Positions 1-41,706 of a stretch of 41,706 nucleotides of DNA are shown here, in pieces. The first letter of the stretch is position 1; each line of letters opens with the position of its first letter. The DNA comes from Bacteroidia bacterium (GTDB lineage: Bacteria > Bacteroidota > Bacteroidia > Cytophagales > JAAEPT01): assembly GCA_030431525.1 (NCBI GenBank), contig JAUIJC010000036.1, positions 1 to 41,706 of the forward strand, in the 5' to 3' direction. A program made the translations under genes and the position numbers. The notes below the pieces were generated by a model, which was given only the letters and a program-made list of their open reading frames with translations, made no database searches and was not told the DNA's origin.

Positions 1-2
1 TT

Positions 3-1004
3 GGCACCGCAAGCTATGGCACGGACAAGTTTGTGACCGTGAGCCAAAGCCAAGACAAAAATGGCATCCTGAACATTTTCCAATTGGTAGGCCATGCCGT
101 CGATGGTACGGATAACATGGAATTCGTAGTGGAAGGTCCTTACAATTATGCCAATGAACGCCCTGGATACCCTGTGTTAGAAAAAGCTGGTGATGGAAAA
201 GTGGGCATGATTTACCAATCCAGCCCAAGCAGTTCCACCCCTTCCCATATCCTTTTCAAAAGCATTGACCTTACGGGCGCTACACCATCAGTTTCGCCAA
301 CCGCTGAGAGTGGTCAGCAAACGGGCATCAAAGTGTCATCGGCCAGCATGGATGATTCTTTCTTCCCAGACATCGCTTGGAACAGCCAGCTTAACCTTTT
401 CGGGGTGGTTTATGAATCAGGCTCCGCCAAATCAAAAAAGCTTCACTTCCTGACAGTGGATGCCAGTGGCAACGTAGTGACAGAGGCAAAAACTGTCCTT
501 GATGACGATGAAATCCAAGTGCAGTTCCCAAAAATCTCTGCCGACGGCGACGGTTTCGTGATTGCTTGGGAGGATTTCCGCACCATCGAAATTGGCGACG
601 CAGGTCCTGTGGAAGGAACGCCATCCGTTCGTATCGCCCAAGTTGATGACAAAGGCAATCTAAAAACGCTTACAGGTACGGCAGAAATTTTCGACCCTGC
701 GGATAATTCCCTGTTGATTTCAAACCCTTATGTCTTAGAGGCTTCTATTTATTTGGATGTGGTGACCAAAGAGGCTGGCAAAACCTATGGTGTGGTTTGG
801 GCGACCCAAACTGCTCCTTTGCAGATTTACTTTTCCGAGGTGACTATTGATAATGGTACAATCAGCGCCACTGTGCAGAAAAATATCAGCGACAATAATC
901 TGAACTGCGACACACCTGAATTGATTTACAAAGACGGAAAATATCAGGTGGTATGGACTGAAAAGGAAAGTGGAAACTACAAGATTGTAACCGCCCACAA
1001 CTAA
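3..1004 (+). CDS. Beta-propeller-like surface protein, 5' truncated
   Basis: The frame is open to the left edge without a stop, so this is the 3' part of a longer gene; an internal GTG at 33 is not a convincing start. The visible 333 residues contain repeated segments of one type: FPDIAWNS followed by GVVYE, FPKISADGDGFVIAWED, TYGVVWAT, and a last PELIYKDGKYQVVWTE. Such Pro-x-Ile ... Val-x-Trp repeats are typical of secreted beta-propellers of the BNR/sialidase-like kind. No catalytic motif and no T9SS sorting domain is seen at the C-terminus, which ends shortly after the last repeat. The protein is inferred to be extracytoplasmic; ligand and function are unknown. A hairpin at 1045-1074 follows the stop. 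Confidence 0.6.
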   Translation, partial: GTASYGTDKFVTVSQSQDKNGILNIFQLVGHAVDGTDNMEFVVEGPYNYANERPGYPVLEKAGDGKVGMIYQSSPSSSTPSHILFKSIDLTGATPSVSPTAESGQQTGIKVSSASMDDSFFPDIAWNSQLNLFGVVYESGSAKSKKLHFLTVDASGNVVTEAKTVLDDDEIQVQFPKISADGDGFVIAWEDFRTIEIGDAGPVEGTPSVRIAQVDDKGNLKTLTGTAEIFDPADNSLLISNPYVLEASIYLDVVTKEAGKTYGVVWATQTAPLQIYFSEVTIDNGTISATVQKNISDNNLNCDTPELIYKDGKYQVVWTEKESGNYKIVTAHN

Positions 1005-1044
1005 GGATTTCCTCGAAGGGATATTAGAATAAATCCCAACATTG

Positions 1045-1080
1045 GGGACGCCAACCACAATGGACTGGCGTCCCTATTTT
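1045..1080 (+). terminator. Hairpin terminator after the truncated gene
   Basis: GGGACGCCA at 1045-1053 pairs perfectly with TGGCGTCCC at 1066-1074, followed by TATTTT. It lies 40 bases after the stop and 30 before the next ATG. It resembles the dispersed 'GGGACGCC' intergenic hairpins seen in many bacteria, so it may be a repeat copy acting as a terminator. Confidence 0.65.
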
Positions 1081-1109
1081 CTTTCCTTTGAACCTGAAAG
1101 CCCAATATT

Positions 1110-2219
1110 ATGTCCGAATCAAGCTTTAAAAAATTAGCCCTGTTTTTCTTCTTCTTTTGCGTAGGAGGCATTCTGATTTTCAATGCCCTGAAGGAGCACA
1201 AGCGTTCATTCACCCTTTACAAAGCTCCGATAGCCTTCGAGAAAAAACCTACGAAACTACCTTTACCAAAATCAGCTTCCTATGCTGAAAAACGTGGTTT
1301 TGGTGATTTTAACAATGATGGCATCGAAGACATGTATGAAATCGAGGACAAAGATGTCTTCGGTCAAAACTATGAGGTAAGGGTATTCAAAGGGGAATAT
1401 AAAAAGGCCGAAGGGGCTGATAGCACCAAGGAGCTCCTCCATTTTTCCAACGAAGTGACCTCCATCCCACTTCCCGTAACGGTCAGCTGGTTCTCGAATC
1501 TGACAAAGATTGATGTGGCCGATGTGAACGGCGATGGCTATGCGGACGTCATTTTCTCAGAATACCGAGTATCCAATACAGGAAAGGAGGACCTGTTCTT
1601 CGCTTATTCGCTAAACCAAGCTGGGAAATCATTCGCCTCCCAAAAAACAGACTTTTCCCTTACGGGAGAACAAACGTTCCTTCAAGCCCTCCTCGGCTTT
1701 ATCCACCAAGGAAATTCCTACAGCAATTCCGAAGAAAGCGTTTCCGACTACCTCAAAATGGACTGGGGCGATATGAACGGAGATGGCAATGAGGATTTTG
1801 TGATGTTCTGGAGGCAATATGAGAACCTCCACATTGAGGTGTTCTATGCCAATGAAAAAGGAAAAGTAGGCTTCGACCGCACTGAAAGCTACTCAGTGAA
1901 CAAGACCCTCAAAAACCGCTTTATGCGAGGCATCGACCTTGAAGATTTTACAGGCGATGGCAAACAGGACATTTTGATTCGTCACGATTACAAAGGCGAG
2001 GAATCCATTGTCAACTTGTTGGTGAACACTGGTGAAGGCTTTGACCCACACAACGACTTCTCTTTGAACACCCACGACTTTGACTTGTTCGGATTTGAAA
2101 AGTACGACTCCTTTGACATCGACAAGGACGGCAAGGCTGACTTCATCCACCTCGGAAAAATGGACGACAAAAAATTCTGTAGCTTTAACTTGAACCAGTA
2201 TCCGAAGACGGAACTCTAA
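1110..2219 (+). CDS. Membrane-anchored FG-GAP/VCBS repeat protein
   Basis: 369 aa, ATG start. An N-terminal hydrophobic stretch (about residues 8-29, rich in Phe) after two lysines acts as signal peptide or anchor. The rest carries five calcium-loop repeats of FG-GAP/VCBS type: DFNNDGIED, DVNGDGYAD, DMNGDGNED, DFTGDGKQD and DIDKDGKAD. These DxNxDGxxD loops bind Ca2+ in alpha-integrin-like beta-propellers, so the protein is expected to fold as a propeller outside the cytoplasm. No enzymatic domain is visible. It follows the truncated propeller gene on the same strand but is separated from it by a hairpin, so co-transcription is doubtful. Function is unknown; adhesion or envelope binding would fit. 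Confidence 0.75.
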   Translation: MSESSFKKLALFFFFFCVGGILIFNALKEHKRSFTLYKAPIAFEKKPTKLPLPKSASYAEKRGFGDFNNDGIEDMYEIEDKDVFGQNYEVRVFKGEYKKAEGADSTKELLHFSNEVTSIPLPVTVSWFSNLTKIDVADVNGDGYADVIFSEYRVSNTGKEDLFFAYSLNQAGKSFASQKTDFSLTGEQTFLQALLGFIHQGNSYSNSEESVSDYLKMDWGDMNGDGNEDFVMFWRQYENLHIEVFYANEKGKVGFDRTESYSVNKTLKNRFMRGIDLEDFTGDGKQDILIRHDYKGEESIVNLLVNTGEGFDPHNDFSLNTHDFDLFGFEKYDSFDIDKDGKADFIHLGKMDDKKFCSFNLNQYPKTEL

Positions 2220-2221
2220 AT

Positions 2222-2259
2222 ATTGACTTTAGAGGTTAGACATTAGACGTTAGCTACCT
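2222..2259. repeat. TTAGACGTTAGA-type intergenic repeat, single arm
   Basis: Degenerate tandem copies of a 'TTAGACNTTAGA' unit directly after the FG-GAP gene stop. The same family occurs at 13289-13367 as a perfect hairpin and at 33644-33735 as an imperfect one. Confidence 0.6.
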
Positions 2260-2308
2260 AAATGAAATGAATAGCGATCAGCCTACAGACAGCGAATAAT
2301 CAACTTAT

Positions 2309-2343
2309 CCCCTCTTCTGGCATTAAGCTTGAAGAGGGGTTTA
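2309..2343 (+). terminator. Terminator of the FG-GAP gene
   Basis: CCCCTCTTC at 2309-2317 and GAAGAGGGG at 2331-2339 form a perfect 9-bp stem followed by TTTA. It lies 90 bases after the FG-GAP stop and 30 before the next start. Confidence 0.75.
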
Positions 2344-2371
2344 CCATTCTTCAACAAAAGACCTTTAAACC

Positions 2372-2791
2372 ATGAAAAAGCTACTTTTCCTCCTCCTCGC
2401 ATTCACTTTCTTTGGCGCCGCACACGCACAAGACATCAAAGACAAAGACCAAAACTCCCTTGGCAGCATCCAAAAAGACGGCTACGTGTTTAGCGCCGAG
2501 GGCGATACCTTGGGGCTGATCACCAAGAGCAAAATCACCGACGCCAACGGAAGAACGCTTGGTTATATTGACAAAAGCGGAACCGTGCGCAACAAGTACC
2601 AAAAGACCTTGGGCTTTATCTCTACCTCTGATGGGCGTGTCACCACCAAGGATGGCAACACCTTAGGCTATACCCAGAATGGCAAAATAATGAACAAAGG
2701 AAAAATCGCCATCGGCTTCTACGACGAGGAAAACGTCACTTACCAACAAGCCGCGCTCTTCTTCTTTTTCTTCTTCCACCACGAAGACTAA
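2372..2791 (+). CDS. Secreted '5-fold beta-flower'-like repeat protein with hexa-Phe C-terminus
   Basis: 139 aa. A clean signal peptide (MKKLLFLLLAFTFFGAAHAQ) is followed by about five degenerate repeats of 20-22 residues, each with an 'LG-aromatic-I' core and a Gly-containing turn: TLGLITKSK, TLGYIDKSG, TLGFISTSD, TLGYTQNGK, AIGFYDEE. This resembles the Bacteroidota proteins called 5-fold beta-flower; the family call is by pattern only. The C-terminus ends in LFFFFFFHHED, a run of six phenylalanines. A paralogue with the same ending lies at 4364-4774, on the other side of a TPR gene. Likely periplasmic or outer-membrane associated. Function unknown. Confidence 0.7.
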   Translation: MKKLLFLLLAFTFFGAAHAQDIKDKDQNSLGSIQKDGYVFSAEGDTLGLITKSKITDANGRTLGYIDKSGTVRNKYQKTLGFISTSDGRVTTKDGNTLGYTQNGKIMNKGKIAIGFYDEENVTYQQAALFFFFFFHHED

Positions 2792-2808
2792 AAAAGCATC
2801 CAGTATTC

Positions 2809-2858
2809 AAATCCGTTTTCCACGCTTACAAGGCGTAGAAAACGGATTTTGTATTTTT
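2809..2858 (+). terminator. Strong terminator between beta-flower gene and TPR gene
   Basis: A 17-bp inverted repeat (2809-2825 with 2833-2849, one mismatch, core ATCCGTTTTC) with a 7-base loop is followed by a T-rich tract. A TTG at 2849 that would extend the downstream TPR frame lies inside this terminator, which argues against that start. Confidence 0.85.
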
Positions 2859-2887
2859 GGCCCTACGCACTTTCAAACCGTTTTTCT

Positions 2888-4315
2888 ATGAGTACAACTT
2901 CACCAATGAAACGCCTTAAAACGATAGGTCTAAGCCTTTTGGTTCTTGTGACGGCAGCAGGACTTTATTGGAACGTCTACTGCAACAGCTATAACCGCGC
3001 TGACCATATAGCTGATTACTATGGCTGGAAATATGGAGATGACTATGTTGGCTTAGTGAATAAAGCGAAATACTTTGCCTACAAAAAGGATTACTACCAA
3101 GCCTATGAAATTCTGGACAGGGTCATCGAGAAGGATGCTGAAAACAGTGCAAAATACCTTTGGCTCAAAGGTGAAATCGAATTAAAGGAAGGAGGACGTT
3201 CATATTTCAACTCCTTTTCTGAGTACACCAAACTCAAACCTGAGGACCCTCAAGGACATTTGATGGAGGGCAAGGCCTATTTCATAGACCAAGATTATAT
3301 CAGAGCACTTCCCCCTTTAAAGAAAGCAATTCGATTAGATGACAGCCTTCTTGAGGCCTCAACCATGTTGGCAGAAGCCTACTTAGATCTCTCCTTTGGA
3401 AACGATATATCTGGGAGAGACACCTATTTAAAAGCTGGATTAGCCCATTGCAATAATTCGATTCAGCTGTCACCTTTTGACTCCAGCCTTTACGCAATAA
3501 GAGCCTTATTCAAAATGGGGCAAAAAAAATATGGGGAAGCCATCCACGACTTGAATCTTGTTCTGAAAAATGACCCCAAAAACGTCGACTACCGAATGGC
3601 CCGTCTGGAATGCTACCTCAAGTTGAATAAGCTTGATGAAGCACGAAAAGAAGCCACCGTGTTGGCATCCCTCCCAAACATTCCTTGGCGTGCCACGCTC
3701 CTCATTGCGGAAATGCAGAAAGAGAACGGTGAGATTGAAAAAGCCTTGGCCACCTTGGAACCCATTGCCGACCCACGTTCCTCCAAGGGAGAAGTGTTCC
3801 TCCTCAAAGGCCTTTGCCTCGACCACATGGGCAAGTATTCCGAAGCGCTTGGCCTCTACAAAAAAGCGGAACGAAATAATGCTCCCATCCCACACTACAT
3901 TGCTGGGCGCTTGTACCTCGATGAAAAGAACTGGTCAGACGCTGATTCTGAATTCAGAAAGGCAATCAAAAAACCGTCCATTGACAAGCATTTGGCCCTT
4001 TTGTTCAAAAGCAGAACAGGCATTGAAAAGGACATGTTCTTTTTCCCTCAAAGCGACCTGAAGGATTTGGATGAGGCATTGGCCCTAAACCCGAATAGCG
4101 GGCTCAATTACCTGACTCGCGCAGAGTTGAAAGAGCGGATTTTAAGGGAAGAGCATTCCATGATGAATTATATCCCTTCCTTGAAAGGCCTGAAGACAAA
4201 CCGCTACAAGGACATCTTAAAGGACCTCGAAAAAGCAGAGGCATTAGGCTTAAAAGACCATTACTACCAAAAGAGGGCTGAAACCCTAAAGCAGAAAACC
4301 CTTTCCAAGCTCTAA
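2888..4315 (+). CDS. Membrane-anchored TPR protein
   Basis: 475 aa from ATG 2888; an ATG at 2906 (MKRLKTIG) is also possible. A signal anchor near the N-terminus (about residues 10-28) is followed by helical tetratricopeptide repeats over most of the length. Clear ones include AYEILDRVIEKDAEN, ALPPLKKAIRLDDS, AIHDLNLVLKNDPKN, EALGLYKKAERNN, and a last ALALNPNSGLNYLTRAEL region. TPRs mediate protein-protein contacts; no enzymatic motif is present. It is flanked by the two beta-flower paralogues on the same strand, but a strong terminator lies upstream, so it probably has its own promoter. The downstream beta-flower gene starts 48 bases after its stop and could be co-transcribed. Partner and function unknown. 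Confidence 0.75.
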   Translation: MSTTSPMKRLKTIGLSLLVLVTAAGLYWNVYCNSYNRADHIADYYGWKYGDDYVGLVNKAKYFAYKKDYYQAYEILDRVIEKDAENSAKYLWLKGEIELKEGGRSYFNSFSEYTKLKPEDPQGHLMEGKAYFIDQDYIRALPPLKKAIRLDDSLLEASTMLAEAYLDLSFGNDISGRDTYLKAGLAHCNNSIQLSPFDSSLYAIRALFKMGQKKYGEAIHDLNLVLKNDPKNVDYRMARLECYLKLNKLDEARKEATVLASLPNIPWRATLLIAEMQKENGEIEKALATLEPIADPRSSKGEVFLLKGLCLDHMGKYSEALGLYKKAERNNAPIPHYIAGRLYLDEKNWSDADSEFRKAIKKPSIDKHLALLFKSRTGIEKDMFFFPQSDLKDLDEALALNPNSGLNYLTRAELKERILREEHSMMNYIPSLKGLKTNRYKDILKDLEKAEALGLKDHYYQKRAETLKQKTLSKL

Positions 4316-4363
4316 TCAGCATGATCTTCAACAGGGATTCGATTTAACCATAAACCCCTTTTT

Positions 4364-4774
4364 ATGAAAAAGCTTTTTACCCTTGCCTTACTTCTTTGCC
4401 TTGGCACGCTTGCCTTTGGCCAACGCGTACGCAATGGCTCCAACAGCACCGTCGGCTATGTTGAAAAAGATGGTCGTGTGAAAAATGGCTCAAACTCCAC
4501 CATTGGCTATATCCGTTCGGGACGTATCACAGACGGTTCCAATAAAACCATCGGCTATATCGACAACAGCGGTCGCGTGATGGATGCCTCACGCAAAACC
4601 ATTGGCTACATCGAAAGCAACGGCACAGTAAGAAACGCCTCGCGAAGCACCATCGGCTATGTGAAAGACGGTCGGGTGATGAACGGTAGCCGTTCCACCA
4701 TTGGCTACTATGACGCCAAAGTCAGTTCCGTACAAAACGTAGGCATCTTCTTCTTTTTCTTCTTCAAACCTTAA
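4364..4774 (+). CDS. Secreted '5-fold beta-flower'-like repeat protein with hexa-Phe C-terminus
   Basis: 136 aa. Signal peptide of about 19 residues (MKKLFTLALLLCLGTLAFGQ), then six near-regular repeats with an 'S-x-x-TIGYI-x-x-x-GRV-x-x-G' core: STVGYVEKDGRVKNGSN, STIGYIRSGRI, KTIGYIDNSGRV, KTIGYIESNGTV, STIGYVKDGRV, STIGYYDAK. Regular short beta repeats of this sort fit the 5-fold beta-flower fold. It ends GIFFFFFFKP; the DNA for the Phe run (TTCTTCTTTTTCTTCTTC) is identical to that in the paralogue at 2372-2791, although the repeats have diverged. Probably an envelope protein; function unknown. A terminator follows. Confidence 0.75.
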   Translation: MKKLFTLALLLCLGTLAFGQRVRNGSNSTVGYVEKDGRVKNGSNSTIGYIRSGRITDGSNKTIGYIDNSGRVMDASRKTIGYIESNGTVRNASRSTIGYVKDGRVMNGSRSTIGYYDAKVSSVQNVGIFFFFFFKP

Positions 4775-4795
4775 AAAAGAAGCAAACGACTTTCG

Positions 4796-4833
4796 GTCCC
4801 AAGCTGGTTAAATAACTGGCTTGGGACTTTTTT
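4796..4833. terminator. Terminator between convergent genes
   Basis: GTCCCAAGC (4796-4804) pairs with GCTTGGGAC (4819-4827), followed by TTTTTTA on +. The minus-strand LRR gene ends at 4838 and an A-run lies on the left side (4771-4778), so it may serve both directions. Confidence 0.8.
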
Positions 4834-4837
4834 ATGC

Positions 4838-5884
4838 TCAACGGTTATTCCAACGATGGTGGGATTCATCTTGGGAATCCACAAACACTTCCACGTTAGG
4901 GCTGACAACGCTTCGGGCTTGCTGTTTCAACTTTTGGCTTCCAACATACAAGACCTGCAACTTTGGAAACTGGCGAATCCAATCTGGAATACGCTCCAGC
5001 CCACAGCGCTCGATGTGCAAATTCTCCAACTTTGATAGCGCCAATAATCTATGAGGCAATTGCTTTAGGCGATTTTTGCTGAGGTTGAGGTATTCCAAAT
5101 TTTTCATTCCTTCCAAGCCTTGAGGCACCTCCGACAAGCGAATATTTTCAAGACTCAAATACTTTAAACCTTGCATTTGAAACAACTCAGGATTCAAGGC
5201 AATGGATTTATTTCCCCCAAGAAAAAGTGCTTTCAAATACTTGAGTTTGAACACCACTTCTGGAATTGACTTCAACTTATTGTTCTGAAGATTTAAGGAT
5301 TCTAAACCTTCCAATTCGGCCATACTTTCAGGAAGCTCCTTCAATAAATTATCATCAAGCTTAAGTGAGGTGAGATTGCTCAATTCTCCGATTTCATCAG
5401 GAAGACTTTCCAAGGATTGTCGCCAAAGCTCCAAGGTTCCATAGGATGTTAATGAGGCCATCACCCCCAAAGCATAGCGTGAACTCTTGAGCAAATGGCG
5501 AATGCCCATTCGCCTGTATCGAAAAAGTTCGATGGCCAGATTCGCACTCTCAACGCCTAAAAGTTTACCAGCCTTAGTGAACATCTTGTCCACCTGCTTT
5601 CCTTGGTTGTGTTCATTTTTTTCAACCAACGAAAGGATACCCTCCAACTCGGGGGAAACACGCTCCACCAAATACGATTGAGCCTGTTGGCTGATTTCCT
5701 CCAAAGGACAAAAAAGGGCCAAAGTGATTAACTGGCCCAAAAGCATTTGGTTGTCCTCCTCCTTATAATTGCCCAACCTGCCTGAAGCCAACACCTCCAT
5801 TCCCTGATTAAATGTGGCGGAATTGGGAATTAATTTGGTCAATTCCTTCAGCTCCTCACCAGTCAACAGCTTTCCTTCTTCCAT
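4838..5884 (-). CDS. Leucine-rich repeat protein
   Basis: 348 aa from ATG at 5884 (MEEGKLLTGEEL); a GTG at 5920 would add 12 poor-looking residues. The first ~160 residues are helical and of no family I recognise. The C-terminal half has about seven LRRs of the bacterial 23-residue type: LTSLKLDDNLLKELPESM, LESLNLQNNKLKSIPEVV, LKALFLGGN, LKYLSLENIRLSEVPQGL, LEYLNLSKNRLKQLPHRL, LENLHIERCGLERIPDWI, LQVLYVGSQKLK. There is no signal peptide, so it is probably cytoplasmic and binds other proteins. It converges with the beta-flower gene and stands divergent from the haem operon. Function unknown. Confidence 0.75.
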   Translation of the reverse strand: MEEGKLLTGEELKELTKLIPNSATFNQGMEVLASGRLGNYKEEDNQMLLGQLITLALFCPLEEISQQAQSYLVERVSPELEGILSLVEKNEHNQGKQVDKMFTKAGKLLGVESANLAIELFRYRRMGIRHLLKSSRYALGVMASLTSYGTLELWRQSLESLPDEIGELSNLTSLKLDDNLLKELPESMAELEGLESLNLQNNKLKSIPEVVFKLKYLKALFLGGNKSIALNPELFQMQGLKYLSLENIRLSEVPQGLEGMKNLEYLNLSKNRLKQLPHRLLALSKLENLHIERCGLERIPDWIRQFPKLQVLYVGSQKLKQQARSVVSPNVEVFVDSQDESHHRWNNR

Positions 5885-6074
5885 ACAAAACGGTTTTAAA
5901 AGCCATAAGCACCTACTCACAAAAGGGTACTCGACTACCTATACTAAATAGCTTTAATGACCCCAAACGGAAATATAGGAGTAATATTCATAGTTCTTTC
6001 TCCTCCTCATACTACCGTCCCTTAGGGATTCGCCTCACTACATTTCACCCAAAAATTTTCACTACACAAGGCGA

Positions 6075-6105
6075 TTGTACCAACAAGACCGCCCTCCTAC
6101 TTTTG
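6075..6105 (+). promoter_or_regulatory. Bacteroidota promoter of the haem uptake operon
   Basis: TTG at 6075-6077, a 20-base spacer, then TACTTTTG at 6098-6105, which matches the Bacteroidota -33 TTG / -7 TAnnTTTG consensus. The predicted transcription start near 6112 leaves a short leader before ATG 6134. The hmuR-hmuS genes lie downstream. No obvious iron-regulator box is seen by eye. Confidence 0.65.
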
Positions 6106-6133
6106 TATTGTTTTTAATCAATCTAAATAAACA

Positions 6134-8434
6134 ATGCAGTTACGCAGGGTCATCTTATTCATTGCCGTGTCGATATCCGCCTTGACGGCTGGAGCCTTTA
6201 CCATCTCGGGAACGGTACTCGATGACCAAGGCGCACCCCTGCCGTTTGCAATCGTTTCTTTGGACAGCACACTTGGAAACCCATCTGATATGGATGGCCA
6301 TTTCCTGCTCAAAAATGTTAGTGCAGGAACGCATGAGCTACATATCCATTTTATGGGTTATGAGGAGACCTATGTTCCACTTACTGTTTCCAAAGACACC
6401 AGCCTAACCATTTCCATGAAAGCTACCCAGCTTTCATTGCCCACCACGGTGCTTTCCATCAGTCGCTCACCTTCTTCCATAGAGGATGCGCCTGTTCCCA
6501 TCACAGTAATCACCAAAGAGCAAATTGAACGCACGGCCTCCATCCGCTTGCAAGATGTACTTATCCAACAGGCTGGCCTCTCAATCACCAATGACCATGG
6601 ACAGGGCATCCAAATCCAAGGCTTGGAAGCTGACTACGTACTCATCCTTATGGATGGTGAACCAATGGTTGGCCGTTCGGCGGGCACCTTGGATTTGAGC
6701 CGAATCCCATTGGGAAATGTGGAGCGCATTGAAATCCTCAAAGGTCCTGCTTCCTCCATCTACGGCAGTGAAGCCATGGCCGGAGTTATCAACATCATCA
6801 CCAAAAAGGGCTCAAAGAAACCGATTACCCTTTCGGGGGATTTGAAATACGCCACCAACAACACGTGGAACATGAACGTGGGAAGTGGTTTCTCCAAAGG
6901 AAAACTCAGCGGACGTGTGGACTTGAACCGATACAGCACCGACGGTTTTGATTTGACGCCGAACACCATCTCACAGAGCACGCCAGCACACAGCAGTTAC
7001 ACCGTTGCACCTTCATTGAACTACCGCATTTCGGACAAATTGAGCTTTGGTGTGCAGGGCAGGTATTTCACCGAAGACCAAGAAAACTTGGTCACTTTCT
7101 CCTTCGATGAGGGCGACGAGGTGATGAACGAAACCGCCAACCAAACGGACTGGAGTGTTTCGCTAATCCTACGATGGAAAATCAGCAAGGCTTTGCGCTC
7201 CAACACCCGTGTGCACTACACCGGCTACAAAACCTTTACAGATTACGCCCATTTGGATGATGGGTCGCTTTATGACTCCAGTGACTTCCAACAGCACTAC
7301 GCCCGTGTGGAACAGCAGTTTGTCGCCTTCCTCAAGGACAATCATAAGATTGTAACGGGAATTGGCGTCGCCCAAGAAAGCGTTGACGCCAGTCGATACC
7401 GCACCGAGCACACCTTCCAGTCGGCATACGCCTACGGACAATACGAATTAAAATACAAAGGCTTCGTCTTTTTGCCGGGCGCACGTTTTGACGCCCACTC
7501 CGAATACACCAATGGCCAACTGAGCCCAAAGCTTGCCATCAGTAAGGGGTTGGGTAAAAAATGGAAAGTGAAGGGCTCGGTTGGTACGGGTTTCAAAACC
7601 CCAGATTTCCGTCAGCTCTATTTGTCCTTCACCAACCCTACTGTGGGCTACAGTGTATTCGGTTCGATGGTCTTGGACGAGGAGTTAGAACGTTTGGAGG
7701 AACAGGGACAAATCCAGAGCATGCTGGTTGACCCATCCGAAATGGAAGCCATCAGGGCCGAATCCTCCCTGTCGGGCCAATTCGGGCTGAGCTACAAGCC
7801 GTCCTCCAAACTTTCTCTCTCCTTTGGCGCCTTCCACAATGATGTGAAGGACATGATTGAGACCCTTCCAATCCTTACAAAAACAAACGGCCAGCAAGCC
7901 TTCAGCTATGTGAACCTCAATAAGGTGTTCACCCAAGGCCTTGATGCGGAAATCGATTGGAGACCGACAACCCGATGGGCGCTTTCATTGGGCTATCAAT
8001 TCTTGAATACGGGAGACAAACAAGTCATCGAAGACATCAAGGCCGGAACCATCTACACCCGCGACCATGAAACGCTTATCTCCACCAAGGTCAAACTTGA
8101 AAACTACGGCGGACTCTTCAACCGCTCCAAACACATGGCCACCATGCGCCTGTTCTACACCCACCCCAAAGGTGGATGGAGTGGCAGTCTTGTGGGCATC
8201 TACCGCAGTCGCTATGGCTACCAAGACATCAACGGCAACGCCATTCTGGATGATGAGAGCGAATACGCCGAAGGCTTTATGCTCTGGAACTTGGCCATCA
8301 GCAAAAAACTGAACCAAAACGTCGGCCTACAGGCTGGCATCGAAAACCTTTTCGGGTACACCGCTCCCCAATACCAACCGGGACTTTCTGGAAGAATATT
8401 CTTCGCCACGGTGCGCCTTGGACTGGGAAACTGA
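6134..8434 (+). CDS. hmuR: TonB-dependent outer-membrane haem receptor (HmuR-like)
   Basis: 766 aa. Signal peptide to about residue 21, then a carboxypeptidase-regulatory-like domain (about 23-105, from ISGTVLDDQGAPLPFAIVSL) typical of Bacteroidota TonB receptors. The plug domain follows (about 115-225, including LMDGEPMVGRS, VERIEILKGPASSIYGSEAM and INIITKKG), and then a 22-strand-type barrel to the C-terminal FFATVRLGLGN, ending in the residue pattern expected for BAM-inserted proteins. It carries substrate across the outer membrane using TonB energy. The haem assignment rests on the neighbours: HmuY, HmuTUV and HmuS follow on the same strand. A corrinoid or siderophore substrate is possible on sequence alone but less likely in this context. 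Confidence 0.85.
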   Translation: MQLRRVILFIAVSISALTAGAFTISGTVLDDQGAPLPFAIVSLDSTLGNPSDMDGHFLLKNVSAGTHELHIHFMGYEETYVPLTVSKDTSLTISMKATQLSLPTTVLSISRSPSSIEDAPVPITVITKEQIERTASIRLQDVLIQQAGLSITNDHGQGIQIQGLEADYVLILMDGEPMVGRSAGTLDLSRIPLGNVERIEILKGPASSIYGSEAMAGVINIITKKGSKKPITLSGDLKYATNNTWNMNVGSGFSKGKLSGRVDLNRYSTDGFDLTPNTISQSTPAHSSYTVAPSLNYRISDKLSFGVQGRYFTEDQENLVTFSFDEGDEVMNETANQTDWSVSLILRWKISKALRSNTRVHYTGYKTFTDYAHLDDGSLYDSSDFQQHYARVEQQFVAFLKDNHKIVTGIGVAQESVDASRYRTEHTFQSAYAYGQYELKYKGFVFLPGARFDAHSEYTNGQLSPKLAISKGLGKKWKVKGSVGTGFKTPDFRQLYLSFTNPTVGYSVFGSMVLDEELERLEEQGQIQSMLVDPSEMEAIRAESSLSGQFGLSYKPSSKLSLSFGAFHNDVKDMIETLPILTKTNGQQAFSYVNLNKVFTQGLDAEIDWRPTTRWALSLGYQFLNTGDKQVIEDIKAGTIYTRDHETLISTKVKLENYGGLFNRSKHMATMRLFYTHPKGGWSGSLVGIYRSRYGYQDINGNAILDDESEYAEGFMLWNLAISKKLNQNVGLQAGIENLFGYTAPQYQPGLSGRIFFATVRLGLGN

Positions 8435-8478
8435 TTTCGAATGCTTTAAAAGTTTAACAATTAATCAAACAAACGACC

Positions 8479-9084
8479 ATGAAACGCTTCACACAAAAAC
8501 TTGGACTTGTTGCCATGATGGCAACCGCTGTACTCTTCACTACTTCTTGCGACAAGGAAGAGGAGACTCCAGTAAACGAATCAAAAGTTTCTTCCAACAC
8601 GGTAAAGGACTTGGACGCCAGCGAAACTTACGTTTACTACAACTTGTCCAGTAACGAAATCGTCCCTGCCTCTGATTCTGCTTCTGACAAGTGGGACATC
8701 GCTTTCTACAGCACCACAATTTTGATTAACAGCGGAACCAGCGGTCCTGGTATGGGCGAGGCTCAAGTTGTTGAATTGAGCTTCGACGAAATCACTGAGG
8801 CTCCTGAAACTGGCTATGCAATGGACAGCGAAAGCGGTAATGCAGTGCCTAAAGGCAGTGGCAACGGATGGTACAACTACAACCCATCTACCCACATCGT
8901 TTCCCCAATCCCAGGACGTACCATCGTGTTGAAAACCGCTGACGGTGAGAAATATGCTAAGGTTGAAATCCTTAGCTACTACAAAGGTGCCCCTGCTAAT
9001 CCTACTTATGAGGAGAATGGCGCTGATGGTCGTGTTTACACCTTCCGCTATTCCATCCAAGAAAACGGCACAGCACAGTTCTAA
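8479..9084 (+). CDS. hmuY: HmuY-family haem-binding lipoprotein
   Basis: 201 aa. Lipoprotein signal with lipobox TTSC (Cys24) followed by an acidic DKEEE tether. The mature part has the HmuY-family pattern: YVYYNLSSNEIVPASDSASD, then KWDIAFYSTTILINSGTSG, a 'VELSFDEITEAPE' segment, GNGWYNYN, and the C-terminal YAKVEILSYYKG and YTFRYSIQENG strands. In Porphyromonas HmuY binds haem at the surface and passes it to the receptor HmuR; its position 44 bases after the receptor gene agrees. The haem-binding residues of HmuY homologues vary (His/Met), and I cannot assign them here. Separated from hmuT by a 35-bp inverted repeat. Confidence 0.88.
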   Translation: MKRFTQKLGLVAMMATAVLFTTSCDKEEETPVNESKVSSNTVKDLDASETYVYYNLSSNEIVPASDSASDKWDIAFYSTTILINSGTSGPGMGEAQVVELSFDEITEAPETGYAMDSESGNAVPKGSGNGWYNYNPSTHIVSPIPGRTIVLKTADGEKYAKVEILSYYKGAPANPTYEENGADGRVYTFRYSIQENGTAQF

Positions 9085-9122
9085 TGTTAAGTACAGTTGT
9101 TACACAGAGTTGATATTCATAC

Positions 9123-9216
9123 CACCTGCCAACAGCGGAAAGCTTTGGCAGTGTGATATGAAAATCAGCTCTGGGGGAAAAATCACACTGCCAAAGCCTC
9201 TGGCTGTTGGCAGGTG
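9123..9216. repeat. 35-bp imperfect inverted repeat between hmuY and hmuT
   Basis: Arms 9123-9157 and 9182-9216 match over 35 positions except for a 5-base internal stretch: outer 14 bp CACCTGCCAACAGC, inner 16 bp GCTTTGGCAGTGTGAT. The loop is 24 bases. It would form a long hairpin in hmu mRNA or a cruciform in DNA. There is no T-tract directly after it, so it is not a standard terminator. Confidence 0.85.
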
Positions 9217-9305
9217 ACAGCCTGCGTAACTTCAGTTAAGATGATTTGCAGGGGTGTTATTGGCTTCACTCCTGCAAATTCTTACTTCACAACCCACCCC
9301 TTCCC

Positions 9306-10190
9306 ATGAAAAAATTCGCCTTCCTATCCTTATTGCTCGCAACACTCTTTGCTTGCACCAACCAAGAACAGGCTTCAAACGACAAATCCTCTTCCCAAGA
9401 GGAGCAAGCCAACAAAGAAACTGCTCAGGAAACCCGCATCGTTTCCCTGAACGGCACCCTCACAGAAATCATCTGTGGCTTGGGTCTCCAAAACCAAATT
9501 GCGGGGGTTGACGTGACCAGCACTTATCCACCATCCTTGGAAAAATTGCCTAAGGTGGGACACAGTATGAACCTTTCCGCCGAAGGCATCCTCTCCCTCA
9601 ATCCAACCATGGTCCTCGGCATCGAAGGAGAAATCAAACCGAGCTTGGTGGAACAATTCAAAAACTCCGGCATCACTTTCAAGCTTTTCCCACATGAAAA
9701 GACGGTAGCCGGAAGCAAGAAATTAATCGAGGAAGTGGGCACCTACTTTGAGGCCCAGAACAAAGCAAATAGCTTGGTTGACCAACTTGAAACAGGACTG
9801 GACAAACTTACTCCTGTGAAGGACAGCGCTAAAGTATTGTTCATCTACGCACGTGGTCCTGGCACCTTGATGGTGGCTGGCGAAAACACGCCTGTTGAAC
9901 ACATCATTGCATTGGCCGGAGGCAAGAACGCAGGTCAAGGTTTTGAGGGATTCAAGCCCCTCACTCCAGAGGCCTTGGTGGTACAAAATCCTGATGCATT
10001 TTTACTTTTCTCAAGCGGTTTGGAAAGCCTTGGTGGCATTGAAGGCCTATTGAAAATCCCTGGCGTAGCCGAAACAGAGGCTGGTAAAAACCAAGTGGTC
10101 ATCGAAATGGATGGCCAACTATTGACGGGCTTCTCCCCACGATTGGGCGAAGCGGTCAGCAATTTGAACAAAGAACTATGCAAGCTGTAA
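9306..10190 (+). CDS. hmuT: Haem ABC transporter substrate-binding lipoprotein HmuT
   Basis: 294 aa from ATG 9306; an upstream in-frame TTG at 9246 is rejected because the ATG opens a clear lipoprotein signal (MKKFAFLSLLLATLFAC, Cys17). After a polar linker comes a periplasmic-binding-protein type III fold: RIVSLNGTLTEIICGLG, GVDVTSTYP, a GHSMNLSAEGILSLNPTMVLG segment (cluster A helix and start of the second lobe), and the C-terminal GFSPRLGEAVSNL. This matches the ChuT/HmuT/PhuT group. It would bind haem in the periplasm and deliver it to HmuU. It overlaps hmuU by 13 bases, implying translational coupling. Confidence 0.88.
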   Translation: MKKFAFLSLLLATLFACTNQEQASNDKSSSQEEQANKETAQETRIVSLNGTLTEIICGLGLQNQIAGVDVTSTYPPSLEKLPKVGHSMNLSAEGILSLNPTMVLGIEGEIKPSLVEQFKNSGITFKLFPHEKTVAGSKKLIEEVGTYFEAQNKANSLVDQLETGLDKLTPVKDSAKVLFIYARGPGTLMVAGENTPVEHIIALAGGKNAGQGFEGFKPLTPEALVVQNPDAFLLFSSGLESLGGIEGLLKIPGVAETEAGKNQVVIEMDGQLLTGFSPRLGEAVSNLNKELCKL

Positions 10191-11224
10191 GCACCAGCCA
10201 ACCAGCAACTACAACGACTACCACATGGACCTTTGGCATGGCCAAGGGTCCTATGTGGCTTCTTTTGGCGCTTTTAATAGGCGGAGCAACACTCTCTGCT
10301 TGTTTGGGCGCCGTTACGCTTTCCTTTGAGGACTTTCAAAGACTGTTCACGGGGAAAGCTTCCATCACCATCAGCCATATTTTCTGGAATATCCGCCTTC
10401 CGCGCATAGTGCTTGGCGCTATGGTAGGTGCAGGCTTAGCGGTATCTGGCGCCTGCATGCAGGGCCTTTTCCGAAATCCATTGGCTGACCCAGGACTTAC
10501 AGGCACATCGGCAGGTGGCGTGTTGAGTGCATCCTTGGCCATTGTATTGGGCATCAACAAAATCCTTCCAGAATCATTGGCTCCTTATGGTTTGTCCCTC
10601 TGCACCTTCTTCGGCGCATTGGGATGCATGGTTTTGGTTTATCGCCTTTCCAGAAAAGGTGGCCGTGTAGATGTGACAACCATGCTGTTGGTCGGCATTG
10701 CCATCAATGCCTTGGCAGGTGCGGGCACTGGCCTAATGACCTATTTGGCTGATGATGACGAATTGCGAAGCCTGACCTTCTGGACGCTCGGAAGCCTTGG
10801 GGGTTCCACTTGGGAATCCGTATTGGTTTATCTTCCATTTGCCCTGATTGCCTTGTTCATGTTGCCAAAATTAATCCGTGGCCTGAACCTATTGGCCTTG
10901 GGCGAGCGCGAGGCCTCCTACTTGGGATTGGATGTAAAGCAGTTGAAAAACCGCGTATTGTTGCTCACCGCACTTTGCGTTGGAGCCTCCATTTCCATGA
11001 CGGGCATGATTGGATTCGTCGGATTGGTTGTCCCACACATCATCCGAAAATGGCTTGGTGCAGACCACCAAAGCGTGCTTTTGGGCTCTGTGCTTCTCGG
11101 TCCCGTAATTATCATTGGCGCTGATTTGCTATCGAGAACCATCGTTCAGCCTACTGAATTGCCGATTGGCATTCTGACCTCATTGATGGGCACGCCGTTC
11201 TTCCTTTCCTTGGTGAAAAAATAA
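10178..11224 (+). CDS. hmuU: Haem ABC transporter permease HmuU (FecCD family)
   Basis: 348 aa, ATG 10178 inside the end of hmuT. Polytopic inner-membrane protein with about ten hydrophobic segments and FecCD/BtuC hallmarks: RLPRIVLGAMVGAGLAVSGACMQ, then NPLADPGLTGTSAGG, the cytoplasmic loop LGEREASYLGLDV that contacts the ATPase, GMIGFVGLVVPHI and DLLSRT. The last residues, PIGILTSLMGTPFFLSLV, are typical of the family's C-terminus. It forms the haem translocation channel with HmuV. The length is normal for the family. A perfect 26-bp inverted repeat separates it from hmuV. Confidence 0.92.
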   Translation: MQAVSTSQPATTTTTTWTFGMAKGPMWLLLALLIGGATLSACLGAVTLSFEDFQRLFTGKASITISHIFWNIRLPRIVLGAMVGAGLAVSGACMQGLFRNPLADPGLTGTSAGGVLSASLAIVLGINKILPESLAPYGLSLCTFFGALGCMVLVYRLSRKGGRVDVTTMLLVGIAINALAGAGTGLMTYLADDDELRSLTFWTLGSLGGSTWESVLVYLPFALIALFMLPKLIRGLNLLALGEREASYLGLDVKQLKNRVLLLTALCVGASISMTGMIGFVGLVVPHIIRKWLGADHQSVLLGSVLLGPVIIIGADLLSRTIVQPTELPIGILTSLMGTPFFLSLVKK

Positions 11225-11250
11225 AATGAGGTGACACTATTGTGAATTTT

Positions 11251-11355
11251 ACCACGGAGAACACAGAGGAAGGGAGAAAAGGAGCAGATTATGGGGAAAG
11301 AAATCTTCAAGCTCAACACGCCTCCTTCCCTCCCTTCCTCTGTGTTCTCCGTGGT
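11251..11355. repeat. Perfect 26-bp inverted repeat between hmuU and hmuV
   Basis: Arm 11251-11276 (begins ACCACGGAGAACACAGAG) is the exact reverse complement of 11330-11355, with a 53-base loop. The 'CACGGAGAACACAGAGG' word is a dispersed intergenic repeat family known by eye from many unrelated bacterial genomes. Located inside the haem operon, in the sense of transcription. Confidence 0.9.
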
Positions 11356-11390
11356 CATCATCTCCATCAAGCTCTAAAATAAGTCTATCC

Positions 11391-12170
11391 ATGACCCTGT
11401 CCGCCCAACTCATCAGCTTTTCCATCAAAGGGAAAAAACTGCTCTCCAATGTTTCTTTGGAAGCAAAAGAAGGCGCATTCACGGCCCTCTTGGGACCAAA
11501 CGGCGCAGGAAAATCCACCTTGCTCAATATCTTGGCGGGAGACCTTCGCGTTTCTTCAGGTGAGGTTTTGGTGGACAACATCCCTTTGGTGCACATCGAC
11601 ACCAAAGAGTTCGCGAAAAGAAGAGGTGTGCTTTCCCAAAGTATTGGCATCAGCCTTCCCTTTTCGGTGCAAGAAATTGTGATGATGGGACGTTATCCAC
11701 ACTTCAAGGACAGTCCAAGGAAAGAGGATTTTGAGGCTTGCGATGAGGTATTGGCCCTCACTGGAATTGAGCATCTCTGCCAAAAGCCCTATTCGCAACT
11801 ATCTGGTGGTGAAGCCCAACGCGTGCAATTCGCACGGATTCTCGCTCAGATTTGGGGAACGGATTGGTCGGATAAAATCCTGCTCTTGGATGAGCCTACC
11901 AACAACCTCGACCCCTATTATCAACATCAACTGCTGGGCATTGCCCAATCATTGGCAAAAAAAGGCTGTTGCGTGTTGGCGGTTTTGCACGACTTGAATT
12001 TGGCTTCGCAATACGCTGATAAAATGGTGTTTTTGGACAAAGGAAAGATGGTGGCCGAGGGCTCTCCTACCGAGGTTTTGACGGAGGAACTGCTGGACTC
12101 GGTCTATCGTTTGAAAACGAAAATCATTCAGAATCCTGAGACGAAAGCGCCGTTTGTTTTGCCATCGTAG
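11391..12170 (+). CDS. hmuV: Haem ABC transporter ATP-binding protein HmuV
   Basis: 259 aa. All ABC ATPase motifs are visible: Walker A GPNGAGKST (residues 35-43), Q-loop region VLSQSIGISLPF, signature LSGGEAQRVQFARIL, Walker B ILLLDEPTNNLD, and H-loop VLHDLNLASQYAD. The set and the spacing are those of the FepC/HmuV class, which powers haem, cobalamin or siderophore import together with a FecCD permease. The position after hmuU and before hmuS makes haem the likely substrate. The gene ends in a TAG that directly abuts a 21-base palindrome. Confidence 0.92.
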   Translation: MTLSAQLISFSIKGKKLLSNVSLEAKEGAFTALLGPNGAGKSTLLNILAGDLRVSSGEVLVDNIPLVHIDTKEFAKRRGVLSQSIGISLPFSVQEIVMMGRYPHFKDSPRKEDFEACDEVLALTGIEHLCQKPYSQLSGGEAQRVQFARILAQIWGTDWSDKILLLDEPTNNLDPYYQHQLLGIAQSLAKKGCCVLAVLHDLNLASQYADKMVFLDKGKMVAEGSPTEVLTEELLDSVYRLKTKIIQNPETKAPFVLPS

Positions 12171-12191
12171 AGACAGGGCATTGCCCTGTCT
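12171..12191. repeat. Short palindrome after hmuV
   Basis: AGACAGGGC (12171-12179), a 3-base loop, then GCCCTGTCT (12183-12191). It starts at the base after the hmuV stop and has no clear T-tract. The 'GAGACAGGGCA-TGCCCTGTCTC' type is a common dispersed intergenic palindrome. Confidence 0.8.
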
Positions 12192-12234
12192 AAAATCATA
12201 ATTTGAACCCCATTTTGTTATAACAACCCAACCC

Positions 12235-13281
12235 ATGACTACTACACTATCCACCACTTCCCTCCGTGAAAAATGGGAGGCTTTGAAAGCCGAAAACCCA
12301 AAACTTCGCATTCGCAATGTCGCTCAAGAACTTGGTGTTGGCGAAGCCCAATTGGTTGCCTTAAATATTGGCAACGGCGTAACGCGTTTGCGCCCAGAAT
12401 TGGCTGAAATCTTCTCCTCCATTGAGGAAATGGGTAAAGTCATGGCTCTCACCCGCAACGACTCCGTGGTGCACGAGCGCAAAGGCGTTTACCTCAACGG
12501 AAAGCTTAACAGCCCACATGTTGGCCTTTTTGTAGGCGAGGATATTGACCTTCGCATTTTCTTCGGTTGTTATAAGTTCGTCTTTGCTGTGACCGAAGGC
12601 GAGGCTGACAAGGCCCGTCACAGCTTGCAATTCTTCGACAAAGAGGGTGTAGCTGTCCACAAAATTTACATGACCGAGGACAGCAATTTGGAGGCTTACC
12701 ATAAAACTGTAGAGGCCTTTAAAGCTGAGGACCAATCCGAGGAATTGGAATTGGAGAACCTTCCTGCCCCAGATGCGGAAAAGCCAGATAGCGAGATTGA
12801 TGTGGAGGGTTTCCAAGATGCTTGGAAAGCGTTAAAGGATACGCACCACTACTTTGGGTTGCTAAAAAAATTCGGCCTTACCCGTCCACAAGCCATGCGC
12901 TTGGCGCCTGAGAATTACGCCCACAAGTTGGAGGCTTCGGCTTTGAAAACCGTTTTGGAATCAGCTTCCGAACAGGAGTTGCCAATCATGTGCTTTGTGG
13001 GTAACCGTGGCATGATTCAGATCCACACGGGACCAGTGAAAAAATTGGTGCAATACGGCCCATGGTACAATGTGTTGGACCCAGACTTTAACCTCCACAT
13101 TAAAGAATCCGACATTTCGGAAACTTGGTTGGTTCGTAAACCTAGCGAAGACGGCATTGTGACTTCCTTGGAATTCTATAATGCCGAAGGCGAGCAAATT
13201 ATGCAGTTATTCGGCAAGCGCAAGCCAGGCATTCCAGAGGATTTGAACTGGAGAAAAACGGCGGAGGCTTTGTTGAGGTAA
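12235..13281 (+). CDS. hmuS: HmuS/ChuS-type haem-handling protein
   Basis: 348 aa. Two structural repeats of the HemS/ChuS family: the N-half begins SLREKWEALKAENPKLRIRNVA and contains VYLNGKLNSPHVGLFVG and LRIFFGCYKFVFAV; the C-half contains MCFVGNRGMIQIHTGPVK, then PWYNVLDPDFNLHIKE, WLVRKP, and LFGKRKPGIPEDLNWR. This family binds cytoplasmic haem and either degrades it reductively or passes it on. The name follows the Yersinia operon; Porphyromonas HmuS is an unrelated chelatase-like protein. Last gene of the operon, closed by a 31-bp hairpin. Confidence 0.92.
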   Translation: MTTTLSTTSLREKWEALKAENPKLRIRNVAQELGVGEAQLVALNIGNGVTRLRPELAEIFSSIEEMGKVMALTRNDSVVHERKGVYLNGKLNSPHVGLFVGEDIDLRIFFGCYKFVFAVTEGEADKARHSLQFFDKEGVAVHKIYMTEDSNLEAYHKTVEAFKAEDQSEELELENLPAPDAEKPDSEIDVEGFQDAWKALKDTHHYFGLLKKFGLTRPQAMRLAPENYAHKLEASALKTVLESASEQELPIMCFVGNRGMIQIHTGPVKKLVQYGPWYNVLDPDFNLHIKESDISETWLVRKPSEDGIVTSLEFYNAEGEQIMQLFGKRKPGIPEDLNWRKTAEALLR

Positions 13282-13288
13282 GATTTGA

Positions 13289-13371
13289 GACGTTGGACTT
13301 TAGACGTTAGACCTTAGCTTCCCCGATTACTGGTAGAGCTAAGGTCTAACGTCTAAAGTCCAACGTCTTTT
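13289..13371. terminator. Perfect 31-bp hairpin (TTAGACGTTAGA family) between convergent genes
   Basis: 13289-13319 is the exact reverse complement of 13337-13367 with a 17-base loop; the core word is CTTTAGACGTTAGACC. TTTTTC follows on +, so it can end the haem operon, and the minus-strand MmcQ gene ends at 13372. Family members also lie at 2222-2259 and 33644-33735. Confidence 0.9.
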
Positions 13372-13764
13372 TCATTCCATCCCTTCCAGCTCCTCCTTCA
13401 ACTTTTTCGTCAGGGATTTCACCACCAATACATACGAGTGGTCCACCCATTCCAAAAACTCTTCATTATCAAAGGAACCATCCATATACACCGTGTTCCA
13501 ATGCTTTTTACTCATGTGATAACCTGGCTGAACAGCCTCATAAGTCGCCCGTAATTCTTCGGCGCGCTCAGGGTCACATTTGAGATTCACGCTTTGGAAA
13601 GCTGGCGTGAAGGTATCCGTCTTTTTGTCGTATCCCTCCAAGCTTGTCAGGGCGAACATCTTGCCCATCACCTTGAACACCAAGGTACGATCATCAAAAG
13701 GGAAACAGGATTCCACTCCTTTTTTGTCAAGGCAGTAAGTAGTAAATGAATCAAGGGTCATCAT
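13372..13764 (-). CDS. MmcQ/YjbR family protein
   Basis: 130 aa. The typical MmcQ/YjbR residues are present: CFPFDDRTLVFKVMGKMFAL at the start, then NLKCDPERAEELRATY, PGYHMSKKHWNTVYMDG, and a C-terminal amphipathic helix SYVLVVKSLTKKLKEELE. The family adopts a small 'double-wing'-like alpha/beta fold thought to bind DNA; the biological role is unclear. Its ATG overlaps the stop of the upstream 188-aa gene by four bases (ATGA), so the two are translationally coupled. Confidence 0.88.
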   Translation of the reverse strand: MMTLDSFTTYCLDKKGVESCFPFDDRTLVFKVMGKMFALTSLEGYDKKTDTFTPAFQSVNLKCDPERAEELRATYEAVQPGYHMSKKHWNTVYMDGSFDNEEFLEWVDHSYVLVVKSLTKKLKEELEGME

Positions 13765-14327
13765 CTCTGTGGGACTTGAAGTTTCACTAAGCTATCTCCA
13801 AAAATTTCGTCGAACTGTGTCATCAGCATTACACGCAAAGATTCAGAATAAACTTCTGTGGGAATTAAAACATAGACATTCAACGAATCAACTACAAGGT
13901 GCTTAAAAGTTTCACCAGAAAAGAGCGATGATACCACCCTTCTATAAATTCGAAACCGCTGACTTACTGAAGAAGCACGTTGAACATCCACCTCATCCCA
14001 TTGACCATAAAAGGCGAAAATTGCTTGAGGTATTTGCCTTCTGATACTTTTTGCCAACTGAATGCACGTAGCCACCAAGCGACTCAGGCTCTCCCTATCC
14101 TTCTCATACATAAAACGATTGCGAAATTTCTTGGGAGAATGCTCCAGTGATTTGGGATAGAACTTCAGAAAAAATACAGTGTTGGGGTATTCCTCTACCC
14201 TTATGTAATATGGTTTTCCTGATTTGGTTTTCACCTTATAATGATAGGCGCAAACTATTCCCTCTTCAAGATTGGTTTCTTTCCTCAGGGGCGTGCCGAA
14301 AAAATAGGCGGATTTACTCTCAAACAT
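13761..14327 (-). CDS. Hypothetical protein, operon partner of the MmcQ gene
   Basis: 188 aa, ATG at 14327. I do not recognise the family with certainty. The pattern is a beta-rich N-half (YYIRVEEYPNTVFFLKFYP), a helix LSRLVATCIQLAKSIRRQIP, strand AIFAFYGQ, then RFRIYRRVVSSLF, and a final strand NVYVLIP. The order helix-strand-'RxxxYRR' recalls small Bacteroidota proteins such as the DUF6934 group, but this is a weak analogy. No signal peptide. A 51-aa ORF lies 65 bases upstream on the same strand; small ORF plus ~180-aa protein recalls a toxin-antitoxin or other two-gene accessory module, unproven. Confidence 0.55.
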   Translation of the reverse strand: MFESKSAYFFGTPLRKETNLEEGIVCAYHYKVKTKSGKPYYIRVEEYPNTVFFLKFYPKSLEHSPKKFRNRFMYEKDRESLSRLVATCIQLAKSIRRQIPQAIFAFYGQWDEVDVQRASSVSQRFRIYRRVVSSLFSGETFKHLVVDSLNVYVLIPTEVYSESLRVMLMTQFDEIFGDSLVKLQVPQR

Positions 14328-14392
14328 TAAAAATGAGCATCAAAAAAGGCCGACAGCATGCTGGCGACCTCAATATTTTCAAAAAACAATGC

Positions 14393-14548
14393 TTAGACAA
14401 CAAAGGAATAAGCTTTAATCCTTAGCTCATCCAGTTCTTTTGCTGACAATACCTTTGGGTTAAAGTCTGCAATTCGGAGGGAACCCTCACCTTTCTTCTT
14501 TCCCTCTCCCTTGGGCCTCTTCTCAACCTTTGACAATGACGTTCCCAT
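14393..14548 (-). CDS. Small basic protein, 51 aa
   Basis: ATG at 14548, stop TAA at 14393-14395. The translation is highly charged: MGTSLSKVEKRPKGEGKKKG, then a more regular tail with IADFNPKVLSAKELDEL. The second half would form a helix. It precedes the 188-aa hypothetical gene by 65 bases on the same strand and could be its partner, for example an antitoxin-like peptide. Coding status is inferred from start, length and position only. Confidence 0.45.
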   Translation of the reverse strand: MGTSLSKVEKRPKGEGKKKGEGSLRIADFNPKVLSAKELDELRIKAYSFVV

Positions 14549-14617
14549 GCTAAAAGCCTTTGATTATTAACAGAGTAACGCAAATATCCAGAAATCGTTT
14601 CCTAAAAAAAAGAAAAA

Positions 14618-14721
14618 CCTGAGATCGAAGCGGGGAACTTCATGATCTCAGGCTCAATCAACCAGCTATGGAAAACGTGAATTAACGTTATGTTTTTCCG
14701 TGAAACGCTCCTGACCGAGCG
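14618..14721 (+). ncRNA. Candidate structured RNA, solitary relative of the 19-kb array element
   Basis: Three successive hairpins. (1) Outer stem CCTGAGATC (14618-14626) with GATCTCAGG (14644-14652), inner stem GAAG/CTTC with loop CGGGGAA and a 2-base bulge on the 3' side. (2) GGAAAAC (14670-14676) with GTTTTTCC (14692-14699). (3) CGCTC (14706-14710) with GAGCG (14717-14721). The linker holds CAACCAGCTATGGAA (14659-14673), identical to a motif in all three array copies at 19.1-20 kb, in the same position after the first hairpin. It is transcribed, if at all, on +, convergent to the helicase gene. Function unknown; a DNA element is also possible. Confidence 0.45.
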
Positions 14722-14839
14722 CTCACTTACAAAGGTAATAAGCTTAATGAATTCGCAAAGTTTTTTTTACATTATTTCAAGTAAGACTTGAATGAAATTG
14801 TGAAACAAAAAGCGAAATCATGCCCCAAAAGGCTTCCTA

Positions 14840-16162
14840 TCAGCCCATTCTACGGCCAAAATGCTTTGTTTTGCGCTTCTTGCCACCCGCCTTTCCTTGT
14901 ACCTTTTTAGACGAAGGTTTCTTTTTCTTTTCGTGAAACGCCCCCTTAAAAGTCGGATCTGCCTTACGCTTGAACTTGTCAATAAGGCGCTCCATGTCAA
15001 TGTTTTCCTGCTTTGGGGTATCGGTCACAGGCACCTCGGATGGCATGGATTCCACAGGAATTCGCATGCGAATTAATTCCTCAATTCCCTCGATATAGTA
15101 CTTCTCTGCTTTGTTGACAAAGGCAATGGCCTCTCCCACATTATACGCCCGACCAGTTCGGCCAATGCGGTGCACATAATCCTCATAAACATGGGGTACA
15201 TCGAAGTTGATCACATGGCTTACCTGATCGATATCAATACCTCGAGCGGTAACGTCAGTGGCCACAAGCAATCGGATTTTACCCTCACCAAATTCCTTAA
15301 TGGCATTGATTCGGGAATTTTGGCCCTTGTTGGCGTGAATCACCCGAGCATTGCCCTCCACCTTTCGTTCCAAAAACTTGAAGATGTTATCGGCTGTGGT
15401 CCGTGTGTTCACAAAGACAATCACACGGTTAAAGCGCTCCACATCCTGAAGTAAATGCTCCAACAAATGCACCTTGGTCCTGAAGTTGGGCACCTCATAA
15501 ATCAACTGCTTCACGGTCTCTACTGGTGTCGCCTGAGGCGTTACCTCCACCCTTTCTGGAAATTCCAGAAATTCTTCAGAAAGATGTTCCACCTTTGGTG
15601 GGAAGGTCGCCGAGAAGAGCAGGTTCTGACGTTTTTTCGAAGGAATAACTTCTAGAATGCTTCGAATCTGAGGCATAAAGCCCATATCCATCAAACGGTC
15701 AGCCTCGTCCATGACCATGGTTTTCACATGCTTGAGCACTAATCCCCCACGGGAATAAATGTCCATCAGCCTTCCTGGCGTCGCCACCAAGATATCCACA
15801 CCCTCCTCGATTTTTTCCAATTGCGTTTTCGGCCCCACACCACCATACAAGGCCACATGGCGCAAATCGGTGTAAGTAGAAAGTTGCTCCACGTTTTCGG
15901 AAATCTGCATGACCAACTCCTTGGTTGGCGCCAAAATAATCGCCCGAGGGTCCTTGCCCTGAGCGTATTTCAGCTTCATCAAAAGTGGCAAGACAAAGGA
16001 GGCGGTCTTCCCTGTTCCCGTTTGAGCAATACCGATAAGGTCATGGCCAGCCATCGCCAACGGAATGGCCTTCTCCTGAATGGGCGTGGGCTGGGTATAT
16101 CCAGCCTCCTCAATGGCGTTGAGGAACTGACGGTTCAATTTGAAATCTTCGAAACTGCTCAT
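14840..16162 (-). CDS. DEAD-box ATP-dependent RNA helicase (RhlE-like)
   Basis: 440 aa. Motifs in order: Q-motif GYTQPTPIQEKAIP, I AQTGTGKT, Ia PTKELVMQI (the usual PTRELA has Lys here), GG, Ib TPGRL, II DEAD, III SAT, IV VFVNTRTT, V ATDVTARGIDI, VI HRIGRTGR. The C-terminal tail after residue ~395 is very basic (KKKKPSSKKVQGKAGGKKRK), which suits RNA binding. Such helicases remodel RNA in ribosome assembly or mRNA decay, often under cold stress. It stands alone on its strand. A downstream structured element occupies 14618-14721. Confidence 0.93.
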   Translation of the reverse strand: MSSFEDFKLNRQFLNAIEEAGYTQPTPIQEKAIPLAMAGHDLIGIAQTGTGKTASFVLPLLMKLKYAQGKDPRAIILAPTKELVMQISENVEQLSTYTDLRHVALYGGVGPKTQLEKIEEGVDILVATPGRLMDIYSRGGLVLKHVKTMVMDEADRLMDMGFMPQIRSILEVIPSKKRQNLLFSATFPPKVEHLSEEFLEFPERVEVTPQATPVETVKQLIYEVPNFRTKVHLLEHLLQDVERFNRVIVFVNTRTTADNIFKFLERKVEGNARVIHANKGQNSRINAIKEFGEGKIRLLVATDVTARGIDIDQVSHVINFDVPHVYEDYVHRIGRTGRAYNVGEAIAFVNKAEKYYIEGIEELIRMRIPVESMPSEVPVTDTPKQENIDMERLIDKFKRKADPTFKGAFHEKKKKPSSKKVQGKAGGKKRKTKHFGRRMG

Positions 16163-16226
16163 GGGGGAATATTTTAGGCGAAGGGAATGAGGTGATGGGG
16201 AAACGGGATTAGCGCATTTTTCGCGT

Positions 16227-16307
16227 CGGTAGGTATAAAACCTACCGCTATGGACCGTGCATGCTTCGCATTTGCTGTCTCCGTAGCGTTGGGTTTTATA
16301 CCCAACG
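16227..16307. repeat. Pair of inverted hairpin elements with compensatory changes
   Basis: Arm 1 (16227-16254) and the reverse complement of arm 2 (16280-16307) agree at 23 of 28 positions. Each arm contains its own 8-bp hairpin: CGGTAGGT/ACCTACCG in arm 1 and CGTTGGGT/ACCCAACG in arm 2, with loops ATAAA and TTTAT. Four of the five differences are two paired, compensatory changes that keep the small hairpins. It lies between the divergent helicase and pyrC genes. Confidence 0.75.
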
Positions 16308-16379
16308 TTTTCGAAAGCCCACGAAAATTCTGCAAAAGACGGACACGCAGGTCCGCCCCTACAATTCTGGTGTAATCCT

Positions 16380-16387
16380 TACCTTTG
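16380..16387 (+). promoter_or_regulatory. Possible -7 element of pyrC promoter
   Basis: TACCTTTG matches the Bacteroidota TAnnTTTG -7 element, 24 bases before the pyrC ATG. No good -33 TTG is seen at the expected distance, so the call is tentative. Confidence 0.35.
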
Positions 16388-16410
16388 TGGCAAGAAAAAC
16401 AAGCTACGCT

Positions 16411-17745
16411 ATGTCATCCATCCTCATCAAGAATGCAAATATAGTGAACGAGGGACGGGTCTTCGCATCCGACCTCCTTATTGAGAACGGCAGAATCGCG
16501 AAAATCGCCCCTTCGATTGACGCCAATGCCTCCAAAGAAATTGATGCCGAAGGCAAGTATTTGTTGCCTGGGGTGATTGATGACCAAGTGCACTTCCGCG
16601 AGCCTGGACTTACCCACAAGGGGAATATTTACACCGAGGCCCGCTCGGCTGTGGCTGGTGGCACCACCTCCTTTATGGAGATGCCGAACGTGAATCCGCA
16701 GACCTTGACGCAGGAATTGTTGGAGGAAAAATATCAGATTGGCGCCAAGAACTCTTTGGCGAACTACTCCTTTTATATGGGCGCCTCCAACGACAACATC
16801 GAGGAGGTGTTAAAAACTAACAACAAAAATGTTTGTGGGGTGAAGGTGTTTATGGGTTCATCCACTGGCAATATGTTGGTGGACAATGAGACGACCCTGA
16901 ACAATATTTTCAGCAAGGTGGACATGCTGATCGCTACCCACTGTGAAGACGAGGCGACCATCCGCGCCAACTCTGAGGCGTATCTTGCCAAGTACGGCGA
17001 AAACATGCCAATCAAATACCACCCAGAAATCCGTAGCGTAGAGGCCTGTTACCTCTCCTCTTCCATGGCGGTGGAGTTGGCTAAAAAGCACGACACGCGT
17101 CTTCACATTCTTCATATTTCCACAGCCAAGGAAACGGAGCTTTTCCGCAATGACATTCCATTGAGCGAGAAGCGCATCACTGCCGAGGCTTGTATCCACC
17201 ACCTTTGGTTCGATGATTCACAGTACGATGAAAAGGGTACACTCATCAAGTGGAACCCTGCTGTGAAGTCCGCTTCTGACCGTGACGGCATCTGGAAAGC
17301 CCTTTTGGATAACCGCATTGACGTGATTGCCACGGACCACGCCCCTCACACTTGGGAGGAAAAGCAGAACAACTACTGGAATGCTCCATCAGGCGGACCA
17401 TTGGTTCAGCACTCTTTGGTGGCCATGTTGGAGGCTGTGAACCAAGGAAAAATTACCATCGAGCGTGTAGTAGAAAAAATGTGTCACGCTGTGGCAGAAT
17501 GTTTCCACGTTGAGGACCGTGGTTATATCCGTGAGGGCTACTGGGCTGACTTAGTGTTGGTAGATCCAAAAGCGTCTTGGACAGTTGAAAAGCCGAACAT
17601 CCTTTACAAGTGTGGTTATTCCCCATTCGAGGGCACAACCTTCAACAACACCGTAACTCACACCATCGTTTCTGGGCATTTGGCCTACGCCAATGGCGAG
17701 TTCTTTGAAGAGAAAAAAGGTGAGCGATTGACGTTTAAGCGTTGA
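16411..17745 (+). CDS. pyrC: Dihydroorotase (Bacteroidota type)
   Basis: 444 aa from ATG 16411; upstream in-frame sequence back to 16261 crosses repeat hairpins and the promoter and is rejected. Amidohydrolase of the pyrimidine pathway (carbamoyl aspartate to dihydroorotate). Visible: GVIDDQVHFREPGLTHKG, MEMPNV, the carbamylated-lysine region GVKVFMGSSTGNM (about residue 145), ATHCEDE, LHILHISTAKE, and ATDHAPHT. In the metal-binding HxH motif the first His is replaced by Gln (DQVH). I recall this variant from other Bacteroidota dihydroorotases, so it is probably a lineage trait and not a defect. Ends at a bidirectional terminator. Confidence 0.9.
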   Translation: MSSILIKNANIVNEGRVFASDLLIENGRIAKIAPSIDANASKEIDAEGKYLLPGVIDDQVHFREPGLTHKGNIYTEARSAVAGGTTSFMEMPNVNPQTLTQELLEEKYQIGAKNSLANYSFYMGASNDNIEEVLKTNNKNVCGVKVFMGSSTGNMLVDNETTLNNIFSKVDMLIATHCEDEATIRANSEAYLAKYGENMPIKYHPEIRSVEACYLSSSMAVELAKKHDTRLHILHISTAKETELFRNDIPLSEKRITAEACIHHLWFDDSQYDEKGTLIKWNPAVKSASDRDGIWKALLDNRIDVIATDHAPHTWEEKQNNYWNAPSGGPLVQHSLVAMLEAVNQGKITIERVVEKMCHAVAECFHVEDRGYIREGYWADLVLVDPKASWTVEKPNILYKCGYSPFEGTTFNNTVTHTIVSGHLAYANGEFFEEKKGERLTFKR

Positions 17746-17759
17746 GAATAAAAGGCTTT

Positions 17760-17803
17760 AAAAAGTGAAACCCCAAGCTGATTGGCTTGGGGTTTTACTT
17801 TTT
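17760..17803. terminator. Bidirectional terminator
   Basis: 19-bp stem with one mismatch (17760-17778 with 17785-17803; core ACCCCAAGC/GCTTGGGGT), with A-tract before and T-tract after. It lies between convergent pyrC and the MORN-like gene. Confidence 0.9.
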
Positions 17804-17821
17804 AAACAATTATCCAATTAC

Positions 17822-18856
17822 CTACTCCCACACACTATTATCCTTAAAAATCCCAGGAAAATAATAAAAGTCATCGATAACAGCCCCGCTATCAATAAAT
17901 TCCTCAAAAGGAATGCTACGACCAAATTCATTGAAAAATTGCCAATCCTCCTTTCTACTCTCATTAGTATAAGTTGCTATAAATTTAAGATACCCGTTAG
18001 GATACCAATACTTCCATTCACCTCTTTTACTGGCAAACAAATCATAATCACCCGTATGATGCCCCAATAGCACATCAATCACATATTCCCCTTCCGCAAA
18101 CTTTTCACCATCCTCATAATAAAAAACCCATTTCCCATATCTCATATTATCCACCTTTTGACCTTCTCCACTTAATATTCCATTAGGATAAAATTCCTTA
18201 TATACAGAATCAACAAACACTCCTCTCCGATACTCAAGCTGCTTAAAAATTTGACCATTTGGATAATACATGGTAAAAATGCTATCCTTCTCTCCTTCGA
18301 CAAAAACCACCTCTTCTTTCACTTGACCATTTTTATAAAAACTCATTTGCTTCCCATGTAATCTATCACCCTTATAATTTGTACAATACATCAAATTACC
18401 CTCTGAATCCCAAGACATAAATTCACCTTCCATATGTGAATATTGCATACTACTATCAATAACAAAACATCCTGTATAAGTCAGTACACCTTCTCTACTC
18501 CAATGTCTAGTACATCCATTTTCTACTCCAGACAAAAACTCATATTCACTCAGTTTTTGTCCATTTAAGTAATACTGAACAGAAAACCCATCTAAAAAAC
18601 CTCTTTTAACTTTAAAAACACTGGCAACCTTTGAAGAGTCATCTTCATAAAAACTAATCCAATCCCCATCCTTTGGAAATTCCCTGATCATTTCAATCCC
18701 ATAATCATAATTAAATGGACCATTGTAGCTTTCATTTATCACTGATTCATACCTCCAATACATCTTCCCATTCCACTCTATCTGAACAGGCTCAGGTGAT
18801 TGCCCAAAAGATTTTGAAACAACCAAGATTAACCATAGCGTGATTATTCTATTCAT
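17822..18856 (-). CDS. Secreted YwqK/MORN-like repeat protein
   Basis: 344 aa from ATG 18856, which has an AAGGAAG sequence just upstream and opens a signal peptide (MNRIITLWLILVVSKSFGQ); the longer frame to 18961 lacks this. The body is a series of YwqK/MORN-type repeats: YYLNGQKLSEYEFLSG, FYKNGQVKEEVVFVEG, YYPNGQIFKQLEYRRG, FYPNGILSGEGQKVD, FYYEDGEKFAEGEYV, YWYPNGYLKFIATYTN. Database entries often call such proteins 'toxin-antitoxin YwqK family antitoxin', but nothing here supports a toxin pair. Probably periplasmic or surface. AT-richer than neighbours, and preceded by the 1-kb repeat array. Confidence 0.75.
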   Translation of the reverse strand: MNRIITLWLILVVSKSFGQSPEPVQIEWNGKMYWRYESVINESYNGPFNYDYGIEMIREFPKDGDWISFYEDDSSKVASVFKVKRGFLDGFSVQYYLNGQKLSEYEFLSGVENGCTRHWSREGVLTYTGCFVIDSSMQYSHMEGEFMSWDSEGNLMYCTNYKGDRLHGKQMSFYKNGQVKEEVVFVEGEKDSIFTMYYPNGQIFKQLEYRRGVFVDSVYKEFYPNGILSGEGQKVDNMRYGKWVFYYEDGEKFAEGEYVIDVLLGHHTGDYDLFASKRGEWKYWYPNGYLKFIATYTNESRKEDWQFFNEFGRSIPFEEFIDSGAVIDDFYYFPGIFKDNSVWE

Positions 18857-19097
18857 AATTTCTTCCTTGAATTCTTTCCCAAGAAACATAAAGCAGAAAA
18901 ATCCACAAAACCCTTTACCTATTTGAAGTTTAATATACGGATAGGTAATGCCATTCACCATTTAAGTAAAAACCCCTCACCATTCTTTACTACTTAGGAA
19001 ATTTCCAACACCAGCTTCCACTACTAAACTTACAATAAAGGCCATTTATCGCAGAATAAAGAGGGTTAAGCGATTAGTAACCCTAACAGTTATCTCA

Positions 19098-19480
19098 TTT
19101 TCTTACACCTCCGTACAAGAAGACAGAGAGTAACCCCAATTCTCTCTATTCCATAGCTGGTTGAAAGAGGCTTGAGGCATTACGAGGGGGAGCCCCACCT
19201 CCTCGCCTCAAGTTTTCAGCTTTCTAAAAAAAACACACGTAGCAGGACACAAGTAGCAAGAAGCCCAATATGGTAGTCTTGAGACTTGTGTCTTGATACT
19301 GGCATCCTTAATGAAAAGCCCGTCACTACAAACTGTAAGGAATTACGGGACTCAACGCATTTTCAGCCCAAATTTTTAGAATCAGGAAAAAACCAACTCC
19401 CCAAAAACAACGATGGCATCTCGACTTTCATCCACGATAAACAGCCATCCACCGAAGCAAAACTAAGAGCATTGGACTTG
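19098..19480. repeat. Array unit 1 (382-383 bp)
   Basis: First unit of a tandem array. The conserved part is 19098-19303, the diverged part 19304-19480. Structure on +: TTTCTTACA, CCGTACAAGAAGACAGAG, hairpin AGAGAG (19125-19130)/CTCTCT (19142-19147), motif TTCCATAGCTGGTTG (19149-19163), hairpin CTTGAGGC (19171-19178)/GCCTCAAG (19205-19212) with an inner CGAGG/CCTCG stem, then a hairpin of the GACACAAGTAGCAAG type. Confidence 0.85.
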
Positions 19481-19862
19481 TTTCTTACAAGCCCGTACAA
19501 GAAGACAGAGGGTAACCCCAAACCCCTCTATTTCCATAGCTGGTTGAAAGAGGCTTGAGGCATTACGAAGGGCACCCCACCCTTCGCCTCAAGTTTTCAG
19601 CTTTAAAAAAAGACACACGTAGCAGGACACAAGAAGCAAGAAGCCCAATATGGGAGTCTTGATACTTGTGTCCTGCTACGTGTTTCAACCAATAATAAGA
19701 TGCTAATTCACAGCGTGTAAGGAATTCCAAAATCCCTGAATACTTTACTCAAAATCCTTAGAAATAAACCAACCTTTCCCTCGATAAAACAAAGACAATA
19801 GCGAAGGATTCACCTTCAAAAAGACCTTATTTACCGAACAAATTTCAACCGAATAAGCCCTG
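19481..19862. repeat. Array unit 2 (382 bp)
   Basis: The conserved part is 19481-19682. Hairpin AGAGGG (19507-19512)/CCCTCT (19524-19529), motif at 19532-19546, hairpin CTTGAGGC/GCCTCAAG (19554-19561 with 19586-19593) with inner CGAAGGG/CCCTTCG. A perfect 18-bp stem CACGTAGCAGGACACAAG (19616-19633 with 19665-19682) ends it. The diverged part keeps TGTAAGGAATT and CTTAGAA/AAACCAAC words shared with unit 1, so the whole 382 bp was duplicated. Confidence 0.85.
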
Positions 19863-20055
19863 TTTCTTACAGCCCCGTACAAGAAGACAGAGGGTAACCC
19901 CAATTCCCTCTAATTCCATAGCTGGTTGAAAGAGGCTTGAGGCATTACGAGGGGGAGCCCCACCTCCTCGCCTCAAGTTTTCAGCTTTCTAAAAAAGATA
20001 CACGTAGCAAGACGCCAAATACGGGAGTCTTGCTACTTGTGTCTTGATAATGGCG
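19863..20055. repeat. Array unit 3 (partial, conserved part only)
   Basis: The conserved part again: AGAGGG (19889-19894)/CCCTCT (19906-19911), motif at 19914-19928, CTTGAGGC/GCCTCAAG (19936-19943 with 19970-19977). Its last hairpin is GTAGCAAGAC/GTCTTGCTAC instead of the 18-bp stem of unit 2. The array ends 11 bases before the uvrB stop codon. No convincing ORF spans the array; no other gene is seen in 18857-20066. Confidence 0.85.
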
Positions 20056-20066
20056 TACCTAAAAAA

Positions 20067-22103
20067 TTACTTCTTACCGAGCTTCTCCTGAACTGCGAAC
20101 AGCTCATCTCGCAACTTGGCAGCCTCTACGAAATCCAGCTTTTGGGCGGCCTCCTCCATCCGCTTTTGTAAATCGTTGGCCATTTTCTGCAATTGGTCCT
20201 TGCTGAGGTATTTGACCACAGGGTCAGCTGCCATAGCGGCCTCCTCCTTATGCCCTTCTTGCTCTTTCAAACTGTATTTTATGGCCGCCATTGACCCCTC
20301 TGCCACTGACGTTTGCTTGAGAATGGCTTCCTTAGATTTCAACACAGTTTTCGGCTCAATGCCATGCTCCTCGTTGTATTGCATCTGAATCTCACGACGA
20401 CGGGCAGTTTCATCAATGGCCTGTCGCATGGACTTGGTCACCTTATCAGCATACATGATAACACGGCCATTGGCGTTACGAGCGGCACGGCCGATGGTCT
20501 GAACCATGGAACGGACATTCCGCAAGAAGCCTTCTTTGTCGGCATCAAAAATGACCACCAAAGACACTTCCGGCAGATCAAGCCCCTCTCTCAAGAGGTT
20601 TACTCCTACCAAGACATCAAAATGCCCAAGACGCAAATCCCTAAGGATTTCCACACGCTCCAAGGCTTTAATCTCAGAATGGATGTAACGGGTTTTGACA
20701 TTGAGGTTATCCAAATATTTGGATAGCTCCTCAGCCATCCGTTTAGTCAGCGTCGTGATTAACACGCGCTCACCTGCAGCCAGAGTCTTGTCGATTTCCT
20801 CCAAGAGATCATCAATTTGGTTGGCACTCGGACGGACGTCAATCTTCGGATCCAAAAGACCAGTTGGTCGAATAATCTGCTCGACAATTTCTCCGCCTGA
20901 AGCCTCCAACTCGTAATCCCCTGGTGTGGCAGAAATGTAGAGTGTCTGGCCGGTAACGGTTTCAAACTCATCAAACTTCAACGGCCGGTTATCCATGGCC
21001 GCGGGCAAGCGGAATCCGTATTCCACCAAATTCACCTTCCGAGAACGGTCGCCGCCATACATTGCCCTCACCTGTGGGAGCGTTACATGGCTCTCGTCAA
21101 TCATCAAGAGGAAATCCTCGGGGAAATAATCCAACAAACAGAAAGGCCTCGCTCCAGGCTTTCTTCGATCGAAATAACGGGAATAGTTCTCGATACCGGA
21201 ACAATAACCCAACTCACGAATCATTTCAAGGTCGTATTCCGTGCGCTCCTTCAAGCGCTTGGCCTCGGATACTTTTCCCTCTTCTTCCAAAAAACGAAGC
21301 TGTTTCACCAAGTCATCCTGAATCTCATGAATGGCCTGCTGTGCAGCATCTTTTCCTGTTACAAATAGATTGGCAGGGAAGATGGAAATAGCGCTTTCAT
21401 CGTGGATGCGCTTCCCGGAAAGAGGGTCAATTACCTGAATAGCCTCCACCTCATCACCCCAAAAAATGATACGATAGGCAAAATCAGCATAAGCTGGATA
21501 CACGTCTACCGTGTCCCCCTTTACCCGAAAGGTTCCTCGTTTGAATTCTGTTTCAGTCCGTGCATAGAGGATATCCACCAACCTGAATAGGAACTGGTTT
21601 CGAGGGATAAAATCGCCAACCTTCAAAGGCAAAATGCTTGCATTGAAGTCCTCTGGATTACCCATACCGTAAATACAGGACACCGAGGAAACCACGATCA
21701 CATCCCTCCTTCCAGACATCAAAGCTGAGGTTGCACTCAGACGCAGTTTTTCAATCTCCTCGTTGATGGCCAAATCCTTCTCGATGAAAACCTCGGTGGT
21801 CGGGATGTAGGCCTCCGGCTGATAATAATCGTAGTAGGAAACGAAATACTCTACTGCATTCTCCGGAAAGAACTGCTTAAACTCTCCGTAAAGCTGGGCG
21901 GCCAAGGTCTTGTTGTGGCTCAAAATCAAGGTTGGCCTGTTCAATTGCTGAATAACATTGGCCGCCGTAAAGGTCTTTCCCGATCCGGTCACCCCCAACA
22001 ACACTTGGGCATCAGCCCCTCCATTAATGGCATTGACAATTTTATCAATCGCCTGAGGCTGATCCCCCATGGGGTCAAAATCCGAGTGCAGGTTAAAATC
22101 CAT
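20067..22103 (-). CDS. uvrB: UvrABC excinuclease subunit B
   Basis: 678 aa, full length. DEAD/H-type helicase core with Walker A GVTGSGKTFTAANVI, the damage-probing beta-hairpin region YYDYYQPEAYIP, DESHVTLPQVRAMYGGD, YISATPGDYE, motif IV-VI region TLTKRMAEELSKYL, GVNLLREGLDLPEVSLV, and QTIGRAARN. It ends with the UVR domain that contacts UvrC (QKLDFVEAAKLRDELFAVQ). It verifies DNA damage handed over by UvrA in nucleotide excision repair. It starts at ATG 22103, just after a TTAACTG-type repeat, and ends at the array. Confidence 0.97.
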   Translation of the reverse strand: MDFNLHSDFDPMGDQPQAIDKIVNAINGGADAQVLLGVTGSGKTFTAANVIQQLNRPTLILSHNKTLAAQLYGEFKQFFPENAVEYFVSYYDYYQPEAYIPTTEVFIEKDLAINEEIEKLRLSATSALMSGRRDVIVVSSVSCIYGMGNPEDFNASILPLKVGDFIPRNQFLFRLVDILYARTETEFKRGTFRVKGDTVDVYPAYADFAYRIIFWGDEVEAIQVIDPLSGKRIHDESAISIFPANLFVTGKDAAQQAIHEIQDDLVKQLRFLEEEGKVSEAKRLKERTEYDLEMIRELGYCSGIENYSRYFDRRKPGARPFCLLDYFPEDFLLMIDESHVTLPQVRAMYGGDRSRKVNLVEYGFRLPAAMDNRPLKFDEFETVTGQTLYISATPGDYELEASGGEIVEQIIRPTGLLDPKIDVRPSANQIDDLLEEIDKTLAAGERVLITTLTKRMAEELSKYLDNLNVKTRYIHSEIKALERVEILRDLRLGHFDVLVGVNLLREGLDLPEVSLVVIFDADKEGFLRNVRSMVQTIGRAARNANGRVIMYADKVTKSMRQAIDETARRREIQMQYNEEHGIEPKTVLKSKEAILKQTSVAEGSMAAIKYSLKEQEGHKEEAAMAADPVVKYLSKDQLQKMANDLQKRMEEAAQKLDFVEAAKLRDELFAVQEKLGKK

Positions 22104-22108
22104 CCTAA

Positions 22109-22250
22109 ACAGTTATCAGTGAGCAGCTATTAAATACAGTTAACAGTGAGCAGTTATCAGTTAACTATCATATGACTGGTAATAGCAATAGTGGGAAAGG
22201 GTGACTGAAGCAGTACAGTAGATAACTGTTAACCGTTAACTGTTAACTGA
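22109..22250. repeat. TTAACAGTTATCAGTGAG-type repeat, inverted arms
   Basis: Left arm 22109-22168 has tandem variants of CAGTTATCAGTGAG and CAGTTAACAGTGAG; right arm 22220-22250 has GTTAACTGTTAACTGAT in the opposite sense. It lies between uvrB and aroE and overlaps the last codons of aroE. Other members lie at 26430-26453, 34134-34234 and 35567-35599. Confidence 0.8.
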
Positions 22251-22993
22251 TCTTCGTTCCAAATCTCCCAAGCTTTCTCCGCCTGAAGCTCCAACATCTC
22301 CAATCCGTGAATGGCTTTGGCGCCATTGTCACGACCCTTTTTCATAAAGAGGGTTTCCTCTGGGTTATACACCAAATCGTAGAGGTAGTGGCCTTCGCCA
22401 ATGACCTCATAAGGCAAATCAGGACAGGTGTCTACCTTAGGATGCATGCCCAACGGTGTGGAATTGATGATGAGCTTGTGATCGGCTACCATCTCTGGGG
22501 TCAAATCCGAGTAAGCGATGCTATGCTCAGAGGCTTTACGGGAAACGGACTGGAAGTCAATGCCCAAATCCCTCAGTGCTTGTTTAACAGCTTTTGAGGC
22601 GCCTCCCGTTCCCAATACCAAAGCTTTTATGCCTTTCAAATCGGCTCCGGCAAAGTTTTCCAACGATTGACGGAAACCGTAGTAATCAGAGTTGTACCCT
22701 TTCAGCTTTCCACCAGCCATCACCTTAATGACATTGACCGCTCCAATTTCCTTGGCTGCTGGATCCATCTCATCCATAAATGGAATCACATTTTCCTTAT
22801 GTGGAATGGTGACGTTCAAGCCTTTCAGTTCTGGTAATTTACCTTGTACCAACTGTGGAAAGCCCTTGATGTCCTCAATCTCGAAAAGGTCATAGGCACA
22901 TCCCTCGATGCCTTCCCGCTGGAACTTATCGCCGAAATACTTTTTGGAAAAGGAATGGGAAAGGGGAAATCCGATGAGTCCGTATTGTTTCAT
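22229..22993 (-). CDS. aroE: Shikimate dehydrogenase
   Basis: 254 aa from ATG 22993 (MKQYGLIGFPLSHSFSKKYF); an upstream TTG extension to 23029 only reads repeat DNA. Substrate-binding residues are visible: PLSHSFS, NVTIPHKE (catalytic Lys in HKE) and YNSDYYG (catalytic Asp). NADPH binding by GTGGAS, then NSTPLGMHP and DLVYNPEETLF. It reduces 3-dehydroshikimate to shikimate. The C-terminal residues DQLTVNG are encoded by the TTAACTG repeat that follows, so the original end has been replaced or extended. Confidence 0.94.
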   Translation of the reverse strand: MKQYGLIGFPLSHSFSKKYFGDKFQREGIEGCAYDLFEIEDIKGFPQLVQGKLPELKGLNVTIPHKENVIPFMDEMDPAAKEIGAVNVIKVMAGGKLKGYNSDYYGFRQSLENFAGADLKGIKALVLGTGGASKAVKQALRDLGIDFQSVSRKASEHSIAYSDLTPEMVADHKLIINSTPLGMHPKVDTCPDLPYEVIGEGHYLYDLVYNPEETLFMKKGRDNGAKAIHGLEMLELQAEKAWEIWNEDQLTVNG

Positions 22994-22999
22994 TATTGG

Positions 23000-23086
23000 G
23001 AGTACCAAGTACGGAGTACCAAGTACCAAGCTTTTCCAATATTTGGGGCTCAGTACTCCGTACTCAATACTCTGTACTATTTAGTA
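23000..23086. repeat. GTACGGAGTACCAAGTACC-type repeat, inverted arms
   Basis: Left arm 23000-23027 has GAGTACCAAGTACGGAGTAC units; the right arm at about 23051-23086 has AGTACTCCGTACTCAATAC. The arms are imperfectly complementary. It sits in the aroE leader between aroE and the popT terminator. Confidence 0.75.
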
Positions 23087-23089
23087 CAA

Positions 23090-23117
23090 CAAAAAAGCCG
23101 TCCCTCACGGAACGGCC
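23090..23117 (-). terminator. Terminator of the DUF368 gene
   Basis: On -, GCCGTTCC, loop GTGA, GGGACGGC, then TTTTTT. An 8-bp stem with one G-T pair, 57 bases after the DUF368 stop. Confidence 0.85.
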
Positions 23118-23173
23118 TACAAAATTATTGGTCTTTTCGAAAAGACGTATGGTGAATGGCTGTTGATTTTCAA

Positions 23174-24124
23174 TTAAGCATCAACACTCGAAACCTCCTC
23201 TTTGGTTGCCTTGCTCCCCAAGAACTCCACACCCCAAACCAAGATAGCTCCCAGCACCATCAGGGCGAAGGCAATCATAGTCTGTGAATGGGAGAAATCT
23301 GGAGCAAGCCAATCATAACCCATGACCACTTCTTTTCCCTTTCTTACAATTGGGTTTCCAGCCTGATCCAGCAACAAAATCTTGTTTTTCCATGGCCAAA
23401 TAATCAGCAACGACCCGAAAATAAAGCCGGTCAATGCACCAATGGTTTGGCTTTCATAGCTTCCCATCAGGAAAGAAATCACTCGTGATAGAATAATAAA
23501 ACCTACCACGGCACCTACGCCTACACTCGCAATCACAGGAATATTGTGGTTAGGAATGGCCTCCAACATGATGAACGCATAGTTGCCCATCAAAATCAAC
23601 ACAAATGAACCCGACAAACCCGGCAAAAGCATACTTGCCATGGCTACCACACCGCAGATAAACAGGTACCAATAAGCCGTGTTCTCTTGAGCTGGTTTGA
23701 TGAAGGCCAAGGCTACGGCAATGGCGGTTCCAAGCAAAGTCATAAGAATTGTAGGAAGCGACCATTGCTTAATGGTTTTACCAACAAAATAGACTGAGGC
23801 GATAATCAACCCGAAAAAGAAGGCCCAAACAGGAACCTCGTAGTTTTCAAAGAGAAATTTCAGCGCCTTGCCCAAAGTCACTAGGCTCACACCTACTCCG
23901 GCAAACAGCACTACCAAGAAGGGTAGATTGATGTGCTGCGCAAAAGCCTTGAACCGAAAAGACGTTAACAACTTAATGGCCTCGACATCAAAGGACTTGA
24001 GGCTATTGATAAGCTCTTCGTAAATACCTGTAATGAACGCAATAGTACCTCCAGACACACCTGGAATCACATTGGCAGCGCCCATAGCCACCCCTTTTAA
24101 AAAGAGAAGAAGATAATTTTTCAT
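23174..24124 (-). CDS. DUF368 polyprenyl-phosphate transporter (PopT family)
   Basis: 316 aa from ATG 24124 (a TTG one codon earlier is ignored). Polytopic membrane protein with about eight hydrophobic segments. DUF368 hallmarks: GVAMGAANVIPGVSGGTIAF at the N-terminus, and an internal half-repeat LLPGLSGSFVLILMGNYAF, both with the re-entrant PGxSG pattern. The family was recently linked to returning undecaprenyl phosphate across the membrane, as DedA proteins do, which would support peptidoglycan and the nearby polysaccharide genes. It ends KEEVSSVDA. It has terminators on both sides and is therefore probably a single-gene transcript. Confidence 0.88.
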   Translation of the reverse strand: MKNYLLLFLKGVAMGAANVIPGVSGGTIAFITGIYEELINSLKSFDVEAIKLLTSFRFKAFAQHINLPFLVVLFAGVGVSLVTLGKALKFLFENYEVPVWAFFFGLIIASVYFVGKTIKQWSLPTILMTLLGTAIAVALAFIKPAQENTAYWYLFICGVVAMASMLLPGLSGSFVLILMGNYAFIMLEAIPNHNIPVIASVGVGAVVGFIILSRVISFLMGSYESQTIGALTGFIFGSLLIIWPWKNKILLLDQAGNPIVRKGKEVVMGYDWLAPDFSHSQTMIAFALMVLGAILVWGVEFLGSKATKEEVSSVDA

Positions 24125-24161
24125 CAAAATAATGGGCCTAAGCCCTCAAATGCTTTGCAAG

Positions 24162-24195
24162 AAAAAAGGCTTTCAGATTCACTTCTGAAAGCCTT
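24162..24195 (-). terminator. Terminator of the comA-like gene
   Basis: On -, GGCTTTCAGA, loop AGTGAA, TCTGAAAGCC, then TTTTTTC. Perfect 10-bp stem, 33 bases after the stop of the phosphosulfolactate synthase gene. Confidence 0.9.
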
Positions 24196-24227
24196 CAAAA
24201 TTAAAGTTTTTCAACCCGATTTCCATA

Positions 24228-25019
24228 TCACTTAATCACAGGCGTGAGCTCACATGGCTTAAGGTAATCGTGGAAGGTATCACTTCGTAGTCCCAAACGA
24301 ATGGTTTCCAAAGGAATGACTTCGTTCGGTGCAATATTGCCAAGATTGACATTTGCGCCACAAGTCTTCACGAAGAAGACTTGCTGCTCCTTCTGTGGTG
24401 CTTCCCAAATGATTTTATCGGCAGGAATCTCAGTCAAGATTTCTTCCACAAGGCCGGAACGAACCTCACCAGAAGCGCGGAACAATCCGACATTTCCAGC
24501 CTCGCGGGCTTCGCCAATCACTTTCCACGCACCAGCCTCAAGCTCTGCGCGCATCAGCTTAATCCACTTATATGGAGGAATGATTTTTTGGGCATCCTTG
24601 GATCCCACCTCAGAGAAAACCGTCACATGTTCAGCCATACGAGAGATATACTCGCATTTTAAACCGTGGTCTAACTCGATGGAGCCGTCAGATACCTCGG
24701 CAAGCTCCAAGGAAAAATCATCCAACAACCTGAGGTAGTCCTCAAACTGACCTCGAATCACAAAAGCCTCGAACAAGGTTCCGCCCAAATAAGCCGGAAT
24801 ACCTGCTGATTTATAAAGCGCTAACTTCTCCCGAAGATTAGGCGTTACAAAGGAAGTGGCCCATCCTAATTTAACAACATCTATAAACGGTGCAGACCGG
24901 TCAAGCATATCCTCAACCTCCCTCATGCTGAGTCCTTTGTCCATCACCATCGTGCAACCCGCCTCCCTTGGTTTGGCGGTCCTCTCCGGAACGTTGCTCA
25001 GCGTATAATTACCGTACAT
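24228..25019 (-). CDS. Phosphosulfolactate synthase (ComA family)
   Basis: 263 aa from ATG 25019, preceded by AAGGAAGGGG; a TTG at 25040 is less likely. TIM-barrel of the ComA family: FIDVVKLGWATSFV, GIPAYLGGTLFEAF, the catalytic acidic SDGSIEL, FSEVGSKDA, and GEARESGN-like IGEAREAGNVG. In methanogens ComA joins sulfite to phosphoenolpyruvate on the way to coenzyme M. Bacteroidota keep homologues without a CoM pathway; a role in sulfolactate or sulfonate metabolism is inferred. The start overlaps the stop of the TPR gene by 11 bases, so the two are coupled. Confidence 0.85.
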   Translation of the reverse strand: MYGNYTLSNVPERTAKPREAGCTMVMDKGLSMREVEDMLDRSAPFIDVVKLGWATSFVTPNLREKLALYKSAGIPAYLGGTLFEAFVIRGQFEDYLRLLDDFSLELAEVSDGSIELDHGLKCEYISRMAEHVTVFSEVGSKDAQKIIPPYKWIKLMRAELEAGAWKVIGEAREAGNVGLFRASGEVRSGLVEEILTEIPADKIIWEAPQKEQQVFFVKTCGANVNLGNIAPNEVIPLETIRLGLRSDTFHDYLKPCELTPVIK

Positions 25020-26421
25020 CCCCTTCCTTGAATTGGTCAATAATTCTCATTAATGCCTTTTGCTTGTCCAAATCCTTGAAGAAGTCGAACAATACGACAT
25101 GCAAGTCAAAGTCCAAAATTAAGGCATTTTCTAAATATTTAAAGGCCTCACGGAAGTCTCCTGCATGAATCTGATAGACAACCATGCGATATTGGAGCTC
25201 CGCGCCCTCTGGGATATTCCCAATTCCTTCAATCAAAACCTCCATAGCCTTGGCATAATCATCGGCCTTGAAGTAGACCAATGACCAGTCGAGCCAAACG
25301 CCTTCAATCGTAGGATCCAACAACACAGCGTGCTGAAAGGCATCCACACAGGAGGCTATATTTCCAAGCTTGTATTCGCATTCAGCCTTGGCCAACCAGT
25401 ACACTTGGTTGGCAGGATTGATCTCTACGGCTTTGGCAAAATAGTGAAGGGCTTGCAACCATCGCTCACAACGGTCCAACGCCTCCCCCATGCCGTAGCA
25501 GGCCAAATCATTGGCAGAATCAAGTTCCAACGCCTTTTGAAAATGGCGAATGGCACTGTCATCTTCCTTCAACTGGAAATAACAACGCCCAAGAGAAATT
25601 TGGACATTGACATCTTCCCAACCATCCAGTTCTTGGGCCTTCTTATAAAACTTAATGGCTTCCAGATAATCCTCCTTGGCCAAATGTACACCAGCCATAT
25701 TATAATAGGCCGATGAAAACTCCTCATCCAACACCAAGGCATAGTCATATGCGAAGAGAGCGTCATCATAACGCTCCAGCTTGTCATAGACAATACCCAA
25801 GTTATACCAAGCTGATGCCGCAAAAGGATCTTGGTCGATAAACTGCTGATAGAAGTCTAAACTTTCTTCCAGCTGTCCCGTGCGTTCCAAGCAACTCCCC
25901 AATTCGAACAGCGCATCCTGGAAAGTCGAATTGAGACTTACAGCCTCCTTAAAGCAAGAAATGGCTTCTTCCAATTCGCCCAACCCAACAAAAGACAAGC
26001 CCATCTGGTGATAGACTTGCGCCTTATCATCAGCCAAGGCCATCCCGCGCTCAAAGCACTCCAAACTGGCCTCGTGCTCATTCAAATTCTGCAACACCGC
26101 CCCCTTCATCAATATCAACTCATTGTCACCCGGCTGATAAGTCTCAGCCAAGGCTACAGTGTCCAACGCCTCCTCAAAGCGACCCGTCTCCATAAGACAG
26201 TCAATTAAAGAAAGCATTAGCTCCACTGAATAGGGATAAAGACGCATGCCAAGACGACAAGCCCTTTCGGCCTTCTCGAAGGCATTGTTGGTAATGTAAT
26301 GATGGATGACAAATTCAAAGGTCGAGCTATCAAAAAAATGATTCTCGTCCCTGCTTATCATCTCCTCAAAGCGCTTTACCGTGTCTTGCCCTTCTCCTGT
26401 ATTTTCGAAGTATTTTTCCAA
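25009..26421 (-). CDS. Cytoplasmic TPR protein
   Basis: 470 aa. The start is TTG at 26421 (MEKYFENTGEG), with an in-frame stop three codons upstream; the first ATG would remove 20 residues that look like family sequence. About twelve tetratricopeptide repeats cover nearly the whole chain, for example ASLECFERGMALADDKAQVY, AISCFKEAVSLNSTFQDALF, ALFAYDYALVLDEEFSSAYY, AIRHFQKALELDSANDLACY and ALHYFAKAVEINPANQVYW. No signal peptide or enzymatic domain. It overlaps the phosphosulfolactate synthase start. As I recall, this TPR-ComA-DUF368-aroE order is common in Cytophagales, which suggests a conserved neighbourhood. Role unknown. Confidence 0.82.
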   Translation of the reverse strand: MEKYFENTGEGQDTVKRFEEMISRDENHFFDSSTFEFVIHHYITNNAFEKAERACRLGMRLYPYSVELMLSLIDCLMETGRFEEALDTVALAETYQPGDNELILMKGAVLQNLNEHEASLECFERGMALADDKAQVYHQMGLSFVGLGELEEAISCFKEAVSLNSTFQDALFELGSCLERTGQLEESLDFYQQFIDQDPFAASAWYNLGIVYDKLERYDDALFAYDYALVLDEEFSSAYYNMAGVHLAKEDYLEAIKFYKKAQELDGWEDVNVQISLGRCYFQLKEDDSAIRHFQKALELDSANDLACYGMGEALDRCERWLQALHYFAKAVEINPANQVYWLAKAECEYKLGNIASCVDAFQHAVLLDPTIEGVWLDWSLVYFKADDYAKAMEVLIEGIGNIPEGAELQYRMVVYQIHAGDFREAFKYLENALILDFDLHVVLFDFFKDLDKQKALMRIIDQFKEGDVR

Positions 26422-26429
26422 AACAGATA

Positions 26430-26453
26430 TTCAGTTCACGGTTAACAGTTAAT
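26430..26453. repeat. TTAACTG-type repeat, single arm
   Basis: AGTTCACGGTTAACAGTTAA, directly upstream of the TPR gene start, of the same family as 22109-22250. Confidence 0.6.
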
Positions 26454-26516
26454 ACCACAAGGTCCCGTAGGCTGTAGGCAAAAGAAAAACAATAAGCTGC
26501 CCCAGTCGTCTTGTTC

Positions 26517-26597
26517 TTTTGTTCGTTGTCCGTAGCAAGTTGATTTGCGATAGCTACGGCTATCTCTGCATCAACTTGCTACGGACAACGAACAAAA
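26517..26597. repeat. Perfect 28-bp inverted repeat
   Basis: 26517-26544 is the exact reverse complement of 26570-26597 (core GTTCGTTGTCCGTAGCAAGT). The 25-base centre contains a further perfect GATAGC/GCTATC stem. It lies between the epimerase gene stop (26693) and the TPR gene start. There is no protein-coding content and no clear terminal T-tract. Confidence 0.9.
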
Positions 26598-26692
26598 TAA
26601 CTGTGCCTTAGTAGACCAGTTTATTATTTCACTTTCGCTAGCAAAATAAGATACCTCTTTAACAGCACTTTTAAAAACAGTGTTCGGGTGGA

Positions 26693-27673
26693 TTATAGCC
26701 CGTAACGCTGCGATAGCCCTTTACAGGACCAGCTAATAGACTCCTCAAAGGAGGTATACTTGAGGTCGAGTAAGCGCTCAGCCTTAGAGCTATCGTACTG
26801 TGAAGGATGTTGCAACAGACGAACAGTTTCTTTGCTTACCAAATGGCTCTTACCTGTAAAAACACTCATCATTCCACCCAAACGGGCCAAACTCTTGAGC
26901 AACCACGAGCTTACCTTAAAATCTGGAGCCTTGCGACCAAAGTTCTCCGCCACTTCTTTGTAGAAGTCATAGTAACTCACGCGGCCACCATTCAACACGA
27001 AACGCTCCCCTGAAATATCACTGGAAAATGCCTTTACCACTGCTTTAGTGATATCTCGAACATCCACGTAATTCAGGTAGCCGTCCACATAGTACTTGGA
27101 GTTTTTCCAGACCTGTTGGAACAGCTTTGTACTACTTTTATCCCAATCACCGGGGCCAAGAACGATGGATGGATTCAAGACAACGGCATTGAGCCCTTCC
27201 TCCACGCCTCTCCAAACTTGAAGTTCCGAAAGGTATTTCGAACGAGCATAAGCCGTATTAAACTCAGACTCTTCCCATTTGGTTTTTTCATCCAAAGGCT
27301 TGTTGCTCTCACTCCTGCCAAGAGCTGCCACTGAACTGATATGGCAAAGCTTTTTCACGCCCAAATCCAGACAGGCATTCACCACATTGGCCGTACCCTC
27401 CACATTAATGAGGCGCATTCGGTCAGCATCTTGCTGGTAAAAGGAAACAATGGCGGCATTGTGAACAACCATTTCTGCACCTTTCATAGCTTCTACCAAG
27501 CCCTCCACATCCAACACATCCCCCTCTATCCACTCAACATCTCCTTCAAAATCAGCAACCAAATTCATGTCACAGTCCGCACGACGCAAGGCGCGAACCT
27601 TGTAGCCTTCTTCCAAAAGACGGCGTGTGATAAAACTGCCAATCAATCCTGTACCTCCCGTGACAAATACCAT
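26693..27673 (-). CDS. NAD-dependent epimerase/dehydratase (extended SDR)
   Basis: 326 aa. N-terminal Rossmann motif VFVTGGTGLIGSFITRRLL, then a NAA motif (VVHNAAIVSFYQQD), HISSVAALG with the catalytic Ser, and YARSKY with the catalytic YxxxK. LNPSIVLGPGDW and a C-terminal lid follow. Extended SDRs of this type act on nucleotide sugars or on dihydroflavonol-like and steroid-like ketones; the substrate cannot be read from sequence. It is the last gene of the polysaccharide cluster, 30 bases after the CpsB-like gene, so a sugar role is plausible. Confidence 0.85.
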   Translation of the reverse strand: MVFVTGGTGLIGSFITRRLLEEGYKVRALRRADCDMNLVADFEGDVEWIEGDVLDVEGLVEAMKGAEMVVHNAAIVSFYQQDADRMRLINVEGTANVVNACLDLGVKKLCHISSVAALGRSESNKPLDEKTKWEESEFNTAYARSKYLSELQVWRGVEEGLNAVVLNPSIVLGPGDWDKSSTKLFQQVWKNSKYYVDGYLNYVDVRDITKAVVKAFSSDISGERFVLNGGRVSYYDFYKEVAENFGRKAPDFKVSSWLLKSLARLGGMMSVFTGKSHLVSKETVRLLQHPSQYDSSKAERLLDLKYTSFEESISWSCKGLSQRYGL

Positions 27674-27703
27674 TTTGCTTATGCTTGATTCAAGAGTCCT
27701 TGA

Positions 27704-28441
27704 CTATATCAACTCCCTATTCTTCAAAGGAAGTTCCAACACCTTGGCGTAGTAACTGTCTTTATGCACTTTTTTTAGCACCTTGACATGCCGCTCAGCG
27801 TGGCAATCGGTACCAACAAAATCAACCATTTTATGGTCAATAAGTTTTTGGGCATATTTCTTCGCCGCCCCTGAATAATATCCAGTGATGGAGTTTAGAT
27901 TTAGCTGGAAAAGCGCTCCCAACTCATAGATCTTCTTAAACTCCTCAAAACTTTCATAGAGATAGGTATATCGCTCAGGATGCGCGAGGACTGGAACGTA
28001 ACCCAAGGATTTCAACTGGAAAATTACATCATGTAATAGATGCGGTCTGTTGATATAGGAAGTCTCAAATAATAGGTAGTTATCCCCAAAGGTCAACAAC
28101 TTCTCACCCTTTTCCAGCCTTTCCACAAACCACTCATCCAAATAGTACTCTGCGGCAGCCTCCAAAGTAACGTCAATCCCTTCTTCCTTTACCGCTTGTC
28201 GCAAGACATCCAGCTTTCCTAAAATCCCTTCTGGAGTATTTTTATAAAAATCCCCCATGATATGGGGAGTCATGATAAACTTCTGATACCCCATATCAGA
28301 AAGTTTCCGCACAAGCGTGAGAGACTGTTCTAAATCCTCAGCCCCATCGTCCAATGCAGGCAACAAATGTGAGTGCATATCCACCCTCAAAGGCTCTAAT
28401 TGGACATCCTTCTTCCCGAAGAGTTTACTTAGCAAGCCCAC
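27704..28441 (-). CDS. CpsB/CapC-type tyrosine-protein phosphatase (PHP domain)
   Basis: 245 aa. PHP-domain metal ligands are in order: DMHSHLLPALDDG, MTPHIMGD, AAEYYLD, LLFETSY, LAHPERY, FVGTDCH. This is the CpsB/YwqE family of Mn-dependent phosphatases that dephosphorylate the Tyr-rich tail of BY-kinases. The gene begins two bases after the stop of the Wzc-type kinase gene, the expected kinase-phosphatase pairing. It would control polysaccharide chain length and export. A short basic N-terminal helix (LLSKLFGKK) may contact the membrane. Confidence 0.9.
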   Translation of the reverse strand: MGLLSKLFGKKDVQLEPLRVDMHSHLLPALDDGAEDLEQSLTLVRKLSDMGYQKFIMTPHIMGDFYKNTPEGILGKLDVLRQAVKEEGIDVTLEAAAEYYLDEWFVERLEKGEKLLTFGDNYLLFETSYINRPHLLHDVIFQLKSLGYVPVLAHPERYTYLYESFEEFKKIYELGALFQLNLNSITGYYSGAAKKYAQKLIDHKMVDFVGTDCHAERHVKVLKKVHKDSYYAKVLELPLKNRELI

Positions 28442-28443
28442 AA

Positions 28444-30864
28444 TTACCTGAACAGTTTAGCGTAAAAAGGGACTGCCTTGGCATCCTCTTCGTAATAGCC
28501 ATAGCCGTAACCATAGCCATACTTTCCATAAGCTCCGTAGCCCTGCATGGCATCTACGGAGTTGAGTACTACTGAAAGGTTTTGATAGCGTTTGGACCTT
28601 AGCAAATTATTGATGTTCCGCGCCACATTACGCTTCGAATAACCTGAACGAACCACATAAATCGGCACATCTGCTCTCTTCATCACCAAAAGGCCATCGG
28701 TCACAAGTCCCACAGGCGGAGTATCCACCACCACCAAATCATAGCGTTCAAATAAGCGCTCCAACAATTCATCAAACTCCGGACGGAGAATCAATTCCGA
28801 AGGGTTTGGCGGAGTTGGTCCCGCAGGAATAAAGTCAAAATTATCTAATGGTGTACCCTGAATACATTCATCAAGTGAATGTTGACCAATCAAATAGGTG
28901 CTCATTCCTTTCAGATTGGGCGCTTGGAAGGCCATGTGTACTTTTGGCTTACGCATATCCAAATCCAACAACACCACCTTGAGGCTGGACATTGCTTTTA
29001 CACCCGCCAAGTTGATGGCCACAAAGGTTTTACCCTCACCACTAATCGTAGAAGTCACCGAAATCAAACGGTCCTTCTTTTTCGGGGCCATGAAGTCAAT
29101 GTTAGTCCGCAAAGAACGAATCGCTTCACTCAAGGCTGACTTCGGATTCTTGTTGACCACTAGGCGAGAAACATCCAGTTCCTCTTTGACATACTTTGGA
29201 ATCGCCCCCAACACTGGTGCTGAGGTCATGCGCTCCAAGTCTTTTTGAGTCAATACAGTATCCTGAAGGAAATACCTCACCACAACAAACAACACACTAA
29301 AAATCATCCCCAAGAGGAGGCCTATACCATAAACAATATTTCGAATAGGATAAATCGAAGCCTTTGGCAAACTGGCAGTAGCCAAGGTTACAAACTCAGG
29401 GACTGTCCCCGCCTTTTGGATTCCGAACTCAACCCGCTTCTCAATCAGCATCAAGTAATATTTCTCATAAAGATCATACAACCTCTTGATGCGAGTAAGC
29501 TCTGTTTCTTTTGAAGGCAAGCCTTGCAACATTTTATCAAGCTCCTTTCGCTTGAGGGACAAAATCGCCAATTGCTGAGTGGACAAAATGCGATCCTTCT
29601 CGATATACCCCAAAACACTTTTCTGGAGCACTTCTATTTCCGCCTGCTTCTTTTGATATGAAAGAAGACTCTTAGACGCTGTCGTAGCCTCCAACTTGAC
29701 CATCTCCTTATAGAGCTCATTTAGACGGCCAATCTCCTCTGTCAGCTGATGGTTTTCAACACCACTCACCACAGGAATAGATTGTTCGATGGCCTTGCCA
29801 CTCTGCACAAAATCCTGCAAGTCATCCAATAAGTGGATATATGCACGCAACTCCTCTTTTTCCTTCTCTACCGAAGCAATCTCCTCTTGGACCTTAGGCA
29901 AATCTCCCGTAGGGCTCACTGTCCCTTCCCTACGAACAAAATTCTCCAGCCTCATTTCAGCATCAAATAACTTGCGTGAAGCTGTGTCTAACTGCCCGTT
30001 GATAAAGGCAATCATTTGCTCTTGGACTTCTTGTTTTGCCTCTATGGTCTTTTGTAGGTAGACCTCGTTAACGGCATTTACAATATCACGAGCCTTAAAT
30101 CTATTGTGATCCTTAAAGGAAACTTTGATGGTATTTGCATTGAGATTTAGAATCTCTACCAACAGATTTTCCTTAAAATAATTGCGTAAGGTTTCCGGAC
30201 TGTGGACCAAGCAGAAGAACTCCTCATCAAAAAACTCCTCTGTTAGCTTGTTTGTTTTTTCAACCACAAACGAAAATCCAGCAATGGATACCGTATCCCC
30301 AAATTGATACACCTGTTCGTCAGCTCCCCATTCTTTCTGAGATGCTAATCCACAGTTAAAAGTTTTTTGATCGATTGCCGAAAAATAAATGGGACAATCA
30401 TAGAGCACATCTGTTTTTCTGTCATCAAAACGCAATAAAAAAGGGCTGTTGCCATACTTCTCATCGTTAAGCACATTGCCCTGCGTGTAAAAACTGACAT
30501 CCAACCCCACTCTTTTGATGACAGCCTCTCGGATGTATTCTGAATTCAGAATTTCAATTTCACCCGAAAGGTTCATGATGCTCTTGGTCATGCCATTGCC
30601 CATCAAATCCAAGCCAATATCTCCGGCATCGGTCTTGACGTTCATTTTTAGCACTGCTGATGACTCAAAAACATCTTTTGTCCACCGGAGGTATAGGTAA
30701 CTTCCTACCAAAGGAAGGATCAAAAGAATGAGTAGGAACAACCAGCTTTTGCGGAACACAAGCAAAAGTCGGGGGATGTCCAGACCACTTCCCTCGCTAA
30801 CATTTTCAATCTCCGGCATTACCGGAATCGAAAGATCCTGCCTTAGTTTGCTATTAGAATCCAT
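28444..30864 (-). CDS. Wzc-like polysaccharide co-polymerase and BY-kinase
   Basis: 806 aa from ATG 30864; a TTG four codons earlier is less likely. N-terminal Wzz domain with first TM near residues 40-60 (SWLFLLILLILPLVGSYLYL), a long periplasmic coiled-coil (about 270-450), and second TM (IRNIVYGIGLLLGMIFSVLF). Then the cytoplasmic kinase: Walker A TISGEGKTFVAINLAG, Walker A' LLDLDMRKPK, Walker B YDLVVVDTPP. The tail has a Tyr cluster (YGAYGKYGYGYGYGYYEED), the autophosphorylation site. It acts with Wza (overlap of 11 bases upstream) and the CpsB phosphatase downstream to export a surface polysaccharide. Confidence 0.93.
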   Translation of the reverse strand: MDSNSKLRQDLSIPVMPEIENVSEGSGLDIPRLLLVFRKSWLFLLILLILPLVGSYLYLRWTKDVFESSAVLKMNVKTDAGDIGLDLMGNGMTKSIMNLSGEIEILNSEYIREAVIKRVGLDVSFYTQGNVLNDEKYGNSPFLLRFDDRKTDVLYDCPIYFSAIDQKTFNCGLASQKEWGADEQVYQFGDTVSIAGFSFVVEKTNKLTEEFFDEEFFCLVHSPETLRNYFKENLLVEILNLNANTIKVSFKDHNRFKARDIVNAVNEVYLQKTIEAKQEVQEQMIAFINGQLDTASRKLFDAEMRLENFVRREGTVSPTGDLPKVQEEIASVEKEKEELRAYIHLLDDLQDFVQSGKAIEQSIPVVSGVENHQLTEEIGRLNELYKEMVKLEATTASKSLLSYQKKQAEIEVLQKSVLGYIEKDRILSTQQLAILSLKRKELDKMLQGLPSKETELTRIKRLYDLYEKYYLMLIEKRVEFGIQKAGTVPEFVTLATASLPKASIYPIRNIVYGIGLLLGMIFSVLFVVVRYFLQDTVLTQKDLERMTSAPVLGAIPKYVKEELDVSRLVVNKNPKSALSEAIRSLRTNIDFMAPKKKDRLISVTSTISGEGKTFVAINLAGVKAMSSLKVVLLDLDMRKPKVHMAFQAPNLKGMSTYLIGQHSLDECIQGTPLDNFDFIPAGPTPPNPSELILRPEFDELLERLFERYDLVVVDTPPVGLVTDGLLVMKRADVPIYVVRSGYSKRNVARNINNLLRSKRYQNLSVVLNSVDAMQGYGAYGKYGYGYGYGYYEEDAKAVPFYAKLFR

Positions 30865-31648
30865 TTGATACACCAACTATCAACACCACCAATGTAACTA
30901 CTGAGGTAAAGAGCGAAATCACGGGGCTAATATCACGAATAGACTCGGACACTACCTTTCGCACTGGCTCCACATAAACAATATCATTGGGCATCATTTG
31001 TAGGTTAGCCTGACGCATGCCCTCAATCGTGGAAAGGTCAATAATCACCACAGTAGGATTTTTCAAATCGCCTCGAATAAGTCGAATGTTATGTGCCTTT
31101 GACCTATTATCCAACCCTCCATAAATCGCCAAAACCTCAACTAAGTTCATTCCCTCATTATCCAAAGGGACAACTTTACCACCCAATGGACCCAAAACGA
31201 CCACTCTCCGGTTCTGCACATTGACTACAACATAGCTCCCCTTGTAGAATTCATCATACTTCTGACCCAAATAAGCATTCGCTTGATAAAGGGTCATGCC
31301 AGCCAAAGGTTGCTCACCCACCATTGGTAGTTTTGCAATACCATCTTGCTGGACTACATAACTTGGTCGCTCAATCTGTCCACTTCCACGAGGCATTTCT
31401 TTCCTCAACTCGAAATCCGGATCCAAAATCAGCTCTCCTTCATTGGTATAGACATGTAGACTTAACCGGTCAAATGATTGAATAACATAGCCATTTTGGG
31501 CTTGTGCCGCTGCGGCGGCCAAAGCTTCCAAATCACCCTGATCATCTGTCTGGAACATGATATTCTGCTTGTATGCAGCACATGAACCCAACAAGAAGGG
31601 AAGAAGAAGAATAAAAAGGCGAAAAGGACGAATTAACTCAAAGCACAT
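30854..31648 (-). CDS. Wza-type polysaccharide export lipoprotein
   Basis: 264 aa from ATG 31648 (MCFELIRPFRLFILLLPFLL); the frame extends to a TTG at 31669. Lipobox GSC gives lipid-modified Cys23. Next comes the poly-export domain (YVIQSFDRLSLHVYTNEGEL, DGIAKLPMVGEQPLAGMT, YYKGSYVVVNV-like segment), then an SLBB-like domain (VVVLGPLGGKVVPLDNEGMNLVEVLAIYGG). The C-terminal hydrophobic helix (ISLFTSVVTLVVLIVGVSNGF) matches the Bacteroidota outer-membrane Wza form. It forms the export channel that docks onto Wzc. Confidence 0.9.
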   Translation of the reverse strand: MCFELIRPFRLFILLLPFLLGSCAAYKQNIMFQTDDQGDLEALAAAAAQAQNGYVIQSFDRLSLHVYTNEGELILDPDFELRKEMPRGSGQIERPSYVVQQDGIAKLPMVGEQPLAGMTLYQANAYLGQKYDEFYKGSYVVVNVQNRRVVVLGPLGGKVVPLDNEGMNLVEVLAIYGGLDNRSKAHNIRLIRGDLKNPTVVIIDLSTIEGMRQANLQMMPNDIVYVEPVRKVVSESIRDISPVISLFTSVVTLVVLIVGVSNGF

Positions 31649-31847
31649 ACACAACTCCGCAAGACACAAAAAGGAGATTGGGGAAACGCCTCCCCTATTT
31701 TTTAAGGCAAGGCAATACGCCTAAAATTAACAATTTTTGACGAATCCTTTCACGACTTGGCCCTCCTTTCGCCCCTCCGTACAACTACTCCCGTAAACCA
31801 TTAATACAGAAGAACTCACCTCTTGCACAAAATTCACAACGTGTAGA

Positions 31848-31890
31848 CACAAAAAATCCCCAACAATCATACGGCTGCTGGGGATTTATC
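31848..31890 (-). terminator. Terminator of rfbC
   Basis: On -, AAATCCCCA and TGGGGATTT flank an 18-base loop and are followed by TTTTGTG. It lies 26 bases after the rfbC stop and separates it from the wza operon. Confidence 0.85.
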
Positions 31891-31915
31891 AATACTTATT
31901 TCTACTCAATAAGAA

Positions 31916-32464
31916 TCAGACTTCGACTTTTCCTGCTCTAAAATCAGCCAAGCTGCCAAGCTGCTCATCTTTCTCGGAAACCAGCGGGTTTTCAGCCCCC
32001 CAGTCAATCGCCAAGTCAGCATCGTTCCATAGTAATCCACCTTCTGACTCCTTATTATAATAGTTGGTACACTTATAGGAGAATGTAGCATCTTCTATCG
32101 TGTAAAAGCCATGAGCAAACCCCTCAGGGACATACAACATATTATGACGCTCTGCATCCAGCACCACTTTCACATGCTGCCCAAAAGTGGGTGAACCATC
32201 CCTTAAATCTACAGCCACATCCAACACTTTTCCCGAAAGCACCCTCACCAATTTCCCTTGGGCGTGCTCTCCTTTCTGGAAATGCAATCCCCGCAATACT
32301 CCAGCCGTGGAAAACGACTGATTATCTTGCACAAAGGATACATTTGGTATGTATTCCTCAAACTCAGACTGCTTGAAAGTTTCCAAGAAGTAACCACGCT
32401 TATCTCCGAAGACACGTGGCACAATCTCCCAAACACCTTCAATACCAGTTTCAATAAATTCCAT
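31916..32464 (-). CDS. rfbC: dTDP-4-dehydrorhamnose 3,5-epimerase
   Basis: 182 aa, a normal length for RmlC. Cupin fold with RGYFLETFKQSEF, FVQDNQSFS, the catalytic His in LRGLHFQ, VDLRDGSPTFGQ, VPEGFAHGF, and the catalytic Tyr region YKCTNYYNKESEGG. It makes dTDP-4-keto-L-rhamnose in the dTDP-L-rhamnose pathway, supplying a sugar for the surface polysaccharide. The rfbA, rfbB and rfbD genes are not in this window. It follows the glycosyltransferase on the same strand by 60 bases. Confidence 0.95.
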   Translation of the reverse strand: MEFIETGIEGVWEIVPRVFGDKRGYFLETFKQSEFEEYIPNVSFVQDNQSFSTAGVLRGLHFQKGEHAQGKLVRVLSGKVLDVAVDLRDGSPTFGQHVKVVLDAERHNMLYVPEGFAHGFYTIEDATFSYKCTNYYNKESEGGLLWNDADLAIDWGAENPLVSEKDEQLGSLADFRAGKVEV

Positions 32465-32524
32465 AGGACGCTAATTCAAAGCAGATTTTATAACCGCAAG
32501 TAACACCTAAGGGCCTTCTAATCT

Positions 32525-33637
32525 CTACGCCCTAACACCAACATTGGTTATCTTCTCAAGGTACTTCTTAATGACCAATTTTTGGTCAAATTTTTCCTCG
32601 GCCAATTGACGACTCTCACGTCCCATGGCCTGTAATTCATCCTTTGGTAGGGAAAGAATTTCCAACATTCTATCTGCTAAATGATTGGCGTCCTTAGCCC
32701 TGCACAAAAAACCATTCACCCCTTCAACCACGACTTCCCTACATCCAGGAACATTCGTAGTCACTAAAGGTTTTGCCATTGCTGCCGCCTCTAACAACGT
32801 CTTAGGCGTACCTTCTCGATAGGAAGGCAGAACCACAACATCAACACCAGCCATTACATTCTCCACATTATCCGTCCCCCCCAAATATTCTACACTCCCC
32901 TCATCAACCCATGCCTGCACCTCGTCTTTACTAATTCCTAAACCAGCAGCTTCATCAAAAAAGCCACAGAGCTGAAAGCGAACCTCCAACCCTTTATTTT
33001 TCAGTTGTTTGGCAGCCTCCGCATACTCACGAACACCCTTATCTTGAAGTAGTCTTGCTACCAACAAAAAAGTAAAAATGTTATTCTCCTCAGACTTAAC
33101 AGGCTGAAAGCGGTCCAAATCAACCCCAGAACCCGGCAAAAGCCCAGTCAGCTCTCTTCGAACCAACTTGGTGCGAACAAAGAGCTCCTTATCATCATTA
33201 TTCTGGAAAAAGACGGTTTCCGGATAGCGAAAAGCCCATTTATAAAGCGCTAAACCAACCTTAGAAACCAAGTTTCTCCGAATGAACAGCGTCCCCAAAC
33301 CAGAAACATTATTCAAGGAAGGAATGCCAACCACTTTCGCCGCAAACGTGCCATATACATTGGGCTTTACGGTGTATTGGAGCACTACATCCGGCTGGAC
33401 TCGGCGATAGATGCGCCAAAAGCGGAAAAAAAGGCGCAAGTCATTTAATGGGTTTGCTCCCTTGTTATCCATCGGAAGCTCTTCATAGACGCAGCCCGCC
33501 TCTTCCAGCTGCTTCGAGTAGTCATCCTTTGGAGCAATGGCTACCACCTCATGCCCCTCCTTTTGCAAGGCCTTAATCAAACCCATGCGAAAGTTGAAGA
33601 TGTTCCAAGAGGTATTTATAACGATGGCTATACGCAC
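32525..33637 (-). CDS. Glycosyltransferase family 4 protein
   Basis: 370 aa, GTG start at 33637 (RIAIVINTSWNIFNFRMGLI). GT-B fold: N-domain with HEVVAIAP and QPDVVLQYTVKPNVYG, and C-domain with the donor-binding FLLVARLLQDKGV, LGGTDNVENVMAGVDVVVLP, and the EGTPKTLLEAAAMAKPLVTT signature (E-x7-E). It would add a sugar to the growing polysaccharide on its lipid carrier. The N-terminal pattern (VINTSWNIFNFR) is common in Bacteroidota GT4 enzymes of O-antigen or capsule loci. The acceptor is unknown. Confidence 0.9.
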   Translation of the reverse strand: MRIAIVINTSWNIFNFRMGLIKALQKEGHEVVAIAPKDDYSKQLEEAGCVYEELPMDNKGANPLNDLRLFFRFWRIYRRVQPDVVLQYTVKPNVYGTFAAKVVGIPSLNNVSGLGTLFIRRNLVSKVGLALYKWAFRYPETVFFQNNDDKELFVRTKLVRRELTGLLPGSGVDLDRFQPVKSEENNIFTFLLVARLLQDKGVREYAEAAKQLKNKGLEVRFQLCGFFDEAAGLGISKDEVQAWVDEGSVEYLGGTDNVENVMAGVDVVVLPSYREGTPKTLLEAAAMAKPLVTTNVPGCREVVVEGVNGFLCRAKDANHLADRMLEILSLPKDELQAMGRESRQLAEEKFDQKLVIKKYLEKITNVGVRA

Positions 33638-33643
33638 AAATAA

Positions 33644-33735
33644 GAGACGTTAGATGTTAGACCGCTATGCTTTTAGACATTAGCTCTGGCGAGCAGGAAA
33701 AAGCTAAACTATAAAGTCTAACCTCTAATGTCTTC
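33644..33735. repeat. TTAGACGTTAGA-type repeat, imperfect hairpin
   Basis: The left part 33644-33683 (GACGTTAGATGTTAGACC ... TTAGACATTAGCT) and right part 33702-33735 (AGCTAAACTATAAAGTCTAA ...) are imperfect inverted copies. It lies between the divergent glycosyltransferase and membrane-protein genes. Confidence 0.7.
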
Positions 33736-33771
33736 CAAATCCCCTAAATTTACGGAAAAAAGCCCGACCCT

Positions 33772-34134
33772 ATGGATCCGCATACTTTAATCAAAGCCCA
33801 CGAAGGCATCATCTACCTCTTCTTAGGTTTCTTCATTTTCAAAACCACTTTGCTTTTCATGAACGTGGAAATGCTCCGCAAGGTCCGCGACAAAACCAAA
33901 GTGGTGGATATGATTCTTGGAACTCTGATTCTTGCTTCTGGCATCTACCTGATTGTTCAGCGCTCTGGCGATAGCATGTATCACCCACATTGGCTGGAAG
34001 CAAAAATTCTCCTTTTCTTGGCCGCTATCCCATTGGGTATTGTTGGCATGAAAAAAGAAAACAAATTCTTAGCAGGGCTTTCCCTCCTGCTTCTTTTGGC
34101 AGCTTACCTTCTCGCCACACAAAAACCTTTCTGA
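33772..34134 (+). CDS. Small four-helix membrane protein (SirB/CopD-like)
   Basis: 120 aa. Four hydrophobic helices: about residues 13-30 (IIYLFLGFFIFKTTLLFM), 46-62 (MILGTLILASGIYLIV), 76-92 (AKILLFLAAIPLGIVGM) and 97-115 (FLAGLSLLLLLAAYLLA). His at positions 4, 10 and 73 could be metal or haem ligands but this is not shown. The length and helix layout recall SirB-like or small cytochrome-b-like proteins of Bacteroidota. Function unknown. The stop codon runs into a TTAACTG repeat that separates it from hflX. Confidence 0.6.
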   Translation: MDPHTLIKAHEGIIYLFLGFFIFKTTLLFMNVEMLRKVRDKTKVVDMILGTLILASGIYLIVQRSGDSMYHPHWLEAKILLFLAAIPLGIVGMKKENKFLAGLSLLLLLAAYLLATQKPF

Positions 34135-34234
34135 TCAGTTATCAGTGAGCAGTTAACAGTTATCAACAGTCATGCTTGATATCTGTTAACTGCATTTTTG
34201 TTTCTACACATGATAACTGTTAACTGTTAACTGA
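34134..34234. repeat. TTAACAGTTATCAGTGAG-type repeat, inverted arms
   Basis: Left arm 34135-34166 (ATCAGTTATCAGTGAGCAGT ...) and right arm 34212-34234 (GATAACTGTTAACTGTTAAC ...). It fills the space between the small membrane protein stop and the hflX ATG at 34236, so the right arm is the hflX leader. Confidence 0.8.
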
Positions 34235-34235
34235 A

Positions 34236-35498
34236 ATGCACGATCTCATTAAGCTTCAAGAGCAAAAGGAAACCGCCGTGTTAGTAGCGGTCGTTACCCA
34301 ACTGCAAAACGAGGATCAGACCCGTGAATACCTCGACGAGTTGGAGTTCCTTGCTCGCACCATCAACATTGAGGCAAAAGCCACCTTCACCCAGAAGCTT
34401 GAAAAGCCCGACAAACGGACCTTTATTGGCAAGGGTAAATTCGAGGAGGTAATCGCCTTTGTGCAGGAGCATGAGATTGACTCTATCATATTCGACGACG
34501 ACCTCACCCCTTCCCAAGTAAGGAACATCGAGAATGAAACCGGCAAAAAGGTCTATGACCGAAGCCTACTCATTTTGGACATCTTCCTGTATCGCGCCAA
34601 AACAGCACAGGCACGTACTCAAGTGGAATTGGCCCGATCAGAATACTTGCTCCCACGACTGACGCGAATGTGGACACCCTTGGAACGTCAGCGAGGTGGT
34701 ACGGGAACGCGTGGTGGTGCAGGTGAGAAAGAAATCGAAACGGACCGCCGCATGGTTCGCAACAAGATTTCTGTCTTAAAGAAGAAGCTGGAAAAAATTG
34801 AGCAGCAGGCCATCACCCAGCGAAAAAGCCGTGGCCAGCAAGTTCGTGTCTCCTTGGTAGGCTACACCAACGTGGGTAAATCCACCTTGATGAATGTCAT
34901 GTCCAAGTCAGAGGTCTTTGCCGAAGATAAGCTCTTCGCCACCGTGGACTCCACAGTGAGAAAAGTAGTGGTTGGTCACCTACCCTTCCTACTAACCGAC
35001 ACGGTTGGATTCATCCGAAAACTTCCCCACAGCTTGGTGGAATGTTTCAAATCCACCTTGGATGAAATTCGCGAGGCTGATGTCCTCCTACATGTCATCG
35101 ACCTTTCACACCCCTTCTTTGAGGATCAACTCACTGTAGTTAAAGAAACCCTCAACGAAATCAAGGCTGGTGAAAAACCAACCATCCTTGTTTTCAACAA
35201 GATTGACACCTACAACAAGCGTAGAGAGGAAATCCGTGCCCAACAAGAGGAACTTGGCGAGGAGGCTGGCGAAGTGCCACCAAGCATTGAGGAACTCCAA
35301 GAAAGTTACCTCGGCAAGGGAGAAAATGCCATTTTCATTTCCGCTGGCGAAAAAGAGAACATTGAGGAATTCAAACAGCTCTTGTTCAAATTCGTTTCAG
35401 AAAAATTCTACACCATTTTCCCTAACTACTTACGCACCGACTACTACGGCCAAGTGAACCAGGAAGAGCAGGATGGGGAGGATTCAGTTAATGATTGA
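34236..35498 (+). CDS. hflX: Ribosome-associated GTPase HflX
   Basis: 420 aa. N-terminal HflX domain (TREYLDELEFLARTINIEAK, RTFIGKGKFEEV, DDDLTPSQVRNIE) with the glycine-rich linker RGGTGTRGGAGEKEIETDRR. The GTPase domain follows: G1 GYTNVGKST, G3 DTVGFIRKLPHSLVE, G4 NKID, and G5-like FISAGE. HflX binds stalled 70S ribosomes and splits them under stress. It starts at ATG 34236, directly after the repeat arm. A tRNA locus with its own promoter follows. Confidence 0.95.
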   Translation: MHDLIKLQEQKETAVLVAVVTQLQNEDQTREYLDELEFLARTINIEAKATFTQKLEKPDKRTFIGKGKFEEVIAFVQEHEIDSIIFDDDLTPSQVRNIENETGKKVYDRSLLILDIFLYRAKTAQARTQVELARSEYLLPRLTRMWTPLERQRGGTGTRGGAGEKEIETDRRMVRNKISVLKKKLEKIEQQAITQRKSRGQQVRVSLVGYTNVGKSTLMNVMSKSEVFAEDKLFATVDSTVRKVVVGHLPFLLTDTVGFIRKLPHSLVECFKSTLDEIREADVLLHVIDLSHPFFEDQLTVVKETLNEIKAGEKPTILVFNKIDTYNKRREEIRAQQEELGEEAGEVPPSIEELQESYLGKGENAIFISAGEKENIEEFKQLLFKFVSEKFYTIFPNYLRTDYYGQVNQEEQDGEDSVND

Positions 35499-35518
35499 AT
35501 TGCAGTAGCAAATACCAC

Positions 35519-35549
35519 TTGAATCATTTTGTGGGATTACGTACTTTTG
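35519..35549 (+). promoter_or_regulatory. Bacteroidota promoter of the tRNA-Arg locus
   Basis: TTG at 35519-35521, 20-base spacer, TACTTTTG at 35542-35549: the same arrangement as the haem operon promoter. The transcript would start near 35556 and pass through the broken tRNA copy, the GIY-YIG ORF and the intact tRNA. No second promoter of this kind is seen in front of the intact tRNA. Confidence 0.65.
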
Positions 35550-35566
35550 CAGTCAATTACCCCAAT

Positions 35567-35599
35567 TAGTTAACTGTTCACCGATAACTGTTAACTGAA
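35567..35599. repeat. TTAACTG-type repeat, single arm
   Basis: TTAACTGTTCACCGATAACT and on to GTTAACTGAAA, placed exactly between the promoter and the broken tRNA copy. Same family as 34134-34234. Confidence 0.65.
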
Positions 35600-35600
35600 A

Positions 35601-35674
35601 GGTCCCATAGTTCAAGGGATACCTGCCTGTCGGCAGACAGGGAATAGGAGTTTCCTAAACTCTAGATCCAGGTT
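35601..35674 (+). pseudogene. Truncated tRNA-Arg(CCT) copy with 20-nt palindromic insert
   Basis: After removal of 35622-35641, this is a 54-nt exact copy of the 5' part of the intact tRNA at 35911: acceptor 5' strand GGTCCCA, D-arm, anticodon arm with TTCCTAA loop, variable bases, and half of the T-arm up to CCAGGTT. It stops inside the T-loop, where the intact gene continues CGAGT, and the ATG of the GIY-YIG ORF begins at the next base. The insert lies at the 3' edge of the D-loop. It cannot make a functional tRNA. Confidence 0.9.
35622..35641. repeat. 20-nt palindrome in the D-loop of the broken tRNA
   Basis: CCTGCCTGTCGGCAGACAGG folds into an 8-bp stem with a 4-base loop; one C-A mismatch on + becomes a T-G wobble on -. 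The same site in the intact copy (between 35931 and 35932) has no insert, so the extra 20 bases are defined exactly. Confidence 0.85.
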
Positions 35675-35920
35675 ATGTTTTTTGTCTATGCTTTACAGAG
35701 TCAAATGGATGGTCGGCTGTATGTCGGATTCACCCAGAACTTGGAAAGGCGTCTAAAAGAGCATAACTCAGGAAAAACAAGATCAACAAAGGGATTCAGA
35801 CCTTGGAAGCTTGTTTATTCCGAATGCTTGCCTACAAGAATTGAAGCAAGGCAAAGAGAGAAATACCTTAAAGGGGGCTCTGGCAAAGAGTTCCTGAAAA
35901 GAAAAATATTGGTCCCATAG
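35675..35920 (+). CDS. GIY-YIG nuclease-domain protein inside the tRNA-Arg locus
   Basis: 81 aa. A single GIY-YIG domain of the YhbQ/UPF0213 type: VYAL (Tyr5), YVG (16-18), catalytic Arg25 in ERRLKEHNSG, and Glu50 in RPWKLVYSE, followed by EARQREKYLKGGSGKEFLKR. All catalytic positions are intact, so it is probably an active DNA nuclease. The ATG directly follows the truncated tRNA copy, and the last codons (LVP-stop) are read from the first bases of the intact tRNA; the TAG stop is tRNA positions 8-10. The layout is that of a selfish insertion carrying its own copy of the tRNA 5' end. Homing activity is inferred. Confidence 0.88.
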   Translation: MFFVYALQSQMDGRLYVGFTQNLERRLKEHNSGKTRSTKGFRPWKLVYSECLPTRIEARQREKYLKGGSGKEFLKRKILVP

Positions 35921-35982
35921 TTCAAGGGATAGAATAGGAGTTTCCTAAACTCTAGATCCAGGTTCGAGTCCTGGTGGGACCA
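35911..35982 (+). tRNA. tRNA-Arg (anticodon CCT)
   Basis: Complete cloverleaf: acceptor GGTCCCA/TGGGACC, D-stem GTTC/GAAT, anticodon stem GGAGT/ACTCT with loop TTCCTAA (anticodon CCT, reads AGG), 4-base variable region, T-stem CCAGG/CCTGG with loop TTCGAGT, discriminator A. CCA is not encoded. Its 5' end overlaps the last ten bases of the GIY-YIG ORF. A terminator follows at 35996. Confidence 0.95.
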
Positions 35983-35995
35983 CTTTTAAAACCTC

Positions 35996-36034
35996 AACCC
36001 TCTAATTCATAGCGATTTAGAGGGTTTTGTTTTT
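35996..36034 (+). terminator. Terminator after tRNA-Arg
   Basis: AACCCTCTAA (35996-36005) and TTAGAGGGTT (36017-36026), a perfect 10-bp stem, then TTGTTTTT. It starts 13 bases after the tRNA. Confidence 0.92.
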
Positions 36035-36814
36035 AGCATGAGTAAGGTTTTGAGTAACTCAGTGTATTTCCAATAACAACTTTATCCCTCCTTGGCTTTT
36101 TCTTAGAATCTGTCTAAATATTCGCAAATAATTTTATAGACAAACCTCTTTACGACAAAAAAATAATACTTCAGCACCAGACCAAATTTTAATAAAAAAA
36201 CAAAAAAGTAGGGAATCGGCGCTCTGTAATCAAAGAGTTATGTCATCACAATCCACCACCATGACGGATTCCCAACGGCTAGCTTTTGGTTTACTCATTG
36301 AAGATGAAAGGAACAAATATACTCTCTTCACCCCATCCTTGAGACACATATTATCTAAAGAAAGTAGGTTTCCAGTAATGAAAACCTCCCATAGAACTCC
36401 CTAACTATAAAACAGCCTATTTCTATTTCATAAAATAGTGTAATAAGTGCCTTTTTTTCCGCATCAAACTAACCACAACACCCCCATACAGACTGAAACC
36501 AGCCAGTTCCACGATCCCAAAATAGACATCACAGATACTTAGACCATCAAGAACAGAAAATAGAGCGTTTATGAAAAGGACTTTAACTGGAACAATAAAA
36601 TTAAGGACAGAAAACAAAACCAATAATTAAATAAATTGAACAAAAAAAACACCAAATACACCCCAAACATGAATCAATTTTTTTTTACAATCTTAGTAAA
36701 AAGTCAAAAACGACTATTAAACAATTTAACCCCAATATCACCACCCCGCACCTAGTTCTTATTAATACCGATTTAAATAAAAACAATCCCTTTAGGATTA
36801 ATCGAAAATTGATG
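36035..36814. other. AT-rich stretch without a convincing gene
   Basis: About 780 bases, clearly AT-richer than the flanking core genes. It contains a possible three-way junction at 36211-36273 (outer GGGAATC/GATTCCC, inner CTCT/AGAG and GTCAT/ATGAC). A 47-aa ORF starts inside it (36261-36404, MTDSQRLAFGLLIEDE...) with no recognised family. A hydrophobic minus-strand frame at 36423-36623 begins at TTG and is not supported. Possibly remnant mobile or regulatory DNA. Confidence 0.5.
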
Positions 36815-36865
36815 ATAAAATTGCATTAAAAGAACCATGTGGTTTTTCTTTTAATGCAATTTTAT
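36815..36865 (+). promoter_or_regulatory. Perfect 18-bp hairpin just before a secreted-protein gene
   Basis: ATAAAATTGCATTAAAAG (36815-36832) is the exact reverse complement of 36848-36865, and the loop holds a further AACCA/TGGTT stem. It ends seven bases before the ATG at 36873, so it would sit in the leader at the ribosome site. It is either a translational control element or a terminator for transcription coming from the left. Confidence 0.7.
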
Positions 36866-36872
36866 TTTAGTA

Positions 36873-38003
36873 ATGAAGAAGACATCTATTGCAATCACCT
36901 CTTTGTTTTTGGGAATAAATTCCCTTTTTGCTCAGCAAACAAATTTGGTTGTGCAGGAAAGTTTGACTGTAGAAGGGGCTAGTGGGACTCCGTCAGAAGG
37001 TCAATTAGTGATTGAAGGTAATGCTGGCACTAATACAGGTGATGCTTACCTCACTCTAAAGGATGGGAATGAAACTGGCCAGGGTTCAATTTGGTCTGTA
37101 GGTCATAAGGATAATGGGGAGAGCTTTATAATTTCAACTGGTCTGGAAGTATCTGATGCAAACCAAGAAAGACTTGCTGTAGGTCCAACTGGTAGTTTAA
37201 CGGTTGGAGGAAGTGATTTGGTTTTAGGTAATAATGATGGTAGGTCTAGCGGTACAAATACTGGTAACCGAGCATTAGTACATGCCATCAATGATGAGTT
37301 AATGATAAACTACGATGGAGATTTTGAAGGTGGGGTTTCAGTTGGTGGTCCAGGTCTCTTTGTAGTTGAAGATTTACAAGTTCGAGGACATGGCCCTCTT
37401 AATTATCATATAGGTTTTGCTGGAGCTTCTCACCCGTTATGGGCTTTTAATTATACAGGATACAATGTTGAAAGATTGAGCAATGGAAATTGGAAATGTG
37501 GTACTTGGTCCCCTCAAGATGGATCAATAGGTGGAGTATTGACTTATAATGCTGCAGGTCATTTTTATATTGCCAATATCCCAAGTGATGCAGGTAATGG
37601 AACTACTGGTGATTTTGAGTTGACAACTGAACAACTAAGGCAATACATCAACTTTAAAGTTGGTGAAGACGGGGTAACCTATGCCAAGGAAATCAAAGTT
37701 ACATTGTCAGGTTGGCCAGACTATGTCTTTTCTTCTGAACACGACTTAATGCCAATGGATTCTGTAGAAAACTTCATTGAGGAAAACCACCACCTCCCAG
37801 GCGTTCCTTCTGCACAAGAAGTTGAAGAAGAAGGACTTTCTATAGGAGAAATGCAGAAAATCCAAATGCAAAAGATTGAGGAACTGACCCTTTATATGAT
37901 CCAACTTAAAAAAGAGAATCAAGCACTTAAAGCCAAGTTGGAGGCAATGGAAGAAGAAAAAGAGCAAACAAAAGACTCATCTAATCACACAACCACACAC
38001 TAA
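36873..38003 (+). CDS. Secreted fibre-like protein with C-terminal coiled coil
   Basis: 376 aa. Signal peptide of about 20 residues (MKKTSIAITSLFLGINSLFAQ). The body is Gly/Asn-rich and beta-like with short collar-type repeats (TNLVVQESLTVEG, GQLVIEGNAG, GSLTVGGSDLVLG). The C-terminal region is typical of Bacteroidota tail-fibre-like proteins: AKEIKVTLSGWPDYVF, LMPMDSVENFIEENHHLPGV, PSAQEVEEEGLSIGEMQ, then a coiled coil from residue ~325 (KIEELTLYMIQLKKENQALK). The tail resembles the trimerising chaperone ends of fibre proteins, but no S74 catalytic dyad was identified. Probably surface displayed; function unknown. AT-rich relative to the core genes. Confidence 0.7.
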   Translation: MKKTSIAITSLFLGINSLFAQQTNLVVQESLTVEGASGTPSEGQLVIEGNAGTNTGDAYLTLKDGNETGQGSIWSVGHKDNGESFIISTGLEVSDANQERLAVGPTGSLTVGGSDLVLGNNDGRSSGTNTGNRALVHAINDELMINYDGDFEGGVSVGGPGLFVVEDLQVRGHGPLNYHIGFAGASHPLWAFNYTGYNVERLSNGNWKCGTWSPQDGSIGGVLTYNAAGHFYIANIPSDAGNGTTGDFELTTEQLRQYINFKVGEDGVTYAKEIKVTLSGWPDYVFSSEHDLMPMDSVENFIEENHHLPGVPSAQEVEEEGLSIGEMQKIQMQKIEELTLYMIQLKKENQALKAKLEAMEEEKEQTKDSSNHTTTH

Positions 38004-38048
38004 TTTTTAAACGATTAAGTTCTAAGTCACTTTTAAAAACGAAAATGA

Positions 38049-38086
38049 AATGGGCGGGCATCTTTTGAAGCTCTGCCCATTCTTTT
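38049..38086 (+). terminator. Terminator of the fibre-like gene
   Basis: AATGGGC (38049-38055) pairs with GCCCATT (38075-38081), followed by CTTTTAAT. It lies 45 bases after the stop and 20 before the next gene. Confidence 0.75.
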
Positions 38087-38101
38087 AATTTATCGAAATC
38101 T

Positions 38102-41100
38102 ATGAAACGGTTTTTGTTCATTCTTCTGATAACAATAGCTCAGACATCCTTAACATTTTCCCAAACAGAACCCACTGGAGAGCTTGGTGAAGGAAGCTTC
38201 AATAAGGAAAAAGAAAAAATGACCAAAGTTTGGGGACCAAGAATGAATGGCTCCAATAATTTTGCTCCTGTTGCACAAAACATCGAAGAATACTTAGAAG
38301 CATACAACAACCAGACTTCCTCAGGAAATTTTAGAATCGCATCTCCCTCTTTTGATCCAAACTGGCGCTGCCTTGGACCAGAAGGGACTCCCAATCCCAT
38401 ACCCTCTGCAAAATTTCATAAAAGTGAGGGCACAGGACAAATCCACGCCCTTGCTTTTGATCCCCGTTTCGACAATATTTTAAATACTGTTATCTATGCG
38501 GGAACTCCATATGGAGGACTTTGGAGATCTGATAACAACGGGCAAAATTGGTACAATCTTAACACTGATGATTTACCAATTGCCTCTGTATCAGATATTG
38601 CTATCAACCCTGACAACCACAACGAGATATTTATCTCCACAGGCCTCGGTGATTATGGTTATCCCACTTGGGAGCCTAACAGAGCCAAAACTAATCCTAT
38701 TTGGACCATTGGAATCTATAGATCATTGGATTACGGAAACACATGGTCACCAATCAACAAAGGGTTATTATCTGACTTCCAAAACGGGGGAGCAATTAGA
38801 AGGTTAATCATTAACCCAAACAACCCGAGTGAAATTTTTTGCGCAACTAGTAATGGTATTTATAAGACAATAGATGGGCTATCTAACTCCCCACAATGGC
38901 AGAGAATTTTTTATCCAACCAATGATGATCAATTCAAAGGACTGGAATTTAAACCCAACAACTCTTCAATACTCTATGCAAGTGGAAAAGACATCTATCA
39001 GTCATATGACAATGGAACCACCTGGCAATCAATAACTGGAGCATCAAAAGGACTAGACATTAATAACCTCCCTTATGAGTTTAAAATACACCGTATAAAC
39101 ATCGCTACAACAAATGCGAATTCAGAAAAACTTTTTGCATACTTAGTTGGAGAAGAGACACACACTAAAGTAGAAAACGGTGAAACTAAGATTACTAAAC
39201 CAGTAGTTGTATATATTTATATGTATGACGGAACTACTTGGCAACAACTACACTACGATAACAAAACAGGGGACCGTTGGACAAAAACCTTAACAAGAAC
39301 GGCTATAGCTGTCTCCCCAAATGATGAAAATAAGATCCTATTCGGAACAACTCACCTAATAGGGACATCTAATGGAACAGATTTTTTTAAAAAATCAGAA
39401 TATTCTGGTTTTGGTTTCCATGCAGATGTACATGCAATTGAATTTCCTCCAGTAGACAATAATTCATTCGTTTTTGTAGGCCATGATGGAGGCATTAGTA
39501 AAAAAGACTTATCAATATCATCGACAAAGAGTGGTTGGAGTTTCCTAAATGATGGATTACAAGTTTCAACTATTTGGGATTTTGATGATCATGACTTTGA
39601 CCCAGACATTGCATACATCACAAACCAAGATTGTGGAACAAACCGTATGAACAGCTCTAATTCATGGGAAATGATTAGTGGAGGCGATGGATATGGGGTA
39701 CAAATCCCAGACTTTTCCACCGAGAATATATATTTCAGAGACACAGAGTCCTTATATAGACATAATAGTACCACGAACATTAATGATCAAGAAGAACCCT
39801 ATTACCCTAATGATCCAATTCATGGATGGAGATATCCAGACATTCCAAATACATTTAAAATTAGGACCCATCCTCAAACTAGAGAAGAGATATGGGGGTT
39901 CTATGATTTATTCATAAGAAAAAGAGAAGTCCCACTCTCCTCAGATTTAAATACAGGCCAATTATGGGACCCTATCTCAAACCTAGGTATCGACGGCTCT
40001 GAATGGTATGAAAGGCAAATCATGGAATTTGAAATTTCAGAAAGCAATCCAGATTATCAATACATTTCTACCCTTAACGAACCTCAAGGTTTTGATTGCA
40101 GGCTGTACAGAACAAAACTAGAAGGTTGTTCTGGCCCAGATCTATGTTTTGAGGACATCACACAAAATATTCCTCCTGGTTACATCGACCCCAGCGATAA
40201 TTCAGCAACCAAACCAATAATTACAGGAATTGCCATTCATCCTCAAGACCCCAAGAAAATATGGATATCTCTTACTGGAGCTGATATGCGCTTCAGAGTG
40301 TTGTATTCAGTTAATGCAGGAGATACTTGGGAAGATGCAGACCCTAATAGAAGAATTATTCTTCCCGCAAATAATATTGTTTATCAAGACGGCTCGAACG
40401 ATAGACTATTCCTTGCAACGGATGCTGGCGTGTACACCAAGGACGCTGATTCAGACTGGGAAGAGTATGGCAACTTCCCAAATGTCCGTGTAACACAGCT
40501 AAAAATAAATAAATGTGCCAATGTCTTAAGAGCAGCAACCTATGGAAGAAGTTTGTGGGAAGGGGATCTACCTCCAGCAAATGGCCCTTCAAACTACTAC
40601 ATGGTAAATAATTCAGCCACTTGGGCTGATGGGTTTAAACTCCTAAAAAACCTGAAGGTACAGAATAACTCAACCCTAAATATTCAAAGCCAAGTTTTAA
40701 TCCCTCCCAAGGGAAGAATTCAGGTCGAAGAAGGGTCAACCATCAACATTAGTGAAACTGGATTTATACAAAGCTGTAGAGAATGTTCAGAAATCACCTT
40801 TGTCGTAAATGGCAACCTAAACATTAACAATATTGAAACTGCTGCACTTTTCCGATATTCATTTGAGGTTGGGGCTACAGGAAATGTCAACATTACTTCA
40901 GGAAACTTGTGCCAAGAACAATTATTAGATTTGAATATCGCAGAAGGAGGTGTTTTCAACATTAATGGTAAGGTCATTAACAGCATGCCCCCCTCTTATT
41001 TGTTCAATAACACTTCAGTAAGCGGGCACTATTCCGCTTCTCAGACAATTACGACTGAAAACTCTGTAAACACTACAGGAACCGTGTCATTCACAAGTGG

Positions 41101-41563
41101 TCATAACATCCATTTACAAGCTGGATTTCATGCTGTTGCCAATTTCTCAGCAAGCGTATCTTCTTGGACAGAGAAATGCGGTTTTACCTGTCAAAGCCCT
41201 TCATCAATGCGTGTTGCATCTGAAAGAAATCACGAAACACACTATGTTGGAAACAACGATCATCTAACCAACTCTAGTTCTTCCAGTACGGCACCTGAAA
41301 CTGATAATCTTGAGTTAATTGAATATTACACTCAGACTTACCCTAACCCATTCAATAATGAATTCAAGGTATCTTTTTACGATAACTTTGAGGCAAATGT
41401 CCAAAGAATTGAAATCAAAGATATTTACGGAAGGACATTACAAAGTAGCTCCACAATAGATCCTATCAATTACTTCTCACTACCAGGTAATTCTGGCGTC
41501 TATCTTGTAGTCATCCAAACTGATATAGGTGTCTTGACGAAAAAAGTCATCCAGAAAAACTAA
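38102..41563 (+). CDS. T9SS-secreted beta-propeller protein
   Basis: 1153 aa. Signal peptide to about residue 20. Residues ~90-800 form BNR/sortilin-type propeller repeats with recurrent 'S-x-D-x-G-x-x-W' boxes: WRSDNNGQNWYNL, YRSLDYGNTWSPI, YQSYDNGTTWQSI, YSVNAGDTWEDA, plus DIAINPDNHNEIFIST and IAVSPNDENKILFGT segments. Then a beta-helix-like region, and a stretch HNIHLQAGFHAVANFSASV typical of the '3-coathanger stack' found in Bacteroidota. The end is a type A T9SS sorting domain (YPNPFNNEFKVSF, IKDIYGR, GVYLVVIQTDIGVLTKKVIQ). Exported through the outer membrane and anchored or released; the ligand is unknown, with polysaccharide or adhesion roles possible. Confidence 0.85.
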   Translation: MKRFLFILLITIAQTSLTFSQTEPTGELGEGSFNKEKEKMTKVWGPRMNGSNNFAPVAQNIEEYLEAYNNQTSSGNFRIASPSFDPNWRCLGPEGTPNPIPSAKFHKSEGTGQIHALAFDPRFDNILNTVIYAGTPYGGLWRSDNNGQNWYNLNTDDLPIASVSDIAINPDNHNEIFISTGLGDYGYPTWEPNRAKTNPIWTIGIYRSLDYGNTWSPINKGLLSDFQNGGAIRRLIINPNNPSEIFCATSNGIYKTIDGLSNSPQWQRIFYPTNDDQFKGLEFKPNNSSILYASGKDIYQSYDNGTTWQSITGASKGLDINNLPYEFKIHRINIATTNANSEKLFAYLVGEETHTKVENGETKITKPVVVYIYMYDGTTWQQLHYDNKTGDRWTKTLTRTAIAVSPNDENKILFGTTHLIGTSNGTDFFKKSEYSGFGFHADVHAIEFPPVDNNSFVFVGHDGGISKKDLSISSTKSGWSFLNDGLQVSTIWDFDDHDFDPDIAYITNQDCGTNRMNSSNSWEMISGGDGYGVQIPDFSTENIYFRDTESLYRHNSTTNINDQEEPYYPNDPIHGWRYPDIPNTFKIRTHPQTREEIWGFYDLFIRKREVPLSSDLNTGQLWDPISNLGIDGSEWYERQIMEFEISESNPDYQYISTLNEPQGFDCRLYRTKLEGCSGPDLCFEDITQNIPPGYIDPSDNSATKPIITGIAIHPQDPKKIWISLTGADMRFRVLYSVNAGDTWEDADPNRRIILPANNIVYQDGSNDRLFLATDAGVYTKDADSDWEEYGNFPNVRVTQLKINKCANVLRAATYGRSLWEGDLPPANGPSNYYMVNNSATWADGFKLLKNLKVQNNSTLNIQSQVLIPPKGRIQVEEGSTINISETGFIQSCRECSEITFVVNGNLNINNIETAALFRYSFEVGATGNVNITSGNLCQEQLLDLNIAEGGVFNINGKVINSMPPSYLFNNTSVSGHYSASQTITTENSVNTTGTVSFTSGHNIHLQAGFHAVANFSASVSSWTEKCGFTCQSPSSMRVASERNHETHYVGNNDHLTNSSSSSTAPETDNLELIEYYTQTYPNPFNNEFKVSFYDNFEANVQRIEIKDIYGRTLQSSSTIDPINYFSLPGNSGVYLVVIQTDIGVLTKKVIQKN

Positions 41564-41586
41564 AAACACCTCATATTTTATAACAT

Positions 41587-41632
41587 GAGGCTGTCTCAAA
41601 TCTACCCTGAGACAGCCTCTTCTTTTTTTATA
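41587..41632 (+). terminator. Terminator of the T9SS protein gene
   Basis: GAGGCTGTCTCA (41587-41598) and TGAGACAGCCTC (41608-41619), a perfect 12-bp stem, then TTCTTTTTTTAT. It lies 23 bases after the stop codon. The last 70 bases of the window hold no gene that I can support. Confidence 0.95.
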
Positions 41633-41706
41633 TCTCTTGGCTAACCTAAAGATTTATCTGTCTTGATTTCCTCTGTTGTCAGGCGCCAAGCTGATATTGG
41701 ATGTAA

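Follow-up and report, generated by a model that had tools for sequence, protein, structure and literature searches.

A putative self-restoring, homing-type element with a single small GIY-YIG nuclease gene in bacterial tRNA genes

A nuclease gene between two copies of tRNA-Arg(CCT)

Since a nuclease gene is found between a broken and a complete copy of one and the same tRNA gene, the question arises whether the gene was inserted there and, if so, how the tRNA was restored. The locus lies on contig JAUIJC010000036.1 of a Bacteroidia bacterium, and the whole stretch of 41,706 nucleotides is referred to here as the window. A first-pass annotation of the window had proposed a minimal self-restoring mobile element that cuts tRNA-Arg in the T-loop after nt 54 and brings its own 5' 54 nt. 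All features named for the window are on the forward strand. Positions 35601-35674 correspond to nt 1-54 of tRNA-Arg(CCT), with 54/54 nucleotides identical to the intact tRNA. This broken copy is split in the D arm: nt 1-21 are located at 35601..35621 and nt 22-54 at 35642..35674, separated by 20 nt (35622..35641) of the sequence CCTGCCTGTCGGCAGACAGG, a near-perfect palindrome. The window contains it a single time, and a match at up to three mismatches did not arise in any of 100 shuffles; other tRNA-Arg elements carry a palindrome of this type at the identical tRNA position. The ATG of an 81-aa ORF (35675..35920) directly abuts nt 54 of the broken copy, and its TAG stop codon (35918-35920) is built from nt 8-10 of the intact, regenerated tRNA-Arg(CCT) at 35911..35983 (ARAGORN; Rfam, 64.4 bits, places the 3' end at 35982). 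The repeat unit measures 310 bp. The features named in the first-pass annotation, including a promoter motif in front of the broken copy, were all recovered; the palindromic nature of the 20-nt insert is an addition to it.

Upstream, the nearest neighbor is an ORF for an hflX-like GTPase (34236..35498), presumably HflX. A homologue precedes the element-free tRNA-Arg(CCT) in 10/28 loci of relatives, and the gene is the ancestral upstream neighbor of the window tRNA. The promoter-like site TTG-N20-TACTTTTG at 35519..35549, a sequence motif which we take to be of the Bacteroidota promoter type, is probably the original tRNA promoter. Since a second TAnnTTTG is absent from 35401-36000, the intact tRNA is probably expressed by read-through from this old promoter. 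An inverted repeat followed by a T-run (35996..36032), read from the sequence, is the probable terminator of the transcript; Rfam gives only a sub-threshold match to a plastid 3'-UTR there. Besides the broken copy, the next-closest match to the intact tRNA in its own genome is 78% identical over part of its length (C26:21747-21810).

Two known kinds of element were considered for this arrangement and rejected. For a tRNA island of the integrase type a tyrosine or serine integrase gene is missing from the element, the GIY-YIG ORF being the only one of at least 60 aa that starts between the two tRNA copies. For a group I intron with homing endonuclease, no intron family was matched in Rfam at E up to 1 within 35000-36500, where a single tRNA was reported, and the NCBIfam model of group I intron endonucleases scored 22.5 bits against the window protein at a cut-off of 56.05.

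The 81-aa product, which the first-pass annotation had recognized as a GIY-YIG protein, is a bare GIY-YIG domain (PF01541, E = 4.6e-19). Y5, Y16, G18, R26, H30 and E62 are invariant in 17/17 aligned proteins, so that the core with the conserved Tyr, Arg and Glu of the superfamily is present. An AlphaFold model (mean pLDDT 92) is nearest in fold to UPF0213 BH0048 and Slx1, and a profile search of PDB sequences agrees in making these the closest solved relatives. Slx1 is a eukaryotic host protein with the partner Slx4, which also appears in the PDB titles, and acts as a branched-DNA nuclease. With this nearest relative, a structure-seeking enzyme is plausible by analogy; at 81 aa and without a DNA-binding extension the nuclease looks small for sequence-specific homing. 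We know of no link of Slx1 or UPF0213 to tRNA genes. In phage collections, no PHROG family was found at E 0.001, and tblastn returned 11 records at 40–41% identity, ten from Rhizobium phages and one from another phage. Phage and plasmid collections contain weak relatives only, so a phage carrier is not indicated.

Recurrence at tRNA genes and common anatomy

Using the window protein alone as query, a scan of named genomes returned 76 loci, all of which were examined. A tRNA gene is located within 300 nt at 73 of these and within 100 nt at 68, and all 68 lie on the strand of the tRNA. For the genome of the window we calculated a chance of about 0.3% that a random place is that near to a tRNA gene. 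The remaining three loci comprise one at 547 nt from a tRNA and two cut off by a contig end. tRNA-Arg is the site at 50/76 loci, and the GIY-YIG ORF is found at tRNA genes of many isotypes. The named loci include representatives of Bacteroidota, Chlorobiota, Ignavibacteria, Neomarinimicrobiota, WOR-3, Omnitrophota, Elusimicrobia, Endomicrobiales and Parcubacteria-type bacteria. A profile search detected a match at E 1e-12 in 178/296 Bacteroidota genomes, including that of the window; the loci taken from it (60 + 30) are the best of the match list, and the profile, built mostly from tRNA-linked proteins, favors tRNA-linked loci. The observation is real, widespread and not due to chance.

The genome of the window contains three other GIY-YIG matches, two of them (E about 2e-4) at loci without a tRNA. 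The best match (G000:C24:96961-100191) is part of a cluster of tRNA-Met genes, two of them intact and three broken; in the broken ones, TCCGCCAGCTGGCGGA or a variant takes the place of the anticodon region.

The analysis of tRNA linkage was restricted to GIY matches of at least 170 bases, with each place taken once, and to tRNAs on the same strand. We distinguished two arrangements: in class A, the window type (n=83 loci), a broken 5' piece is followed by the ORF and the intact tRNA; in class B (n=64 loci) the intact tRNA is followed by a spacer, the ORF and a broken 3' piece. A partial copy of the cognate tRNA on the other side of the ORF was present in 133/145 testable loci (80/82 in class A, 53/63 in class B), after exclusion of two loci cut off by a contig end and of 34 rows without tRNA. 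When a tRNA of another isotype was chosen at random as a control, a partial copy was seen in 4/145. The copy is missing in 10/63 class B and 2/82 class A loci. A displaced gene fragment on one side and the complete host gene on the other are accordingly the rule. Class assignment is uncertain where ARAGORN accepts palindrome-bearing copies as tRNAs, as in at least L012 and L095. The unit of the family is about 300–450 bp long and its only gene is the GIY-YIG nuclease of about 80–100 aa; tandem arrays comprise 2–5 units beside tRNA genes.

Inserts in the broken pieces, often palindromes, could be resolved in 77 cases at 73 loci. For 60/77 at most 5/100 shuffles fold as well, and 17/77 are not clearly palindromic. 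The position of the inserts depends on class: 35/51 class A inserts follow tRNA nt 21–23 in the D arm, and 23/26 class B inserts are situated within or next to the T arm, at 15–31 nt from the 3' end of the tRNA. Among class A tRNA-Arg loci, eight carry the perfect palindrome CCTGCCTGCCGGCAGGCAGG at the D-arm site, including one of Omnitrophota (L160) and one of WOR-3 (L187). The end of the broken copy varies across the family and the palindrome junction is more constant, which makes the previously proposed T-loop cut after nt 54 one possible parse of the window. The ORF runs into the intact tRNA and stops there in 52/83 class A loci, in 22 of these precisely at nt 8; since the other 31/83 ORFs end before the tRNA, the overlap is common, not essential. 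From this overlap the first-pass annotation had derived a possible brake, by which tRNA processing would destroy the nuclease mRNA.

Two loci show further variants of the broken copy. In Algoriphagus (L143, 2330-2500) a nearly complete tRNA-Arg copy contains, by eye, three palindromes at about nt 9, 21/22 and 55/56, two of which were resolved in the insert analysis. At L070, a palindrome-bearing pseudo-tRNA directly precedes the intact tRNA with no ORF between them.

A protein tree was calculated from 181 proteins, 147 of them with a tRNA, over 74 columns; 15/176 branches were starred as firm. tRNA isotype changes 35 times on this tree in comparison to 77–87 times in 200 shuffles, and without the named loci (79 rows) 26 times in comparison to 51–60. 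The arrangement as class A or B changes 34 times (40–55 in shuffles) and is less conserved than isotype. Judged by these sequence comparisons, protein lineages follow tRNA isotype across phyla. On this tree, where few branches are firm, the window protein is placed among tRNA-Arg(CCT) elements of Bacteroidota, Chlorobiota, Omnitrophota and WOR-3.

The ratio dN/dS is mostly 0.04–0.25 among pairs with usable dS, many pairs being saturated; exceptions are two pairs that are nearly identical and show a single synonymous difference each (0.47 and 0.73). Summed over 27 pairs of tandem neighbors we counted 39 nonsynonymous versus 81 synonymous differences. The nuclease ORF is under purifying selection, and the neutral decay that would speak against a mobile element was not seen.

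No same-strand ARAGORN tRNA lies within 300 nt at 34/181 tree loci, and 16 of these rows form one starred clade with other targets. The other 18 include L026, where a tRNA-Leu is located close by on the opposite strand, L014, where Rfam (run on 12 loci) detected a same-strand tRNA missed by ARAGORN, several loci at contig ends and about ten elsewhere with no tRNA within 300 nt. For the clade we considered rRNA as target and rejected it: Rfam reported no structured RNA in 20 loci without ARAGORN tRNA, and the elements are positioned in or beside protein genes instead. Inverted repeats of at least 11 bases, mostly near-perfect and spanning about 280–330 bp, surround the ORF in 13/16 clade rows; none that convinced us was found around the ORF in L024, L074 and L086. 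Seven elements (L078, L084, L068, L091, L101, L124, L061) of 284–304 bp end in terminal inverted repeats of the type TTCACCCCGTGAGATA..TATCTCACGGGGTAAA. They interrupt tyrosine recombinase genes in L078, L084, L068 and L101 (according to Pfam) and in L091 (according to motif), and in L078, L091 and L101 the insertion is at nearly one motif, LLGH..TTMIYTHV. L124 splits a 23S-rRNA-intervening-sequence protein into parts matching profile positions 1-47 and 49-104, both below the Pfam cut-off; no Pfam family matched the flanks of L061. The clade is possibly among the smallest autonomous insertion elements. At L074 and L075 (around 1151-2072) the GIY-YIG ORF is preceded by a duplicated start, and followed by the full start, of a gene that we take to be nucleotide-sugar dehydratase-like, an apparent case of self-restoration in a protein gene.

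Sites with and without the element

The first-pass annotation had suggested that relatives lacking the insert should be compared. Among relatives from the same order or family, 52 had tRNA-Arg(CCT)-like matches, of which the best 30 places were taken; we examined 28 tRNA-Arg(CCT) loci in 28 genomes, leaving out L246, which was read as having another anticodon. A GIY-YIG ORF was absent within 1.5 kb on each side of the tRNA in 28/28, and no partial tRNA copy was found in 23/28. Relatives without the ORF thus mostly lack the second tRNA copy as well. The other five ORF-free loci hold short 5' tRNA remnants upstream (L227 and L234, the latter with others), three nearby tRNA pieces of 19–22 nt (L239), a perfect 45-nt piece about 1.4 kb away (L223) and a weak antisense match (L242). 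At L239 and L223 the copies may represent old remnants, or they may have arisen without the gene.

Among the sites compared, the tRNA-Ala(GGC) site of two congeners gives the clearest evidence that the element was inserted and the tRNA restored. G184 carries a unit of 314 bp where the site in G286 is element-free; it is the one class A locus for which a congener provides an empty site. The left flank of G184 matches G286 through tRNA nt 22 and ends at the start of the palindrome, and on the right the match resumes at tRNA nt 1. This end of the left match places the junction at the palindrome rather than in the T-loop. At tRNA-Leu(TAA), three units in G034 correspond to a plain tRNA in its congener G049. 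As for free-standing homing endonucleases, the element is therefore present or absent at a fixed conserved site in related genomes. Some insertions are common to related species of a genus at one place and others share the element only; given the shared places, mobility may be rare.

Two single observations concern these sites. Downstream of the element-free tRNA-Leu(TAA) of G049 we noticed, by eye, a transposase-like ORF of RAYT/Y1 type (L037, about 1900-2300). In G019, which also has a plain tRNA-Arg(CCT), a GIY-YIG ORF with an internal stop is accompanied by a partial tRNA-Arg match and no intact tRNA (L016, G019:C3:101584-104814), perhaps a decayed element.

Possible mechanism, rival readings and precedents

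Comparison of genomes demonstrates insertion relative to empty sites, a common anatomy, isotype lineages, selection and tandem arrays at the level of sequence. With a probability of roughly 80% we interpret the window element as a self-restoring, homing-type mobile element, one of a large family that inhabits bacterial tRNA genes. The nuclease would cut the unoccupied cognate tRNA gene, in the window tRNA-Arg. Repair from an element-bearing copy would then leave a broken tRNA piece with palindrome, the nuclease ORF and a complete tRNA. The host would retain a working tRNA, so that insertion would cost little. In the broken piece and the displaced leader the native site would be gone, which could prevent re-cutting, and tandem units could arise via recombination between repeats. 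Because the regenerated tRNA keeps the uninterrupted sequence, this leaves the avoidance of self-cutting unexplained. From the first-pass annotation, the self-restoring mobile element gained weight through empty sites, recurrence and selection; the T-loop cut, the 54 nt of its own and the brake through tRNA processing did not. Both window copies being identical, an element bringing its own 54 nt cannot be distinguished from a local duplication.

In a more far-reaching version, which we regard as tentative and less likely than not, a single GIY-YIG domain of some 80 residues would suffice for the mobility of a new class of minimal autonomous elements, about 280–450 bp long. Their lineages would have specialized on tRNA isotypes, with the tRNA being restored, or on conserved positions in protein genes, as in the clade with terminal inverted repeats, and the same activity would spread the dispersed GC-rich palindromes as RAYT does with REPs.

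Of the rival explanations, a system resembling REP/RAYT survives best, although we consider it doubtful. Here the GIY-YIG protein would primarily mobilize GC-rich palindromes, and the tRNA units would reflect joint travel of palindrome and gene. The likeness to RAYT (TnpA-REP) lies in short palindromes that are dispersed and occur together with a single small gene of nuclease type, and most resolved inserts in the broken copies are palindromic. At up to one mismatch CCTGCCTGCCGGCAGGCAGG is present in 41/296 genomes, and 40/41 of these carry the nuclease versus 138/255 of the others (Fisher p = 5e-9, ignoring kinship, in apparently one set of 296 genomes). The junction palindrome of the tRNA-Ala(GGC) site is dispersed in both congeners, with at least 23 further matches in G184 and at least 18 in G286. 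Against this, those 138 genomes have the nuclease without CCTGCCTGCCGGCAGGCAGG, palindrome sequences differ between lineages, the 17 inserts mentioned above are not clearly palindromic, 20/24 sampled palindrome loci have no tRNA-like sequence beside the palindrome, and many G184 palindromes are inside microsatellite-like stretches. Membership in REP/RAYT itself was rejected, since that system has an HUH Y1 transposase and the gene in the tRNA genes is GIY-YIG.

Regarding single palindromes, a 32-nt sequence, CCCGCCCGAACGTACCGTCCGGTACGGGCGGG, is dispersed in G184 and G286 (e.g. L285-L298 and L300-L304) in a REPIN-like manner; in G184 it is often paired at about 70–280 bp within microsatellite-like ATCACCGC repeats. 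For the 20-nt window palindrome, the idea of a genome-wide repeat in its own genome found no support: besides the window site, there are 2 sites at up to two mismatches.

Tandem arrays together with purifying selection on the nuclease would also be expected if the host had domesticated it for raising tRNA gene dosage by tandem amplification, in the way that SegB drives 718-bp tRNA-Tyr/segB repeats according to the accessible part of that report (PMC13096335). We consider this unlikely, as what is repeated in the arrays that we read is the nuclease with broken tRNA pieces carrying palindromes, rather than intact tRNAs; possible exceptions are L012 and L095, whose palindrome-bearing copy was accepted as a tRNA by ARAGORN. 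Even less probable is a system at the RNA level, in which a tRNA-cleaving protein and a decoy pseudo-tRNA serve in stress or defense. A decoy would need isotype specificity, which is observed, and a broken tRNA that shares the transcript, which is probable, but fold and sequence are closest to the DNA structure-specific Slx1 and to UPF0213, the PADLOC match of the window protein is marginal (E 0.004), presence or absence tracks DNA insertion and one clade interrupts protein genes. A plain local tRNA duplication beside an unrelated host gene would account for the identical window copies and is very improbable in view of the recurrent cognate copy (133/145), the isotype-tracking lineages and the empty sites.

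Returning to the homing-type element, two precedents can be named from the accessible parts of published accounts. For restoration, the best one by analogy is the mORFs of fungal mitochondria, found in atp6 of Allomyces and in atp6, atp9, cox2 and nad3 of Glomus (PMC3630166). In these a gene harbors a homing-endonuclease ORF, the end that was displaced persists as a duplicate and the gene is restored by a replacement end, as in the tRNA elements; most mORFs are LAGLIDADG and one of Glomus is GIY-YIG (PMC3630166). They differ in that the genes are mitochondrial and protein-coding and the restored end is foreign and divergent, as far as that account goes, whereas the window element of about 310 bp is in a bacterial chromosomal tRNA gene, has identical copies and carries a palindrome in the broken copy.

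For the mechanism, the best experimental precedent, again by analogy, is SegB. The SegB protein is larger than the window nuclease. In the text available to us it is described as a free-standing GIY-YIG enzyme of phages T4 and T6 which cuts inside tRNA genes at the motif RAWTSGAAC and gives rise to tandem tRNA-segB units, the 5' end of the tRNA sharing microhomology with the 3' end of segB (PMC13096335). A GIY-YIG nuclease, tRNA linkage and tandem units with a tRNA are thus common to both systems, and by our own comparison the reported motif is complementary to the T-loop sequence GTTCSAWTY. SegB differs as a phage gene for which that text describes no palindrome-bearing broken tRNA copy; the likeness drawn here is one of description.

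In the accessible text of the 2006 GIY-YIG survey (PMC1564403) we found no mention of the terms Bacteroid-, Cytophaga- or stand-alone, and its three mentions of tRNA concern other things. No earlier description of GIY-YIG elements in tRNA genes was found in the literature covered, with most subscription papers and preprints lying outside this scope. In the best reading, the tRNA-gene elements resemble mORFs and SegB and are set apart from them by their tiny size, their occurrence in bacteria, their isotype specificity and the REP-like palindromes of the broken copy.

If the interpretation as a self-restoring element is true, tRNA genes of a major bacterial phylum would be homing sites of a tiny, widespread selfish element that escapes doing harm because it rebuilds its target, which would explain why small GIY-YIG genes and partial copies of tRNAs occur next to tRNA genes in these genomes. 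Three questions could then be studied in a tractable bacterial system: how a bare GIY-YIG domain locates its site, how a target-restoring element avoids re-cutting and how dispersed bacterial palindromes originate. Should the tentative minimal-autonomous version apply as well, the elements would rank with the smallest autonomous mobile elements known.
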